DNA of 64,000 nt, taken from the NCBI GenBank assembly GCA_016214695.1, contig JACRNY010000001.1:1116001-1180000 (forward strand), in the 5' to 3' direction. Shown piece after piece: positions 1 to 64,000 of the stretch. The stretch comes from Nitrosomonadales bacterium (lineage in GTDB: Bacteria; Pseudomonadota; Gammaproteobacteria; Burkholderiales; Gallionellaceae). Each line of letters opens with the position of its first letter. Positions within the stretch are counted from its first letter, which is position 1. Made by a program: the position numbers and the translations under genes. Under the pieces are notes generated by a model that searched no databases, had not been told where the DNA came from, and saw only the letters and a list, made by a program, of their open reading frames with translations.

Positions 1-114
1 CAAGTTCTTGTCGGCGATCACCACCAGCGGCAGGTCATGCCCGGCGAGTTGCAGGCAAAGGTCGGGGCCGATGCCGGCAGGCTCGCCAGCGGTGATGGCG
101 AGGGGTTGCGGCAT
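1..114 (-). CDS. pdxA: 4-hydroxythreonine-4-phosphate dehydrogenase PdxA (N-terminal fragment)
   Basis: Only the first 38 codons are in the window; the gene runs off the left edge. The reading starts MPQPLAITAGEPAGIGPD, the glycine-rich N-terminal signature of PdxA, which oxidises 4-phosphohydroxy-L-threonine in pyridoxal phosphate synthesis. The start ATG shares one base with the surA stop (TGATG), so the two genes are translationally coupled. The order lptD-surA-pdxA is the conserved proteobacterial one (in E. coli rsmA follows). Identity is secure from the motif plus context; nothing can be said about the catalytic part. Confidence 0.9.
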   Translation of the reverse strand, partial: MPQPLAITAGEPAGIGPDLCLQLAGHDLPLVVIADKNL

Positions 115-1415
115 CAGTTCGCCGCGCTGCGGTATTCGATGAATGCGCGATCGCGCAACTGACGCAGCCAATCCTGGAAGGCATCGTCAGACTTGAACGA
201 ACGGATGGCGTTGCGGGCACGCTGGCGCTTCTGATCCACGCTGACATCGGTGTTGCGTCGTTCCAGCACCTGGATCAGGTGCCAACCGAACCCTGATTGC
301 ACCAGACCGCTCACCTGGCCGACTTTCAGTGCATCCATCCCGCCTTCGAATTCCGGCACCGTTTCACCGGGCGACAACCAGCCCAGATCGCCGCCTTGCG
401 ACGCACTGCCGTCCTCGGAATGGAGCTTGGCCTGTTCGGCAAAATCCGCACCCTTGTCGATACGCTGCTTGATCTCCTGCAAACGGGCCTTCGCCTCATT
501 CTCGGGGACCAGTTCGCTGGTCTTGATCAGAATGTGGCGCGCATGCGTCTGGGTGATGACGACAGGCGCGTCCTTGCTGCGGCGATCCAGCAGCTTGATG
601 ATATGGAAACCGTTCGGACTGCGCAGCACCGGGCTCACCTCGCCCGGTTTCATCTTCTGCAGCGCTTCGGCGAACAGCGGCGGCAGGCGGTCTGCCGGAC
701 GCCAGCCGATCTCACCGCCCTTGAGCGCATCCTGGGCATCGGAAAAGCCCGCCGCCACCTGGGCGAACGGCGCTCCGCCGCGCAACTTGGCCAGCGCCTG
801 GTCGGCACGATTGCGATAGGTCTGGATCTTGTCTGCGCTGGCCTGCTCCGGGACGACCACGAGGATGTGCGCCAGCTCCAGTTCCTCGCCCTTGCCTTCC
901 TGGCGCTCCTGGTTGCTCAGATAATTGTCGACGTCGTTCTCGCTGATGACCAGCTTGCTGTCGACCTCGCGCTCGCGCAGGCGCACAGAAATCATTTCAT
1001 TGCGCACTTCTTCGCGGAATTCCCTGAAATCGGTTCCGTCCTGCTCCAGCTTGCTGCGGAAGGCCGCCACCGACGGGAATTTGTTCTGTTGTGAGATGCG
1101 CAGGATGGTCTTGTCCAGTTGCGCATCCTCGATACGCAAGCCGCTCTCCCTGGCGAACTGCGCCTGCAACATTTCTATGATCATGCGTTCCAGCACCTGG
1201 CGCTCCAGAATGTTCCGGTCCGGCAAGGCGGTCTTCTGCTTCTGCAGCATCCTCGTGACACTGACCATGCGCTTGTCAAGCTCGCGACGGGTGATGACAT
1301 CATCGTTCACCACCACTTCGACGCGATCGACGGTAACGCGCTGCCTCTGCGGTTCTGCCGCGGAGGCAGCGATGGCAAAGGTGGCCAACAGGACGACGAG
1401 GATTTTTCTCAGCAT
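114..1415 (-). CDS. surA: Periplasmic chaperone / peptidyl-prolyl isomerase SurA
   Basis: A 433-residue protein, the usual SurA size. It opens with a Sec signal peptide (hydrophobic stretch about 4-18, cleavage after SAAA near residue 20), then the SurA N-domain (about 25-170) and two parvulin rotamase domains (about 178-280 and 288-388), each with the family signatures HIL, GGxxGW and GFHII/GWHLI. SurA escorts unfolded outer-membrane proteins, including LptD, across the periplasm to BamA. It lies 23 bases downstream of lptD and overlaps pdxA by one base, so it is probably transcribed with both. No key segment is missing. Confidence 0.97.
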   Translation of the reverse strand: MLRKILVVLLATFAIAASAAEPQRQRVTVDRVEVVVNDDVITRRELDKRMVSVTRMLQKQKTALPDRNILERQVLERMIIEMLQAQFARESGLRIEDAQLDKTILRISQQNKFPSVAAFRSKLEQDGTDFREFREEVRNEMISVRLREREVDSKLVISENDVDNYLSNQERQEGKGEELELAHILVVVPEQASADKIQTYRNRADQALAKLRGGAPFAQVAAGFSDAQDALKGGEIGWRPADRLPPLFAEALQKMKPGEVSPVLRSPNGFHIIKLLDRRSKDAPVVITQTHARHILIKTSELVPENEAKARLQEIKQRIDKGADFAEQAKLHSEDGSASQGGDLGWLSPGETVPEFEGGMDALKVGQVSGLVQSGFGWHLIQVLERRNTDVSVDQKRQRARNAIRSFKSDDAFQDWLRQLRDRAFIEYRSAAN

Positions 1416-1438
1416 GTTCTCTTTCGGTTAATGGTGAT

Positions 1439-3655
1439 TCAACGCAGGCCCTGTACGGGCTGCTCGGCAGGCAAACTGTTCAGCTTGGTATAACCCGACA
1501 CACTGTTGCGCAAAGCGTCCAGCGGGTCGGAGCCGATGCGTACCAGGTCGTTCAATTCCAACTGCAGGAAGACGCCGGTGGAACGTTCACGGGTGGCGGT
1601 CGTGAAGCTTTGCGCCACGAAACGCATCGCCCAGCAGGCCTGATTATACTCAAGCCCGGCCAACGCTTCCAAAGAACGCTGGTCCTGCAGGGAGTAGTTC
1701 AACCGCGCCACCCCGTGCCAGCGGGAGTACAAGGGCCATTGCCCCGACACATCCGCCTGACGCAATGTGTTGCGGGTGAAACGGTAGCCGAAATTGAACA
1801 GTTTTCCTGCCTCGGGATTGTAACGTGCCCTGACGTTATACGATTCCGTATGCGCCTGATTCGGGTTGTACTGGTACAGGCTGTCCAGCGACCAGGCTCT
1901 GGTCAGTTTTCCGCCGATACTGAGCAGGATATCCGAACGGCTGGTGTTGCCTGTCGGCGTGGCCAGGTTCACCCGTGGTGCTGTGAAGCTGAAGCGTTCT
2001 CCCAGCATCACACGCAAGCGCTCGCTGCCATCTTCCGCATCGATCACCCGCGATGTCAGCGCCAGCGTGGCCATGTTGGCATCGCCCACGCGGTCGCTGC
2101 CGAAGAAGCGGTTCTCGGTGAAGATCTGGCCGAAATTGAAGGGTGCCTGGGCAGAATCGAAGTTGGGCAACTGGCTCTGGTCGCGATACGGCACATAGAC
2201 ATAGTAAAGGCGCGGCTCCATGGTTTGTACATAGCCGTTACCCAGGAATGAATCGTCGCGCTCGAACACCATCCCTGTGTCGGTACTGAAGATAGGCAGC
2301 GTACGCGAAGCATCCGGTAGGGCCTTTTTGTTGTTCAGTCCCATCCTGTATTCCGTGTGATGCACGCCCAGCTTGGGCGTCAGGTAGTAGCCGGGATCAT
2401 CCAGCAGCGGATAACTTATCGAAGGATAGAGCACCAGGCGTTGCGCATTTATCTTCGTGTCGTGACGGAAATCCACATATTCGTTAGCGGCAACGATGTT
2501 GGCGCCCGCCAGAGTATTTTGCGCGTTCAGATTGACCTGCGGCTGACGGCGATAGGGAAGGGCCACCGGCGCAAGCGGGTCCTGCAATGTCTGATAGCGT
2601 TGCACGCGCGCCGATGCGTTCCACCAGCCAGCCCCATAGGTCAATACACCCTCGCGCAGCAGATTGGTCTGGGACGTTCCGCTCACCAGCGTGGACAGGT
2701 CGCGGAAATAATCGTCATCGGACACGCGATTGATATTAAGCGCAGCGCCGACGCCCTCGCCCAGCGAATGGGTGTGCTTCAGCGTCGTGCGGTGACGCTG
2801 CATCCTGCTCAAGCGGTCATAGGGCAACACATCGTAATGGATCTCGCCGGCATAACTCGCCTTCATATAGCGGAATTCGTTGTTGAGTTGGGTCCCGCGC
2901 TTGGCGATCATGCGTGGCATGATGGTCGCATCGTAGTTCGGCGCGATGTTCCAGTAATAGGGCAGGGTCATCTCGGTGCCGCCCTTGTTGGTGCTGCCGA
3001 AAGTCGGCCCGAGGAAACCGGAACGCCGGCTGTCGTTCAGGGCGAAGTCCATCCACGGTGTGTAGAGTATCGGCATACCCTTGAATTCGACCCGCGCGTG
3101 ATGTGCCACTCCGACCTGGGTGGTGCGATCGATGTCGAGGCGGCTCATACGCAGCAGCCAGTCGTCGTTTCCGGCCGGGCACGTGGTATAGGTCGCATCG
3201 TCGAAGACGTAATTCATCTTGCCCTGGATATGCACGGTTTCCGCTTCGCCGCGGGCATGGTTCTCGCTGAATTCGAATTGCGGCTTGAACATCTCGCCGA
3301 TATAGCTGTCCAGGTTCAGCTTCAGCACCGGGCCCGTGACGATCGAACCGGGCTGCTCGATCCGCACCGATCCTTCCGCAAGCACATCCTTGCTCTCCTG
3401 GCCGTAGAGCAGATGTCCGGCACTGATCACCTGACCGCTCTGGCGCAACTCGACATTGCCGTTGGCCTCGAGCATATCGCCCTTCCTGGCTTCCACATGC
3501 TGCGCGCTGATGAAAGCTGCCGTGCCCTCCGTGGCGGCGGGTGAGCTCTTGAAAGTACGATCCAGTTTCAATGGCAACGCGGCATCCTCGGCGAGGCCGT
3601 GCAACGGAATTGTTCCAAGCAGGAGGAGCGCGACTGGTTTAAAGCGGAAACGCAT
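1439..3655 (-). CDS. lptD: LPS-assembly protein LptD
   Basis: I place the start at the ATG at 3655 (MRFRFKPVALLLLG), which gives a clean signal peptide; a longer open frame upstream to 3721 has no signal-like N-terminus. The 738-residue product has an OstA/LptA-like periplasmic domain (about 50-210) and a C-terminal LptD beta-barrel. It inserts LPS into the outer leaflet with LptE. The translated protein has just two cysteines, one in a TTCPAG motif in the N-domain and one in QACWAM near the C-terminus. E. coli LptD has four. The pair matches the interdomain disulfide positions. Divergent from amgK; surA follows. Confidence 0.96.
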   Translation of the reverse strand: MRFRFKPVALLLLGTIPLHGLAEDAALPLKLDRTFKSSPAATEGTAAFISAQHVEARKGDMLEANGNVELRQSGQVISAGHLLYGQESKDVLAEGSVRIEQPGSIVTGPVLKLNLDSYIGEMFKPQFEFSENHARGEAETVHIQGKMNYVFDDATYTTCPAGNDDWLLRMSRLDIDRTTQVGVAHHARVEFKGMPILYTPWMDFALNDSRRSGFLGPTFGSTNKGGTEMTLPYYWNIAPNYDATIMPRMIAKRGTQLNNEFRYMKASYAGEIHYDVLPYDRLSRMQRHRTTLKHTHSLGEGVGAALNINRVSDDDYFRDLSTLVSGTSQTNLLREGVLTYGAGWWNASARVQRYQTLQDPLAPVALPYRRQPQVNLNAQNTLAGANIVAANEYVDFRHDTKINAQRLVLYPSISYPLLDDPGYYLTPKLGVHHTEYRMGLNNKKALPDASRTLPIFSTDTGMVFERDDSFLGNGYVQTMEPRLYYVYVPYRDQSQLPNFDSAQAPFNFGQIFTENRFFGSDRVGDANMATLALTSRVIDAEDGSERLRVMLGERFSFTAPRVNLATPTGNTSRSDILLSIGGKLTRAWSLDSLYQYNPNQAHTESYNVRARYNPEAGKLFNFGYRFTRNTLRQADVSGQWPLYSRWHGVARLNYSLQDQRSLEALAGLEYNQACWAMRFVAQSFTTATRERSTGVFLQLELNDLVRIGSDPLDALRNSVSGYTKLNSLPAEQPVQGLR

Positions 3656-3715
3656 GGTGCGGGGCAGATATATTAAGGTGCTAAAATCGCACAAATCCAT
3701 CATTAAGGCAATCAA

Positions 3716-4771
3716 ATGCAACGCCAGGAACAGCTTACCAAGTGGCTTTCAAGCCTCTATCCCGACGCAAGATTCACTATCGCACCCGCTTCGGCCGATG
3801 CCAGTTTCCGCCGCTATTTCCGCGCCACCTTTGCGGATGGCAGCACGAAAGTGGTGATGGACGCGCCGCCTCAGCATGAGGATTGCAAGCCCTTTTTGCA
3901 TATCGGCAAGCTGTTCGAGGAAGCCGGCACCCACGTTCCGCATGTCTATGCGCAAGACCTGGCGCAAGGTTTCCTGTTGCTGTCCGACCTTGGCAACACC
4001 ACCTACCTGCAGGCGCTGGCTGCAGATACTGCGCCCGGTCTCTACGGCGCCGCGACTGATGCATTGATCAAGGTCCAGCTCGCCTCAAAGGAAAATGAAC
4101 TGCCGCCCTACGACGAACCGCTGCTGCGCCGCGAACTGAACCTGTTCCCCGAGTGGTATATCGCCAAACACCTCGGCATCACGCTCAGCGACAAACAGCA
4201 AGCCAAGCTGGAAGAGGTGTTCAAACGCATCCTCGCCAACAACCTCGCCCAGCCCTGCGTGTATGTTCATCGCGACTATCATTCGCGCAACCTCATGGTG
4301 ACCGAACCCCCTCACCTCAATCCTCTCCCAAAGGGAGAGGAAGCAAACGTGAGAAGCGATTTTCAATCCCTGCCCGGCATCCTCGATTTCCAGGACGCCG
4401 TGTATGGCCCCATCACCTACGATCTCGCCTCGCTGTTCAAGGATGCCTACATCAAGTGGGAAGAGGATGAGGTCATGGACTGGCTGATCCGCTATTGGGA
4501 AAAGGCGCGCAAAGCCGGCCTGCCGGTGCGCGCGGACTTCGGCGAGTTCTACCGTGACTACGAGATGATGGGCGTGCAGCGCCACATCAAGGTGCTGGGC
4601 ATCTTCGCACGCCTGTATCACCGCGATGGCAAAGATGGCTACCTGAAGGATATGCCGCTGGTGATGGAATATCTGGTCCGCGCTTGCGAACGTTATATCG
4701 ACCTCAAGCCCCTGCATAATTTGCTGATAGAGCTGGATCAACACGCTGCCAAGGCCGGAGCCGCTTCTTGA
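3716..4771 (+). CDS. amgK: N-acetylmuramate/N-acetylglucosamine anomeric kinase AmgK
   Basis: 351-residue aminoglycoside-phosphotransferase-fold kinase. The catalytic loop HRDYHSRNLM (about residues 184-193) and the metal-binding ILDFQDA (about 220) are intact. AmgK phosphorylates the anomeric carbon of MurNAc or GlcNAc in the recycling route that bypasses de novo UDP-MurNAc synthesis; MurU, the next gene, uses the product. The layout pdxA-surA-lptD / amgK-murU is the one known in Pseudomonas. Oddity: between the catalytic loop and the DFQD motif there are about 19 extra residues (about 197-215, containing PLPKGEE) encoded by a short palindromic repeat. They sit between two conserved motifs, probably in a surface loop. 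Confidence 0.9.
   Translation: MQRQEQLTKWLSSLYPDARFTIAPASADASFRRYFRATFADGSTKVVMDAPPQHEDCKPFLHIGKLFEEAGTHVPHVYAQDLAQGFLLLSDLGNTTYLQALAADTAPGLYGAATDALIKVQLASKENELPPYDEPLLRRELNLFPEWYIAKHLGITLSDKQQAKLEEVFKRILANNLAQPCVYVHRDYHSRNLMVTEPPHLNPLPKGEEANVRSDFQSLPGILDFQDAVYGPITYDLASLFKDAYIKWEEDEVMDWLIRYWEKARKAGLPVRADFGEFYRDYEMMGVQRHIKVLGIFARLYHRDGKDGYLKDMPLVMEYLVRACERYIDLKPLHNLLIELDQHAAKAGAAS
4305..4360 (+). repeat. Palindromic repeat inserted in frame in amgK
   Basis: The core is a perfect 8-base inverted repeat CCTCTCCC-AAA-GGGAGAGG at 4322-4340. It is flanked by CCTCACCTCAAT on the left and GCAAACGTGAG on the right. The GGGAGAGG...GCAAACGTGA part recurs in the amgK-murU spacer (about 4869-4897), which shows this is a mobile or spreading repeat and not native amgK sequence. 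The reading frame stays open through it. The exact borders are estimated from where AmgK similarity resumes at PGILDFQD. Confidence 0.75.
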
Positions 4772-4897
4772 TGCTGCGCTCGCAGCATAGCCCCTCACCC
4801 CAACCTCACCCGCAAGGGGTACGCCGGTGGGTGCCCCGCTGCTGCGCAGCGACCCCTCCGCAGTCTCCCGCTTGCGGGAGAGGGGGCAAACGTGAAA
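4771..4897. repeat. Composite palindromic repeats in the amgK-murU spacer
   Basis: Directly after the amgK stop there is a hairpin ATGCTGCG-CT-CGCAGCAT (4771-4788). It is followed by CCCTCACCCCAACCTCACCC and, near the right end, CTCCCGCTTGCGGGAGAGGG (about 4863-4883). The latter is the same family as the elements inside amgK and mpl. No gene fits in the spacer. The first hairpin has no T-run, so it is a poor terminator, and amgK and murU could still be cotranscribed. Confidence 0.65.
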
Positions 4898-4909
4898 GGC
4901 ATTCTTAAG

Positions 4910-5623
4910 ATGCACGCCATGATTCTGGCTGCCGGACGCGGCGAACGCATGCGTCCCCTCACCGACCATACGCCCAAGCCGCTGTTGCAGGCGGGCGGCA
5001 AGGCGCTCATCGTCTGGCATATCGAACGGCTGGTGCATGCCGGCATCACCGACCTCGTCATCAACCATGCCCACCTCGGCGTCCAGATAGAGCAGGCTCT
5101 CGGTGACGGCAAACAATTCGGCGCGCGCATCCGTTATTCGGACGAAGGCACGGCGCTGGAAACCGCTGGCGGTATCGCCTTCGCTCTGCATCTGCTGGGA
5201 GAGCAGCCGTTCGCCGTGGTCAACGGCGATATCTACTGCGATTTCGATTTCACCCACCTCCCCGCCCGCGCCGCCGCGCTCGCCAACAGTGCCGACATGG
5301 CACATCTGGTACTGGTGGATAACCCCGAGCACAACCCCAAGGGTGATTTCAGCCTGCAGGATGGCCGCGTAACGAACCCGGCACTCAGCACTCAGCACTC
5401 AGCACTGACTTTCAGCGGCATCGGCCTGTACAAGCCGCAGCTGTTCGCCAGCATTGCGCGCGGCAGCAAGGCGCCGCTCGCTCCCTTGTTGCGCGAGCAG
5501 ATCGCCCTGGGCAAAGTCAGCGGCGAACACCACTGCGGTGCCTGGGTCGATGTCGGCACGCCGCAGCGGCTGGATGAACTCGACAAGCAACTGCGCGCGT
5601 CGCAGAATGCCGGACATGCCTGA
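4910..5623 (+). CDS. murU: N-acetylmuramate alpha-1-phosphate uridylyltransferase MurU
   Basis: The start is taken at the ATG at 4910 (MHAMILAAGRGERMRPLT); an in-frame ATG at 4892 lies within repeat-derived sequence. The 237-residue nucleotidyltransferase carries the sugar-nucleotide pyrophosphorylase signature AAGxGxRMxPLT and KPL at the N-terminus, and VNGDIYCDFDF with the metal-binding Asp around residue 105. It makes UDP-MurNAc from UTP and the AmgK product. A heptamer tandem repeat interrupts the protein around residues 157-166 (ALSTQHSALT) just before the conserved TFSGIG. The 3' end overlaps pepP. Confidence 0.9.
   Translation: MHAMILAAGRGERMRPLTDHTPKPLLQAGGKALIVWHIERLVHAGITDLVINHAHLGVQIEQALGDGKQFGARIRYSDEGTALETAGGIAFALHLLGEQPFAVVNGDIYCDFDFTHLPARAAALANSADMAHLVLVDNPEHNPKGDFSLQDGRVTNPALSTQHSALTFSGIGLYKPQLFASIARGSKAPLAPLLREQIALGKVSGEHHCGAWVDVGTPQRLDELDKQLRASQNAGHA
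5381..5406 (+). repeat. Heptamer tandem repeat (GCACTCA)n inside murU
   Basis: The unit GCACTCA is present 3.7 times without interruption (5381-5406), inside the murU reading frame. Because 7 is not a multiple of 3, gain or loss of a single unit would shift the frame; the present copy number keeps murU open. The encoded NPALSTQHSALT stretch is low-complexity and follows no conserved motif. Confidence 0.85.
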
Positions 5624-6920
5624 TTCCGCCCTCCACGCCGAACGCCGCAAACGCCTGCAAAGCCGGATGGAGCGAGGTATCGCCGTCATCCCCACCGCAG
5701 CGGAAGTGGCGCGCAACGCCGATACCCATTACGACTACCGCCACGACAGCCATTTCTACTATCTCACCGGCTTCGCCGAACCCGAGGCGGTGCTGGTGCT
5801 GATCGCGGGCGAAAAGATGCAAAGCATCCTGTTCTGCCGCGAAAAAAACGCCGAGCGCGAGATCTGGGACGGTTTCCGCTACGGTCCGGATGCGGCAGCA
5901 GAGAAATTCGGTTTCGATGCGGCCTATCCGATCGCGCAGCTGGACGAGAAGCTCATCGAGCTGATGGGCAACCAGCCGACCCTGTCCTACCCGGTCGGTG
6001 CCGATGCCGGCTGGGATGCGCGCTTGTTGCGGCTGCGCGAGGCGGTAAAGGCCAAATCCCGCAGCGGCATCCGGCCCCCAGGCGAGATCCGCGACGTGCG
6101 CGAACCGCTGGCCGAGATGCGCCTGATCAAGGATGCGAGCGAACTGGATATCATGCGCCGTGCCGCCGCCATCTCCTGCCAGGCCCACCGCCGTGCCATG
6201 CGCTTCACCCGCCCGGAACGCTACGAATACGAAGTCGAAGCCGAACTGCTGCACGAGTTCTGCCGCCACGGCGCGCGCCAGCCTGCCTACACCAGCATCG
6301 TCGCCGGCGGCGCCAACGCCTGCACCCTGCACTACGTCGGCAACGATGCGCTGCTCCGCAATGGCGACCTGCTGCTCATCGATGCCGGTTGCGAACTGGA
6401 CAGCTATGCCTCCGACATCACCCGCACCTTCCCGGTGAACGGCAAGTTCAGTCCCGCGCAAAAGGACGTGTACGAGATCGTGCTGGCCGCCCAGACGGCA
6501 GCGATCTCCGCCGCCAGACCGGGCAAATTGTGGATGGCACCGCACGATGCTGCCCTGCGCGTGCTGTCGCAGGGCTTCATCGACCTCAAACTTTGTCAGG
6601 GTTCGGTAGAATCCGTACTGGAGACGGAAAGCTACAAACAGTTCTACATGCACCGCACCGGCCACTGGCTGGGTTTGGACGTGCACGATGTCGGCGAGTA
6701 CAAGGTCGGCGAACAATGGCGCCCGCTGCAGGCCGGCATGACGCTCACCGTCGAACCGGGCTGCTACATCCGCCCGGGCGACAATGTGCCGAAGGCACTG
6801 TGGAACATCGGCATCCGCATCGAGGACGATGTGCTCATCACCGCGCAGGGCAACGAAGTGCTCACGCAGGATGCGCCGAAAACGGTTATTGAGATCGAGG
6901 AGGTCATGCGTCATGAATGA
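5616..6920 (+). CDS. pepP: Xaa-Pro aminopeptidase PepP
   Basis: 434 residues from the ATG at 5616 (MPDSALHAERRKRL); the ATG at 5607 is an alternative. Both overlap the end of murU. The N-terminal creatinase-like domain is followed by the pita-bread metallopeptidase domain. The five metal ligands are visible in their motifs: the two Asp in LLIDAGCELDSYASDITRTF, His in HRTGHWLGLDVHD, Glu in TVEPGCY and Glu in GIRIEDD. It removes N-terminal residues ahead of proline. It precedes ubiH with an 8-base overlap, as in the E. coli pepP-ubiH operon. Length matches the family (about 440). Confidence 0.95.
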   Translation: MPDSALHAERRKRLQSRMERGIAVIPTAAEVARNADTHYDYRHDSHFYYLTGFAEPEAVLVLIAGEKMQSILFCREKNAEREIWDGFRYGPDAAAEKFGFDAAYPIAQLDEKLIELMGNQPTLSYPVGADAGWDARLLRLREAVKAKSRSGIRPPGEIRDVREPLAEMRLIKDASELDIMRRAAAISCQAHRRAMRFTRPERYEYEVEAELLHEFCRHGARQPAYTSIVAGGANACTLHYVGNDALLRNGDLLLIDAGCELDSYASDITRTFPVNGKFSPAQKDVYEIVLAAQTAAISAARPGKLWMAPHDAALRVLSQGFIDLKLCQGSVESVLETESYKQFYMHRTGHWLGLDVHDVGEYKVGEQWRPLQAGMTLTVEPGCYIRPGDNVPKALWNIGIRIEDDVLITAQGNEVLTQDAPKTVIEIEEVMRHE

Positions 6921-8073
6921 ATCCAGTTGCGATGTCGCGATCATCGGCGGCGGCCCGGTCGGCGCTGCCCTGGCCATCGCCCTGCAGGGCAACGACCTGA
7001 ACGTGGTGCTGCTGGAAGCGCGTGAATCGGCGATCAACACCACCGACCCGCGCTCGCTGGCGCTGTCCTACGGCACCCGTCTGTTGCTGCAGCGCCTGCA
7101 CGCCTGGGACGCCATCCCCAACGTCAGCGGCATCAAGACCATCGAAGTGACGCAGAAGAACTCTCCCGGCCATACCACCCTGCGCGCAGGGGAACTGAAG
7201 GTATCCGAGATGGGCTATGTGCTGCCCTATACCGCGCTGCACGCCGCATTGCAGCAGAGCCTGCAGCGTTCCGATGTCCATTGCCTGTACGGAGCGGTCG
7301 TCAGCGAGCTCGACAGCAAGATGGAACACACCACACTCACCTACACACATGGGGGCGAGGAACACAAACTCACCGCTCGGCTCGCCGTGGTCGCCGAAGG
7401 CGGCAAGCTGCTGGAAGCCTCGCATCCCCCCGAGATCACCGACTACGGCCAGAGCGGCATCATCGCCCACGTCACCTGCTCGCATCCCGACGACGGCGTC
7501 GCCTTCGAACGCTTCACCCCGCAGGGGCCGATGGCGCTGTTGCCCTATACCGACGGCTACGAACTGGTGCTGACCGCCGCGCACGACAAGGCGCAGGAGA
7601 TGCTGGCCTGGGACGACGCGACCTTCCTGCGCTATCTGCAGGACCATTTCGGCGACCGCGTCGGCACCTTCACCGGTATCGGCAGACGCGACTGCTACCC
7701 GCTGCGGCTGAAGCGCGCGCCCGATCTCACCTTCCCGCATACCGTGCTCATCGGCAACGCCGCACAGACCCTGCATCCGGTGGCCGGTCAGGGTTTCAAC
7801 ATGGGCATCCGCGACGCCTGGGAACTGGCGCAGGTCATCCTCGACAGCGCGCCGGACAATATCGGCTCGGCCGCGATGTGCGCCGCCTACCGCAAGTCGC
7901 GCCGCATCGACCGCAACGCCGGCATCCGCTTCACCGACGGGCTGGTGCGCCTGTTCTCCAACGAATTGCCGCTGCTGGGCCACGTCCGCTCCGCGGCGCT
8001 GACCCTGCTGGATTGCATACCCCCGGCCAAGAAATTCGTGGCGAAACGAATGATGTTCGGAGCGAACGGATGA
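6913..8073 (+). CDS. ubiH: UbiH/UbiF-family FAD-dependent ubiquinone hydroxylase
   Basis: 386 residues from the ATG at 6913, which follows a GAGGAGG-like stretch in the end of pepP. The FAD-binding GGGPVGAALA is at about residues 10-19. The second flavin motif is present as IGNAAQTLHPVAGQGFN, typical of the UbiH/UbiF/VisC family. The enzyme hydroxylates the aromatic ring of a ubiquinone precursor; the pepP neighbour suggests the C4 position (UbiH), but family members are hard to separate by sequence alone. The stop overlaps the next start (ATGA). Confidence 0.88.
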   Translation: MNESSCDVAIIGGGPVGAALAIALQGNDLNVVLLEARESAINTTDPRSLALSYGTRLLLQRLHAWDAIPNVSGIKTIEVTQKNSPGHTTLRAGELKVSEMGYVLPYTALHAALQQSLQRSDVHCLYGAVVSELDSKMEHTTLTYTHGGEEHKLTARLAVVAEGGKLLEASHPPEITDYGQSGIIAHVTCSHPDDGVAFERFTPQGPMALLPYTDGYELVLTAAHDKAQEMLAWDDATFLRYLQDHFGDRVGTFTGIGRRDCYPLRLKRAPDLTFPHTVLIGNAAQTLHPVAGQGFNMGIRDAWELAQVILDSAPDNIGSAAMCAAYRKSRRIDRNAGIRFTDGLVRLFSNELPLLGHVRSAALTLLDCIPPAKKFVAKRMMFGANG

Positions 8074-8972
8074 CGACAGCATCTGTCCAGGAAAACGCCG
8101 CCATCCTCTTCGCCGACATCAGCGGCAGTACGGCTTTGTACGAGGACCTGGGCGACGAGCGTGCGCTGCAACTGGTGACGCACACGCTCGGCATCCTCAC
8201 CGCGGAGATGGCCAGCCATCAGGGCACGCTGGTCAAGACCATGGGCGACGAGATCATGTGCACCTTCCCCGATCCGGTCACCGCCTTCAATGCGGCCTGC
8301 GGGATGCAGGAGGCCGTGGAAAAGCAGCGTCCCGGCGGCGACCAGCCCATCCACGTGCGTATCGGCCTGCATTACGGCGAGGTCCTGTGCAAGAACGGCG
8401 ATGTGTACGGCGACACCGTCAACATCGCCGCCAAGGTGACAGCCATCACGCGCGCGCGCCAGATCATGACGACGCACACAGTGGTCAAATCCTTGAACGA
8501 CGAGCTGCGCAAAAAGACGCGCCCCGTGATGCGTACGGTGTTCCGCGGCAAAGCCAATGCCTTCGATGTCTTCCATGTCCACTGGCAACGCGAGAGGTCG
8601 CCGGACATGCGTGTCGGCAGCTCGGACTACCGCAAGCCGGCCGAGTCCCGGCAGGAACTGATGCTGCGCTACGACCGCAAGGTGATAACGCTGAACGAAC
8701 AGACGCAATATGCCGTGCTGGGCCGCGGCGAGAATTGCGACATCATCATCAACGACTCGCACGCCTCGCGCCAGCACGCGCGCATCGAATACAGTTTCGG
8801 CAAAAACATGCTCGCCGATTCCAGCAAGAACGGGACTTTCGTGCAATTCGCCGACGGCAAGATCATCCGCCTCAGACAGCAGCAGATCATGCTGCACGGA
8901 GCGGGGTTCATCAGTCTGGGACAGCCGTTCTCCAAAAATCCGACCGAAGTGATCGAATTCCTCATGCAATGA
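8070..8972 (+). CDS. Class III adenylate/guanylate cyclase with C-terminal FHA domain (paralogue 1)
   Basis: 300 residues, no signal peptide or membrane segment. The N-terminal class III cyclase domain (about 10-175) has the metal-binding Asp in FADISGS and a second in GDEIM, and the substrate-side Lys in TLVKTMGDE. The C-terminal FHA domain (about 215-290) has the GRGENCD and SRQHARIE motifs, so it should bind phosphothreonine peptides. In the transition-state segment NIAAK, Lys replaces the usual Arg of NxxxR; the adjacent paralogue has NTAAR. The product may therefore be weakly active or inactive. Nucleotide specificity is not certain. The start overlaps the ubiH stop by ATGA. Confidence 0.88.
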   Translation: MTTASVQENAAILFADISGSTALYEDLGDERALQLVTHTLGILTAEMASHQGTLVKTMGDEIMCTFPDPVTAFNAACGMQEAVEKQRPGGDQPIHVRIGLHYGEVLCKNGDVYGDTVNIAAKVTAITRARQIMTTHTVVKSLNDELRKKTRPVMRTVFRGKANAFDVFHVHWQRERSPDMRVGSSDYRKPAESRQELMLRYDRKVITLNEQTQYAVLGRGENCDIIINDSHASRQHARIEYSFGKNMLADSSKNGTFVQFADGKIIRLRQQQIMLHGAGFISLGQPFSKNPTEVIEFLMQ

Positions 8973-9012
8973 GATCCGGGGCAGTCAGATCGATTATCAG
9001 AACACGGGGAAA

Positions 9013-9909
9013 ATGAGCTCTGCGAAGGAAAATGCGGCGGTATTGTTTGCCGACATCAGCGGCAGCACCGCGCTTTATGAGAAGTTGGGCAACGACAGGG
9101 CCCTGCAGCTCGTAACGCTCACGCTCGGCATCCTTACCCAACGAATGGCCGCCCACCACGGCACACTGGTCAAGACCATCGGCGACGAGATCATGTGCGT
9201 GTTCCCCAGGCTCACCGATGCATTCGCTGCCGCCTGTGCCATGCAGCAGGCAGTCGAGGAACAGCGTCCCGGTGGCGAACAGCCCATCCATGTGCGCATC
9301 GGCCTGCACTATGGCGAAGTCGTGCTTGAGAAGGGCGATGTGTTCGGCGACACGGTCAACACCGCCGCGCGCATCGCCGCCATCACACGCGCGCGCCAGA
9401 TCATGACCTCGCAGCAGGTGGTCGACATGCTTCCGGAAGAATTGCGCTTCAAGACAAGACCGGTGATGCGCACCATGTTCCGCGGCAAGGAGAAGGCCTT
9501 CGATGTCTGCCTCATCCTCTGGGAAAAAGAAGACACCATGAGCACCCGGATCGGCATGTCGGCGTTTCGCAAGCCCGCCGAATCACGGCATGAACTGATG
9601 CTCCGCTACCACCAGCAGGTCCTGACCGTGGGTGAAGCGTTGAAGACTGTCGTCCTGGGGCGCGGCAACGATTGCGACATGGTGATCATGAGCAAGCTGG
9701 CTTCGCGCCTGCACGCCCGCATCGAGTACAACTTCGGCAAATTCCTGCTCAACGACCAGAGCGTGAACGGCACCTATCTCCGCTTCAGCGACGGCCAGGT
9801 GATCCTGCTCAACCAGCAGCAGATCGTTCTGCATGGCGCCGGCACCATCAGCCTGGGCGAACCCTACTCCGAAGAACCTGCCGAACTGATCGAATTCCTG
9901 CTGCAGTAG
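9013..9909 (+). CDS. Class III adenylate/guanylate cyclase with C-terminal FHA domain (paralogue 2)
   Basis: 298 residues with the same layout as the gene 40 bases upstream, clearly a tandem duplication. The cyclase domain carries the two metal Asp (FADISGS, GDEIM), the Lys of TLVKTIGDE and a complete NTAAR transition-state motif, so this copy looks catalytically competent. The FHA domain (about 213-290) has GRGNDCD and SRLHARIE. The protein is probably cytoplasmic. The FHA module suggests recruitment by a phosphorylated partner; a Ser/Thr kinase gene lies 13 kb away, but a functional link is only a guess. Confidence 0.9.
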   Translation: MSSAKENAAVLFADISGSTALYEKLGNDRALQLVTLTLGILTQRMAAHHGTLVKTIGDEIMCVFPRLTDAFAAACAMQQAVEEQRPGGEQPIHVRIGLHYGEVVLEKGDVFGDTVNTAARIAAITRARQIMTSQQVVDMLPEELRFKTRPVMRTMFRGKEKAFDVCLILWEKEDTMSTRIGMSAFRKPAESRHELMLRYHQQVLTVGEALKTVVLGRGNDCDMVIMSKLASRLHARIEYNFGKFLLNDQSVNGTYLRFSDGQVILLNQQQIVLHGAGTISLGEPYSEEPAELIEFLLQ

Positions 9910-10034
9910 ATGACCCGATAGCCCTCTGGAGACAAAGGGATTACCGCCAAAGTGTGGTGTCCTGCTCAAACGGGTAATAGACCTGCCAACTTCGCCGCGT
10001 ATATCTTTCAGGGTTCTTTCCGGAGGAAGCGGAC

Positions 10035-10460
10035 ATGTTCGAGAAATTCATCAGTGCGCTGGGCATCAAATCGCAACAGCCCGAGATCACCCAGGTCATC
10101 AATCTGTATGACGCGGTGCTCGCCCATACCGCCTGGAAAAGGCGTCTGTTCGAATTCCTGGAAGGGCAATCCAAAGAAAACCTGCAACCGGACAAGATCC
10201 GCGTGGACTACCTGTGTGTGCTGGGAAAATGGATACACAGCGACGGCAAAGCCCATTTCGGGGACCAGCCCGAGTTCATCAAATTGATGGAAGAGCATGC
10301 CAAGTTCCATGTGCACGCCGCCAGCGTCGTCGAGGCCCATCTGGCAGGGAAAACCGATCAGGCGATGGAGATACTGACCGGCAGTTTCGACGATCAATCC
10401 AGAAAAACGGTGAAGTGCCTGACCAAGCTCAATGCCGTGGTCGAGGCTGCAAAGAAATAG
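10035..10460 (+). CDS. Stand-alone CZB (chemoreceptor zinc-binding) domain protein
   Basis: 141 residues, nearly all one CZB domain. The motif HTAWKRRL (about 33-40) is followed by CVLGKW (about 62-67) and HAKFHVHAASV (about 85-95), the His/Cys/His/His pattern that binds zinc in chemoreceptors and in diguanylate cyclases such as DgcZ. No receptor, methyl-accepting or output domain is attached. A strong Shine-Dalgarno (GGAGGAAG) precedes the ATG. The 125-base spacer before it holds no other gene. The role is probably metal or redox sensing or buffering; the partner is unknown. Confidence 0.82.
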   Translation: MFEKFISALGIKSQQPEITQVINLYDAVLAHTAWKRRLFEFLEGQSKENLQPDKIRVDYLCVLGKWIHSDGKAHFGDQPEFIKLMEEHAKFHVHAASVVEAHLAGKTDQAMEILTGSFDDQSRKTVKCLTKLNAVVEAAKK

Positions 10461-10468
10461 TCTGCGCC

Positions 10469-11851
10469 TTATTGAAGCCGCTTCAGCAGCTTCTCGTGTA
10501 TCCCGCCGAACCCGCCGTTGCTCATCACCAATATCTGGTCGCCTGACTGCGCTGCCGCAGCGATGGTCTCGATGAGTTCGTTCAAGTCGTCCTTCACCAC
10601 TGCCTTGTCGCCCAGCGGCGCCAGCGCACCGCGCGCATCCCAGCCCAGATTCCCCGCATAGCAGAAGGTCAGGTCGGCATCCTTCAGGCTGCCGGGCAAG
10701 GCGTCTTTCATCACGCCCAGCTTCATGGTGTTGGAGCGCGGTTCCAGCACGGCGAGGATGCGTGCTTTGCCCACCTTGCGGCGCAGGCCGGCCACCGTCG
10801 TGTCGATAGCGGTGGGGTGGTGGGCGAAGTCGTCGTACACCGTAATGCCGTTGACCGTACCGCGCACTTCCATGCGGCGCTTCACGTTCTTGAATTCAGA
10901 CAAGGCGGCCAGACCTTGTGCCACCGGAACCCCGGCATGGCGCGCTGCGGCCAGCGCGGCCAGCGCATTCATGCGGTTGTGCTCGCCCATCAGGTCCCAC
11001 TGTAGCTTGCCCTGCACCTTGCCGTTGAACGACACCTGCTCGTTGGCATCGATATTCCAGCCGTCATTGCTGCCGAAATTTTCCACCGGAGACCAGCAAC
11101 CGCGCTGGATCACGCGCGCCAGCGATTCCTCGCGGCCGTTGCACACCACCAAGCCGTTGCCCGGCACGGTACGCACCAGATGGTGGAACTGCGTCTCGAT
11201 GGCGCCGAGGTCGGGGAAAATATCGGCGTGGTCAAACTCCAGATTGTTCAGCACCGCGGTGCGCGGGTGGTAGTGCACGAACTTGGAGCGCTTATCGAAG
11301 AACGCGGTGTCGTATTCGTCCGCCTCGATCACGAAGAACTGTGTACCCTCACCCCCATCCCCTCTCCCGCTTGCGGGCGAGGGGAGACCTCCCATGCGCG
11401 CCGAGATGCCGAAGTTCTGCGGCACACCGCCGATGAGGAAACCGGGATTCAGCCCCGCATGTTCCAGTATCCACGCCAGCATCGAAGTCGTCGTCGTCTT
11501 GCCGTGCGTGCCCGCCACGCCCAGCACCCACTTGTCGCGCAACAAGGTATCCGCCAGCCACTGCGGACCCGAGGCATAAGGCAAGTTGCGGTTCAAAATC
11601 TCTTCCATCAGCGGATTGCCGCGCGACACCACGTTACCGATGACGAACACATCCGGCTTGAGATCGAGCTGCTCCGCGCCCCAGCCTTCGATCAGCTCGA
11701 TGCCCTGCGCTTCGAGCTGCGTGCTCATCGGCGGATAGACGTTGGCGTCGCAGCCGGTGACGCGGTAACCCGATTGCTTGGCGATAGCCGCGATGCCGCC
11801 CATGAAGGTGCCGCAGATGCCGAGGATGTGGATGTGTTTTGGTTTGCTCAT
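10469..11851 (-). CDS. mpl: UDP-MurNAc:L-Ala-gamma-D-Glu-meso-DAP ligase Mpl
   Basis: 460 residues from the ATG at 11851 (MSKPKHIHILGICGTFMGG). A longer open frame to 11905 exists only because a dispersed repeat reads as DYWIPACAGMT, so I reject that extension. The Mur ligase P-loop GTHGKTTT is at about residues 109-116, and VIEADEYDTAFFDKRSKF, a conserved Mpl segment, is present. The enzyme re-attaches recycled murein tripeptide to UDP-MurNAc. About 18 residues around 152-169 (PSPASGRGDGGEG) are encoded by a palindromic repeat inserted between the conserved GISARMG and FFVIEADE. Convergent with the CZB gene, 8 bases between them. Confidence 0.95.
   Translation of the reverse strand: MSKPKHIHILGICGTFMGGIAAIAKQSGYRVTGCDANVYPPMSTQLEAQGIELIEGWGAEQLDLKPDVFVIGNVVSRGNPLMEEILNRNLPYASGPQWLADTLLRDKWVLGVAGTHGKTTTTSMLAWILEHAGLNPGFLIGGVPQNFGISARMGGLPSPASGRGDGGEGTQFFVIEADEYDTAFFDKRSKFVHYHPRTAVLNNLEFDHADIFPDLGAIETQFHHLVRTVPGNGLVVCNGREESLARVIQRGCWSPVENFGSNDGWNIDANEQVSFNGKVQGKLQWDLMGEHNRMNALAALAAARHAGVPVAQGLAALSEFKNVKRRMEVRGTVNGITVYDDFAHHPTAIDTTVAGLRRKVGKARILAVLEPRSNTMKLGVMKDALPGSLKDADLTFCYAGNLGWDARGALAPLGDKAVVKDDLNELIETIAAAAQSGDQILVMSNGGFGGIHEKLLKRLQ
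11344..11395. repeat. Palindromic repeat inserted in frame in mpl
   Basis: The arms CCCCTCTCCCGC (11359-11370) and GCGGGCGAGGGG (11373-11384) form an almost perfect hairpin. The sequence is the same family as the elements in amgK and the amgK-murU spacer (CTCTCCC...CTTGCGGG). Read on the minus strand it adds the Pro/Gly-rich peptide PSPASGRGDGGEG to Mpl without breaking the frame. Borders are estimated from resumed similarity. Confidence 0.75.
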
Positions 11852-11866
11852 CGTCATTTCCAATTT

Positions 11867-11978
11867 CGTCATTCCCGCGCAGGCGGGAATCCAGTAATCA
11901 AACAAACTCCGCGAAGCGGAACTAAACCCTACAGCATGAAAATAACAACGCTGGATTCCCGCCTGCGCGGGAATGACG
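11867..11978. mobile_element. MITE-like element with 28-base terminal inverted repeats (copy A)
   Basis: The two ends are exact inverted copies: CGTCATTCCCGCGCAGGCGG... at 11867 and its complement ending at 11978. Each arm is itself palindromic (ATTCCCGC...GCGGGAAT), as in the dRS3 repeats of Neisseria. About 56 bases lie between the arms and have no coding potential. It fills most of the space between mpl and the small membrane-protein gene. It resembles the element at 27097-27219. Confidence 0.8.
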
Positions 11979-11980
11979 GC

Positions 11981-12334
11981 CTAAGTCCTGAAAATAAAAT
12001 ACACCGCACCCATCAGGCACAGCCCCGCCCACAGATAATCCAGCTTCAGCGGCTGGTTCATGTACATCACCGCGAACGGCACGAAGATCGTCAACGTGAT
12101 GACCTCCTGCAAAATCTTCAACTGCCCGAGGCTCAGCTGCGTATAGCCGATGCGGTTCGCCGGCACCTGGATCAGATATTCGAACAGCGCAATACCCCAA
12201 CTCACCAGCGCCGCCACGTACCAGGGCGACGATGAGAAATTCTTCAGGTGCCCGTACCACGCGAACGTCATGAACAGGTTGGACACGGCCAGCATCAGCG
12301 CGGTGACCAGCAGCGGGTTGGAGATCAGGTTCAC
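11981..12334 (-). CDS. DMT-family small membrane protein (DUF486 type)
   Basis: 117 residues with four hydrophobic segments (about 8-27, 38-56, 70-90 and 97-115), typical of the DUF486 family of short drug/metabolite-transporter-like proteins. Recognisable parts are FMTFAWYGHLK and FEYLIQVPANRIGY. Substrate unknown. The gene lies between a MITE-like repeat on its downstream side and an inverted repeat upstream, so it may be its own transcription unit. Confidence 0.8.
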   Translation of the reverse strand: MNLISNPLLVTALMLAVSNLFMTFAWYGHLKNFSSSPWYVAALVSWGIALFEYLIQVPANRIGYTQLSLGQLKILQEVITLTIFVPFAVMYMNQPLKLDYLWAGLCLMGAVYFIFRT

Positions 12335-12353
12335 TATTCAGCCATCCAAAATT

Positions 12354-12428
12354 CCGTTCGTGGTGAGCCTGTCGAACCATGAACGGCGTTAATCGCCACT
12401 CACCCTTCGACCGGCTCAGGGCGAACGG
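12354..12428. repeat. Inverted dispersed repeat (CCGTTCG...CGAACGG family)
   Basis: The left unit starts CCGTTCGTGGTGAGCCTGTC and the right unit ends CGGCTCAGGGCGAACGG, in opposite orientation. The same TTCGACnnGCTCAGGGCGAACGG motif recurs at about 37045-37066 and 40701-40724. The right end stops two bases before the FKBP stop codon. No coding content. Confidence 0.75.
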
Positions 12429-12429
12429 C

Positions 12430-13116
12430 CTAATTGATTCCCAACAATTCAACCTCAAACACCAGCGTCGCATTCGGCGGAATCACGCCGCCCGCACCGC
12501 GCTTGCCGTAGCCCATCTCGGGCGGGATCACCAGGGTGCGTTGCCCGCCCACCTTCATGCCTTGCACGCCCTCGTCCCAGCCCGTGATGACATGGCCCAT
12601 GCCGAGCGGAAAATCGAACGGCTCGTCGCGGTCGCGCGAGCTGTCGAACTTGGTGCCCTTGTTCTCCGGCGCGTTCTTGTCGAACAGCCAGCCGGTGTAA
12701 TGCACGATCACGGTCTGCCCGGCCTTGGCCTCTGCGCCTTCGCCGATCTTGGTATCAATCATGTCGGTCTTGATCACCTTGAGCAGCTTCACGTCGAACA
12801 CCAGCGTCGCATTCGGCGGGATCACGCCGCCCGCACCGCGCGGGCCGTAGCCCATCTCCGGCGGGATCACCAGCGTGCGGCTACCGCCTTCCTTCATGCC
12901 CTGCACGCCCTCATCCCAACCCTTGATGACGCGCCCGCCGCCGAGCGGAAAATCGAACGGCTCATTGCGGTCGAGCGAGCTGTCGAACTTCTTGCCCTTG
13001 CTCTCGGGCGCGCTCTCGTCGAAGAGCCAGCCGGTGTAATGCACGATGACGGTCTGTCCGGCTTGCGCTTCGGCGCCTTCGCCCAAATTGGTGTCTGTCT
13101 TTATAAGGTCTGTCAT
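12430..13116 (-). CDS. Tandem two-domain FKBP-type peptidyl-prolyl isomerase
   Basis: 228 residues from the ATG at 13116, preceded by GGAG (GGAGAAAAAAGC-ATG). Two nearly identical FKBP domains (about 10-112 and 120-228) each contain [31 protein letters not shown] and [19 protein letters not shown]. All the usual pocket residues are therefore kept in both. There is no signal peptide, so the protein is cytoplasmic. Common homologues have one such domain of about 110 residues, so this looks like a recent in-frame duplication. It lies 23 bases after metH on the same strand. Confidence 0.93.
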
Positions 13117-13139
13117 GCTTTTTTCTCCATTGAAATTGC

Positions 13140-16100
13140 TTAGTAACTCAACACCGGCGCCAACCACCGCTCCGCCTCTTCCACCGTCCAGCCCTTGCGC
13201 TTGGCATAGTCTGCCACCTGATCCCTGTCCACCTTGCCGGTGGCGAAGTATTGCGCCTGCGGATGCGCAAAGTAGAAGCCGCTCACGGCGGCGGTGGGCA
13301 GCATGGCGAAGCTCTCGGTGAGGGTGATGCCAGCATTCTTTGGTGCCTGCAGCAGCTCGAACAGCGGGCCTTTTTCGCTGTGCTCGGGGCAGGCGGGATA
13401 GCCGGGTGCGGGGCGGATGCCGCGATATTTTTCGGCGATGATGTCTTCGTTGCTCAAGGCTTCATCTGAGGCGTAGCCCCAGAACTCGCGGCGCACGCGC
13501 AGGTGCAGGTGTTCGGCGAAGGCTTCGGCGAGGCGGTCGGCCAGCGCTTGCAGCATGATGGCGCTGTAGTCGTCGTTGGCCTTTTCGAATCCCTTCATTT
13601 TCTTCTCGATGCCGAGGCCGGTGGTGACGGCAAAGCCGCCGATGTAGTCTGGTACGCCGCTGTCCTTGGGCGCGACGAAATCGGCCAGGCAGTAGTTGGG
13701 GATGTCGGCGGGCTTCTTGGTTTGCTGGCGCAGGTTGTGCCAGGTCATCGCGACTTTCTTGCGCGAGTCATCCGCGTAGATTTCGATGTCGTCGCTGTTC
13801 ACTGTGTTGGCGGGGAACAGGCCGAACACGGCGTTGGCGGTCAGCCATTGTTCCTTGACGATCTTCTTCAGCATCGCCTGTGCATCGGCGAACACTTTGC
13901 GTGCTTCTTCACCGACGACTTTGTCGTCGAGTATCTTGGGGTAGCGCCCGGCCAGCTCCCAAGCCTGGAAGAACGGCGACCAGTCGATGAAGTCCACGAG
14001 AATTTCTAGCGGATAGTTTTCGAGTTTGTGAACGCCTAGCAGTTTGGGCTTTGGAGGGACATAAATCCCCCTCAATCCCCCTTTTTCAAAGGGGGAGGCG
14101 GGTGCGGCGGTGTCCTTGAATTCGGCAGTGACACCCCCCTTTAGTGAAAGGGGGGCAGGGGGGATTTGATTTGCCCAGTTCGTCTTGAACCCATGCTTGC
14201 GCGCCTCTTCCAGCGACACATGCACCGCCTTGCCCTTTTTGCCCTCGTGCTGGTCGCGTGCGGCCTGATAGTCGGCCTTGAGTTCGGCCACGTAGTTATC
14301 GCGCAGAGTTTCGGAGAGCAGGTTGCTGCACACGCCCACCGCACGCGAGGCATCGGTGACGTACACCACGGTGCCGCTCGGGTAGTTGGGTTCGATCTTC
14401 ACGGCGGTATGGACGCGCGAAGTCGTCGCGCCGCCGATGAGCAGCGGAATGGTGAAGCCCTGACGCTCCATCTCTTTCGCCACATGCGCCATCTCCTCCA
14501 GCGAGGGGGTAATGAGGCCGGAGAGGCCGATGATATCGACCTTGTGTTCGCGCGCGGTGTCGAGGATCTGCTGGGCGGGCACCATCACGCCCATGTTGAT
14601 GACCTCGAAGTTGTTGCACTGCAGCACCACGGTGACGATGTTCTTGCCGATGTCATGCACGTCGCCCTTCACGGTCGCCATCAGGATCTTGCCCTTGGGT
14701 TTGGTGTTGCCGCTTCTGGCCTTCTCGGCCTCGATGTAGGGCACGAGGTGCGCCACGGCCTGCTTCATCACGCGCGCAGATTTCACCACCTGCGGCAGGA
14801 ACATCTTGCCCGCGCCGAACAGGTCGCCGACCACGTTCATGCCGGTCATCAGCGGACCTTCGATCACGTCCACCGGCTGCGTTGCTTGCAGGCGCGCTTC
14901 TTCGGTATCCTCGACGATGAAGGTGGTGATGCCGCGCACCAGCGCGTGGGTCAGGCGTTCCTGCACCGTTCCCTTGCGCCATTCCAGATCTTCCACCTGT
15001 GCCTTGCCGCCACCCTTGAAGTTCTCGGCCAGCGCGACCAGCTTCTCGCCCGCGTCGGGACTGCGGTTCAACACCACGTTCTCCACCGCCTCGCGCAGGT
15101 CCTTCGGCAGTTCCTCGTACACGCCGAGCTGCCCGGCGTTGACGATGCCCATGTTCATGCCGGCTTTGACGGCGTGGTACAGGAACACGGTGTGGATCGC
15201 TTCACGCACCGGCTCGTTGCCGCGGAAGCTGAACGACACGTTGGACACGCCGCCGCTGATCTTTGCGTAAGGCAAGTTTTTACGGATCCACGCGCAAGCC
15301 TCGATGAAGTCCACGGCGTAGTTGTCGTGCTCCTCGATGCCGGTGGCGATGGCGAAGATGTTCGGGTCGAAGATGATGTCTTCGGGCGGGAAGCCGACCT
15401 TGTTCACCAGGATGTCGTAGCTGCGCTTGCAGATCTCGGTCTTGCGTTTGTAGGTGTCGGCCTGACCGGCCTCGTCGAACGCCATCACCACGGCGGCGGC
15501 GCCGTATTTGCGCACCAGCTCGGCGTGCTTGATGAAATTTTCCTCGCCTTCCTTGAGCGAGATGGAGTTGACGATGGGCTTGCCAGGTACACATTTCAGC
15601 CCTGCTTCAATGATCTCCCACTTGGAGGAATCGATCATCACCGGCATCTTGGCTATATCGCGTTCAGAAGGAATCAGGTTGAGGAAACGCACCATTGCAG
15701 CCTTGCCGTCAAGCATGGCGTCATCCATGTTGATGTCGATGACCTGCGCACCCGCTTCGACCTGTTGCTTGCAGACCTCGATTGCATCTTCATACTTACC
15801 TTCCATCACGAGGCGCTTGAACTTGGCCGAACCGGCCACGTTGCAGCGCTCGCCGACGTTGACGAACAGCGAGTTGTCGCCGATGTTGAACGGTTCCAAG
15901 CCCGCGAGGCGGCACTCGACCGGGTTGCTCGGTATCTTGCGCGGCGGGATGTCCTTTACCGCCTCGGCAATGGCCTCGATGAAGGCTGGTGAGGTGCCGC
16001 AGCAGCCGCCAACAATATTCAAGAAACCGCTGGTCGCCCATTCGCGGATATTTCTTGCCATGTTTTCCGGAGTCTCATCAAAACCTGTGGGAGCGAGCGG

Positions 16101-16931
16101 ATTGGGCAGGCCAGCGTTGGGGTGCGCCGAAACATAGCAGTTGGCGACACGCGACAGCTCAGCAACAAACTGGCGCAGGTCTTCCGCACCCAACGCACAG
16201 TTAAGACCGATGGAGATGGGTTTGGCGTGTATGAGAGAGTTGTAAAAAGCCTCAGTCACTTGCCCAATCAACGATCCGCCTGAGTTATCAATGATCGTGC
16301 CGGAGATCATGATAGGGCGCGTCTCGCCGCGCTGCTCGAACACCTGTTGCACCGCGAAGATGGCGGCCTTGGCGTTCAGCGTGTCGAAGATGGTCTCGAT
16401 CAAAATCAAATCTGCGCCGCCGTCCATCAAGCCGCGCGTGGCATCGGCATAATCGGCCACCAGTGCATCGAAAGTGATGTTGCGTGCTGCAGGATCGTTC
16501 ACATCGGGCGAGGTGGTGGCCGACTTGTCGGTGGGGCCGAGCACGCCCGCGACGAAGCGCGGTTTGTCTGCGGTCGCATATTCATCGCAGGCCTCGCGCG
16601 CCAGCGCGGCACCGGCCTTGTTCAGTTCGTAATTGAGCGACTCCATGCCGTACGCTTTCAGCGTGGTGGCATTGGCGCCGAAGGTGTCAGTCTCGATGAT
16701 GTCCGCGCCCGCCGCCAGGTATTCGCAATGGATGCCCTTGATGACTTCGGGCTTGGTCAGCACCAGCAGGTCGTTGTTGCCCTTGAGGTCGCGGTGCCAC
16801 TCCTTGAAGCGCTCGCCGCGATAGTCAGCTTCGGTGAGCTTGTGGCGCTGCACCATGGTGCCCATGGCGCCGTCGAGGATGAGGATGCGTTGCTGCAGGA
16901 GTTTTTCGATTGGGTGTGGCTTCTGGCTCAT
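13140..16931 (-). CDS. metH: Cobalamin-dependent methionine synthase MetH
   Basis: 1263 residues with the full domain order. The homocysteine-binding domain (1 to about 330) has the zinc-ligand GGCCGTSP. The methyltetrahydrofolate domain is at about 350-620. The cobalamin domain has the His ligand motif DVHDIGKN at about residue 757. The C-terminal reactivation domain contains [12 protein letters not shown]. It makes methionine from homocysteine and 5-methyl-THF. About 35 extra residues at about 921-955 come from two palindromic repeats at the start of the reactivation domain. There is no visible room for a cobalamin or SAH riboswitch: comM ends 47 bases upstream. Confidence 0.97.
14064..14168. 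repeat. Double palindromic repeat inserted in frame in metH
   Basis: Two hairpin-forming modules lie back to back: CCCCCTTTTTCAAAGGGGG (about 14077-14095) and CCCCCCTTTAGTGAAAGGGGGG (about 14133-14154). They translate on the minus strand as the peptides PAPLSLKGG and [12 protein letters not shown]. They lie between KTNWAN and the conserved PPKPKLLGV linker that leads into the reactivation domain. This is a different repeat family from the one in amgK and mpl. The total length of about 105 bases keeps the frame. Confidence 0.8.
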
Positions 16932-16978
16932 GGTTCGCGACTCGGTGAATGAGCGCGGATTTTATCATGCCAGGCGCT

Positions 16979-18475
16979 TCATCCCTGGCGATCCATGCGC
17001 CGGTACTGCACCGCCTCGGCGATATGCGCGGTCTGGATATCCCTGCTGTTTGCCAGATCGGCGATGGTGCGTGCGACCTTGAGCACGCGATGGTAGGCGC
17101 GTGCCGACAAGTTAAGGCGCGTGATGGCCTGGCGCAACAGAGCCTCGCCCTGTGCGTCGGACGCACAGTGCTCATCGATCTCGCTGACGGAAAGCAGCGC
17201 ATTCGGCTTGCCCTGCCGTGCCAGTTGGCGCTGCCGCGCCGCCTCGACCCGTGCCTGGATGGCCGCGCTGCCTTCGCCCTCCGATTGTTTGAGCAGGTCT
17301 TCCTGCGGCACGGCAGGCACCTCGATCTGAAGGTCGATTCGATCCAGCAAGGGGCCGGATATCTTGCCGCGATAGCGCGACACCTGGTCCGGCGTGCAAC
17401 GGCACTTTCCGTTGTAGTGACCAAGATAACCGCAGGGGCAGGGGTTCATCGCCGCGAGCAGCTGGAACTGCGCCCTGAAATCGGCTCGGCGCGCCGCACG
17501 CGAGATGGTGATGCGTCCGCTCTCCAGCGGCTCGCGCAGCACTTCCAGCACACCGCGGTCGAACTCCGGCAATTCATCCAGAAACAGGACGCCGTGCATG
17601 GCGACGGAGATCTCGCCGGGGCGCGGGTTGCTGCCGCCGCCGACCAGCGCCACCGCACTCGCGGTGTGATGCGGTGAGCGGTAGGGCCGGCGTTTCCAGT
17701 TCGCCACTTCGAACATGCCGCCCAGCGATTGCATGGCGGCGGATTCCAGCGCTTCCGTTTGCGTCATCTGCGGCAGGATGCCGGGAAAACGCGCAGCCAG
17801 CATGCTCTTGCCGGTGCCGGGCGGGCCGGACATCAATACACTGTGCCCGCCTGCAGCGGCGATCTCCAGCGCGCGTTTGGAAGCCGCCTGGCCTTTCACC
17901 TCGCACATGTCAGGGTAGTGCGGTGCGACCGCTTCCGTTTCGGGGATGTGACGCGTCAGCGCATCGCGTCCAGTCAGGTGCGCGGCGACCTGCAGCAGCG
18001 ATAGCGCGGGATAGACCACGGCGTCGTCCACGAGCGAAGCCTCGGGTGCATTCATGGAGGGCAGGACGAAAGCGCGTCCGCTATTGGCGGCACGGTAGGT
18101 CATCGCCAATGCACCGCGTATCGGACGCAACTCGCCGGTCAATGCCAGCTCACCGGCGAATTCGTATTCGTTCAACTTGTCCGCGGGTACCTGCCCCGAG
18201 GCGGCGAGGATGCCAAGCGCGATGGGCAGGTCGAAACGGCCGCTCTCTTTCGGCAGGTCGGCGGGGGCGAGGTTGACGGTGATGCGCTTGGCGGGGAATT
18301 CGAACTGGCAGTTCTGCAGGGCCGCGCGCACGCGATCCTTACTCTCTTTCACTTCCGCTTCCGGAAGGCCGACGATGTTGAATTGGGGCAGGCCGTTGGC
18401 GAGGTGCACTTCGACGGTAACCTGCTCCGCCTCCATGCCCGCCAGACCGCGACTGTATAGAACAGCCAGCCCCAT
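16979..18475 (-). CDS. comM: ComM/YifB-family Mg-chelatase-like AAA+ helicase
   Basis: 498 residues. An N-terminal Lon-protease-like fold (about 1-175) is followed by the AAA+ domain with Walker A GPPGTGKSMLA at about 215-225, Walker B LFLDELPEF and the cysteine motif NPCPCGYLGH, then a C-terminal Mg-chelatase domain. In naturally transformable bacteria ComM is a hexameric helicase that extends heteroduplex during recombination of incoming DNA. The gene starts 6 bases after ubiK and precedes metH, so it is probably cotranscribed with ubiK. Confidence 0.93.
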   Translation of the reverse strand: MGLAVLYSRGLAGMEAEQVTVEVHLANGLPQFNIVGLPEAEVKESKDRVRAALQNCQFEFPAKRITVNLAPADLPKESGRFDLPIALGILAASGQVPADKLNEYEFAGELALTGELRPIRGALAMTYRAANSGRAFVLPSMNAPEASLVDDAVVYPALSLLQVAAHLTGRDALTRHIPETEAVAPHYPDMCEVKGQAASKRALEIAAAGGHSVLMSGPPGTGKSMLAARFPGILPQMTQTEALESAAMQSLGGMFEVANWKRRPYRSPHHTASAVALVGGGSNPRPGEISVAMHGVLFLDELPEFDRGVLEVLREPLESGRITISRAARRADFRAQFQLLAAMNPCPCGYLGHYNGKCRCTPDQVSRYRGKISGPLLDRIDLQIEVPAVPQEDLLKQSEGEGSAAIQARVEAARQRQLARQGKPNALLSVSEIDEHCASDAQGEALLRQAITRLNLSARAYHRVLKVARTIADLANSRDIQTAHIAEAVQYRRMDRQG

Positions 18476-18481
18476 GATGGA

Positions 18482-18694
18482 TTACTTCTTGTTTTCCAGC
18501 GCCGCGAGCCGCGCTTCCAGCTTCTCCAGGCGCTGCGCCAGCACATCGTATTCCTCGCGCGTGACCAGATCGAGTCTGGCGAATCCCTGCGCCAGCAATG
18601 CGCGGGCGTTCTTCTCGAAATCTCTGGCCGGACTGCTTGCGACCGCTTCATTCAGTTTGGATGCCATCTCTTCGAGGAATTTTGCGTTCAGCAT
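18482..18694 (-). CDS. ubiK: Ubiquinone biosynthesis accessory factor UbiK
   Basis: 70 residues from the ATG at 18694 (MLNAKFLEEMASKLNEAV), which follows AGGAG at a normal distance. The C-terminal half is a charged coiled coil (VLAQRLEKLEARLAALE), typical of the YqiC/BMFP fold. UbiK assists the cytoplasmic Ubi complex in late ubiquinone synthesis, probably by binding lipid or membrane. The next gene, comM, starts 6 bases downstream. Its promoter must lie in the same 230-base region that carries the NtrC-like and sigma54 sites facing the other way. Confidence 0.9.
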   Translation of the reverse strand: MLNAKFLEEMASKLNEAVASSPARDFEKNARALLAQGFARLDLVTREEYDVLAQRLEKLEARLAALENKK

Positions 18695-18741
18695 GGAAAT
18701 ACTCCTGTATTGAATAGTGGGATAGTGTAGCAAATAGTCAG

Positions 18742-18776
18742 TGCACTGCTCGGGTGCGCTGCACCGTTTTCGTGCA
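18742..18776 (+). promoter_or_regulatory. Two NtrC-type enhancer boxes upstream of the porin-glnK-amtB genes
   Basis: TGCAC-N7-GTGCG at 18742-18758 and TGCAC-N7-GTGCA at 18760-18776 match the known NtrC consensus TGCAC-N7-GTGCA; the second is a perfect inverted repeat. They lie about 77-110 bases upstream of the sigma54-like -24/-12 element, a usual enhancer distance. Confidence 0.75.
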
Positions 18777-18852
18777 TGGACTTGGTGCGCAGACTTTTGC
18801 CCGATTTTTATCAACCGCCATGAAACCCAATAACAGCGGGGTTTTGCAGCTG

Positions 18853-18868
18853 TGGCACAGTTTCTGCT
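18853..18868 (+). promoter_or_regulatory. Sigma54-type promoter (-24/-12)
   Basis: TGGCACAGTTTCTGCT fits the consensus TGGCAC-N5-TTGCW at all but one defined position, with GG and GC exactly 12 bases apart. The predicted transcript start is near 18880, about 45 bases before the porin ATG at 18925. Together with the upstream boxes this points to nitrogen control of porin, glnK and amtB. Confidence 0.75.
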
Positions 18869-18924
18869 GATAGGTTGGCGTGGATACTTTTATCCCACTT
18901 CAACTTTCAACGAAAGGAAACACC

Positions 18925-19683
18925 ATGCTTAAGAACAAACTGCTTGTTGCTGCCCTGGCCTCCGCTTTTGCTATGCCCGCAATGGCTGCCGATTTCACTC
19001 CCAGCTCCAACGTGAGCCTGGTGACCGACTACCTGTATCGCGGCATCTCCCAATCCGGCGCCAACCCGGCCCTGCAAGGCGGTTTCGACCTGGCGCACGC
19101 CAGCGGCGCGTATATCGGCGTCTGGGGTTCCAGCATCAGCTGGGTGAGCGATGCCGGTCTGGCCAACAGCGCAGGCGTGGAACTGGACACCTATGCAGGC
19201 TACAAGGGTGCCGCAGGTGATGTCGCCTATGACGTCGGCTTCCTGCGCTACAACTACCCCGGCTCCTACGTTGCCAACGTGACCAAGCCCGACACCAACG
19301 AGATCTACGGCGCCGTGACCTACTCCATCGTGACAGCCAAGTTGTCGTATGCGCTGGGCGATCTGTTCGGTGTTTCCAACGCCAAGGGTTCCACCTATCT
19401 GGAAGTCAACGCCAGCTACGCGATCCCTGACACAGGCGTCACCGTCGGCGCGCACTACGGCAAGCAGACTTACAAGGGCAGCACAGCTGACGGCTTCAAG
19501 GCCGGCGGTGCAGACCCGACTTACGCAGACTACAAGCTCTCCGTCAGCAAGGACTTCAGCGGTTATGTCGTCGGCGTCGCTTACAGCCACACCAATGCCA
19601 GCTCCTTCTACACCACCATCACACCGGAAGCGAAGAAGCTGGGCAAGAACAGAGCCGTCCTGTCTCTGAGCCGCGCGTTCTAA
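18925..19683 (+). CDS. TorF-family putative outer-membrane porin
   Basis: 252 residues from the ATG at 18925, preceded by GAAAGGAAACACC. The signal peptide MLKNKLLVAALASAFAMPAMA is cleaved before ADFTPSSNVSLVTDYLYRGISQS, the hallmark start of the TorF/TIGR02001-type family. The remainder alternates polar and aromatic residues in beta-barrel style and ends in SLSRAF, an aromatic C-terminal residue typical of Bam substrates. It is the first gene behind the sigma54-like promoter, ahead of glnK-amtB. A role in uptake of nitrogen compounds is an inference from position only. Confidence 0.8.
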   Translation: MLKNKLLVAALASAFAMPAMAADFTPSSNVSLVTDYLYRGISQSGANPALQGGFDLAHASGAYIGVWGSSISWVSDAGLANSAGVELDTYAGYKGAAGDVAYDVGFLRYNYPGSYVANVTKPDTNEIYGAVTYSIVTAKLSYALGDLFGVSNAKGSTYLEVNASYAIPDTGVTVGAHYGKQTYKGSTADGFKAGGADPTYADYKLSVSKDFSGYVVGVAYSHTNASSFYTTITPEAKKLGKNRAVLSLSRAF

Positions 19684-20067
<384 letters not shown>

Positions 20068-20078
20068 GGAGCGATGAG

Positions 20079-21551
20079 ATGAAGAAATTTATAGCACTAT
20101 TCGCGCTAATCGCCGTGCTGTGCGGTTCGTCCGCGCCGGCCTTCGCAGAAGACGCGGCACCCGCCGCAGCGGTAGCGACCACCGAAGCGGCTCCGGCTGT
20201 AGAGGCTGCCGCTCCTGTCGCCGCACCGGTTCCCAACAAGGGCGACACCAGCTTCATGCTGATCGTCACCGTGCTGGTGATCATGATGTCCATCCCCGGC
20301 CTGGCCCTGTTCTACGGCGGCCTGGTGCGCAGCAAGAACATGCTGTCTATCCTCATGCAAGTGTTCAGTATCTTCGCGCTGATCACCGTGCTGTGGGCGA
20401 TCTACGGCTACTCGCTGGCGTTCACCACGGGTAACGCGTTCATCGGTGGTTTCGACCGTCTGTTCCTGAAAGGTGTCTTTGATCCGGTATCCGGCGCTGT
20501 CGCCAATGCCGCCACCTTCAGCAAGGGCGTGTACATCCCCGAGTTCGCCTTCGTCGCCTTCCAGGCTACGTTCGCGGCCATCACCGTGGCGCTGATCGTC
20601 GGTGCGTTCGCAGAGCGCATGAAGTTCGGTGCAGTGATGCTGTTCTCGGCATTGTGGTTCACCTTCGCCTACCTGCCGATCGCTCACATGGTCTGGTTCT
20701 GGGCGGGTCCCGATGCCTACACCGACGCTGATGCTGCCGCTGCCGCGACTGCGACTGCCGGTTGGCTGTTCCAGAAGGGCGCGTTGGACTTCGCAGGCGG
20801 TACCGTGGTGCACATCAACGCCGCTATCGCGGGTCTGGTCGGTGCCTTCCTGATCGGCAAGCGCGTCGGTTACGGCAAAGAAGCAATGGCTCCGCACAAT
20901 CTGGTGATGACCATGATCGGCGCTTCGCTGCTGTGGGTGGGTTGGTTCGGTTTCAACGCGGGTTCCGCGCTGGAAGCAGGCGGTACAGCCACCCTGGCCT
21001 TCGCCAACACCCTGATCGCCACTGCTGCCGCAGTGCTGACCTGGATGGGCGCTGAATGGCTGCTGAAGGGCAAGCCGAGCCTGCTGGGTGCAGCTTCCGG
21101 TGCAGTTGCCGGTCTGGTTGCGATCACTCCGGCCTGCGGCTGGGTCGGCATCGGCGGCGGCCTGATCATCGGCGCACTGGCTGGTGTGGTCTGCTTCTGG
21201 GGCGTGACTGGTCTGAAGAAACTGCTGGGTGCGGACGACGCACTGGACGTGTTCGGTATCCACGGCATCGGCGGTATCCTCGGCGCGTTGCTGACTGGCG
21301 TGTTCAACGGCTTCGCCATGGGCGGCACCGGCATCATCGACTACGTCAACAACACCGTCGTCACCACAGAGATCGGTGCACAAACCTGGATCCAGGCGCA
21401 AGCTGTGCTGACCACTCTGGTGTGGTCCGGTGTGGTCGCCTTCGTCTGCTACAAGATCGTCGACCTGACCATCGGTCTGCGTGTGGCTGAAGATGCAGAA
21501 CGTGAAGGTCTGGACACCACGTCTCACGGTGAAAAGGCTTACAACCTGTAA
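20079..21551 (+). CDS. amtB: Ammonium transporter AmtB
   Basis: 490 residues. The signal peptide (to about residue 23) is followed by an Ala/Pro-rich periplasmic segment (about 24-52), longer than in E. coli AmtB, then 11 membrane helices. Signatures include GLALFYGGLVRSKN and IHGIGGILG with the pore histidine. It conducts ammonium across the inner membrane and is gated by GlnK. AAGGAG lies upstream of the ATG; a strong terminator follows. Confidence 0.97.
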   Translation: MKKFIALFALIAVLCGSSAPAFAEDAAPAAAVATTEAAPAVEAAAPVAAPVPNKGDTSFMLIVTVLVIMMSIPGLALFYGGLVRSKNMLSILMQVFSIFALITVLWAIYGYSLAFTTGNAFIGGFDRLFLKGVFDPVSGAVANAATFSKGVYIPEFAFVAFQATFAAITVALIVGAFAERMKFGAVMLFSALWFTFAYLPIAHMVWFWAGPDAYTDADAAAAATATAGWLFQKGALDFAGGTVVHINAAIAGLVGAFLIGKRVGYGKEAMAPHNLVMTMIGASLLWVGWFGFNAGSALEAGGTATLAFANTLIATAAAVLTWMGAEWLLKGKPSLLGAASGAVAGLVAITPACGWVGIGGGLIIGALAGVVCFWGVTGLKKLLGADDALDVFGIHGIGGILGALLTGVFNGFAMGGTGIIDYVNNTVVTTEIGAQTWIQAQAVLTTLVWSGVVAFVCYKIVDLTIGLRVAEDAEREGLDTTSHGEKAYNL

Positions 21552-21570
21552 TCCATCACAGGCAAGCTGG

Positions 21571-21598
21571 GAAAAGGGCATCTTCGGATGCCCTTTTC
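21571..21598 (+). terminator. Intrinsic terminator after amtB
   Basis: Perfect 12-base stem GAAAAGGGCATC-TTCG-GATGCCCTTTTC at 21571-21598 with the UUCG tetraloop form and T-rich 3' arm. It is 20 bases after the amtB stop. Confidence 0.9.
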
Positions 21599-21636
21599 AT
21601 TGGCGGGCACATGAATACAACTATCAGGAGCAAGTG

Positions 21637-21912
21637 ATGTCTGGAGAGATGGAAATACTGTTTTCGCTGGCCGGACGCATGCATGTGTTGCTGCGGCGCG
21701 AGATCAACCGCATCATCGACGTCGAATGGATGTGCGCCGATGCAGCGTACGCGAAGGAAGTGCTCAAGCTGGCGCGCACCGTCGATTCCGACGAACTGCA
21801 CAAGCTGGCCGAACGGGTGGAGCAGGTGCACCCGAAATTCCCGCGCATCGAACACATCGTCGAGCACATCCCGGCGATGGGGGAATCGAAATACATGACG
21901 ACCTTGCGTTGA
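21637..21912 (+). CDS. Small conserved-looking protein of unknown function
   Basis: 91 residues from the ATG at 21637, preceded by CAGGAG. No signal peptide, no membrane segment; rich in charged helical residues (LLRREINRIIDVEW, ELHKLAERVEQVHPKFPRIEHIVEHI). I do not recognise the family. It has its own terminator downstream and sits behind the amtB terminator, so it is probably a separate short transcript or fed by read-through from the nitrogen genes. Codon use matches the neighbours. Confidence 0.75.
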   Translation: MSGEMEILFSLAGRMHVLLRREINRIIDVEWMCADAAYAKEVLKLARTVDSDELHKLAERVEQVHPKFPRIEHIVEHIPAMGESKYMTTLR

Positions 21913-21939
21913 TCTTTCCGGCAGTTTCGTAATAACGAT

Positions 21940-21962
21940 GGGGCGCTTCGGCGCCCCTTTTT
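21940..21962 (+). terminator. Intrinsic terminator
   Basis: Stem GGGGCGC-TTCG-GCGCCCC (21940-21957) followed by TTTTT. It closes the unit of the 91-residue protein gene and insulates the toxin-antitoxin pair. Confidence 0.9.
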
Positions 21963-21978
21963 CATGCCTTGCGCTTCC

Positions 21979-21994
21979 ATATAAATACTTATAT
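21979..21994. promoter_or_regulatory. Candidate operator of the toxin-antitoxin pair
   Basis: ATATAAATACTTATAT is an inverted repeat, 14 of 16 bases symmetric, 10 bases before the toxin ATG in a locally AT-rich patch. Position and symmetry suit autorepression by the downstream HTH antitoxin. Confidence 0.5.
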
Positions 21995-22003
21995 ATTGCC
22001 CGC

Positions 22004-22327
22004 ATGAAACCGCTCAAGTTCATCGGTTCCAGCGAAGATGATCTAGCCGAATTCCCCCGTGAGGCCAAGGGCGCGGCAGGTTATGAGCTGTGGCAAGTTC
22101 AGCTTGGTCTGATGCCATCGGATTGGAAGCCGATGCTGAACGTAGGCGCCGGCGCTTATGAGATTCGCGTCCATGTGTTAGGTGAATGGCGCGTCATCTA
22201 TGTAGCAAAGTTCGCTGATACGGTTTATGTACTGCACGCCTTCCAGAAAAAGACGCAGCAAACGCGCAAACAAGACATCGAGCTGGCAGCCACCCGCTAC
22301 AAGCAACTCAAGGAGGGTATGAAATGA
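22004..22327 (+). CDS. HigB/RelE-like toxin (Gp49-like, DUF891)
   Basis: 107 residues from the ATG at 22004. The pattern LGEWRVIYVAKFADTVYVLHAFQKKTQQTRKQDIELAATRYK (split: basic strand, VYVLHAFQKK, then a helix) is typical of the phage Gp49-like branch of RelE/HigB ribosome-dependent mRNases. The toxin gene comes first and overlaps the antitoxin by ATGA, the usual higBA order. Slightly AT-richer than surrounding genes, which suits acquisition by transfer. Confidence 0.85.
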   Translation: MKPLKFIGSSEDDLAEFPREAKGAAGYELWQVQLGLMPSDWKPMLNVGAGAYEIRVHVLGEWRVIYVAKFADTVYVLHAFQKKTQQTRKQDIELAATRYKQLKEGMK

Positions 22328-22617
22328 AAAAAGAAAAACTCAAAATCACCGAATCCTGCGGCAACGTCTTTCTCGACCTCGGCTTCTCGCCAGAGGAGGC
22401 CACCATCCTCGCCATGCGCTCCCAGCTGATGGGCGAACTGCGCATCAAAATCCGCGACATGGAATGGACGCAAGCTCAAGCCGCCGAAATTCTCGGCATC
22501 TCCCAATCGCGCGTGTCCGACCTGATACGCGGAAAGTGGGAAAAATTCAGCCTGGATATGCTGATCACACTGGCAACGCGAGCGGGAAAGAAGGTTGAAT
22601 TGAAGTTGGCCGCGTGA
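22324..22617 (+). CDS. XRE-family HTH antitoxin (HigA-like)
   Basis: 97 residues. The helix-turn-helix WTQAQAAEILGISQSRVSDLIRGKW lies at about residues 43-67, with the rest forming dimerisation helices. It should neutralise the upstream toxin and repress the operon at the palindrome before it. The start overlaps the toxin stop by four bases. The 127 bases that follow, up to the kinase gene, show no gene. Confidence 0.87.
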   Translation: MKKEKLKITESCGNVFLDLGFSPEEATILAMRSQLMGELRIKIRDMEWTQAQAAEILGISQSRVSDLIRGKWEKFSLDMLITLATRAGKKVELKLAA

Positions 22618-22744
22618 TCCAAATAACAGCTGATGTTCGACCTTGGTCTCGGTGAACACAACTTACGAAGTAAAACGCATCGATACTGACTATTTCGAAG
22701 AAAGTTAATAGAAAATCTGGCTTCACCAATTTGGCCGGACTTCT

Positions 22745-23701
22745 TCACGCCCCATCTGTACCCGGCATCACACTCCTCGAAAACCCGCTGCGCGAGAACT
22801 CGCGCGAGGCCGACATGTAATCAGACAACACCGATTGCGTGGACATGCTGAAGCCGCGGTACAAGTCCACGTCGTAGTCATACATGCGGATCGCATGCGC
22901 GGCCTCGCCGAACTCGCGGATGAATTCGTCCCAGTTCGCATAACGTTCGTTGGCATCCTTCTTCATGGCCTTGTCGATCACGGCGACCAGGTTCTTCGGC
23001 AGTTCCTTGCGGTATCGCTCGATGGGGGTGATGGGGAAATTAAGCACGGCGATGCGCGCGTCGAAGGGGCTGTCTGCCTCGAAGGTGTTCTTGCCGCACA
23101 GCAGGCGGTACATCACCGCGCCCAATGAATAGATGTCGGCGCGCTGATCGAGCGCTTCGCCTTCGAGCTGTTCCGGTGACATATAGGCCAGGCTGCCCGC
23201 AATGGTGGAACCCATCTCCTGCATGGGCACGGCGCAGCCGAAATCGGTGAGCTTGGCGGTGCCATCGCGCATCAGGATGATGTTGGCCGGCTTCACGTCG
23301 CGGTGCACGATGCCGAGGCTTGCGGCATAACACAGCGCGCTCGCGATCTGCTCGATGACGGAGAGCACGGTGAGCAGGGGCAGCAGGTTGTCGGAACGTT
23401 CGTGCTGGTCGAGCGAGACGCCCTTGGCGTATTCCATGACGAGGTAGGGGCCGCTCTTCTCGGTCAGGTCGGCACCCAGCACGTGCACGATGTTCTTGTG
23501 CCACAGCTTCCTGCCCAGCTCGACTTCGGTGAGGAACATCTTCTTGTGCACATCTGACTGGAACACCTTGCGGAACTGCTTGAGCGCGACCAGGGCAAGA
23601 GTCTTCTGGTGCATGGCCTGATAGACATTGGATGTCGCGCCCTCACCGAGCTGGCGCACGATGGTGTATTCGCCGATGCGGAGCGGCGCCGGTTGGATCA
23701 T
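22745..23701 (-). CDS. Serine/threonine protein kinase (Hanks type), soluble
   Basis: 318 residues. Kinase domain about 10-270 with glycine loop GEGATSNVY, ATP Lys in ALKQF, catalytic HRDVKPAN, metal DFG and the APE-equivalent SPEQ. There is no membrane segment or PASTA repeat, so the protein is cytoplasmic. The C-terminal tail (about 280-318) is Ser-rich and may be an autophosphorylation region. It follows the cNMP-binding diguanylate cyclase gene on the same strand (78-base gap). Substrates unknown; the FHA domains of the two cyclases at 8-10 kb are possible readers of its phosphothreonines, without direct evidence. Confidence 0.92.
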   Translation of the reverse strand: MIQPAPLRIGEYTIVRQLGEGATSNVYQAMHQKTLALVALKQFRKVFQSDVHKKMFLTEVELGRKLWHKNIVHVLGADLTEKSGPYLVMEYAKGVSLDQHERSDNLLPLLTVLSVIEQIASALCYAASLGIVHRDVKPANIILMRDGTAKLTDFGCAVPMQEMGSTIAGSLAYMSPEQLEGEALDQRADIYSLGAVMYRLLCGKNTFEADSPFDARIAVLNFPITPIERYRKELPKNLVAVIDKAMKKDANERYANWDEFIREFGEAAHAIRMYDYDVDLYRGFSMSTQSVLSDYMSASREFSRSGFSRSVMPGTDGA

Positions 23702-23779
23702 GCAGCTGCGGGATCAGAAAGTCTCTTCATGCTGCATAGAGTGCTGCAGCGCGGAATAAGTTTCCGGCGACCGCCGGGC

Positions 23780-24727
23780 TCAGGAGGCGACCTCGACGCG
23801 ATTGCGCCCGGACTCCTTGGCCCGGTACAACGCGCGGTCGGCCGCGCCGAAATTTTCTTCCAGCTTGCTTTCGTTGCTGACCGGCGCAATGCCGATGGAG
23901 ATGGTGATCTTGAACGCCAGCTCGCCGCTATGGATCTCGTTAGCGGCGACCGAGGCACGCAGACGCTCGGCGATGGAGCGCGCTTCCCCGATGCCGGTAT
24001 CGGGTAGCAGGATGGCGAACTCCTCGCCGCCGTAGCGCACCAGCAGGTCGTGCGGGCGCAGATGAGCCTGCATGATGTTGGCCAGCGACTTAAGTGCGAC
24101 ATCGCCGACCAAATGGCCGTAGGTATCATTCACCAGTTTGAAGCGATCGATGTCAATCACCATGACTGCGCTGTGGACATGGTCGAGCGCGCAGCGGGTG
24201 AGCACCCGGGGAAACGCGTCGTTCATCCAGCGCCGGTTATGCACGCCGGTCAGCGCGTCGACGGTGGCCTGGTGTTCGTACTGGGCGCGTTTGTGGTGCG
24301 ACTTGATAAGTGCGGAGTTGTCGTTGCGCATGCGCCCGGCGATGATGGCCAGCAGGTTACGCGCGACATCGTGCGACTGGTCAACCAGCGACCACACGGT
24401 GTCGTGCGGCACGGCCAGTACGCGGGCGGGCTTGGAGGCCACCACCAGCGCGGACGGATTCTGCCCGTCCACCAGCGAGATCTCGCCGGTGCATTCGCCT
24501 GCCGTGAGCGAAGTGTGTTCCAGCGTCTCCTGCCCGATCAGATGGACGCGCAACTCGCCTTCCAGGATCAGGTACAGATGGCTGTTCGCCACGTCCGGTT
24601 GCAGCAGCTTCTCGCCCGGCTCCAGCGTGCGCATGCTGCTACGCTCCAGCATGTATTCCACATTGGAGAAATCCACCCCTTCGAACAGGCTGTTCTGCTC
24701 GGTCAGTGCGCGATCACTGGCATTCAT
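23780..24727 (-). CDS. Diguanylate cyclase with N-terminal cyclic-nucleotide-binding domain
   Basis: 315 residues. The N-terminal CRP-like cNMP-binding beta-roll (about 18-130, with GECTGEISLVDGQ) joins a GGDEF domain (about 150-312) through a helical linker. The active site reads GGEEF at about 231-235, and an inhibitory I-site RPHD lies just upstream, so the enzyme should make c-di-GMP with product inhibition. The domain order suggests control by cAMP or cGMP; two adenylate cyclase genes are in the same window. No membrane segment. Confidence 0.9.
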   Translation of the reverse strand: MNASDRALTEQNSLFEGVDFSNVEYMLERSSMRTLEPGEKLLQPDVANSHLYLILEGELRVHLIGQETLEHTSLTAGECTGEISLVDGQNPSALVVASKPARVLAVPHDTVWSLVDQSHDVARNLLAIIAGRMRNDNSALIKSHHKRAQYEHQATVDALTGVHNRRWMNDAFPRVLTRCALDHVHSAVMVIDIDRFKLVNDTYGHLVGDVALKSLANIMQAHLRPHDLLVRYGGEEFAILLPDTGIGEARSIAERLRASVAANEIHSGELAFKITISIGIAPVSNESKLEENFGAADRALYRAKESGRNRVEVAS

Positions 24728-24779
24728 GCGTGCCTCCGTTGGAGCTGCTGCAAGTCTGCTACTGCCACCCCGCGTTGCT

Positions 24780-25322
24780 TCAACGCGAATAGGTGGTGGT
24801 CATCTTGGCCAGGCCGAGCCTGTTGTTATACAGCATGAAACCGATCAGCGCGGCGCTGGCATCTTCCGGCACATTGAGCTTCTCGACCTTGAGCGCGTGG
24901 ATCATGAACACATAATGGTGCGGACGGTCGCCCGGGGGCGGGCAAGCGCCGCTGAAACGATACTCTCCGAAATCGTTGCGTCCCTGCTTGGTGCCGGCAG
25001 GCAACGCGACCTTGCCGCCTGCGCCGCCGGGCAGGCCGGTGGCTTTCGCGGGGATGTCATACACCACCCAGTGCCAGAAGCCGCTGCCGGTGGGCGCATC
25101 GGGATCGAACACGGTGATGGCGAAACTGAGTGTGCCGGCGGGCGGGTCTTTCCAGACCAGTTCGGGTGCGAGGTTGTCGCCGTTGCACCCCATACCTTTG
25201 TATTCCTGCGCCTTGGGCATCGGCCGGCCGTTCTTCACTTCCGGATCCGGACTGGACAGTTCAAACGCGAGCGCGCTGCCCGCGAATAGTGTGGCAAAAG
25301 AGATAGCCAGCAATCGTTTCAT
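24780..25322 (-). CDS. YbhB/YbcL-family (PEBP, Raf kinase inhibitor-like) protein, exported
   Basis: 180 residues with a signal peptide (MKRLLAISFATLFAGSALA). The PEBP fold is recognisable by LVWKDPPAGTLSFAITVFDPDAPTGSGFWHWVVYDIP and the later PPPGDRPHHYVFMIHAL (each seen as conserved blocks). Bacterial members bind small anions; the physiological role is unclear. It is probably periplasmic. Same strand as the diguanylate cyclase 52 bases downstream. Confidence 0.88.
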   Translation of the reverse strand: MKRLLAISFATLFAGSALAFELSSPDPEVKNGRPMPKAQEYKGMGCNGDNLAPELVWKDPPAGTLSFAITVFDPDAPTGSGFWHWVVYDIPAKATGLPGGAGGKVALPAGTKQGRNDFGEYRFSGACPPPGDRPHHYVFMIHALKVEKLNVPEDASAALIGFMLYNNRLGLAKMTTTYSR

Positions 25323-25366
25323 AGGACTCCCCCGTTATGGCGTGACAGTTTTGTTTGTATTTTGAA

Positions 25367-26218
25367 TCAACGGAATACGATGGTCTTATTGCCGCATACC
25401 AGCACGCGGTCCTCGACATGGTAGCGCAATCCGCGCGACAGGACCGTCTTCTCGATGTCGCGGCCGTAACGTACCAGATCGTCCACCGTGTCGCCATGGT
25501 CGATGCGTACCGTGTCCTGCTCGATGATGGGCCCGGCATCCAGTTCATCGGTGACGTAGTGGCAGGTCGCGCCGATGAGTTTGACGCCGCGCAGATAGGC
25601 CTGATGGTAGGGCTTGGCGCCGACGAAGGAAGGCAGGAAGCTGTGATGGATATTGATGATGCGTCCGGTGAAGCGCTGGCATAGCGATGGCGGCAGGATC
25701 TGCATGAAGCGCGCCAGCACCATGCTGTCGCCGCGGTGCTGTTCGAACAACGCGGCGATCCTGTCGAAAGCGGCGGCTTTGTCGGTCATGTCGACATGGA
25801 TGAAGGGGATGCCGTGCCATTCGACGAAGCTGCGCAGATCCTCGTGGTTGGAGATGACGCAGGGTATATCTACCTGAAGTTCGCCGCTGCGCCAGCGGTG
25901 CAGCAGGTCGTCCAGACAATGGTCCTGCTTGCTCACCAGCACCACCAGCCGTTTCTTGATGGCCGAGTCGGAAAGCTGCCAGGTCATCCTGAACTCGTCC
26001 GCCAGCGCGGCGAAGCGGCGGCGGAACTCGTCCGCATCGAACGGCAGCGAATCGGCGCGTATCTCCTGGCGCATGAAGAAATGCTGCGCCTCCTGCTCGG
26101 TGTGATAGCTCGCCTCGACGATGAAGCCGCCATGCTGCGCGATGAAGCCGGTGACCGCCGCGATGATGCCGGAGCGGTCGGGGCAGGAGATGGTGAGGGT
26201 GTAGTGGCGGGTGGTCAT
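25367..26218 (-). CDS. purU: Formyltetrahydrofolate deformylase PurU
   Basis: 283 residues from the ATG at 26218 (MTTRHYTLTISCPDRSG). An N-terminal ACT domain (about 1-85) is followed by a formyltransferase-type domain with the Asn/His/Asp catalytic set in IINIHHSFLPSF and DELDAGPII. PurU hydrolyses 10-formyl-THF to formate and THF, supplying formate to PurT and balancing one-carbon units. A longer frame upstream overlaps the murI end and has no ACT-like start, so I reject it. Confidence 0.95.
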   Translation of the reverse strand: MTTRHYTLTISCPDRSGIIAAVTGFIAQHGGFIVEASYHTEQEAQHFFMRQEIRADSLPFDADEFRRRFAALADEFRMTWQLSDSAIKKRLVVLVSKQDHCLDDLLHRWRSGELQVDIPCVISNHEDLRSFVEWHGIPFIHVDMTDKAAAFDRIAALFEQHRGDSMVLARFMQILPPSLCQRFTGRIINIHHSFLPSFVGAKPYHQAYLRGVKLIGATCHYVTDELDAGPIIEQDTVRIDHGDTVDDLVRYGRDIEKTVLSRGLRYHVEDRVLVCGNKTIVFR

Positions 26219-26271
26219 GCAAGTGTTCCTGAAGATGGCTGCGGCAGATTGTAGCGAAAATATCCGCTGGC

Positions 26272-27087
26272 CTATGAAAAGTCCCGGGGTAATTGTTGCA
26301 CGACGACCTCCTTGCCCCACAAACCCGACATGATGCGCGTGGCCTGCTCCGCATCGCCGCTGCTGTAGAAGGTCTCCGTTCCGGCGACACCGACAACCAC
26401 GCGCGGCGGCAGTTCGGTATCGACACGCCGTTTCAGCTCGCGCGCCACCGCCGCGCCGGTGTCCACCAGCGCGACATCTGCGCCCACTACCTCGCGGATG
26501 AGCGGCGCGAGGAAGGGATAGTGCGTGCAGCCGAGGATCAGGGTGTCGGCGTCCTGTTTGAGCAAAGGCTCGGTGTAACGCTCGACGAGGCGGCGTGCTT
26601 CAGGACCGTGCAAGTCTCCGCGCTCCACCACTTCCACCAGGCCGGGACAGCCCTGGGTGACGATCTTGACGTTGCCCGCGTACTTTTCCAGCAGGGCGGC
26701 GAAGCGTGCGCTCTCCAGCGTGCCGACGGTCGCCAGCACCCCGACCACGCCGTTCCTGGTCGCCGCGACGGCGGGTTTGACCGCCGGCTCCATCGCCACG
26801 ATCGGCAGTTTGTGGAATTTGAGGCGCAGGGCGTGCGCTGCTGCCGCAGTGGCGGTGTTGCAGGCGATGACGATGGCCTCGGCACCCTGACTGAGCAGGA
26901 AGCGGGTGAGTGCGAGCGAACGCGCCTCGATGTACAGCGGTGATTTGTCGCCGTAGGGCACATGGCCGGAATCGGCCACGTAGATCAGGTCGGCATCCGG
27001 CAGGGCGGCGCGGATGTGCTGCAGCACGGAGAGCCCGCCCACGCCGGAATCGAAAACACCGATGGTTCTGGTAGATGATGCCATCAC
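26272..27087 (-). CDS. murI: Glutamate racemase MurI
   Basis: 271 residues. The two catalytic cysteines are in IACNTATAA (about 76) and LGCTHYPFL (about 187), and the N-terminal GVFDSGVGGLSVL is present. It makes D-glutamate for peptidoglycan. Two adjacent ATGs (27087, 27084) are possible starts. A MITE-like element lies immediately upstream, between murI and ybiT, and could affect its expression. Confidence 0.96.
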   Translation of the reverse strand: MMASSTRTIGVFDSGVGGLSVLQHIRAALPDADLIYVADSGHVPYGDKSPLYIEARSLALTRFLLSQGAEAIVIACNTATAAAAHALRLKFHKLPIVAMEPAVKPAVAATRNGVVGVLATVGTLESARFAALLEKYAGNVKIVTQGCPGLVEVVERGDLHGPEARRLVERYTEPLLKQDADTLILGCTHYPFLAPLIREVVGADVALVDTGAAVARELKRRVDTELPPRVVVGVAGTETFYSSGDAEQATRIMSGLWGKEVVVQQLPRDFS

Positions 27088-27096
27088 TCAATTCCC

Positions 27097-27219
27097 CGTC
27101 ATTCCCGCGCAGGCGGGAATCCAGTTGATTCGTGAACACCGCGTAGCGGGACAACTGTTGGCTTTGTCCGCTTCGCGGAATTGTTTCAATGCTGGATTCC
27201 CGCCTGCGCGGGAATGACG
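27097..27219. mobile_element. MITE-like element with 28-base terminal inverted repeats (copy B)
   Basis: It has the same 28-base ends as the element at 11867-11978 (CGTCATTCCCGCGCAGG... and its complement). The 67-base centre contains a further hairpin (TCCGCTTCGCGGA) that also occurs in related form in copy A (TCCGCGAAGCGGA). No coding sequence. It occupies the whole murI-ybiT spacer. Confidence 0.8.
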
Positions 27220-27228
27220 GCATATCAT

Positions 27229-28824
27229 TTATTCCACCATCTGGTCGCGCAGGAATTCCTCATAAGTGCCGTGGTAGTCGTTCACGCCCTTGGCCGAGAT
27301 CTCGATGATGCGCGTCGCCAGCGAAGAAACGAATTCGCGGTCATGCGACACGAACACCAGCGTGCCCTTGTACAGGTCGAGCGCGGTGTTGAGCGACTCG
27401 ATGGCTTCCATGTCCATATGGTTGGTCGGCTCGTCCATCAGCAGCACGTTGGGCTTGGCCAGCATCAGCTTGCCGAACAGCATGCGGCCCTTCTCGCCGC
27501 CGGACAGCACCTTCACTTTTTTCTTCACGTCGTCGCCGGAGAACAGCAAACGACCCAGCGTGCCGCGCACCACCTGGTCGTCGTCGGAAGGGCCGCGCCA
27601 GTCCGTCATCCATTCCATCATGGTTTTGTCTTCGGCGAAATCGGCGGCGTGGTCCTGCGCGTAGTAGCCAAGCTTGGCCTTGTCCGTCCATTTGATCGTG
27701 CCGGTGTCCGGTTGCAGATCGCCCGCCAGGCAACGCAGCAGTGTCGTTTTACCGATACCGTTCGGGCCGATGATGGCGACGCGCTCACCTGCCTCGATGC
27801 GGAAGTTGACGTTGGAGAACAGCATGCGGTCGTAGCCCTTGGCCATCTTCTGCACTTCCACGGCGGTGCGATGCAGCTTGTCGCGCTCGTCGTACTCGAA
27901 GCGGATGAACGGGTACTGGCGGCTGGAGGGTTTGATGTCCTCGATCTTGATCTTGTCGATCTGGCGCGCGCGCGAGGTGGCCTGCTTGGCCTTGGAGGCG
28001 TTGGCCGAGAAACGCGCCACGAAGGCTTTCAGCTCGGCGACCTTTTCCTTGGCCTTGGCATTGTCGGCAGATTGCTGCTCGCGTGCCTGCGTGGAAGCCA
28101 GCATGTAATCGTTGTAGTTGCCCGGATAGATGGTGATCTTGCCGTAGTCCAGGTCGGCCATGTGCGTGCACACGCTGTTCAGGAAGTGGCGGTCGTGCGA
28201 GATGATCACCATCGTCGAGTTGCGCGCGTTGAGGATGTCTTCCAGCCAGCGGATGGTGTTGATGTCCAGGTTGTTGGTCGGCTCGTCCAGCAGCAGGATG
28301 TCGGGATTGGAGAACAGCGCTTGTGCCAGCAGTACGCGCAGCTTGAAGCCGGGTGCCACCGCGCTCATGTTGCCATTGTGCAATTCGATGGCGATGCCCA
28401 GGCCCAGCAGCAATTCGCCCGCGCGCGCTTCGGCGGTGTAGCCGTCGTATTCGGCAAAGGTCGCCTCGAGGTCGGCGGCGCGCATGTAGTCTTCTTCCGA
28501 GGCATCGGGATTGGCGTAGATCGCATCGCGCTCGCTCATCGCCGCCCACATCTCGTCGTGCCCCATCATCACCACATCCAGCACGCGCTTGTCTTCGTAG
28601 GCGAACTGGTCCTGGCGCAATTTACCGAGGCGCTCGGTCTTGTCCAGCATGACCTCGCCGGAGCTTTGTTCCAGATCGCCGCCGAGGATCTTCATGAAGG
28701 TGGACTTGCCGCAGCCGTTGGCGCCGATCAGGCCGTAACGGTTGCCGTCGCCGAACTTGACCGAAACGTTCTCGAACAACGGCTTGGCGCCGAACTGCAT
28801 GGTGATATTTGCTGTGGAAAGCAT
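27229..28824 (-). CDS. ybiT: ABC-F family ATPase YbiT
   Basis: 531 residues with two ABC domains and no membrane segment. Walker A motifs are GANGCGKST (about 35) and GPNGIGKTT (about 350); the signature [14 protein letters not shown] and [10 protein letters not shown] are in the second half. The N-terminal half ([31 protein letters not shown]) closely follows E. coli YbiT, an ABC-F protein acting on the ribosome. The linker is rich in basic residues ([12 protein letters not shown]). Divergent from the next gene. Confidence 0.93.
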
Positions 28825-28947
28825 GAAAAATCCGGATTCTGAAAAATTTGGAGCGCGATTCTAACACCGCACGCGCTATCTTCCGAACTTGAGCCGGGCG
28901 ATGGCGCTATCGGCTAAAATGCGCCGTGCGGTTTAGAGGATAGGGAT

Positions 28948-29256
28948 ATGGTTCGCAACATTGCAATATTTTGCCTGCTGCTGCTGCCGTTTTCCGCAAG
29001 TGCGGCTTCGCTTGCAGATGATCTCGCGCCGGGCACACCGTATTATTTCGACAGTTTCGATCCCGGGCAGCGCCCATGGACTCCCGGACAACATCTGAAT
29101 ATCGAAGAAGTCTTCAAAAATTACCAGTATTACGAGATTGTGCTTGATCAGGGTGGCGGTGGAATGACAGTCAACCACTACATCCGGGGCAGCAAGGCGG
29201 GCAGTGAAAAATATCGGGTATTGCCGGACGGCTCGCTACAGAAAAATGACCGATGA
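28948..29256 (+). CDS. Small exported protein of unknown function
   Basis: 102 residues. A clear signal peptide (MVRNIAIFCLLLLPFSASAA) leads to a mature part of about 82 residues with no cysteine, so it is not a lipoprotein. Features are PYYFDSFDPGQRPW, NYQYYEIVLDQGGGGM and a tail YRVLPDGSLQK. I do not recognise the family. GAGGATAGGG precedes the ATG. The 138 bases after it, before the next gene, hold no recognisable element. Confidence 0.7.
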   Translation: MVRNIAIFCLLLLPFSASAASLADDLAPGTPYYFDSFDPGQRPWTPGQHLNIEEVFKNYQYYEIVLDQGGGGMTVNHYIRGSKAGSEKYRVLPDGSLQKNDR

Positions 29257-29394
29257 TTCAGGCTTAACACCTCTCAAACCATGGAAATAAGGCCTTGCTG
29301 CGCCAGCCCGGGCAGGTGCGATAAAAGTGGCTCGGCTCGAAATACTTCCTGGTTTACACTGCCGCCTTTCTGAAACGCCTTCCAAGCAAACACC

Positions 29395-30099
29395 ATGAGC
29401 GAAAGCATCCTCAACGTCGGCCCGCTGATCAACAATGCCAATGACGGGCTGAGCGAACAAGAGCGCAACGGCATGAAGCGTCATCTCGCCGAAAAGCTGC
29501 AGCAACTCGACGCGATGTCCAGCGCCGAACCTTTGCCGCGCGCACGATTGCAACTGGACATCGCCGAGGCTTTGATCGCGCTGGAGCGCAAGAAAGAAGC
29601 CTGGGACATCGCGCGCGAGGCCTTCATCACCGCCATGCGCCAGGAATCGTGGGCTGATGCGGTGGAAGCCTGCGACGTGCTCTACCAGGCAGGACAAAAG
29701 GATTCCATCGCGGCGCTGGGCATGGGCATCTGGCTGGCCGTCACCTTCCCGGTCGATCCCGAGCTGACCGTGGCCATGCTGATCCATGTGGTCGACGAGA
29801 CGCCGGACGATTCCGATGGCGCTGCCGTGGCGGCGATCACCGCGCGCTACGTGGTCGATCTGCGCGCCGCGGACGACAGGCACGAGAACCTGTGCTTCCT
29901 CGTCGATAACCTCATCTCCATGGTGGCCAAGCGCCACAGCAACGTGCAGGACCAGGATGCGATGAGCCGCTGGCTGGACCGGCTGGAATTGCGCGAGCCG
30001 CGGGTGTTCCTGCCGCGCCTGGCCCAGGTCGTGGATGCCATCGTCGGCGACAGATGGTGGTTCGACCGTGACGAATTGCGCAACAGACTGCCCGACTAG
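29395..30099 (+). CDS. Helical cytoplasmic protein of unknown function
   Basis: 234 residues, no signal peptide or membrane helix. The sequence is mostly amphipathic helices (ARLQLDIAEALIALERKKEAWDIAREAF, split around residue 60) that resemble a TPR-like array, plus a C-terminal WWFDRDELRNRL. I do not recognise the family. It stands alone 71 bases before gshA on the same strand; a link to glutathione synthesis would be a guess. Confidence 0.75.
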   Translation: MSESILNVGPLINNANDGLSEQERNGMKRHLAEKLQQLDAMSSAEPLPRARLQLDIAEALIALERKKEAWDIAREAFITAMRQESWADAVEACDVLYQAGQKDSIAALGMGIWLAVTFPVDPELTVAMLIHVVDETPDDSDGAAVAAITARYVVDLRAADDRHENLCFLVDNLISMVAKRHSNVQDQDAMSRWLDRLELREPRVFLPRLAQVVDAIVGDRWWFDRDELRNRLPD

Positions 30100-30170
30100 T
30101 TGCACGGGTGGTTTCGTCTGGTCCCTGTCAAATCGGCTAGAATGACTGTATCGATTTCTCAGGCAGTCCT

Positions 30171-31445
30171 ATGGTCCCGCATCTCACTACCGCACTCAAA
30201 GGCCCCTTGCTCGAACTTGAGCGTCGCTTCCTCAGCGAACAGACCGCCATCGAGCGCTGGTTCCGCACGCAATGGCTGGAGCACACCATCCCGTTCTACA
30301 GCTCGGTCGATCTGCGCAACAGCGGCTTCAAGCTCGCTCCCGTGGATACCAACCTGTTTCCCGGCGGTTTCAACAATCTGAGTCCGGACTTCATGTCGTT
30401 GTGCGTGCAGGCCGCGCAGAGCGCCATCGAGAAGATCTGCCCGGAGGCGCGCGGCGCCTTGCTGATCCCCGAGAACCACACGCGCAACCAGTTCTACCTG
30501 CAGAACGTGGCGCATCTTTCGCTGATCCTGCGCAACGCCGGGCTTAAAGTCCGCATCGGCAGTCTGTTGCCGGAGATCACGCAGCCGACCAAACTGGAAC
30601 TGCCCAACGGCGCCTCGCTCACACTGGAGCCCATCGTGCGCACCGGCAACCGTCTCGGCCTCAGCGACGGTTTCGATCCCTGCGTGGTGCTGCTCAACAA
30701 CGACCTTTCCGCCGGTGTGCCGGACTTGCTGAAAAACCTGGAGCAAGCCGTGTTGCCGCCGCTGGAGGCGGGCTGGACGACGCGGCGCAAGTCCAGACAC
30801 TTCGCCGCTTACGACAAGGTGGCCGACGACTTCGCCAAGCTGCTCAACATCGATCCCTGGCTGATCAACCCGTATTTCGCGGTATGCGACAAAGTGGATT
30901 TCCACGCGCGCACCGGCGAGGACTGTCTCGCGGGACAAGTAGACTTTGTGCTGCAACGGATACGCGCGAAATATGCCGAATACGGCGTGAAAGACGACCC
31001 CTTCGTCATCGTCAAGGCCGATGCGGGTACTTACGGCATGGGCATCATGACAGTGAAGGATGCCAGCGAGGTGCGCGACCTCAACCGCAAACAGCGCAAC
31101 AAGATGGCGGTGGTGAAGGAAGGCCTGCAGGTCTCCGACGTGCTGGTGCAGGAAGGCGTCTACACCTTCGAGGACATAGCCGGCGCGGTCGCCGAGCCGG
31201 TCATCTACATGGTCGATCACTTCGTGGTCGGCGGTTTCTATCGCGTCCACACCGGACGCGGCGTGGACGAGAACCTCAACGCCCCGGGCATGAGCTTCTC
31301 GCCGCTGGCCTTTGAGTCCTGCTGCGCTTTCCCCAACCCCGACTGCGCACCCGACGATACCCCCAACCGCTTCTACGCTTACGGTGTGGTGGGCAGGCTG
31401 GCGATGCTGGCGGCGGCCATCGAGATCGAGGAAATGATCGCTTGA
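30171..31445 (+). CDS. gshA: Glutamate-cysteine ligase, Acidithiobacillus-type GshA
   Basis: 424 residues. The sequence matches the separate glutamate-cysteine ligase family first described from Acidithiobacillus ferrooxidans and found in Nitrosomonas and relatives, not E. coli GshA. Recognisable blocks are SVDLRNSGFKLAPVDTNLFPGGFNN near the start (about 44-68), and FVIVKADAGTYGMGIM (about 278-293), an ATP-grasp-like segment. It makes gamma-glutamylcysteine, the first step to glutathione. The stop overlaps the TTG start of apbE. Confidence 0.88.
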   Translation: MVPHLTTALKGPLLELERRFLSEQTAIERWFRTQWLEHTIPFYSSVDLRNSGFKLAPVDTNLFPGGFNNLSPDFMSLCVQAAQSAIEKICPEARGALLIPENHTRNQFYLQNVAHLSLILRNAGLKVRIGSLLPEITQPTKLELPNGASLTLEPIVRTGNRLGLSDGFDPCVVLLNNDLSAGVPDLLKNLEQAVLPPLEAGWTTRRKSRHFAAYDKVADDFAKLLNIDPWLINPYFAVCDKVDFHARTGEDCLAGQVDFVLQRIRAKYAEYGVKDDPFVIVKADAGTYGMGIMTVKDASEVRDLNRKQRNKMAVVKEGLQVSDVLVQEGVYTFEDIAGAVAEPVIYMVDHFVVGGFYRVHTGRGVDENLNAPGMSFSPLAFESCCAFPNPDCAPDDTPNRFYAYGVVGRLAMLAAAIEIEEMIA

Positions 31446-32488
31446 CCATCCTGTCCCGCCTGGCTGCACTGTTGTTAGCCTTGCTGCTCGGCGCCTGCGG
31501 CAAGGAGCCGTTCTACCAGGAACAGGCCTACGTCTTCGGCACGCAGGTGGACGTGAGCATCTACGGCGCGGATGAAACGAAAGCGCGCGCAGCGACCGTC
31601 GCCGTGATGCACGAATTCCAGCGCCTGCACGACATGTTGCACGCCTGGAAACCTTCCGAACTGAGCGAACTCAATGCAGCCATCGCACAAGGCAGGAGCA
31701 AACAAGTCTCTCCCGAACTGGCCGCGATGCTGAAGGATGCGGCGCAGGTCTCGGTGCAATCGGGTGGCCTGTTCAACCCGGCCATCGGCGGACTCATCCA
31801 GACCTGGGGCTTCCAGGCGGACGATTTTCAGCCTGTGCTGCCGGATGCGAAGAAGGTCGCGGCATTGGTGAAGGCGAAACCGCAGCTGAGCGACCTTTCC
31901 ATTCTTTCGCATATTGCCTGGAAAACGGTTTCTAGCCGCAACCGCGCTGTCAAACTCGACCTCGGCGGCTACGCCAAGGGCTACGCGCTGGACCGCGCCG
32001 CCGCCATCCTCAAACAGCAAGGCATCCACAACGCACTCATCAACATCGGCGGCAACGTGATGGCGCTGGGCGCGCGCGGTGCGCGTCCCTGGATGGTCGG
32101 CATCCAGCACCCGCGCCGGTCGGGGCCGCTGGCCATCCTGGAACTGCGCGATGGCGAGGCCATCGGTACTTCGGGCGACTACCAGCGCTACTTCGATCTG
32201 GACGGCAAACGCTACTGTCACCTGATCGATCCCCGCAGCGGTTATCCCGTGCAGGATGTGCAGGCCGTCACCATCCTCGTCCGCGGCGAGCATGCTGGCT
32301 TGCGCTCGGACTCCAATTCGAAGCCGCTTTTCATTGCCGGAACACAGGGCTGGCGGGATGCCGCGCATGACATTCTGCTCGAAGAAGCCCTGCTGATCGA
32401 CGGGCAAGGCGTGGTGCATCTCACCGCCAGCATGCAGAAACGGCTAAAATTCACGGATGAAGCCACCCGCCGCGAGGTCGTGCAATGA
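31442..32488 (+). CDS. apbE: FAD:protein FMN transferase ApbE (lipoprotein)
   Basis: 348 residues. The only start that keeps the signal peptide is a TTG at 31442, overlapping the gshA stop (TTGA). The lipobox LLGAC places the mature N-terminal Cys at about residue 18, so the protein is a membrane-anchored periplasmic enzyme. Family motifs GGYAKGYALDRA, GTSGDYQRYF and HLIDPRSGYP are present. It attaches FMN to Thr of flavoproteins such as NqrB/C or RnfG. Overlaps the next gene by ATGA. Confidence 0.92.
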   Translation: MTILSRLAALLLALLLGACGKEPFYQEQAYVFGTQVDVSIYGADETKARAATVAVMHEFQRLHDMLHAWKPSELSELNAAIAQGRSKQVSPELAAMLKDAAQVSVQSGGLFNPAIGGLIQTWGFQADDFQPVLPDAKKVAALVKAKPQLSDLSILSHIAWKTVSSRNRAVKLDLGGYAKGYALDRAAAILKQQGIHNALINIGGNVMALGARGARPWMVGIQHPRRSGPLAILELRDGEAIGTSGDYQRYFDLDGKRYCHLIDPRSGYPVQDVQAVTILVRGEHAGLRSDSNSKPLFIAGTQGWRDAAHDILLEEALLIDGQGVVHLTASMQKRLKFTDEATRREVVQ

Positions 32489-32685
32489 GCCATGACGATC
32501 CCCTGCAGCAGAACATCCGCCGCACCGCCGGTTTGCATGCGCTGAAGAAGATCAGCGCCATCGTGGACGAGGAGAACCGCAACGATGCGGCCAGGGCAAA
32601 TGCGCTGCGCTGGCTGTTGCGCTACGGCCTGATCGTGCTGCTGCTCGTCATGGCGGTGTTGGCGTATTTAATGGGAGTGTATTGA
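32485..32685 (+). CDS. Small single-pass inner-membrane protein of unknown function
   Basis: 66 residues: a charged N-terminal part (about 1-42) and one membrane helix (about 45-63, GLIVLLLVMAVLAYLMGVY). Its start overlaps the apbE stop (ATGA) and its stop abuts the TTG start of the EIIA gene, so it is tightly embedded in the operon. Family not recognised. Confidence 0.75.
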   Translation: MSHDDPLQQNIRRTAGLHALKKISAIVDEENRNDAARANALRWLLRYGLIVLLLVMAVLAYLMGVY

Positions 32686-33108
32686 TTGGTCGGTATCCTG
32701 CTTATCACGCATAACGGTCTGGGCGACAGCCTGATCGATTGCATACGCCATGTATTGGGCAAGGTGCCGCCGCACCTCAAATCGCTGTCGGTGCTGGCGG
32801 ACGACGATCCGGCCGGCAAGGAAGCCGAGGCCCGCGCGCTCATCGCCCAGCTCGACGAAGGCGACGGCGTGCTGCTGTTATCCGATGTGTACGGGGCGAC
32901 GCCCTGCAACATCGCCAAACGCGTCTGCATGCCGGGACGCGTCGAGGGTGTGGCCGGAGTGAATCTGCCGATGCTGTTGCGCGTGGCCTGTTATACCAAC
33001 AAGCCGCTGGCGGAGCTGGTGCAGCGCGCGCTGGAAGGCGGCAAGGAATGTATCGTTACCATTGAATCGGAAGGCTCAGATGCAGCAACAGGATGCGCAA
33101 ATCATTAA
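32686..33108 (+). CDS. PTS system EIIA component, mannose type
   Basis: 140 residues starting at a TTG (32686) directly after the preceding stop; the reading MVGILLITHNGLGDSLI is the standard EIIA-Man N-terminus with the phosphorylated His at residue 9. LLSDVYGATPCNIA is the second conserved block. It accepts phosphate from HPr. No EIIB, C or D gene is in the window, so it probably has a regulatory role, as in other betaproteobacteria. It overlaps ptsH by 29 bases. Confidence 0.88.
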   Translation: MVGILLITHNGLGDSLIDCIRHVLGKVPPHLKSLSVLADDDPAGKEAEARALIAQLDEGDGVLLLSDVYGATPCNIAKRVCMPGRVEGVAGVNLPMLLRVACYTNKPLAELVQRALEGGKECIVTIESEGSDAATGCANH

Positions 33109-33349
33109 CAAGCTCGGGCTGCATGCCCGCGCTTCCGCCAAACTCACCCAGCTCGCCTCGCAATATCCCTGCGAAGTGTGGCTGTCGCGCAACGGGCGCC
33201 GCGTGAATGCGAAGAGCATCATGGGCGTGATGATGCTGGCCGCCGCCAAGGGCTCGACCATCACCATCGAGACCACCGGCGACAAGGAACAGGAAGCGAT
33301 GACCGCGCTCGTCGCACTGATCAACGACTATTTCGGAGAAGGCGAGTGA
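33080..33349 (+). CDS. ptsH: Phosphocarrier protein HPr
   Basis: 89 residues from the ATG at 33080, preceded by GGAAGG inside the EIIA gene; a TTG at 33062 is less likely. The active His15 lies in KLGLHARAS and the regulatory Ser46 in AKSIMGVM. It carries phosphate from EI to EIIA. The presence of Ser46 leaves open control by an HPr kinase, which is not in this window. Confidence 0.95.
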   Translation: MQQQDAQIINKLGLHARASAKLTQLASQYPCEVWLSRNGRRVNAKSIMGVMMLAAAKGSTITIETTGDKEQEAMTALVALINDYFGEGE

Positions 33350-35073
33350 GTTTTACCCTACACGGTCTTCCAGTCTCCAGCGGCATCGCCATCGGCCATG
33401 CCCACCTGGTCTCCAACACCTCGCTTGAGGTATCGCACTATGTGCTGCCCAAGCATCTGGTGCACGAGGAGGTCGAGCGCCTGGACAACGCGCTGGAGAC
33501 CACGCGCAAGGAATTGAGCGCATTGCGCCAGCAACGCCCGCAACAGGCCGCTGCCGAGTTCGACGCCTTCCTCGACCTGCACCTGATGATCCTCGGCGAC
33601 GAACATATCAGCAAGGCGGCACGCGAGATGGTGGCGGCCGAGCATTGCAACGCCGAGTGGGCGCTGAAGACCCAGATGGACGAACTGGTGGCCCAGTTCG
33701 AGGCGTTCGAAGATGCCTACCTGCGCGAACGCAAGACCGATGTGATGCAAGTGGTCGAGCGCGTGCTGAAGACGCTCAACGGCCAGTCCGGCCACACGCC
33801 GCCCGCTGCCAAGCATGATGTGGAGATGATCCTGGTCGCGCACGATGTGAGCCCCGCCGACCTGATCCAGCTCAAGCCGCACCAGTTCTCCGCCATCCTC
33901 ACCGACCTGGGCGGCGCGACCTCGCACACCGCCATCGTGGCGCGCGGCCTCAACACGCCTTGCGTGGTCGGTCTGCATCACGCGCGTGAACTCATCAAAG
34001 ACCACGACATGCTCATCGTCGACGGCGAGCAGGGCGTGGTCATCGTCGACCCGGACAAGCACCTGCTGGCCGAGTACAAGCTGCGCAAGAGCCAGTGGGA
34101 ACTGGAGCGCCAGAAGCTCAAGCGCCTGAAGACCGCGCACGCCGACACGCTGGACGGCACGCATATCGAACTGCACGCCAACATCGAGATGCCGCACGAC
34201 CTGCCGGATGTGAAAGAGAACGGCGCTACCGGCATCGGCCTGTTCCGCAGCGAGTTCCTGTTCCTCAACCGCGATGTGTTGCCGGACGAGGAAGAGCAGT
34301 TCAACGCCTACCGCGAGGTGATCGAGGGTATGGACGGCCTGCCGGTCACCATCCGCACCTACGACCTGGGCGCGGACAAGCAACTCAAAGGAGTGACCCG
34401 CGTCGCCAGCAACCCGGCGCTGGGCCTGCGCGCCATCCGCCTGTGCCTGGCCGAACCGCAGCTGTTCCGCACGCAGTTGCGCGCGCTGCTGCGCGCCTCG
34501 GCTTACGGCAACCTGAAGATCCTCGTGCCCATGCTCTCCGGTGCCGCGGAGATCAATCAGACGCTGCAATTCATCGAGGGAGCGAAACAGAGCCTCGCCA
34601 ACCAGGGCATCGCCTACAACCCCAATGTGCCGATCGGCGGCATGATCGAGATCCCCGCGGCGGCCCTGGCACTGAACTCGTTCATCAAGAAACTGGACTT
34701 CCTCTCCATCGGCACCAACGACCTGATCCAGTACACACTTGCGATCGACCGTACCGACGAGGAGGTCGCGCATCTGTACGATCCCCTGCATCCCGCCGTG
34801 TTGCAGCTGCTGGCACTGGTCATCGGCAGCGCCAACAAGGCCGGCGTACCGGTCTCGGTGTGCGGCGAGATGGCCGGTGAACTGGCCTACACCCGCCTGC
34901 TGCTCGGCCTCGGCCTGCGCCAGTTCTCCATGCACCCGGCGCAACTGCTCGGCACCAAGCAGCGCGTGCTCACCACCAGCCTGCCGGAGATCACTCCGCT
35001 GGTGCAAAAGATCATGCGTGCCGACGACCCGATGAAGATACGCGACCTGCTAGACAAGCTGAATACCGCTTAG
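33346..35073 (+). CDS. ptsI: Phosphoenolpyruvate-protein phosphotransferase (Enzyme I)
   Basis: 575 residues from a GTG at 33346, which overlaps the ptsH stop by four bases and follows GGAGAAGG. The reading frame is open further upstream, but that part is the shadow of ptsH. The phosphorylated His is in GGATSHTAIVARG (about residue 192). The PEP-binding C-terminal half has GIGLFRSEFLFL, LDFLSIGTNDLIQYTLAIDR and the Cys of VCGEMAG. It starts the phosphate relay PEP-EI-HPr-EIIA. Confidence 0.96.
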   Translation: MSFTLHGLPVSSGIAIGHAHLVSNTSLEVSHYVLPKHLVHEEVERLDNALETTRKELSALRQQRPQQAAAEFDAFLDLHLMILGDEHISKAAREMVAAEHCNAEWALKTQMDELVAQFEAFEDAYLRERKTDVMQVVERVLKTLNGQSGHTPPAAKHDVEMILVAHDVSPADLIQLKPHQFSAILTDLGGATSHTAIVARGLNTPCVVGLHHARELIKDHDMLIVDGEQGVVIVDPDKHLLAEYKLRKSQWELERQKLKRLKTAHADTLDGTHIELHANIEMPHDLPDVKENGATGIGLFRSEFLFLNRDVLPDEEEQFNAYREVIEGMDGLPVTIRTYDLGADKQLKGVTRVASNPALGLRAIRLCLAEPQLFRTQLRALLRASAYGNLKILVPMLSGAAEINQTLQFIEGAKQSLANQGIAYNPNVPIGGMIEIPAAALALNSFIKKLDFLSIGTNDLIQYTLAIDRTDEEVAHLYDPLHPAVLQLLALVIGSANKAGVPVSVCGEMAGELAYTRLLLGLGLRQFSMHPAQLLGTKQRVLTTSLPEITPLVQKIMRADDPMKIRDLLDKLNTA

Positions 35074-35127
35074 GCCGCCTGTAGGGCCTGTGGTTGACAG
35101 GTTTCTGCAAAACACGGACACTTCGTC

Positions 35128-35185
35128 TCGTGCCGATTTGAGTTCAGCTTGCGGGGCACGTAAAACATACCAGCTAAAGCGAGGA
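35128..35185 (+). ncRNA. SAM-II/SAM-V-like riboswitch aptamer upstream of metX
   Basis: P1 is CGTGCC (35129-35134) paired with GGCACG (35155-35160). Directly inside it is the conserved GATTT (35135-35139). After P1 comes an A-rich joiner and then GCTAAA (35173-35178), the hallmark 3' motif of the SAM-II/SAM-V fold. The loop segment CTTGC (35148-35152) can pair with GCGAG (35179-35183, one G-U) to give the required H-type pseudoknot. The location ahead of metX fits. A TTGACA at 35094-35099 could be the promoter -35; the -10 is weak. Confidence 0.78.
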
Positions 35186-35186
35186 G

Positions 35187-35223
35187 ACCCGCTCTAGCCC
35201 CAAGCTGTGCGGGTTTTTCTTTT
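35187..35223 (+). terminator. Intrinsic terminator between SAM aptamer and metX
   Basis: ACCCGC (35187-35192) pairs with GCGGGT (35209-35214), with an inner AGC/GCT pair, followed by TTTTTCTTTT. It begins two to four bases after the aptamer pseudoknot and ends just before the metX Shine-Dalgarno, so it could be the expression platform. AGCG/CGCT (35178-35181 with 35190-35193) would compete with both structures. Confidence 0.75.
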
Positions 35224-35232
35224 GGAGCTTCT

Positions 35233-36363
35233 TTGAGCAATTCGGTTGGAATCGTTACGGCGCAACGCGCCCACTTCGACACACCGCTGCAATTCAACAG
35301 CAGCGCGGTGCTGCCGCAATACGACCTGGTGTATGAGACTTACGGCACACTGAATGCCGACCGCTCCAACGCCATACTGATCTGCCACGCCCTGTCGGGC
35401 CACCACCATGTCGCGGGCAGCTATGCCGAAGACCCGAAAAACATCGGCTGGTGGGACAACATGATCGGCCCCGGCAAGCCCATCGACACCGACAAGTTCT
35501 TCGTCATCGGCCTCAACAACCTCGGCGGCTGCCACGGCTCCACCGGCCCGTCGAGCATGGATCCCGCCACCGGCAAGCCTTACGGTTCCAGCTTCCCCAT
35601 CGTCACCGTGGAAGACTGGGTGCACGCGCAGGCACGCCTGGCCGACCGCCTCGGCATCCAGCAGTTCGCCGCGGTGATCGGCGGCAGTCTCGGCGGCATG
35701 CAGGCGATGCAATGGTCGCTGACCTATCCCGAGCGCGTGCGCCATGTGCTGGCCATCGCCACCGCGCCCTGCCTGACCACCGAGAACATCGCCTTCAACG
35801 ACGTGGCACGCAACGCCATCCTGACCGACCCGGATTTCCACGGCGGCGACTTCTACCAGTACAAGGTGGTGCCGACGCGCGGCCTGCGTCTGGCGCGCAT
35901 GCTGGGGCACATCACCTATCTTTCCGACGACGCGATGGCGGGCAAGTTCGGCCGCGGCCTGCGTTCGGGGGAATACAAGTACGGCTACGACATCGAGTTC
36001 GAGGTCGAGTCCTACCTGCGTTACCAGGGCGACAAGTTCGCCGCCTATTTTGACGCCAACACCTATCTGCTGATGACCAAGGCGCTGGACTACTTCGACC
36101 CGGCGCGTCACAGCGAGCACAATCTGGCGCGCGCCTTTGCGCCGATCAAGGCCAGCTATCTGGTGGTGTCGTTCTCCAGCGACTGGCGCTTCTCGCCCGA
36201 CCGCTCGCGCGAGATCGTGAAAGCGCTGCTGCACAACCGCCGCAACGTGAGCTACGCCGAGATCCAGTCGCGCCACGGCCATGACTCTTTCCTGATGCAG
36301 GACGAGCAATACTTCGCGGTGATGCGCAACTATCTGAACAACGTGGCGAAGGAGGCAGCATGA
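35233..36363 (+). CDS. metX: Homoserine O-acyltransferase MetX
   Basis: 376 residues starting at a TTG (35233) five bases after GGAG. Alpha/beta-hydrolase fold with nucleophile Ser in GGSLGGMQ (about 154), Asp in SSDWRFSP and His in RHGHDSF. It activates homoserine for sulfhydrylation. MetX enzymes of betaproteobacteria can use acetyl- or succinyl-CoA, and I cannot decide from sequence by eye. It overlaps metW by ATGA. It is probably repressed by SAM through the upstream riboswitch. Confidence 0.95.
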
Positions 36364-36962
36364 ACATCTCCATCGTCCAGGCCCGCCCCGATTTCGCCGC
36401 CATCGCGGCGTGGATACCGCAGGGCGCTTCCGTGCTCGACCTCGGCTGCGGCGACGGCGCGCTGCTCGACTATCTGAAGAACACGCGCCAGGTACGCGGC
36501 TACGGCGTCGAGATCAGCGACCTGAACATCCTGCACTGCATCGAGCGCGGTGTGAACGTCATCCAGGGCAATCTGGATGAAGGCCTCTCCGGCTTCGAAA
36601 GCAACTCCTTCGACTTCGTGATCCTGTCGCAGACTCTGCAAGCCACGCGCCACACCGAGGCGCTGATGAAAGAGATCCTGCGCGTTGGCCGCGAGGGCAT
36701 CGTCAGCTTCCCCAACTTCGGCTACTGGAAGAACCGCATGCAGGTACTGCTCGGCAACATGCCCATCTCGCGCGAACTGCCCTACCAGTGGTACGACACG
36801 CCCAACGTGCACCTGTGCACGCTGGACGACTTCGAGAACCTCTGCGACACGCATGAGGTGCGCATCCTTGCCCGGCATGTGATCACGGGCGGCAAGGATG
36901 TCGAGGTGATGCCCAACCTGCGCGGCAGCGTGGCGGTGTACCGGTTCAAGCGTGCGGAATGA
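36360..36962 (+). CDS. metW: MetW, methyltransferase-like partner of MetX
   Basis: 200 residues. The SAM-binding motif [15 protein letters not shown] is at about 25-39, with family blocks [20 protein letters not shown] and [11 protein letters not shown]. MetW occurs next to metX throughout betaproteobacteria and is thought to support MetX activity. The 4-base overlap with metX implies coupled translation. The downstream repeat cluster (36966-37066) ends the unit. Confidence 0.93.
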
Positions 36963-36965
36963 GCG

Positions 36966-37066
36966 CCGTTCGTGCTGAGTCCTTCGACCTTGCTCAGGAC
37001 AGGCCCGTCGAAACACATTCCGTAGCGTACAGAGCCGTTCCCCTTCGACAAGCTCAGGGCGAACGG
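36966..37066. repeat. Inverted dispersed repeat between metW and ampG
   Basis: The left end reads CCGTTCGTGCTGAGTCCTTC and the right end CTTCGACAAGCTCAGGGCGA followed by ACGG; these are degenerate inverted copies of one unit, with a middle TTGCTCAGGAC / GTCGAAACAC copy between. Same family as at 12354-12428 and 40667-40724. It fills the 127-base spacer. Confidence 0.75.
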
Positions 37067-37089
37067 CTAAATCAGAGACAGCCCACAAG

Positions 37090-38343
37090 ATGACCGTCTG
37101 GCAACAACTCTTCACCAAACGCATGCTCATTTGCGTGTTCACCGGCTTCGCCTCCGGCCTGCCGCTGTTCCTGCTGTTCAACCTCGTCCCCGCCTGGCTG
37201 CGCTCTGAGCAGATCGACCTCAAGACCATCGGCCTGTTCGCGCTGATCCAGTTCCCCTACACCTGGAAGTTCCTGTGGTCGCCTTTCCTCGACCGCTACG
37301 TGCTGCCGATACTCGGCCGCCGCCGTGGTTGGATGCTGCTCACGCAGATCGGCCTGCTCGCGGTGATTGCCGCCCTCGGTGGCTTCTCGCCGCAGACCGA
37401 CATGACCGCCATCGTCCTGTTCTGCACCCTGCTCGCCTTCCTCTCCGCCACTCAGGACATCGCACTCGATGCCTACCGGCGCGAACTGCTGAGTGATGTC
37501 GAACTGGGCCTCGGCAACGCCATCCATGTCAACGCCTACCGCATCGCGGGACTGGTGCCCGGTTCGCTCTCTCTCATCCTCGCCGACTTCCTGCCATGGA
37601 GCACGGTGTTCATCATCACCGCGCTGTTCATGCTGCCCGGCATGGCGATGACGCTGATGGTGAGCGAGCCGCACCGCGCCGCGCCGCCCAAGACGCTGCG
37701 CGAAGCGGTGGTGGAACCGTTCCACGAGTTCATCACGCGCAAAGGCTGGAACAGCGCGCTGCTGGTGCTGGCCTTCCTGCTGTTCTACAAACTCGGCGAC
37801 AGCATGTGCACCGCGCTGGCCACACCGTTCTACCTCGACATGGGATTCTCCAAGACCGACATCGGCCTCATTGCCAAGAACGCCGGACTGTGGCCCTCTA
37901 TCATCGGCGGCATGCTGGGCGGCCTGTGGATGGTGAAGATCGGCATCAACCGCGCGCTGTGGCTGTTCGGCGTGGTGCAGGTGGTCTCCATCTTCGGCTT
38001 CGCCTGGCTCGCCTCGCACGGTCATTTCGACACGATTGGCGTCGCCGAACGCAGCCAGCTCGCCATCGTCATCGGCCTGGAAGCGCTGGGTGTGGGCCTC
38101 GGAACCGTCGCCTTCGTCGCCTTCATCGCCCGCACCACCCACCCCGCCTACACCGCCACCCAGTTCGCGCTGTTCACCAGCCTGATGGCGATCCCGCGCA
38201 CCTTCGCCAATGCAGCAACGGGATGGTTGGTGGAGGGCATGGGATGGACGATGTTCTTCTTGTTGTGCGTGGTGCTGGCGGTGCCGGGGATGTTGTTGTT
38301 GTTTAAGGTTGCGCCGTGGGGTGAAACACAGCAAAAAAGTTAG
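37090..38343 (+). CDS. ampG: AmpG-type muropeptide permease (MFS)
   Basis: 417 residues with about 12 membrane helices. The N-terminal segment FTGFASGLPLFLLFNLVPAWL and the loop WSPFLDRYVLP, then SATQDIALDAYRREL, are AmpG hallmarks. AmpG imports anhydromuropeptides (GlcNAc-anhydroMurNAc-peptides) for recycling, which suits Mpl, AmgK and MurU encoded in the same window. It is preceded by repeats and has no co-directional partner with a clear function. Confidence 0.9.
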   Translation: MTVWQQLFTKRMLICVFTGFASGLPLFLLFNLVPAWLRSEQIDLKTIGLFALIQFPYTWKFLWSPFLDRYVLPILGRRRGWMLLTQIGLLAVIAALGGFSPQTDMTAIVLFCTLLAFLSATQDIALDAYRRELLSDVELGLGNAIHVNAYRIAGLVPGSLSLILADFLPWSTVFIITALFMLPGMAMTLMVSEPHRAAPPKTLREAVVEPFHEFITRKGWNSALLVLAFLLFYKLGDSMCTALATPFYLDMGFSKTDIGLIAKNAGLWPSIIGGMLGGLWMVKIGINRALWLFGVVQVVSIFGFAWLASHGHFDTIGVAERSQLAIVIGLEALGVGLGTVAFVAFIARTTHPAYTATQFALFTSLMAIPRTFANAATGWLVEGMGWTMFFLLCVVLAVPGMLLLFKVAPWGETQQKS

Positions 38344-38385
38344 CTTGTTTCCTATGTGAAATCCATTGGATGATTGAGGAATAAC

Positions 38386-39165
38386 ATGAGCCACTCTCCC
38401 AAAGCCGTTTTTGATTACTCAATTGAGCGTGCTCGTCACACACTAAACCTTTATGACATTTTGCATAACTCTCGGCGTCGTTCCGGAAGAAGTGACTGGC
38501 TAAATAAGTTTAAGGATTTGATGCATTGGCCTAGGGGAGAGAGCGTTGTAAGAATCGATGGCAAAGACAAGAACAGTCTTCTCATACTCCGAAGTTCTTT
38601 AGGTATCACGAGCGAACGTTTTGCTCATATCTACGTTTCCGAATTGCTCAGGTCTGCCATTGTTAGCTCAGTCTCAGCAATGGACAGATATTTTCATGAC
38701 CTGATTCTTAGTCAGGCATGGACTCTTTTGAGCAAACCAGAGGACTCAATACCAAAAAAACTAAAAGCCTTACCTATCCCCGCTTACGCCGTTCGAAAGG
38801 CCTTGGAGGCATTAAGGGAGAATCGAGATGCTAGGCCAGGACATTTCCTTAAAAAGGAAATACAGGCTGTTCTTCACAAGGAGCACACTTTCCAAAGTGT
38901 ATCTGGCGTTGACACGGCAATCTCGATGCTTGGCATTGACGATTTTTGGAAATCTGTGGGGGGAGGGCTTGGTCTTTCAGCTGGTGATGCTCAAACAAAG
39001 ATTCGTGATATTGCTAAGCGCCGTAATCAAATTGTTCATGAGGCTGACATAGTCCTTAAAACGAAGGGGAAAATCATTTCACTCCGAGACATTTCCAGAA
39101 CCGAAGCTGAAGAAATTGTTAGCTTCATTGAAAAATTTGTATCAGAAGTAGAAAAGTTAGCTTAG
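38386..39165 (+). CDS. HEPN-like domain protein (possible RNase), probably acquired
   Basis: 259 residues from the ATG at 38386, preceded by GAGGAA; a TTG at 38374 is less likely. The C-terminal helix has RNQIVHEAD (about residues 220-228), an Rx4H motif within RDIAKRRNQIVH, as in RiboL-PSP-type HEPN RNases. The N-terminal 150 residues are helical (SELLRSAIVSSVSAMDRYFHDLI). Base composition is clearly AT-richer than all neighbours, which signals transfer. There is no visible partner such as MNT, so a solitary defence or stress RNase is only a possibility. Its end overlaps the convergent gene by 9 bases. Confidence 0.7.
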   Translation: MSHSPKAVFDYSIERARHTLNLYDILHNSRRRSGRSDWLNKFKDLMHWPRGESVVRIDGKDKNSLLILRSSLGITSERFAHIYVSELLRSAIVSSVSAMDRYFHDLILSQAWTLLSKPEDSIPKKLKALPIPAYAVRKALEALRENRDARPGHFLKKEIQAVLHKEHTFQSVSGVDTAISMLGIDDFWKSVGGGLGLSAGDAQTKIRDIAKRRNQIVHEADIVLKTKGKIISLRDISRTEAEEIVSFIEKFVSEVEKLA

Positions 39166-39756
39166 CTGCCGATTCTGCACCTTCCCCAGCACCACCTGCG
39201 CCACCACCGCACCGATCAGCGCCATCAACATATCCGACTGCGTATCCCACGCATAACCCTGCGTGCCGAGGAAGGCATCCGCGCCTTGGCCCATCATCTC
39301 CGCCGCCGCCCATTCGATGAGTTCGTAAGATGCGCTCACCGCGAGGCAGCAGGCGGCCACCAGTGTGAACAGCAGTTTGCCTTGCTTCAACGGTGAGCTG
39401 CGCAGCAGCAGTTCGCGGAACAGCATGGCGGGGATGAAGCCCTGCGCGAGGTGGCCGATCTTGTCGTAGTTGTTGCGCGCGAAGCCGAACCAGTCCTGCA
39501 TCCAGTAGCCCAGCGGCACTTCGGCATAGGTGTAGTGGCCGCCGACCATGAGGATGAGGGCGTGCAGGAACAGCAGGCGGTATAGGAGCGGGGTGAGGGG
39601 GTAGCGCTTGTATGTTGCAGCAAGGATGGGGACGGCGATGAAGATGGGTGCGGTTTCCATCCACCAAGTGGGGTAGTCGTGGGGGTGGAGGGCGGTGATT
39701 CCTAGCAGGATGATCCCGGTTGGCAGAAGGATCAAAGGTTCGTTGATTTTTTTCAT
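39157..39756 (-). CDS. DUF2238 (YjdF-like) inner-membrane protein
   Basis: 199 residues with about six hydrophobic helices. Conserved block HYTYAEVPLGYWMQDWFGFARNNYDKIGHLAQGF (about 74-107, seen as HYTYAEVP and NNYDKIGHLAQG) and YELIEWAAAEMMGQGADAFLGTQGYAWDTQ-like C-terminal acidic/aromatic motifs are typical of the DUF2238 family. Function unknown. A palindromic repeat lies upstream, between it and xthA. Confidence 0.85.
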   Translation of the reverse strand: MKKINEPLILLPTGIILLGITALHPHDYPTWWMETAPIFIAVPILAATYKRYPLTPLLYRLLFLHALILMVGGHYTYAEVPLGYWMQDWFGFARNNYDKIGHLAQGFIPAMLFRELLLRSSPLKQGKLLFTLVAACCLAVSASYELIEWAAAEMMGQGADAFLGTQGYAWDTQSDMLMALIGAVVAQVVLGKVQNRQLS

Positions 39757-39772
39757 TCCTTAACCCCTCTTA

Positions 39773-39849
39773 GCCACAGAGGACACAGAGATACCTGCTG
39801 TATGTTCAGGTGCTGTGACTTTCTCTGTGGTCTCTGTGTACTCTGTGGC
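39773..39849. repeat. Inverted repeat GCCACAGAGGACACAGAG...CTCTGTGTACTCTGTGGC
   Basis: The 19-base left end GCCACAGAGGACACAGAGA and the right end TCTCTGTGTACTCTGTGGC are near-perfect inverted copies, with a further internal CTCTGTGGTCTCTGTG. This kind of repeat is widespread in proteobacterial spacers. It is a separate family from the others in this window. Confidence 0.8.
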
Positions 39850-39864
39850 AAATGGTTTTGCATT

Positions 39865-40632
39865 TCAGTCCCTGTAATCCACCATGAACGGCGCATGGTC
39901 GCTGAAGCGCTGTTCCTTGTAGATGCCCGTCGATACCGCTTTCTCCGCCATGGCCGGAGTGACGGCATGGTAGTCCAGACGCCAGCCTACGTCCTTGGCC
40001 CAGGCTTGGCCGCGGTTCGACCACCAGGTGTAGGCTTCCAGCTCGGGATGCAGTTTGCGGAACACGTCGACGAAGCCGACCTCGCTGAACAATTTGGTGA
40101 GCCAGGCGCGTTCTTCGGGCAGGAAGCCGGAGTTCTTTTTGTTGCCCTTCCAGTTCTTCAGGTCCTTCTCGGTGTGGGCGATGTTCCAGTCGCCGCAGAC
40201 GATGACGTCGCGGCCGCTGTTCTTCAGGGCCACCATGTGCGGCATGAAAGCTTCGAGGAACTTGAACTTCACTGCCTGGCGTTCTTCGCCGCTGGAGCCG
40301 GAAGGCAGGTAGAGCGAGACGACGCTGAGGTTGCCGAATTGCGCTTCGATGTAGCGGCCTTCGGCGTCGAATTCGGGGATGCCGAGGCCGACGATGACGT
40401 TGTCCGGCTTGCTTTTGCAGTAGATGCCGACGCCGCTGTAGCCCTTCTTCTCGGCGTAGTGGAAATAGCCGTGGTAGCCGTGCGGGGCGAGCATGTCCGG
40501 CGTCATGTCCGCTTGCTGGGCCTTGAGTTCCTGCACACACAGGATGTCGGCATGCTGCTTGCCGAACCACTCGAGGAAGCCTTTGTTGTAAGCGGAGCGG
40601 ATGCCGTTGAGATTGAGGGTGATGATACGCAT
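39865..40632 (-). CDS. xthA: Exodeoxyribonuclease III
   Basis: 255 residues, full length for ExoIII. The endonuclease/exonuclease/phosphatase fold shows the metal Glu in CVQELKAQ (about 34), GDWNIAHTEKDLKNWKGN, WRLDYHAVTP and the terminal SDHAPFMVDY with the catalytic Asp-His pair. It repairs abasic sites and 3'-blocked ends. The gene starts near the inverted repeat at 40667-40724 that separates it from divergent pyrE. Confidence 0.95.
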   Translation of the reverse strand: MRIITLNLNGIRSAYNKGFLEWFGKQHADILCVQELKAQQADMTPDMLAPHGYHGYFHYAEKKGYSGVGIYCKSKPDNVIVGLGIPEFDAEGRYIEAQFGNLSVVSLYLPSGSSGEERQAVKFKFLEAFMPHMVALKNSGRDVIVCGDWNIAHTEKDLKNWKGNKKNSGFLPEERAWLTKLFSEVGFVDVFRKLHPELEAYTWWSNRGQAWAKDVGWRLDYHAVTPAMAEKAVSTGIYKEQRFSDHAPFMVDYRD

Positions 40633-40666
40633 GGAATTCCTTGTAGAAGTCGGCGCGCATTATGAC

Positions 40667-40724
40667 CCGTTCGGGCTGAGCTTGTCGAAGCCAGTTCACC
40701 CTTCGACAGGCTCAGGGCGAACGG
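40667..40724. repeat. MITE-like inverted repeat between xthA and pyrE
   Basis: Left end CCGTTCGGGCTGAGCTTGTC then GAAG, right end CTTCGACAGGCTCAGGGCGA then ACGG: inverted copies of a 24-base unit around 10 bases of spacer. Same family as at 12354-12428 and 36966-37066. Its right end lies about 20 bases upstream of the pyrE -10 and overlaps the -35 area. Confidence 0.8.
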
Positions 40725-40744
40725 ACTTTCCATGGCTGTTTCAC

Positions 40745-40750
40745 TATAAT
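40745..40750 (+). promoter_or_regulatory. Consensus -10 (TATAAT) of pyrE
   Basis: A perfect TATAAT lies 34 bases before the pyrE ATG at 40785. It overlaps the alternative in-frame ATG at 40749, which therefore lies upstream of the likely transcript start and can be excluded. No good -35 is visible at the right distance. Confidence 0.6.
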
Positions 40751-40784
40751 GGCGGCTCTGTCCAATCCATCTGCAAAGCTTTCC

Positions 40785-41426
40785 ATGCACGCATACCGCC
40801 AGGATTTCATCCGTTTCGCCGTCGCCCAGAATGTACTCCGTTTCGGCGAGTTCCAGACCAAGGCCGGGCGCCTGTCGCCTTACTTCTTCAACTCGGGGCT
40901 GTTTCAGGACGGCGCCGCCTTGCGCGAGCTGTGCCAGTTCTACGCACAGGCGATCCTTGCCTCGGGAGTGGAGTTCGACATGCTGTTTGGCCCAGCATAC
41001 AAGGGGATCCCGCTGGTAGCGGGTACTTCCATCGCGCTGTCCGAGCAGGGCCGCAACGTGCCGTATTGCTTCAACCGCAAGGAAGCCAAGGACCATGGCG
41101 AGGGCGGCAATACGGTGGGGGCCAAGCTGCAAGGCAAGGTGTTGATCATCGACGATGTGATCTCGGCCGGCACCTCGGTGCGCGAGTCCATCGAACTAAT
41201 CCGCGCGGCCGGTGCCACACCGTGCGGCGTGGTGATCGCGCTGGACCGCATGGAACGCGGGCAGGGCGAGTTGTCGGCAGTGCAGGAGGTGAAGCGCGAC
41301 TATGGCTTGCCGGTCGTCTCCATCGCTGCTTTGAACGACCTGCTCGGGTATTTGCAGGGGCAGGCGGACTTGGTGCAGAATCTGCACGCGGTCCAATCCT
41401 ATCGTGACCGTTACGGGGTGAAATGA
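40785..41426 (+). CDS. pyrE: Orotate phosphoribosyltransferase
   Basis: 213 residues from the ATG at 40785, equal to E. coli Pyr[14 protein letters not shown], the loop [12 protein letters not shown] and the PRPP-binding [13 protein letters not shown] are intact. It makes OMP from orotate and PRPP in pyrimidine synthesis. The next gene starts at the stop codon (ATGA). Confidence 0.97.
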
Positions 41427-42037
41427 TGATCGATTCGAGATTGCTGGTGGGTGCTGCAGCTCTGTGTGCAGCGATGATTTCAGTGAATGCCGAAGCCAAG
41501 CTGTACAAGTGGGTGGACAAGAACGGCCAGACCCACTACGGCGAGACCATCCCGCCCGAGTATGCCAACCGGGACACCCAAGTGCTTGAAAAGAGCCGCC
41601 TGCAGGATCGCAAGGACGGTTTCGACGTCAAGCAACAGGAAGAAAGCAAGGTGGATCCCGAGATCGCCAAGGCCGCCAAGGAAGCCAAGCGCAAGGACGA
41701 GGCCTTGCTGAACACCTACAGCAATGAGAAAGAGATCGACCTGTCGCGCCAGCGCAACCTGCTTCAGGTCGAAGCACGCGTAAACAGCTATAGCACCATG
41801 TTGATATCAGCCCAGGAGAGACTGGCCGATCTTCACAAGGAGCGCGACGAGATCACCAGCAGGGGCAGGCCGATACCTCCTTCATTGACTGAAGACATCA
41901 GCGAAGCCATGGCGCTGGTAGCCAAGCGCCAGAAGGAGCTGAGTGTCAGCCAGAAGGAAATGGAGGGTGTAAAGATGCGTTATGACGCCGAGAAGAAGCG
42001 TTATCGCGAGCTGAAAGGGCTCGAGCCTGCGAAGTGA
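41423..42037 (+). CDS. DUF4124-domain exported coiled-coil protein
   Basis: 204 residues with a signal peptide ([19 protein letters not shown]). The mature N-terminus [20 protein letters not shown] is the DUF4124 signature, common in betaproteobacterial periplasmic proteins. The rest is a charged coiled coil (about 75-200; [30 protein letters not shown]). Function unknown. It overlaps pyrE by 4 bases (ATG at 41426 is an alternative) and is convergent with the carbonic anhydrase gene, with no gap. Confidence 0.82.
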
Positions 42038-42670
42038 TTACAATTCCGCGAATGCCCGGGTAGTTGCATCGTAGTGCAGTAGCTGCCCGTGTTCGATATC
42101 GAAGTACCAGCCATGTAGTTCCAGCGTACCGTTCTCCACGCGTTCGCGTATCCACGGGAACGTCATCAGATTGCCGAGCGAGACCAGGATGGAGCGTTGT
42201 TCGCAGGCGCGCTCCTTTTCCTCCAGCGGCGCATGCGGCATCTCCTCCATCACTTCTGCGCGCGCACTCTCTGCCAGACACATCCAGTCATCGATGTATG
42301 AACCGCTGGCGCAGACACCGCCCGTCCTGACCAGCGTATTGATACCGCCGCAATGCGCATGCCCGAGCACGATGACATGCCCGACCCCGAGGAAGTTGAC
42401 GCCGTATTCGATGGCGGCGGTGGTGCCGTGGTGGCCGTTATGGTCTTCCAGCGGCGGAACCAGGTTGGCGACGTTGCGGATGACAAACAGGTCACCGGGA
42501 TCGCAATTGAACACCAGCGCCGGATCGACGCGCGAATCGCAGCAGGCGACGACGAGTATCTTCGGCGTCTGCCCCTGCTTCACCAACTGTTGATAGAGAT
42601 TGTCGTGGCTTTCGAAATGTTGCTCGCGAAAGCGGCGGAAGCCCTCGATGAGCTGGGTGACCGCGCTCAT
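42038..42670 (-). CDS. can: Beta-class carbonic anhydrase
   Basis: 210 residues. The zinc ligands are Cys44 in CCDSR with the Asp-Arg dyad, and His and Cys in LGHAHCGG (about 103-109). It interconverts CO2 and bicarbonate in the cytoplasm. It is the last gene of the minus-strand run fbp-purE-purC-can and overlaps purC by ATGA. Form II RuBisCO uses CO2 and several biosynthetic carboxylases use bicarbonate, so the enzyme connects both pools. Confidence 0.95.
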
Positions 42671-43551
42671 GCGCCCGTCAACAACCGCTGGGCTTCGCGG
42701 TATTTGTCGGCGGTCTTCTGCAGCACATCCGCGGGAACCTGCGGCGCCGGCGGCTGTTTGTTCCAGCCGGAGGACTCCAGCCAGTCGCGTACGAACTGCT
42801 TGTCGAAGCTGGGCGGATTGCTGCCGACCTTGTATTGGTCGGCGGGCCAGAAACGCGAGGAATCCGGCGTGAGGGCCTCGTCGATGAGGTACAGTTTGCC
42901 GGAAGCGTCGGTGCCGAACTCAAATTTGGTGTCGGCGATGATGATGCCCTTGGTCAGCGCGTAATCCGCTGCCTGGGTGTAGAGCGCGAGCGTGGCGTTC
43001 TTCACTTTTTCGGCCATGTCCGCACCCAGAAGCTTTTTGGCTTCCTCGAAAGAGATGTTCTCGTCGTGCTCGCCCACGGCGGCCTTGGTGGATGGCGTGA
43101 ACAGCGGCTGCGGCAGTTTCTGCGCTTCCTGCAAACCGGCTGGCAGCTGGATGCCGCACACGGCGCCGGTCTTCTTGTAGTCCTTCCAGCCGGAGCCGAC
43201 CAGGTAGCCGCGCACAATGGCTTCGATCGGCAGGGGCTTCAGTTTTTTGGTGACGAAGGAACGGCCGCGCACCTGCGCTTTTTCCGCTTCGGTCTTCACC
43301 ACGGATTCGGGGTCGATACCGGAAAGGTGGTTGGGGATGACGTTGCCCAGCTTCTTGAACCAGAAGTTCGACACTGCCGTGAGCACCTCACCCTTGCCGG
43401 GGATAGGCGTCGGCAGGATGACGTCGAAGGCGGAAAGGCGATCGGTCTGCACGATGAGCAGGTGGTCGGCATCCACTTCGTACAAGTCGCGCACCTTGCC
43501 GCGGTGCAGGAACTTCAGGCTGGTCAGGTTCGATTCGTGTAGTGCGCTCAT
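42667..43551 (-). CDS. purC: SAICAR synthetase PurC
   Basis: 294 residues, of the longer PurC type. The start [27 protein letters not shown] and the block [30 protein letters not shown] (recognised by LIDE and DSSRFW) are present. It condenses CAIR with aspartate. It starts two bases after the purE stop and overlaps can, so purE-purC-can form one translationally coupled group. Confidence 0.96.
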
Positions 43552-43553
43552 GG

Positions 43554-44048
43554 TCAGTTCAATGTGGGCAATGTGGTTGCAGCGATCTGTTCCGCTTGTT
43601 TCTTGCGATAGGCCGTCAGCTTGTCGGCCAGCGCCTTGTCATTCAAGGCCAGCATGGAGACAGCGAACAATCCCGCGTTCGCCGAGCCCGCTTCGCCGAT
43701 GGCGAAGGTCGCCACGGGGATGCCTTTCGGCATCTGCACGATGGACAGTAATGAGTCCATTCCCTTCAGGTATTTGGAGGGGATGGGAACGCCCAGCACG
43801 GGCAGCGTGGTCTTGCCGGCGATGACGCCCGCAAGATGCGCCGCACCGCCCGCACCGGCGATGAAACACTGCACGCCTTGCGCGCTCATTTCCTTGATGT
43901 AGTCGAACAGCAGGTCGGGTGAGCGGTGTGCCGAGATCACTCTGGCATCGAAGGTCACACCGAAATCTTGCAGCGCACGTGCGGCCTGCTGCATGATCTC
44001 CCAGTCATTCGAACTGCCCATCACGATGGAAACGAGCGGCTGGGCCAT
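43554..44048 (-). CDS. purE: N5-CAIR mutase PurE (class I)
   Basis: 164 residues. Class I features are [27 protein letters not shown] and the IGEAGSANA segment. PurE shifts the carboxyl group of N5-CAIR (made from bicarbonate by PurK) to give CAIR for PurC, the next gene. No purK lies in the window. The start is 3 bases after the fbp stop; its Shine-Dalgarno is inside fbp. Confidence 0.95.
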
Positions 44049-44051
44049 GAC

Positions 44052-45053
44052 TTATGCTCCCTTGTGGTAACCCACGATGCGCTCGACTTCGTTCTTCGAG
44101 CCGAGGATGACGGGCACGCGCTGGTGCAGGCCGTTGGGTTTCAGTTCCATGATGCGCTCGCGGCCGGTGGAGCTCATGCCGCCTGCCTGCTCGACGATGA
44201 ACGACATCGGGTTGGCTTCGTACATCAGGCGCAGTTTGCCTGCCTTGGCCGGATCCTTGGTATCGAACGGATACATGAAGATGCCGCCGCGGGTAAGGAT
44301 GCGATGCACTTCGGCCACCATGGAGGCGACCCAGCGCATGTTGAAGTTCTTCTCGCGGCCGCCGTCCTTGCCCTTGACGCACTCTTCCACATAGCGCTGC
44401 ACGGGCTTTTCCCAGTAACGCTGGTTTGACATGTTGATGGCGAACTCGGCAGTGTCGGCCGGGATCTGCATGTTGGGGTGGGTCAGGAAGAACTCGCCGA
44501 CGTCGCGGTCCAGGGTGAAGCCGTTCACACCGTGGCCGGTGGTGAGCACCATCATGGTGTTCGGGCCGTACAGTGCATAGCCGGCGCAGATCTGCTTGGT
44601 GCCGGGCTGCATGAAGTCGGCCGCGGTCGGGTTGGTCACACCTTCGGGGCAACGCAGGATGGAGAAGATGGTGCCGACGGAGATATTCACGTCGATGTTG
44701 GAAGAACCGTCCAGCGGGTCGAAAGTGATGAGGTACTTGCCCTTGGGATACTTGGCCGGGATCGGATAGATGTCGTCCATCTCTTCGGAAGCCATCGCCG
44801 CCAGGTGGCCGCCCCACTCGTTGGCCTTGATGAACACTTCATTGGTGATGATGTCCAGTTTCTTCTGGGTCTCGCCCTGCACGTTTTCGCTGCCCGCGCT
44901 GCCCAGCACACCGATCAGCGCGCCCTTGTTCACGTCATGCGCGATCTGCTTGCAGGCAGACACGACGTCGTTCAGCAGGCCGGTGAAATCGCCGGTGGCG
45001 CCCGGGATCTGGCGTTGTTCTTCGATGATGAACTGGATCAAACTTTTGCTCAT
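44052..45053 (-). CDS. fbp: Fructose-1,6-bisphosphatase, class I
   Basis: 333 residues. The metal/phosphate site [12 protein letters not shown] (about 115-126) is intact, with [10 protein letters not shown] near the C-terminus. It dephosphorylates FBP in gluconeogenesis and in RuBP regeneration. GAGGAGAGC precedes the ATG. It is coupled to purE downstream and separated from terC upstream by 80 AT-rich bases in which I see no clear terminator. Confidence 0.96.
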
Positions 45054-45133
45054 TACTGCTCTCCTCTGAATGAATTTTTACAACTCGTAGATTTTACAGC
45101 TTTTACACTTCGCCCTCTACGGCTATTTCCTGC

Positions 45134-46090
45134 TTATTTGCGCGGCTTCCCTTGCATCACGAGCAGACTGGCAGCTACGCTGGCGCCGATCAGCACGGCG
45201 ACAATGGCAAGCGACGCCTGCACAGGGACGTGGTACCAGGGTGCGATCAGCATCTTGGTGCCGATGAAGGCCAGCACCATGGCCAGCCCGTATTTCAGCA
45301 GATGGAAGCGGTCAGCCACATCCGCCAGCAGGAAGTACAGCGCACGCAAGCCCATGATCGCGAATATATTGGACGTGAATACGATGAACGGATCGGTAGT
45401 GATCGCAAAGATGGCCGGGATGGAATCCACGGCGAACACCAGGTCGGATACCTCAACCAGGAGCAGCACCAGGAACAACGGCGTGAAGTAGCGCACGCCA
45501 TCCTTGATCACGCTGAATCTCTCGCCGTGGTCGCCCTCGGCGATGCGCAAATGCCGGCGAGCAAAGCGCAGTACCGGATTCTTCTCCAGATCAGGCTCCT
45601 TCTCCTCTGCCACCAGCATGCGCACACCCGTGATGACCAGAAAGGCGCCGAACAGGTACAACACCCAGCTGAACTCTTGCACCACCCAGGCGCCTGCCAG
45701 AATCATCACCGCGCGCATGACGATCGCGCCGAGCACCCCGTAGACCAGCACGCGGCGCTGGTATTCGGGGGGGACATGGAACGCGCCAAAAATCAGCAGG
45801 AACACGAACACGTTATCAACCGACAGGGACTTTTCGATCAGGTAGCCGGTAAGGAACTCCAGCGCCTTGGCATCAGCGACCGCCTCGCCTGCCGTGTCTT
45901 TCAGCTGCCACCACAGCAGGCCGTTGAAGATCAAGGCCAGCGAGACCCAGACCAGCGACCAGATGGCCGCTTCCCTGACGCTAACCTTGTGCGCCTTGCG
46001 CCCTCCGAAGACAAACAGGTCCAGCGCCAGCATCATCAGGACAAAGATGATGAATGCAGCCCACATCCAGGGTTCGCCAATGTTGTTCAT
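45134..46090 (-). CDS. TerC/Alx-family integral membrane protein
   Basis: 318 residues with about nine membrane helices. The TerC core is evident in EKSLSVDNVFVFLLIF (about 87-102) and SDLVFAVDSIPAIFAITTDPFIVFTSNIFAIMGLRALYF, with the acidic residues that are thought to handle metal ions. Family members export Mn2+ or supply metal to secreted enzymes. I saw no yybP-ykoY riboswitch in the 91-base leader. It lies between the purE paralogue and fbp in the carbon block. Confidence 0.9.
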   Translation of the reverse strand: MNNIGEPWMWAAFIIFVLMMLALDLFVFGGRKAHKVSVREAAIWSLVWVSLALIFNGLLWWQLKDTAGEAVADAKALEFLTGYLIEKSLSVDNVFVFLLIFGAFHVPPEYQRRVLVYGVLGAIVMRAVMILAGAWVVQEFSWVLYLFGAFLVITGVRMLVAEEKEPDLEKNPVLRFARRHLRIAEGDHGERFSVIKDGVRYFTPLFLVLLLVEVSDLVFAVDSIPAIFAITTDPFIVFTSNIFAIMGLRALYFLLADVADRFHLLKYGLAMVLAFIGTKMLIAPWYHVPVQASLAIVAVLIGASVAASLLVMQGKPRK

Positions 46091-46181
46091 TTGGCTTCCT
46101 CGTCAAAAAGCTCTGCGCAATTAATTTTTGTCATGGGCATACAGGCAGCAATACACAAAGTACGATGGCGACCATTCCGGT

Positions 46182-46697
46182 TTATTTCGCACCCAGCTTG
46201 GCCAGTGCCTGATCGGCGGTTTCATCGTAACGGGCGCGTTCCTTTTTCGCGGCAGCCTCAAGCGCATGGTCGATCTCCGGATGCTTCAGTGCGAGGATGC
46301 GAGCGGCCAGCATCGCAGCATTCTTGGCGCCATCCACTGCCACAGTGGCGACAGGAACACCGGGCGGCATTTGCACGGTGGCCAGCAGTGCATCCAGACC
46401 GGATACCACACCGCCGGACAGAGGCAGGCCGATCACCGGCAAGCGGGTGTGCCCGGCGATCACGCCGGCCAGGTGTGCCGCCATGCCAGCGCAGCCGATG
46501 AGCACCTGCACACCTTCCTTGTGAGCGCGATCGATGTAGGCGATCACCTTGTCAGGGGTACGGTGCGCCGATGCAACCACGATCTCGCTGGCGATTCCAA
46601 GGTCGGTCAGGGTATCGCGCACCTTGACGACCGTCGGCAGGTCGTTTGGGCTGCCGGTGAGGATGCCCACCATCACTTTGCCGTTCGGCTTTTCCAT
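46182..46697 (-). CDS. PurE-family paralogue in the cbb gene run
   Basis: 171 residues. The PurE fold is clear: [34 protein letters not shown] and [21 protein letters not shown]. It differs from the second purE at 43554: the usual Trp of the SDW motif is Leu, and GAGG is GCAGM. It may be a second N5-CAIR mutase, or have another carboxyl-transfer role. AGGAG precedes the ATG, 23 bases after cbbO, so it should be cotranscribed with cbbQ-cbbO. Confidence 0.85.
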
Positions 46698-46720
46698 ATG
46701 CTCTCCTAATATCTCAAGAA

Positions 46721-48982
46721 TTATTTGGTCAATGAAATGAATAGTTCCGGCAGCTTGGCCGGTAATTGCGCCACATTGTCCACGATGGTGTACTGCTTGC
46801 CGAAGATGTCCGAGACATACTCATCGGCTTTGGGATCGAGGTTGATGCAATAGCTGTAGATGCCCTGCTGGTCCAGCTCCTTCACGGCCTGGCGCGCATC
46901 CTCGATCAGGATGCGCCCGTCCTTGCTGTCGATATCCGCCGGTTCGCCATCGGTCAGGATCAGCATCAGCTTCTTGTCGGCCTGCTGCTTTTCCAGATAG
47001 TGGGCAGCATGCCGCATCGCGGCACCCATGCGAGTGGAGTAGCTGGCTTCCATCGCTGCCAAACGCCCCTTCACCTCATCATTCCAGCTTTCGCTGTACC
47101 CCTTGATGTGCAGGTAGCGCACGTCGTGACGGGTGTTGGAGTGAAAACCTGCGATAGCGAACGGATCGCCCAGTTTCTCCACTGCCCAACCCAGAATCGT
47201 CACCGCTTCCTGGCTGAGTTCGAGGATGGTCTGCTGGCTGCCTGCCGCTTTTTCATTCAGCGATTCGGACAAATCGAGCAACAACATGACTGCGATATTG
47301 CGCCCATCGTTGCGGTGGCTCATGTTGATGCGCGTATCCGGTTGTGCCCCACTCTTGTAATCAATAAGCGAACGGATGGCAATGTCGAGATCCAGTTCGC
47401 TGCCTTCTTCCTGATAGCGGATGCGCACCTTGTCCTGCGGCTTGAGCAGGTCGAGCATCTTCTTCAGTCGCTTGGCCAAGCCCGCATGCTTTTCCAGCAG
47501 GCGGTCAATATCAGCAGCGTTACCTTGCGGGTGCAGAACTTCATATACGCTAACCCAGTCGGGGCGATAGTTCTGGCTGTTGTAATCCCACTCGTGGTAG
47601 TGTCGTGGTGGCAGCCCTTTCAATTCCTCCCCCGGCTCCAGCTTCCGGTCTGCGGCCACCTCACCTTCATCGTCTTCTTCCATGAAGTTCCACATGTGGC
47701 GATTGTCATCGCGATATCCCACTTCGGTGTCTTTGAAGTGCGTCTTGGGAAGGTTGTCACTTTGCAAACGGGTGCGGGCGATGTATGTAACAGCGATATC
47801 AACCATTCCCTGTGTGCTCGATTCACCCTGTTGCATCAGCTCATGGAAGCGCCGCGCAAACTCGATGGTGTGCACGTTCGTGTATTTGTGATCCGCATCC
47901 AGAATGGCGCGCGACAACATCGCCAATCGATGACGCACACCGGATTCCTGCGCATGGTCGCAGGCATCTTCCGCAGGAATGGGATGCAGCGCCGTGAAGA
48001 TAGGGCGCAAACCAGGGTACTCGCGCATGGCGAGGAATTCCACACGACTGTCTTCCAGCACTTCTACAGCCATGCGTTGTGAGGGACTCAGGTTGTCTGC
48101 AAAGATGGCCTTGGTCCAACGACGGTGGGCAATCATGTGCGCCAACGTGGCGCGATAACGGTCGATACCCGCGATCCCCTGTGCATTGTCATATACATCG
48201 GGCAGGCGAATACCGAGCTGGTCGTAGTAGGGCATCGGCTTGCGCAGCTCGTCGAAGGTTGTGGAATACGGGACCAGCATGTCCTCGTCTTGCCACAAGC
48301 CGCGCATGTACATCCTCAACTTGCGGTCGTTATCCACCAGCAAGGTACCGCGGCGCTCGCGCTGCATCACGGCCTTGCTGTCTGCCGAATGCAGGCTGAA
48401 ATATTCGGTTTGACGTTCAGGATGGTCGTCGTAATAGCGCACGCCGTAATCCACCCAGTTCCTGAGGCCTGCCAGTGACAATTGGCCCAGCAGGATCGGT
48501 ATCTGTTTGAACATCTCCGGCAAGCCCGGGCTGGCGAAGGTCTGATGGATGCCATGTACCGAGCCGGTGGTGCGCTCCATCAGATCAAGCGCGACAGACA
48601 GGTAGTCGCTCAACTGCTCTCGTGTCGGCAGCCGGCGAGCCGTTACCGGCAGCGATTGCAGGAACGGTACGATGGCTTTGCCATTCGGCGAGCGCCACAT
48701 CTTGCGGATGAACAGCATGATATCGCCGAGCGCGTCTTCACCCACATGCACGGCGACGCTGGGCCACTCTTCCAGAAAGATCAGGATAGGCTCAGCGCCG
48801 CGCCCCATTTTGCCGAGAAAACGGGCTTGTTCGATGTAATCCTCTATCCCTTGGTTGGAGAGTTTAGCCAGTGCTTCCTGCATGCAATCAGGAAACACTT
48901 CCGCCACGCGTGGAAAGCCGCAATCCAGCTTGTGCCAGTAGGATTGCAGTTCCGCAGGGATCTCGACCGCTGGGGTTACCAT
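46721..48982 (-). CDS. cbbO: RuBisCO activase subunit CbbO (VWA protein)
   Basis: 753 residues. The C-terminal von Willebrand A domain (about 555-750) has the MIDAS motif DLSES (about 568) and later LILTDGEP. The N-terminal half is the CbbO/NorD-type helical domain. CbbO is the adaptor that joins the AAA+ ring of CbbQ to RuBisCO so that inhibitory sugar phosphates are removed. The start is 3 bases after cbbQ. Confidence 0.95.
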   Translation of the reverse strand: MVTPAVEIPAELQSYWHKLDCGFPRVAEVFPDCMQEALAKLSNQGIEDYIEQARFLGKMGRGAEPILIFLEEWPSVAVHVGEDALGDIMLFIRKMWRSPNGKAIVPFLQSLPVTARRLPTREQLSDYLSVALDLMERTTGSVHGIHQTFASPGLPEMFKQIPILLGQLSLAGLRNWVDYGVRYYDDHPERQTEYFSLHSADSKAVMQRERRGTLLVDNDRKLRMYMRGLWQDEDMLVPYSTTFDELRKPMPYYDQLGIRLPDVYDNAQGIAGIDRYRATLAHMIAHRRWTKAIFADNLSPSQRMAVEVLEDSRVEFLAMREYPGLRPIFTALHPIPAEDACDHAQESGVRHRLAMLSRAILDADHKYTNVHTIEFARRFHELMQQGESSTQGMVDIAVTYIARTRLQSDNLPKTHFKDTEVGYRDDNRHMWNFMEEDDEGEVAADRKLEPGEELKGLPPRHYHEWDYNSQNYRPDWVSVYEVLHPQGNAADIDRLLEKHAGLAKRLKKMLDLLKPQDKVRIRYQEEGSELDLDIAIRSLIDYKSGAQPDTRINMSHRNDGRNIAVMLLLDLSESLNEKAAGSQQTILELSQEAVTILGWAVEKLGDPFAIAGFHSNTRHDVRYLHIKGYSESWNDEVKGRLAAMEASYSTRMGAAMRHAAHYLEKQQADKKLMLILTDGEPADIDSKDGRILIEDARQAVKELDQQGIYSYCINLDPKADEYVSDIFGKQYTIVDNVAQLPAKLPELFISLTK

Positions 48983-48985
48983 GAT

Positions 48986-49789
48986 TTACGCGAATGTCGC
49001 AGCGATGGCGTGGTCCAGTGTGTCACGGATGTCGGCATCATCTGTGATGGGACGCACGAGGGCCATGCGGCAAGCGGCTTTGACTTCAACACCCCCTTTG
49101 ATCAGGGTTGCCGCATACACCAACAGGCGAGTGGAGATCCCTTCATCCAAACCATGTCCTTTAAGGTTGCGCGCGGCGTGGCCGATCTTCACCAGCTGTG
49201 ATGCCAGGCCGATCTCGATGCCGGCTTCCTTGCTCAGGATTTCGGCTTCTACCTTCGCCTCGGGATAATCGAACTCGAATGCGGTGAAGCGCTGCTTGGT
49301 CGATTGCTTCAGGTCCTTCATCAGACTCTGGTAGCCGGGGTTGTAGGAGATCACCAGCTGGAAATCGGGATGCGCCTCGATCAGCTCGCCCTTCTTGTCC
49401 AGCGGCAATGTGCGGCGGTGGTCGGTGAGCGGGTGGATGACCACGGTAGTGTCCTGGCGCGCCTCGACGATCTCGTCGAGATAGCAGATCGCACCGATAC
49501 GCGCAGCCGTGGTAAGCGGACCATCCAGCCAACGCGTACCGTTGGCATCGAGCAGATAGCGCCCGACCAGGTCGCTCGCTGTCATGTCCTCGTTACAGGC
49601 CACGGTGATCAGCGGCTTGTTGAGTTTCCAGGCCATGTATTCGATGAAGCGCGATTTACCGCAACCTGTCGGGCCTTTCACCATCACGGGAAGCCTCGCT
49701 GCGTAGGCAGCTTCGTACAGCGCCACTTCGTCGCCTTGCACCTGATAAAACGGCTCTTTACCGACTTTGTATTGGTCTTTGTTCGACAT
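48986..49789 (-). CDS. cbbQ: RuBisCO activase AAA+ subunit CbbQ (MoxR type)
   Basis: 267 residues. Walker A GPTGCGKSRF (about 38-47), Walker B CYLDEIVEAR (about 100-109) and the C-terminal CbbQ domain are present. The hexamer remodels RuBisCO with CbbO. AGGAGTAAACA precedes the ATG. A strong terminator stands between cbbM and this gene, so its expression should be much lower than that of cbbM. Confidence 0.96.
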   Translation of the reverse strand: MSNKDQYKVGKEPFYQVQGDEVALYEAAYAARLPVMVKGPTGCGKSRFIEYMAWKLNKPLITVACNEDMTASDLVGRYLLDANGTRWLDGPLTTAARIGAICYLDEIVEARQDTTVVIHPLTDHRRTLPLDKKGELIEAHPDFQLVISYNPGYQSLMKDLKQSTKQRFTAFEFDYPEAKVEAEILSKEAGIEIGLASQLVKIGHAARNLKGHGLDEGISTRLLVYAATLIKGGVEVKAACRMALVRPITDDADIRDTLDHAIAATFA

Positions 49790-49843
49790 TGTTTACTCCT
49801 GTTCCGCGTGTAACCTCACACGCCAAACGGTATTGAGTCTTGG

Positions 49844-49871
49844 AAAAAAACGCCCCCAACGTGTGGGGGCG
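49844..49871 (-). terminator. Intrinsic terminator between cbbM and cbbQ
   Basis: Read on the minus strand: stem CGCCCCCA / TGGGGGCG (49864-49871 with 49851-49858), 5-base loop, then seven Ts (49850-49844). It lies 36 bases after the cbbM stop and 55 before cbbQ, so it attenuates transcription into the activase genes. Confidence 0.88.
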
Positions 49872-49906
49872 CATTTTTATCGCTTCGATAGAGCTTTGGC
49901 TTGCGA

Positions 49907-51286
49907 TTACTTGTGCACGCCCAGCTTCTCGCGCCATCCCGGGTAGATCTTGTCTGCATCTTTCGGGAAGGACTCGAATGCTCGCGCAAACTCCTTGTGG
50001 GATTTTGCGAACTCGATCGGGTCATGGCCGCCCTTCCAGCACTCATAGGACTGACGCAGGGAGATTGCGCCCGCTGCCGGGGAGTCGATATGACCGTAGG
50101 AGCCGCCGCCGGATGTGTTGATCACGTTGCCGTGGCCCAGGTTCTGGAAGAAGCCTGGCAAACGCAATGCGTTCATGCCGCCGGAGATGATCGGTGTCGT
50201 CGGCTTCATGCCATGCCACTCTTGATGGTAGAAAGGACCATCCGCAGAATCACGCTCGATCATGTAAGCGATGTTGCGGTCGTCCTTGCCGCCTTCCATC
50301 TTGCCGAAGCCCATCGTGCCGACGTGGATGCCGGAAGCACCTTGCAGACGCGACATCTTGGCCAGCACGAATGCTGTGTAACCGCGCTTGGAAGAAGGCG
50401 ATGTCACGGCACCGTGACCGGCGCGGTGGTAGTGCAGGTACTGGCCGGGGTATTGGCGACGTGCTGTGGTGACCATGCCCGGACCGCCGACATAACCGTC
50501 AACGAGGAAGGCAACCTTGTTCGCATCCGGTCCGAAAGTCTCCAGGATGTAGTCGGCACGAGCCATCATTTCGTAGTGGTCGTCTGCAGTGATGTTCGCG
50601 GAGAACAGTTTTGCCTGGCCGGTCTCATCCATCGCACGCTTCATGGCATCGTAAACCAGCGGAATGACCTTCTTGGTCGGGCAGAAAGTCTGGTTGCCTT
50701 GCGGCTCGTCGTTCTTGATGAAATCGCCGCCCAGCCAGAATTGGTACGCTGCCTTGGCGAAAGGCTCGGGACGCAGACCCAGCTTGGGCTTGATGATGGT
50801 GCCGGCGATGTAGCCGCCGTTGACGCGCGGGCGACCCAGGATATTCCACAAATCGCTGATGTCCATCGCCGGGCCGTCGAACAGGCGCAGCATGGACCAG
50901 GGAACGTAAAAGTCCTGCATCTGCAGGTTCTCGACGTCGCCCATGCCCTGGTTGTTACCGATCGCCAGTGTCAGGAAAGAGACGATCATGGCACGACCGT
51001 CGGTGATGTTGCGGTCGAACAGTTCGATCGGGTAAGCCACCTTCATGATGCCTTTGGCTTCGTCGATGAAGTAAACCAGGGCGTCAACGCCCTTGGTGAA
51101 TTCGTCGGTGGTGCTCACTTCAACGTTGGTGCCAGTCGAAGATTCAGCAGCGATGTGTGCCGCCACTTCCAGGTAGCCGTAGCCGGCCGCCGGTCGCATG
51201 GTGTAGGCAACCAGGATGTGCTTGTCACCTTTGATCAGGTCTTCTTCTTTCAGACTCAGATCGGCATAACGATTTGATTGATCCAT
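49907..51286 (-). CDS. cbbM: Ribulose-1,5-bisphosphate carboxylase/oxygenase, form II
   Basis: 459 residues, form II length; no small-subunit gene is near. The carbamylated Lys191 lies in [10 protein letters not shown], and KPKLGLRP and [13 protein letters not shown] are intact. It carboxylates RuBP; form II enzymes have low CO2/O2 specificity and suit CO2-rich, low-oxygen niches. GAGGAGAACACA precedes the ATG. A -10-like TATGAT (complement of 51346-51351) gives a leader of about 50 bases. cbbR is divergent. Confidence 0.98.
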
Positions 51287-51345
51287 TGTGTTCTCCTCTT
51301 GTCATTGAAATGTTGCTGCTACGGGCTGCACTCTACGCACCCGCA

Positions 51346-51403
51346 ATCATAAATAATAGTCAAATATATTTATGCGAACCATAAGTATAATTTATGGTAT
51401 AAA
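51346..51403. promoter_or_regulatory. cbbM-cbbR divergent control region with two inverted repeats
   Basis: ATAAATA-N11-TATTTAT (51349-51373) is a LysR-type T-N11-A box that overlaps the likely cbbM promoter (minus-strand TATGAT at 51351-51346). CCATAA-N7-TTATGG (51379-51397) is a second perfect inverted repeat. TATAAA at 51398-51403 could be the -10 of cbbR, which would put the transcript start at about the ATG (51411). The region is much AT-richer than its surroundings. Confidence 0.65.
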
Positions 51404-51410
51404 TCTGCCC

Positions 51411-52313
51411 ATGTTACCTATTTCATTGCGCCAGTTGCAGGTGTTCGAAAGCGTTGCCCGTCACCTGAACCATTCGCGGGCAGCCTCGGAACTTTACCTG
51501 TCGCAACCTGCCGTGTCGATGCAAATCAAGCAGGCCGAAACTGCCATCGGCTTGCCCCTTTTTGAGCAAACCGGCAAGAAACTCCACCTCACGGCGGCAG
51601 GCAGCGAACTATTGCACTATGCGCGCTCGATGCTGCAACTGATGCAGGAGATGGAATCGGTGTTCGACGAGATGAAGGGTTTGGAGCGCGGCCACCTGAA
51701 CATCTCCGTGGTCAGTACTGCCAACTACTTCATGCCGCAGTTGCTGGCCAAGTTCATCCAGGCGCATCCCAAGATCCAGGTGAGCCTGTCAGTCGCCAAC
51801 CGCGACGCAGTCATCCGGCACCTTGTCGAGAACATCGCCGATCTCGCCATCATGGGCCAGCCTCCTGAGGGCACCGACATGCGTGCCGAGGCATTCATGG
51901 AGAATCCGCTGGTGGTGATCGCAGCCCCAGGCCACCCGCTGGCGCGGACCAAAAAAATCCTGCCAAAGCAATTGGCGAACGAGACGTTCCTGTTGCGCGA
52001 GCTCGGCTCGGGTACGCGCGGCGTAGCAGAACGTTACTTTGCCAGCAACAAACTGGTGCTACCTGCGCACATGGAGATGGACACCAACGAGGCCATCAAA
52101 CAGTCGGTGCAGGCGGGCATGGGTATCGGCATCATCTCGCGTCACGGTATCGAACTGGAGCTGGAGACCAGGCGACTGGTCGTTCTCGACGTGGATCGCT
52201 TCCCTATCGTGCGCCATTGGTACATCGTTCAGCGCAAGGACAAACGTCCCACCACTGCAGCGCATGAGTTCGAACGCTTCCTGCTGGAAGAATCACAAGG
52301 TGTGGCACGGTAA
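51411..52313 (+). CDS. cbbR: LysR-type regulator CbbR
   Basis: 300 residues from the ATG at 51411 (MLPISLRQLQVFESVARHL); a longer frame upstream would consist of operator DNA. Winged HTH at about 1-62 (SRAASELYLSQPAVSMQIKQ), then the LysR effector domain. CbbR activates cbb operons in response to metabolites such as RuBP or PEP. No Shine-Dalgarno precedes the ATG, and a -10 lies just upstream, so a leaderless mRNA is likely. Divergent from cbbM. Confidence 0.93.
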   Translation: MLPISLRQLQVFESVARHLNHSRAASELYLSQPAVSMQIKQAETAIGLPLFEQTGKKLHLTAAGSELLHYARSMLQLMQEMESVFDEMKGLERGHLNISVVSTANYFMPQLLAKFIQAHPKIQVSLSVANRDAVIRHLVENIADLAIMGQPPEGTDMRAEAFMENPLVVIAAPGHPLARTKKILPKQLANETFLLRELGSGTRGVAERYFASNKLVLPAHMEMDTNEAIKQSVQAGMGIGIISRHGIELELETRRLVVLDVDRFPIVRHWYIVQRKDKRPTTAAHEFERFLLEESQGVAR

Positions 52314-52316
52314 AAC

Positions 52317-52344
52317 AAAAAGCGACCCGAAGGTCGCTTTTTTG
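52317..52344. terminator. Bidirectional terminator between cbbR and fba
   Basis: Stem AGCGACC-CGAA-GGTCGCT (52321-52338) with A-run on the left (52317-52320, preceded by more As) and six Ts on the right. It can stop cbbR (+) and, read in reverse, fba (-). Confidence 0.88.
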
Positions 52345-52365
52345 TTTGCAGCCTGAAGCGATCGA

Positions 52366-53430
52366 TTACTTCACGATCGCGTTCAGTTCGCCCTTGATGT
52401 AGCGCATTGCCATGGCATCCAGTGCGATCGGCTTGATCTTGCCGGCTTGGCCTGCGGAACCGAAGGCTTCGTAACGTGCCTTGCAGATCGCCTTCATGGC
52501 CTTGGTGGTTTCGGCCAGGAACTTGCGCGGGTCGAAGTCCTTGGGGTTCTGCACCAGATAGCGACGGGTCGCGCCGGTGGAAGCCATGCGCAGGTCGGTG
52601 TCGATGTTCACTTTGCGCACGCCGTGCTTGATGCCTTCGACGATCTCTTCGACCGGCACGCCGTAGGTCTGGGGCATCGCGCCGCCGAACTCGTTGATGA
52701 TCTTCAGCCACTCTTGCGGCACGGAAGAAGAACCGTGCATCACCAGGTGCGTGTTGGGGATGCGGGCGTGGATCTCTTTGATGCGGCTGATCGCCAGGGT
52801 GTCGCCTGTGGGCGGCTTGGTGAACTTGTAGGCGCCGTGCGAGGTGCCGATGGCGATGGCCAGTGCATCCACCTGGGTCGCTTTGACGAATTCGGCGGCT
52901 TCGTTCGGGTCGGTCAGCAGCTGGTCGTGGCTCAGCACGCCTTCGGCGCCGTGCCCGTCTTCCTTCTCGCCGTGGCCGGATTCGAGAGAACCCAGGCAGC
53001 CCAGTTCGCCTTCGACGGAAACCCCGACAGCGTGCGACATCTCGACCACGTTACGGGTAACGTTGACGTTGTATTCGAACGTCGACGGTGTCTTGCCGTC
53101 GGTCATCAGGGAGCCGTCCATCATCACGCTGGAGAAGCCGGACTTGATGGCGTTGATACACACGGCCGGAGAAGCGCCGTGGTCCTGGTGCATGACGACG
53201 GGGATGTGCGGGTACATCTCGACCGCAGCTTCGATGAGGTGGCGCAGGAAGGGCTCGCCCGCGTATTTACGTGCACCGGCGGAACCTTGCATGATCACGG
53301 GGCTGTTGGTTTCATCAGCCGCTTCCATGATCGCCTTCACCTGTTCCAGGTTGTTGACGTTGAACGCGGGCAAGCCATAGCTGTGCTCAGCCGCATGATC
53401 GAGTAGTTGACGCAATGATACGAGTGCCAT
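52366..53430 (-). CDS. fba: Fructose-bisphosphate aldolase, class II
   Basis: 354 residues. Zinc-site MHQDHGASP (about 80-88), [10 protein letters not shown] and the phosphate-binding [10 protein letters not shown] are intact; this is the CbbA type of autotrophic bacteria. It joins GAP/DHAP to FBP and E4P/DHAP to sedoheptulose bisphosphate. AGGAGGAAATA precedes the ATG. It is the last gene of tkt-gap-pgk-pyk-fba, 30 bases after pyk. Confidence 0.97.
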
Positions 53431-53460
53431 TATTTCCTCCTGGTATGAATTACTGAAACA

Positions 53461-54900
53461 TTAACTCTTGCGATAGTCTCCCACGCGCACGATCTTCATC
53501 GTGTTGGTGTGACCGGCGGTGCCGATGGATTCGCCCACGGTCATCACGATCAGGTCGCCGTCCTGCACCAGCCCCAGACGGTGCAGCTCGTCCTCGGCCT
53601 GGTGCAAGGTGACTGAATGATCTTTTGATTCTATCTTGAAAGCGATCGGGTGTACGCCGCCGAACAACGTGACCTTGCTCAAGGTCGCATCCACCGGCGT
53701 CATCGCGAAGATAGGCGTGGTGCTGCTGACGCGCGACATCCACAACGCGGTGGAGCCGGACTGGGTCAGCGCGACGATGGCCTTCACCTTGAAATGCGAG
53801 GCCGCATACAGCGCCGACATGGCGATGGACTGATCGATGCGCGTGAACTTGACGTGATCCATGCGACGGTCCGCCGAACTTTCCTCGGTCTCCTTCTCGG
53901 CATTGATACAGATACGTGCCATCGCCTCGATGGTCTCGACCGGGTAGTCGCCCACCGCGGTCTCCGCCGACAACATCACCGCATCGGTACCGTCCAGCAC
54001 GGCGTTGGCCACGTCGGAAACTTCCGCGCGGGTCGGGATAGGATTGGTGATCATCGACTCCATCATCTGGGTCGCGGTGATGGCCAGCTTGTTCCTCGCG
54101 CGCGCCATCTTGATCATCTTCTTCTGCAGGCCGGGCACGGCAGCATCGCCGACTTCGACCGACAGGTCGCCGCGCGCCACCATGATGGCGTCGGACGCAT
54201 CGATGATCTCACCAAGCACCGGAATGGCTTCGGCACGTTCGATCTTGGCGACCAGCAGGGCCTTGCCGCCCGCGGCCTGCTGCAATTCGCGCGCCAGCTT
54301 CATGTCATCCGCAGTGCGCGGGAAGGACACGGCCAGGAAGTCCGCCTTGATCAGCGCGGCGGTCTTGATGTCTTCCTTGTCCTTGTCGGTCAGCGCGGGC
54401 GCGGTGAGCCCGCCGCCCTGGCGATTGATGCCCTTGTTGTTGGACAGCACGCCGCCGCGTACCACGACGCAATGCACTTCGCGTCCCTTGACCGCGGTGA
54501 CGTGGAATTCCAGCATGCCGTCATTCAACAGCAACACGGTGCCGACATCAACATCGTCCGGTAGCTGCTTGTAGTCGAGACCAACGCGTTCCTGGTTGCC
54601 CAGGCCGTCCAGCGCGGCATCGAGGATGAATTTGTCGCCCTTGTTGAGCACGATCTTGTCGTTCTCGAACTTGCGCACGCGGATCTTCGGGCCTTGCAGG
54701 TCGACCAGGATGCCAACGGTGCGACCAACAGCCTTGGCGGCCGCACGGACACGCTCGGCGCGACCCAGATGATCCTGTGCCGTGCCGTGCGAGAAGTTCA
54801 TGCGCACCATATCCACACCCGCACGGATCATCTTTTCCAGCACTTGCTGGTCGTTGGAAGCGGGCCCCAATGTTGCCAATATTTTTGTTCTACGCAGCAT
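53461..54900 (-). CDS. pyk: Pyruvate kinase
   Basis: 479 residues from the ATG at 54900 (MLRRTKILATLGPAS); the open frame continues to 55083 but that part is shadow of pgk. The Lys of the active site is in LVAKIERAEA, the metal Glu/Asp in ARGDLSVEVG, and ITATQMMESM is intact. It converts PEP and ADP to pyruvate and ATP. Two stem-loops lie in the 76-base spacer from pgk. Confidence 0.97.
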   Translation of the reverse strand: MLRRTKILATLGPASNDQQVLEKMIRAGVDMVRMNFSHGTAQDHLGRAERVRAAAKAVGRTVGILVDLQGPKIRVRKFENDKIVLNKGDKFILDAALDGLGNQERVGLDYKQLPDDVDVGTVLLLNDGMLEFHVTAVKGREVHCVVVRGGVLSNNKGINRQGGGLTAPALTDKDKEDIKTAALIKADFLAVSFPRTADDMKLARELQQAAGGKALLVAKIERAEAIPVLGEIIDASDAIMVARGDLSVEVGDAAVPGLQKKMIKMARARNKLAITATQMMESMITNPIPTRAEVSDVANAVLDGTDAVMLSAETAVGDYPVETIEAMARICINAEKETEESSADRRMDHVKFTRIDQSIAMSALYAASHFKVKAIVALTQSGSTALWMSRVSSTTPIFAMTPVDATLSKVTLFGGVHPIAFKIESKDHSVTLHQAEDELHRLGLVQDGDLIVMTVGESIGTAGHTNTMKIVRVGDYRKS

Positions 54901-54924
54901 GTATCTTTTGTTTTCCTCTGAATG

Positions 54925-54968
54925 GGTGTGTCGCCACACCACCTGGGCGGGCGCGCGATGCGCGCCCG
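54925..54968 (-). promoter_or_regulatory. Two intercistronic stem-loops between pgk and pyk
   Basis: GGTGTG-TCGC-CACACC (54925-54940) and CGGGCGCGC-GAT-GCGCGCCCG (54948-54968). Neither is followed by a U-run on the minus strand, so they are more likely RNA processing or stability elements than terminators. Confidence 0.55.
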
Positions 54969-54976
54969 GGCAGGAT

Positions 54977-56158
54977 TTATTTTGCTGCGCGCTGCTCCAG
55001 GATCTCCACAGCCGGCAAGGTCTTGCCTTCGAGGAATTCCAGGAATGCACCGCCGGCGGTAGAGATATAGGACACCTTGTCATAGATGTCGTACTTCTGG
55101 ATCGCCGCGATGGTGTCGCCGCCGCCGGCCAGGGTGAACGCCTTGGTTTCGGCGATCGCCTTGGCGATGGTCTTGGTGCCCTCGCCGAACTGGTCGAATT
55201 CGAACACGCCGACCGGACCGTTCCACACCACGGTACCTGCCTTCATGATGATGTCGGCGAGTTCCTGTGCGGACTTCGGACCGATGTCGAAGATCATGTC
55301 GTCGTCGGCCACTTCGCCGACGTTCTTCAGCACTGCGGGCTCGTTGGCATCGAATTTCTTGCCGCAGACCACATCCACAGCGATGGGGATGTTAGCGCCG
55401 CGTTGTTTCATTTTTTCGATCAGCGCCTGTGCGGTTGGGACGAGGTCGTCTTCGCACAGCGACTTGCCGACGTTGCCGCCGGTCGCCTTGATGAAGGTGT
55501 TGGCGATGCCGCCGCCGACCACGAGCTGTTCGCACTTCTCGGACAAGGATTCCAGCACGGTCAGCTTGGTCGATACCTTGGAGCCGCCAACGATGGCGAC
55601 CATCGGACGCGCCGGGCTCAGCAATGCCTTGGTCAACGCTTCCAGTTCTTCGGTCAGCAGGATGCCGGCGGCAGCCACGGGAGCGAACTTCGCCACGCCG
55701 TGAGTCGAAGCTTCTGCGCGGTGCGCGGTGCCGAAAGCGTCCATCACGAACACGTCGCACAGTGCGGCGTACTTCTTCGACAACTCGTCGTTGCTCTTCT
55801 TCTCGCCCTTGTTGAAGCGGCAGTTCTCCAACAGCACCAGCTCGCCGTCGGCGACGCTGAAGCCGCCATCGGTCCAGTCGCGGATCAGGCGCACGGGCTT
55901 GCCCAGCTTGTTGGCGATGGTGTCAGCCACCGGCTTGAGCGAATTCTCTTCCGAGAACACGCCTTCTTCGGGGCGACCCAAGTGGGAAGTCACCATCACT
56001 TTTGCGCCGGCTTTCAGTGCGGCATTGATGGTGGCCATGGATGCGGTGATACGCGCATCGGAAGTGACCTTGCCGTCTTTGACGGGCACGTTGAGGTCAG
56101 AGCGGATCAGGACACGTTTGCCCTTCAGATCCAGGTCGGTCATTTTGATAACGGACAT
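54977..56158 (-). CDS. pgk: Phosphoglycerate kinase
   Basis: 393 residues. The substrate-binding [18 protein letters not shown] and the C-terminal GGGDTIAAI are intact. It phosphorylates 3-phosphoglycerate made by RuBisCO, or works in reverse in glycolysis. AAGGA precedes the ATG at 56158. It lies between gap and pyk with hairpins on both sides. Confidence 0.98.
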
Positions 56159-56190
56159 GATTGTTCCTTATTGCAGACTTTAAATGCAGA

Positions 56191-56214
56191 AAGGGCTGGC
56201 ATCAGCCAGCCCTT
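56191..56214 (-). promoter_or_regulatory. Intercistronic stem-loop between gap and pgk
   Basis: Perfect 10-base stem AAGGGCTGGC / GCCAGCCCTT with a 4-base loop (56191-56214). On the minus strand it is followed by TCTGC, not a U-run, so a role in differential mRNA stability, or partial termination, is more likely than full termination. Confidence 0.6.
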
Positions 56215-56225
56215 GATCGGATGGA

Positions 56226-57326
<1,101 letters not shown>

Positions 57327-57360
57327 TTAACATTCGCCATGCTCATGTTAGCCTGCACCG

Positions 57361-57412
57361 CAATGTCGTCAATGCTTATTACAAAACACCCTTAACTGTC
57401 TTGACGACATTG
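57361..57412. repeat. 12-base inverted repeat spanning the tkt stop
   Basis: CAATGTCGTCAA (57361-57372) is the exact complement of TTGACGACATTG (57401-57412), which is inside the last codons of tkt. The hairpin loop of 28 bases includes the tkt stop. It may be part of the rearrangement scar next to the tkt remnant, or an RNA stability hairpin. Confidence 0.6.
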
Positions 57413-59394
57413 TCAACGGTGAAGCCGAAGTGCTTGAACAGCTCAGGTGCCGGGGCGGATTCGCCGAAGCAATCCATGCCGATGACTGCGCCTTCAAGGC
57501 CGACATATTTGTACCAGAGACCGGTCACGCCGGCTTCGACGGCCACGCGCTTGATGCCCTTGGGCAACACGCTGTCCTTGTAGGCCTGGTCCTGACGGTC
57601 GAACACGTTGGTCGAAGGCATCGACACCACGCGCACGTTGACACCTTCGGCTGCCAGTGCGGCTTGTGCCTTCATGGCCAAGTCGACTTCGGAACCGGTG
57701 GCGATGATGACAGCCTGGGGCTTGCCGCCGGCCGCTTCGGACAGGATGTAGCCGCCCTTGCGGATGTTCTCGATCTGCTTCGCATCGCGCTTCTGGAACG
57801 TCAGGTTCTGGCGGCTGAAGATCAGCGAGGAAGGACCGGTCTTGCGCTCGACCGCACACACCCAGGACACGATGGATTCTGTCGTGTCGCACGGACGCCA
57901 TGTGTCCATGTTGGGGATGTAGCGCAGAGTCGTGGTCTGTTCGACCGGCTGATGGGTCGGGCCGTCTTCGCCCAGACCGATGGAGTCGTGGGTGAACACA
58001 TAGATCACGCGCTGCTTCATCAGTGCCGACATGCGCAGGGCGTTACGTGCGTATTCCGAGAACATCAGGAAGGTGCCGCCGAACGGCAGCAGGCCGCCGT
58101 GCAGGGACATACCGTTCATGATGTGCGACATGCCGAATTCGCGCACGCCGTAGCTGATGTAGTTGCCGGGCTTCTTGCCGGAGACATGGTGCGCACCTGT
58201 CCAGTTGGTCAGGTTGGAACCGGTCAGGTCGGCGGAACCGCCAAGGAATTCGGGCAGGGCCGGAACCAAGGCATTGATCGAGTTCTGCGAAGCCTTGCGC
58301 GTTGCGATGGTCTCGGCCTTTTCGTTGACTGCAGCGATAGCCTTGGCAGCGTGGTCTGCCCAGTTGCTCGGCAGATCGCCATTCATGCGACGCTCGAACT
58401 CAGCGGCCTCTTTCGGGAAAGCCTTCTTGTATTCGGCGAACTTGTTGTTCCACAGCTTCTCCAGACCTTCGCCCTTGGTGCGCGCATCCCAGGCCTCATA
58501 CACATGCTTGGGGATCTCGAACGGGGGATATTTCCAGCCGATGTGCTCGCGGGTCGCTTGCACTTCTGCATCGCCCAGTGCTGCGCCGTGCACGTCGTGC
58601 GTGCCCGCCTTGTTCGGGGAGCCGACGCCGATGATCGTCTTGCAGCAGATCAGCGTGGGTTTATCGGTGACGGCCTTGGCCGCGACGATAGCCTGGTTGA
58701 TCGCGTCCGGATCGTGGCCTTGGACATCGGCGATGACGTGCCAGCCGTAGGCTTCGAAGCGCTTGGCGGTGTCGTCGGTGTACCATCCGTCGATGTGGCC
58801 GTCGATGGAGATATTGTTGTCATCCCAGAAGGCGATCAGCTTGCCGAGACCCCAGGTGCCGGCCAGTGCGCAGGCTTCGTGCGAGATGCCTTCCATCATG
58901 CAACCGTCGCCCATGAACACATAAGTGTGGTGGTTGACGATCTCGTGGCCGGGCTTGTTGAACTCATTGGCCAGCAGTTTCTCGGCCATCGCCATACCGA
59001 CAGCGTTGGTGATGCCCTGACCCAGCGGGCCGGTAGTCGTTTCGACGCCGACCGTGTATCCGTACTCGGGGTGGCCCGGAGTCTTGGAGTGCATCTGGCG
59101 GAAACGTTTCAGTTCTTCGATCGGCAGGTCGTAGCCGGTCAGGTGCAGCAATGCATAGATCAGCATCGAGCCATGGCCGTTGGACTGCACGAAACGATCG
59201 CGGTCGTACCACTTGGGGTTGGCCGGGTTGTGGCGCAGGTGATGGTTCCACAGCACTTCGGCGATCTCGGCCATGCCCATAGGCGCACCGGGGTGACCGG
59301 AGTTCGCTTTTTGCACGGCATCCACTGCCAGCATGCGAATCGCGCCGGTGATGTCATTGAATTTCGGGGGTGTTACGTTACGTGCCGCAGCCAT
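57379..59394 (-). CDS. tkt: Transketolase
   Basis: 671 residues. ThDP motif [13 protein letters not shown] (about 159), catalytic His segments and the pyrimidine domain with [16 protein letters not shown] are intact. It exchanges two-carbon units in the Calvin and pentose phosphate cycles. AGGAGGCAGGAAA precedes the ATG. It is the first gene of tkt-gap-pgk-pyk-fba. Confidence 0.98.
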
Positions 59395-59525
59395 TTTCCT
59401 GCCTCCTAATAAACTTCCTGACGGATATTAATAATCAATATTAAATTCTGTGAAAGGCGTCGATTATGCCTTACCGGTATGCCTCGGGCAACATTGGCCC
59501 TTCGGACAGGCCTCGCCTATTCGTC

Positions 59526-60164
59526 TTATTGGTGATCCCCGGAACCCTTTTTAATGGGTTTTATCCCCAATTGCTTGAGTTTTCGGTAAAGATGCGTGCG
59601 TTCTATGCCCGCCTTCTCGGCGATGCGCGAGATGTTCCCGTTCTCTTTTTGCATCTGATAGTTGAAATACAGACTATCGAACTGCTCACGCGCTTCTCGA
59701 AGAGGCAAATCTAACTGTAAAGATACCTGAGCGCAACCCTCATCATCGGCTGGTATTGCTGCGGTTTCCGCCTCTACCTGCATCATCGGTACCGATCCGC
59801 GCTGGATCGCCTTGGCCACCGTCCCGAGCAATTTTTGCAGAGCAATGGGTTTTTCCAGGAAATCCGCGGCACCGATGCGCATGGCTTCCATCGCCGTCTC
59901 TATGGTGCCGTGTCCCGACATCATGATCACCGGCATGCTCAATTTGTCCTGCGCGACCCATTCCTTGAGCAAGGCAAGGCCATCGGTATCCGGCATCCAG
60001 ATGTCCAGCAGCACGAGGTCCGGCTGGTGCTGATCGCGAAATTTTCGCGCCTGCTCTGCATTCTCAGCCAGATGGATGCGGTATCCCTCGTCGAACAGGA
60101 TTTCGGAAAGCAATTCACGTATGCCCACCTCGTCGTCCACTACCAGTATTTCTTTCGTCATCAC
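59526..60164 (-). CDS. Short NtrX-like response regulator (REC plus Fis-type HTH, no AAA+)
   Basis: 212 residues. The receiver domain (about 5-120) has Asp54 in LLDIWMPD, Thr in MSGHGT and Lys in FLEKP. The C-terminal part (about 150-205, REAREQFDSLYFNYQM and AEKAGIERTHLYRKLKQLG) is the NtrX-type DNA-binding domain. The sigma54-activating AAA+ domain is absent; full NtrX has about 450 residues. It is probably a regulator that acts without sigma54 contact. Overlaps the kinase gene by four bases. Confidence 0.9.
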   Translation of the reverse strand: MMTKEILVVDDEVGIRELLSEILFDEGYRIHLAENAEQARKFRDQHQPDLVLLDIWMPDTDGLALLKEWVAQDKLSMPVIMMSGHGTIETAMEAMRIGAADFLEKPIALQKLLGTVAKAIQRGSVPMMQVEAETAAIPADDEGCAQVSLQLDLPLREAREQFDSLYFNYQMQKENGNISRIAEKAGIERTHLYRKLKQLGIKPIKKGSGDHQ

Positions 60165-62299
60165 AACACCTCTGCTTCTGTTTCAGCCAAGGGCAAGATC
60201 ACATTCACGCAAGTCCCGCCCGTCGGTTGTCTTTCTAAAGTTATCTGTCCACCGTGTTCTTCGACGATCTTCTTAACGATCGCCAGACCCAGTCCTGTCC
60301 CCTTTTGTTTGGTGGTCATATACGGCTCGAACAATCTTCCCAGCAGGTTCTCCGGAATTCCGCTGCCGTTGTCGCGCACCATCAATCGCAAGGTGCCCTC
60401 CCGTGTGTTCTCGGTGGCAAGGACGATGCGCGGGTGTTTCGTCTGCTGCAAGGCATCGTGCGCGTTCTGCAACAGATTGTGTATCACCTGGCGCAGGCGT
60501 GTCGCATCGCCGTTCACCCAGGTATCCCGTGCGTCCAATTCCAGCGAGATCGGACTGCTGTTGGCTTCATACAAACCCATCACTTCGTTCAGCAACTGGT
60601 GCATGTCGAGCCTGACCATGCGTGTTGCCGGGGCGCGTGCGTAATTGGCAAACTCCATCACCATGTTCTTCATCGCTGCGACCTGGCTGACGATGGTCTG
60701 CGTGGCACGCTGCAGCAACTGCGCGTCCGGTACGTCCAGTTTGCTGAGCAGCTTGTGCTGCAGGCGTTCCGCTGAAAGCTGGATCGGCGTGAGTGGATTC
60801 TTGATCTCGTGCGCCAAACGCCGCGCGACTTCGCCCCAGGCCGCCTGGCGTTCCGCCTGCAACAGGTGGGTGATGTCGTCGAACACCACCACATAACTGC
60901 TGTCCTCTTCCATCGTGGAAAGCCGCGTTCCGCGCAGCAGCAGATTCTGGTCGCCGTTCTTGCTCATGCGCTCGATCTGCAAGCGCCATTCGTATTGCGA
61001 TGATTCGCTGAATCCCTGCATCACAGCTTCGATGAACGAGCGCAATAAGGCATGCTCTGCCGCAATCTCGGGCAAGGTCTTGCCCTCCATCTTGTCCAGG
61101 GCAACGCCCAGGATATGGTTTGCGCTGGGATTGGAGGAATGCAGACGATGTTTTTCGTCAACCACCAGCACGCCCGACGACAGGTGCGACAGCACGCTTT
61201 CCAGGTAGACCTTGGCGTTCTCCACCTGCAGCTGCTGCTGTTCGCCCTTGCGCTTGGCATCGGCCAGGTAGGTGGTCATCTGGTTGAAGAGCCCGGTCAA
61301 AGCGCCCAGCTCGTCACGGCTGTGCACCGGGTAATTGCCGCTGAAATCGCCCTTGGACACCGCGAGCGTGCCGGCCGCCAGAGCAGCCAAAGGCGCACTC
61401 AGTTGCTCACTGAGATAGAACGCAGCCGAGCTGACGCTCAGCAGCACGATCAATAACGACAGGGTGAGCGTGATGCCGTACAACCGCTTCAGGCCAAGGC
61501 GGGACAGGGACAATTCCTGATAATCGCGATACACGGACTGAACGGTCTCGGCATCTGCCGCTATCTGCGCGGGAACCGGCTGCATGAACTGCAAGATCCG
61601 TAACTCTTCTTTCCATAGCGTCGATTTCACCGGAATCAGCACGCGTAAAGCCAACTGGTTGTCCGGCAAAACTTCCACCATGCTGTAACCGTTCTTCTCC
61701 CATGCCTGGCGCATGGCCTCTCCCGAGGGCCATTCCGGCTGTCTCCTGCCCTCGCTGCTAGAGAAAGCCAACAAATTCCCCTTGCCGTCGAATACTGCCG
61801 CTTCCTGCGCGCCCCCTTCCTGGACCAGACGCTGCAGAGTCTTTCCGTGACGCTGCGGATCCTGTTCGGCCAGGATCATCGCAACCAGATGCCCTTTTTT
61901 GCCAAGTTCTGCCAGTCCGTTTTCCAGCGTGCTGCGGCCCAGACTCAGGCCGCCTTCCAGCGCTTTCTCGACGCGCACATCAAACCAGGATTCGATGCTC
62001 TTGCTCAGGAACTGGACTGACACTGCATAGACCAGCAGGCCCGGCAGGATCGCGATCACCGAGAAGATCAGTACCAGACGCAGCGTCAATCTTGCACCGT
62101 ATACCCGCTGCTTCAGCTTGTGGCGCAACTGCAAGATCTGCGAAGCGACCAGGCCGGCCAACGCTACCGCCAGACCGCCCGTCATCACCAGCAATACATA
62201 ATAGTTATGCGAGAACAGTTCCGTATTCGCACTGGCGCTCGACAACAGATAGAGCAGGGCCGCCCCGAGGATGCCGCTGATGATGACCAGATACTTCAT
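60161..62299 (-). CDS. NtrY-like membrane sensor histidine kinase
   Basis: 712 residues. Membrane helices at about 4-22, 33-58, 75-97 and 275-297 surround a periplasmic loop of about 175 residues. HAMP (about 300-350), PAS (about 370-470), HisKA with His in RRLAHEIKNPLTPIQ (about 495) and an HATPase domain with GSGIPENLLGRLFEPY and GTGLGLAIVKKI follow. It should phosphorylate the regulator encoded downstream (4-base overlap). Signal unknown. The upstream DUF4390 gene also overlaps by four bases. Confidence 0.93.
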   Translation of the reverse strand: MKYLVIISGILGAALLYLLSSASANTELFSHNYYVLLVMTGGLAVALAGLVASQILQLRHKLKQRVYGARLTLRLVLIFSVIAILPGLLVYAVSVQFLSKSIESWFDVRVEKALEGGLSLGRSTLENGLAELGKKGHLVAMILAEQDPQRHGKTLQRLVQEGGAQEAAVFDGKGNLLAFSSSEGRRQPEWPSGEAMRQAWEKNGYSMVEVLPDNQLALRVLIPVKSTLWKEELRILQFMQPVPAQIAADAETVQSVYRDYQELSLSRLGLKRLYGITLTLSLLIVLLSVSSAAFYLSEQLSAPLAALAAGTLAVSKGDFSGNYPVHSRDELGALTGLFNQMTTYLADAKRKGEQQQLQVENAKVYLESVLSHLSSGVLVVDEKHRLHSSNPSANHILGVALDKMEGKTLPEIAAEHALLRSFIEAVMQGFSESSQYEWRLQIERMSKNGDQNLLLRGTRLSTMEEDSSYVVVFDDITHLLQAERQAAWGEVARRLAHEIKNPLTPIQLSAERLQHKLLSKLDVPDAQLLQRATQTIVSQVAAMKNMVMEFANYARAPATRMVRLDMHQLLNEVMGLYEANSSPISLELDARDTWVNGDATRLRQVIHNLLQNAHDALQQTKHPRIVLATENTREGTLRLMVRDNGSGIPENLLGRLFEPYMTTKQKGTGLGLAIVKKIVEEHGGQITLERQPTGGTCVNVILPLAETEAEVL

Positions 62300-62943
62300 G
62301 GCTGTTCCTCGGCCAGTGGCGGCTGTATCTCCCAGCGATAGGCCTTGGACTCAAGGTTCCAGTCCTCGTTGGTCAGCGCATTCACCTGCAACGGTTTGGG
62401 CAATTGCGTCACGTCCAGGCGCATCTGCGCCAGTGCCGAGCAACAGTCGCTGCCTTTTTTCATCAGGCGCGTGAAGAACCCGCCGCCTTCCTTGTCCAGC
62501 ATGGCGAGCGGAACGGGCGGCGCAGTCTGGTGACCCAGCACACGCAGTGCATCCTTCAGCTCGTAGAAACTCTGGAACAGCGATCCGTGGGTGATGCGAT
62601 ATTGCTGGGTAAGGGCGTTGTAGGAAAGTTTGGCCACCTGCTCATTGCGGGCGACATCGGTATCCAGCCAATACCAGCGCGAGCGGTTGATGGTGAGTTC
62701 ACTGACGAAGTACAGCGTGACGCCGCGCTTCAGCGCCGTCTCCACCGTATGGGACAGCTGGATATCGTAATCGGCTGAAAGCTGGTAGCCCTCTTCGGTC
62801 AGACGAGCTTCCGCCTTGCTGATGACGATGCCCTCGGCGAATGAAGAAGTGGCACACAGCCACAGACAGATCGCGCAAAGCGACCGGCACAACCACTCAG
62901 GCTTTTTTGTGCAGCAATGCATAGAAGAATCCATCGTGCTCAT
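62296..62943 (-). CDS. DUF4390-family exported protein
   Basis: 215 residues from the first ATG; 62934 or 62922 are alternatives and no clear Shine-Dalgarno decides. A signal peptide (LCAICLWLCATSSFA) is followed by the DUF4390 domain (about 38-205; LYFVSELTINRSRWYW, YRITHGSLFQSF). The family occurs between rsmB and the ntrYX-like pair in betaproteobacteria; the role is unknown but a periplasmic partner of the kinase is plausible. The 5' part overlaps the end of rsmB by 47 bases. Confidence 0.88.
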   Translation of the reverse strand: MSTMDSSMHCCTKKPEWLCRSLCAICLWLCATSSFAEGIVISKAEARLTEEGYQLSADYDIQLSHTVETALKRGVTLYFVSELTINRSRWYWLDTDVARNEQVAKLSYNALTQQYRITHGSLFQSFYELKDALRVLGHQTAPPVPLAMLDKEGGGFFTRLMKKGSDCCSALAQMRLDVTQLPKPLQVNALTNEDWNLESKAYRWEIQPPLAEEQP

Positions 62944-64000
62944 CGTTCGGCAGCAATTGCCCTTCTGTCATTCCCGGCGCAGATAACCCGATCTGAACCG
63001 CATCGTCATGCTGCTCAAGGAATGTCGCGACCACCTGCCGGTTCTCGCGCGCAAAGATGGAGCAGGTCGCGTAGAGCAATTTACCATCTCCGGCCAGCAG
63101 CGGCCACAAAGCATTCAGGATCTGTATCTGTTGTACTGCAAAATTTTCGATGTCTTCCGGACGGCGCAGCCATTTGATATCCGGGTGCCTGCGCACCACA
63201 CCGGCTGCCGAACAGGGTACGTCGGCCAGAATGCGCTGGAAGGGTTTGCCGTCCCACCATTCGTCCGGCGTGGCGGCATCGCCGCAAACCACCTTTGCGT
63301 TCAAGCCAAGCCGCTGCAGATTTTCGTGCACGCGCGTCAAACGCTGCTCGTCCTTGTCCAGCGAGACGAGTTCTATGCTCGCCGATTCCAGCAGGTGTGC
63401 GCTCTTTCCACCCGGCGCGGCGCAGGCATCCAGCACGCGCATGCCGTCCCGCACGTCGAGGAACCGCGCTGCATATTGCGCGCCGGCATCCTGCACCGAG
63501 ACCCAACCCTCGGCGAATCCGGGCAAGCGGTCTACCCCGACCGGTTTTTGCAGTATCAACGCATCGGGCGCAATGATCCGGGCGGCGATGTCCTGTCCCG
63601 CCAGCAGGGTCTGATATTCCGCCACTGTTGTCTGGCGCGCATTGACGCGCAGGGTCATCGGCGGATGCAGGTTGCCCGCTTCGAGGATAGCTGATGCCTG
63701 TTCGCCGTATTGTGTTCGCAGCGCATCGATCCACCACTGCGGATAGGAATAGCGGCTTTCGTCCTTCCGGTCGGCTGCCAGCAATAACTCCTGTTGTTTT
63801 CGCTGAAAGTTGCGCAAGACGGCATTGACCAGTCCGCTGGCTGCCGGATTGACGTTCTTGGTCGCACGCACCGCCTGGTCGACGATGGCATGCTGACCGG
63901 CACGTGTGTGCTGCAATTGATAGAGTGCGACCAGCAGCAGGCAGCGCAGCGGTGATTCCTGCACTTTTCGCTCCAACAGGCTATCCAGCATGAAGACGAG
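62897..64000 (-). CDS. rsmB: 16S rRNA m5C967 methyltransferase RsmB (N-terminus cut by window end)
   Basis: About 367 codons are visible and the frame continues past the right edge; the first about 60 residues of the usual 430 are missing. The NusB-like domain is followed by the methyltransferase with SAM site DACAAPGGKS, DVPCSAAGVVRRHP and the catalytic Cys in LYATCSIF. It methylates C967 of 16S rRNA. It heads the run rsmB-DUF4390-ntrY/X-like. Confidence 0.95.
   Translation of the reverse strand, partial: LVFMLDSLLERKVQESPLRCLLLVALYQLQHTRAGQHAIVDQAVRATKNVNPAASGLVNAVLRNFQRKQQELLLAADRKDESRYSYPQWWIDALRTQYGEQASAILEAGNLHPPMTLRVNARQTTVAEYQTLLAGQDIAARIIAPDALILQKPVGVDRLPGFAEGWVSVQDAGAQYAARFLDVRDGMRVLDACAAPGGKSAHLLESASIELVSLDKDEQRLTRVHENLQRLGLNAKVVCGDAATPDEWWDGKPFQRILADVPCSAAGVVRRHPDIKWLRRPEDIENFAVQQIQILNALWPLLAGDGKLLYATCSIFARENRQVVATFLEQHDDAVQIGLSAPGMTEGQLLPNDEHDGFFYALLHKKA

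Follow-up and report, generated by a model that had tools for sequence, protein, structure and literature searches.

The SAM-II riboswitches (SAM_alpha, RF00521), as described by Corbino 2005 (PMC1273637), combine a P1 helix, a GAUUU loop, and CUUGC and GCUAAA segments with a P2 pseudoknot, and they precede methionine genes, where intrinsic terminators are frequent. SAM-II elements with terminators have been on record in beta-proteobacteria since 2007; in the account of Barrick and Breaker 2007, the mechanisms of these RNAs were at that time not yet experimentally established. For the metZ SAM-II of the alpha-proteobacterium S. meliloti, which likewise has a predicted terminator, the terminated RNA was reported to be more abundant at high SAM (PMC9373788). 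Two further descriptions concern regulatory RNAs of methionine genes. Leyn 2014 (PMC4239095), in whose account SAM_alpha was found solely in Rhizobiales and Rhodobacterales, presented as novel a metXZ element of 35 beta-proteobacteria, 30 of which carry it ahead of metXW and five ahead of metZ. It has a pseudoknot formed by regions 1-4 and 2-6 and a terminator downstream; it was already suspected there that regions 3 and 4 pair with the terminator stem as an antiterminator. Khoo 2012 (PMC3521395) placed the candidate Bp2_Cand287_SIPHT ahead of methionine genes and suggested that it acts in cis, and the Rfam family RF02424 carries the name of this Bp2_287 candidate.

The locus studied here lies in a 64 kb stretch (G000:C2:1116001-1180000, hereafter the window) within a 2.66 Mb genome. 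On its forward strand metX (35233..36363; NF047916, 673.6 bits against a cut-off of 560) is followed by metW (36360..36962; TIGR02081, 266.7 bits against 189.5), and an open reading frame matching PTS enzyme I (PEP-protein phosphotransferase) ends at 35073, upstream of metX. The TTG start of metX, proposed in an earlier note on this DNA, is confirmed by the open reading frame and its phase and, as judged by eye, is common to many, but not all, relatives; a Shine-Dalgarno-like GGAG can be read at 35224..35227 (+). The top NCBIfam rank of the window MetX is the homoserine O-succinyltransferase type, which suits a MetZ partner. Among the best 80 of 582 matches in a metX similarity search, the closest relatives are records titled Sideroxyarcus, Gallionellaceae, Sideroxydans and Gallionella, together with some of vaguer title, and metX identity is 77-94% in 56 of these 80 kept loci. 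A possible promoter at 35094..35122 (+), consisting of TTGACA (35094-35099), 17 nt and a weak -10 GACACT (35117-35122), is suggested by the sequence; a consensus promoter scan gave nothing above threshold for a leader promoter, and a GGACACT-like stretch was found again by eye in many leaders of the family.

The metX leader is very probably a SAM-sensing RNA, a SAM-II riboswitch with predicted SAM binding, joined to a transcription stop signal. Across the 64 kb window, cmscan brought just one Rfam family, RF00521, to its gathering threshold; the match at 35120..35194 (+) spans model positions 1-79 of 79 and scores 36.6 bits against a gathering score of 36. In a narrow search of 34900-35400 it was the best of six matches (E 1e-6), the second being RF02424 (Bp2_287) on the minus strand, whose 22.5 bits fall below its cut-off of 70. 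The margin of just 0.6 bit counts against the RF00521 assignment, and because this score is marginal we trained a covariance model, R1, on 43 elements that come from the order but from families other than the window's own. R1 gives the window element 62.4 bits (E 8.7e-16), and its runner-up in the window, at 51946-51974 with 12.8 bits (E 0.062), is taken as a chance match. The suggestion in the earlier note of a SAM-II-type aptamer before metX, to be checked with Infernal, is thus borne out by both models, by RF00521 above its gathering score. The SAM-V identity that it had offered alongside is rejected: SAM-V (RF01826) is similar to SAM-II in fold and ligand contacts (PMC9481103), but the Rfam covariance model has no match in the 64 kb window or in 34900-35400. 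Parts of the conserved core can be read directly in the window as GATTTGA (35135-35141), AGCTTGC (35146-35152) and GCTAAAG (35173-35179). The element is of a kind already known and is not new as such; the order differs from RF00521 in its consensus AGCUUGC...GCUAAAGCG and its short P2a, and many of its members fall under the Rfam cut-off.

For comparative analysis an anchored pattern in which CTTGC and GCTAAA are required was used to gather 188 elements from loci found by RF00521, by RF02424 or by metX similarity; the constancy of these two segments in the set proves nothing, because the pattern fixes both. Among loci or regions found via RF00521, the anchored core is present in 32/32 from the family and 97/109 from the order, the other 12 order loci lying outside the element set. 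P1 is formed by CGTGCC (35129..35134, +) and GGCACG (35155..35160, +), and L1, the conserved SAM-II loop GATTTGA (35135..35141, +), is placed by the covariance-model match and the alignment. In 72 distinct sequences P1 pairs 1 to 5 are standard without exception, and pairs 2, 4 and 5 change on both sides; at pair 6 a standard pair is seen in 53 of the 72, with CG, AT, TA and GC all occurring. Hence the relatives carry compensatory changes in P1, at pairs 2, 4, 5 and 6, as the earlier note had anticipated for a genuine helix. Keeping an element required at least four P1 pairs, which removed 1 of 214 pattern matches. The chosen register leaves 1012 of the 1032 cells paired, and sliding P1 lowers this to 351, 259 and 590, a comparison biased in favour of that register since it was the best of four offsets. 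P1 is 98.4% paired in 43 aligned elements. On alignment A1, 96.5% of cells are paired in the named structure, whose covariation score of 0.136 compares with 0.014-0.065 when slid; further pair types on A1 were not above shuffles (99/500 as high).

P2 would join a 5' strand UCAGCUUGC (strand a, 35144..35152, +) to a 3' strand GCUAAAGCGA (strand b, 35173..35182, +), in the P2b register of the SAM-II crystal structure. Among the 43 elements C35145-G35181 is kept in 42, and the adjoining U35144-A35182 is represented by UA in 18, AU in 7, UG in 3, CG and GU in 1 each, and no pair in 13; for this adjoining pair the mutual information is 0.29, against 0.05 when shuffled. All 43 have the same inner P2, UUGC with GC(U)AA, but the pattern selected for it. 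These elements weakly suggest the SAM-II P2 pseudoknot. A different pseudoknot put forward in the earlier note, CTTGC with GCGAG, is rejected on its conservation pattern: GCGAG is found in just 50 of 155 distinct relatives, CTTGC itself being required by the pattern, and the base facing the first U of CTTGC in that pairing is A in 85, T in 39, G in 21 and C in 10 (n=155). The covarying pair beside the conserved C-G favours the SAM-II P2 pairing as the better fit to the sequences. The full leader fold is no more stable than its shuffles (z -0.42), and whole-leader energy is thus uninformative.

An intrinsic terminator at 35186..35219 (+), comprised of a hairpin at 35186-35215 with dG -15.0 and a following TTTTTC, is joined to the aptamer ahead of metX, as had been proposed. 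Its call in the window rests on the fold, because a simple terminator scan (loops 3-8) reported two minus-strand sites and left this hairpin out. Its 5' arm is CGCUCUAGC (strand c, 35190..35198, +), and its loop and inner 3' arm together read CAAGCUG (strand d, 35201..35207, +). A hairpin followed by at least 4 T within 150 bases of GCTAAAG is present in 184/188 elements, and with a stricter energy limit 181/188 elements have a hairpin, where three dinucleotide shuffles give 20, 14 and 22. The analyses below use 172 elements, unique by strand a and terminator, from the 184 with a terminator; two of the metX rows counted resemble coding sequence more than terminators.

The position of this terminator bears on whether control is mainly translational, with P2 masking the purine-rich GAGGAG beside the aptamer, an explanation that we regard as improbable. 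GAGGAG (35181-35186) does look like a ribosome site, masking is used by some SAM-II RNAs (PMC9373788, PMC10907184), and one S. meliloti SAM-II has been reported to affect translation remotely, across a terminator (PMC9373788). However, the metX start at 35233 has its own GGAG at 35224, and the terminator stands between GAGGAG and this start. The earlier note had envisaged transcriptional as well as translational control; the transcriptional part fits the arrangement, whereas direct aptamer masking of the metX ribosome site is without support, because that site (35224-35227) lies beyond the terminator and is no part of the aptamer.

The strands of P2 and of the terminator are also complementary to each other: CAGCUUG (35145-35151) in strand a can pair with strand d, and GCUAAAGCG (35173-35181) in strand b can pair with strand c, to which it is 8/9 complementary, as also appears in folds of partial transcripts. 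We consider it likely that metX-metW is controlled by a SAM-II riboswitch with a terminator and an exchange of partners among these strands. Plentiful SAM would turn metX-metW off through a terminating expression platform: SAM would stabilise P1 and the P2 pseudoknot joining strand a to strand b, the terminator arms c and d would then pair together, and transcription would end before metX. When SAM is lacking, the freed strands would swap partners, b pairing with c and a being able to pair with d, and the resulting antiterminator would permit read-through. Because P1 encloses strand a in its loop, a-d would need an open P1 or a second pseudoknot; since a-d encloses b-c, both helices could coexist if P1 opens. 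Probing of another SAM-II is reported to have found P1 formed without SAM, and for this reason b-c with P1 retained may be the main antiterminator.

The complementarity could also have arisen without any exchange, as a by-product of terminator composition (for instance of GCAA loops), with SAM acting through the position of P2 or through kinetics, and we see this as possible but considerably less likely. Perfect a-d runs of at least 7 occur in 69/172 elements (40.1%) and perfect b-c runs of at least 6 in 42/172 (24.4%), against 1.5% and 1.0%, respectively, in 159 unrelated terminators, taken both from the window and from the 80 metX loci, each paired with five random elements and having weaker hairpins (mean -13.6 vs -17.1). 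A GCAA loop is indeed present in 26/172 terminators, but when the GCAA types are left out a-d runs of at least 7 remain in 37/139 elements. Shuffles that preserve the structure also fall short of the observed complementarity: over the 172 elements the mean longest perfect run is 5.98 for a-d, against 3.76 (sd 0.06), and 4.51 for b-c, against 3.41 (sd 0.06), the significance being overstated by the relatedness of the elements to each other. In the window a mismatch interrupts b-c, whose longest perfect run is 4.

Folding of the window leader, by a procedure that cannot contain the P2 pseudoknot, gave alternatives of similar energy. Cut before the outer 3' arm, the transcript adopts a nested a-d/b-c fold both intact (-23.0 kcal/mol) and without the P1 5' strand (-20.9 kcal/mol); with P1 forced, the same cut transcript forms P1 and b-c at -22.6, 0.4 kcal/mol from the nested form. 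With the whole 3' arm present, the favoured fold of the leader is the terminator (-26.2 unconstrained, -26.0 when P1 is forced), and if the P1 5' strand is absent the nested form still wins with a complete terminator (-24.3). Four other elements folded to the terminator end without the P1 5' strand gave the terminator in two cases and the a-d form in two.

When the 172 elements were folded as partial transcripts lacking the P1 5' strand, a-d appeared in 120 of them, b-c in 88 and the two together in 67, against shuffle means of 50.55, 6.35 and 2.75 (maximum for both 6, 20 shuffles) and terminator-swap means of 126.6, 53.95 and 43.25 (maximum for both 51, 20 swaps). The reading without exchange gains from the 105/172 elements whose partial fold lacks both antiterminator helices together (a-d being missing in 52) and from the survival of a-d under terminator swaps, where the native count is no better than the swapped mean; against it, the b-c and both-helix counts exceed those of swapped terminators. 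Swapped pairs were as good as native ones in a-d energy in 0/1000 trials within metZ, 52 within metX and 63 within the rest, and in b-c energy in 0 within metX, 0 within the rest and 239 within metZ; native a-d is thus ahead of swapped pairs in metZ and weakly ahead elsewhere, and native b-c is ahead everywhere but in metZ. From the swap counts, a-d is a trait common to these terminators and not matched element by element, and b-c and the combination are better natively. The base before GCUAAA and the base after UUAGC in the terminator showed no clear Watson-Crick pattern. In other classes of the phylum, where 25 of 30 loci could be read by the pattern and 22 of these had a terminator, b-c runs of at least 6 were found in 0/22 and a-d runs of at least 7 in 4/22. 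Taken together, we infer that these numbers back an antiterminator in the partner-exchange model and add b-c as a partner in it.

The window genome holds a second copy at C2:228336-228413 (-), with 34.4 bits for RF00521, below the cut-off, and 75.4 for R1; it stands before a metZ reading frame and has its own terminator. At E 0.001 or better RF00521 was found in 112/158 genomes of the family, 51/158 being over the cut-off; the many-genome searches use stricter filters and undercount, the family search showing one of the two copies in the window's own genome. In the best 80 of 582 metX loci a simple pattern found the motif within 260 bases before the metX start in 54, and R1 gave 56 matches at E 0.01, two of them partial. 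For the order, RF00521 was found in 117/250 genomes (47 over the cut-off) and R1 in 189/250, the same 250 genomes from which its 43 elements were drawn; for the phylum, RF00521 was found in 58/299 genomes, 49 over the cut-off. The 188 elements precede metX in 87 cases, metZ in 63 and other or unassigned genes in 38, with 39 of the metX- and metZ-preceding elements coming from loci picked by metX similarity.

These targets, the beta-proteobacterial hosts, the pseudoknot and the terminator are common to the window element and the metXZ element of Leyn 2014 (PMC4239095), from which the window genome differs in having two copies. In a Nitrosospira genome metZ is preceded by a SAM-II match of 31.8 bits, which is under the cut-off; the same paper gives this arrangement for N. 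multiformis (PMC4239095). Architecture, genes and clade, compared through the published description of the metXZ element, make it likely that this element is SAM-II. In the listed titles and abstract starts of open-licence literature we found no statement that metXZ or Bp2_287 is SAM-II.

The Bp2_287 family (RF02424) occupies the same kind of loci, upstream of methionine genes, with its model on the opposite strand. It has 52 matches in the 250 order genomes, of which at least 29 overlap one of the 79 listed RF00521 places against which they were counted, 29/29 on the opposite strand; four more (G202, G310, G188, G399) lie opposite R1 matches. GATTTGA is found on the opposite strand near the middle of 26/30 fetched RF02424 loci (L113, L114-L142). 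The sole match above the cut-off of 70, L113 1501-1703 with 107.5 bits, has on its opposite strand the GATTTGA-AGCTTGC-GCTAAAG core with metZ downstream; RF00521 has no match there at E 0.05, which an extra hairpin-like insert, seen by eye between P1 and GCTAAAG, may explain. From the opposite-strand overlaps and the core and metZ of L113, RF02424 is most likely the complement of the SAM-II/metXZ riboswitch, modelled on the wrong strand. That the conserved feature is instead an antisense sRNA of the Bp2_287 kind appears very improbable. The minus-strand RF02424 match in the window, under the cut-off as it is, and the detection of the Burkholderia candidate by RT-PCR (PMC3521395) speak for such an sRNA, although the 2012 RT-PCR does not appear to settle the strand (PMC3521395). 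Against it, the U-run terminator faces the met gene, the element is ahead of metX or metZ in 150/188 cases, some at loci picked by metX similarity, and the strongest RF02424 match has metZ downstream on the opposite strand.

Inspection of the gathered loci uncovered several other arrangements, with genes and inserts named by eye. SAM-II and a terminator precede a MetH-like reading frame at eleven loci (L120, L127, L137, L142, L167, L179, L191, L210, L214, L220, L231), a target outside the metX and metZ given in Leyn 2014 (PMC4239095), and a MetK-like frame starting MNEYLFTSESVSEGHPDKV at three (L122, L128, L130). At L115 and L129 the spacing from AGCTTGC to GCTAAAG is 13 and 12 bases, respectively, and an ABC-transporter-like frame, perhaps metN, comes next. 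A hairpin-like insert between P1 and GCTAAAG at L067 2365-2456 accompanies an R1 score down to 40.8. Tandem SAM-II is already known from 44 examples (PMC9481103); here SAM-II, a terminator and a second copy with a diverged core were seen at L116, L117, L149, L175, L176, L182, L203, L206, L213, L292 and L295, where some second copies run past the stretch examined, Rfam gives the second copy just in L149 (28.1 bits), and several loci have a small reading frame or a MATE-like transporter frame downstream. L149 also has, at 600-666 (-), a SAM_V match below threshold (33.4 bits vs 41, E 0.065), about 0.7-0.8 kb beyond the second SAM-II copy.

These observations suggest that an apparent orphan can be removed, the "novel" beta-proteobacterial regulator of metX and metZ being most simply SAM-II. 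They also flag a likely strand error in Rfam RF02424, and offer a useful clean-up of naming, with SAM_alpha, metXZ and RF02424 likely representing one family. The chances seem to us evenly balanced for the joint reading, in which the beta-proteobacterial SAM_alpha, metXZ and wrong-strand RF02424 are one family and a four-strand exchange gives ab and cd with SAM, and ad and bc without; it is made less likely by the form with P1 and only b-c being almost as stable. The partner-exchange model offers a specific mutational test and, if it is true, the conserved pocket sequence would itself couple ligand binding to termination.
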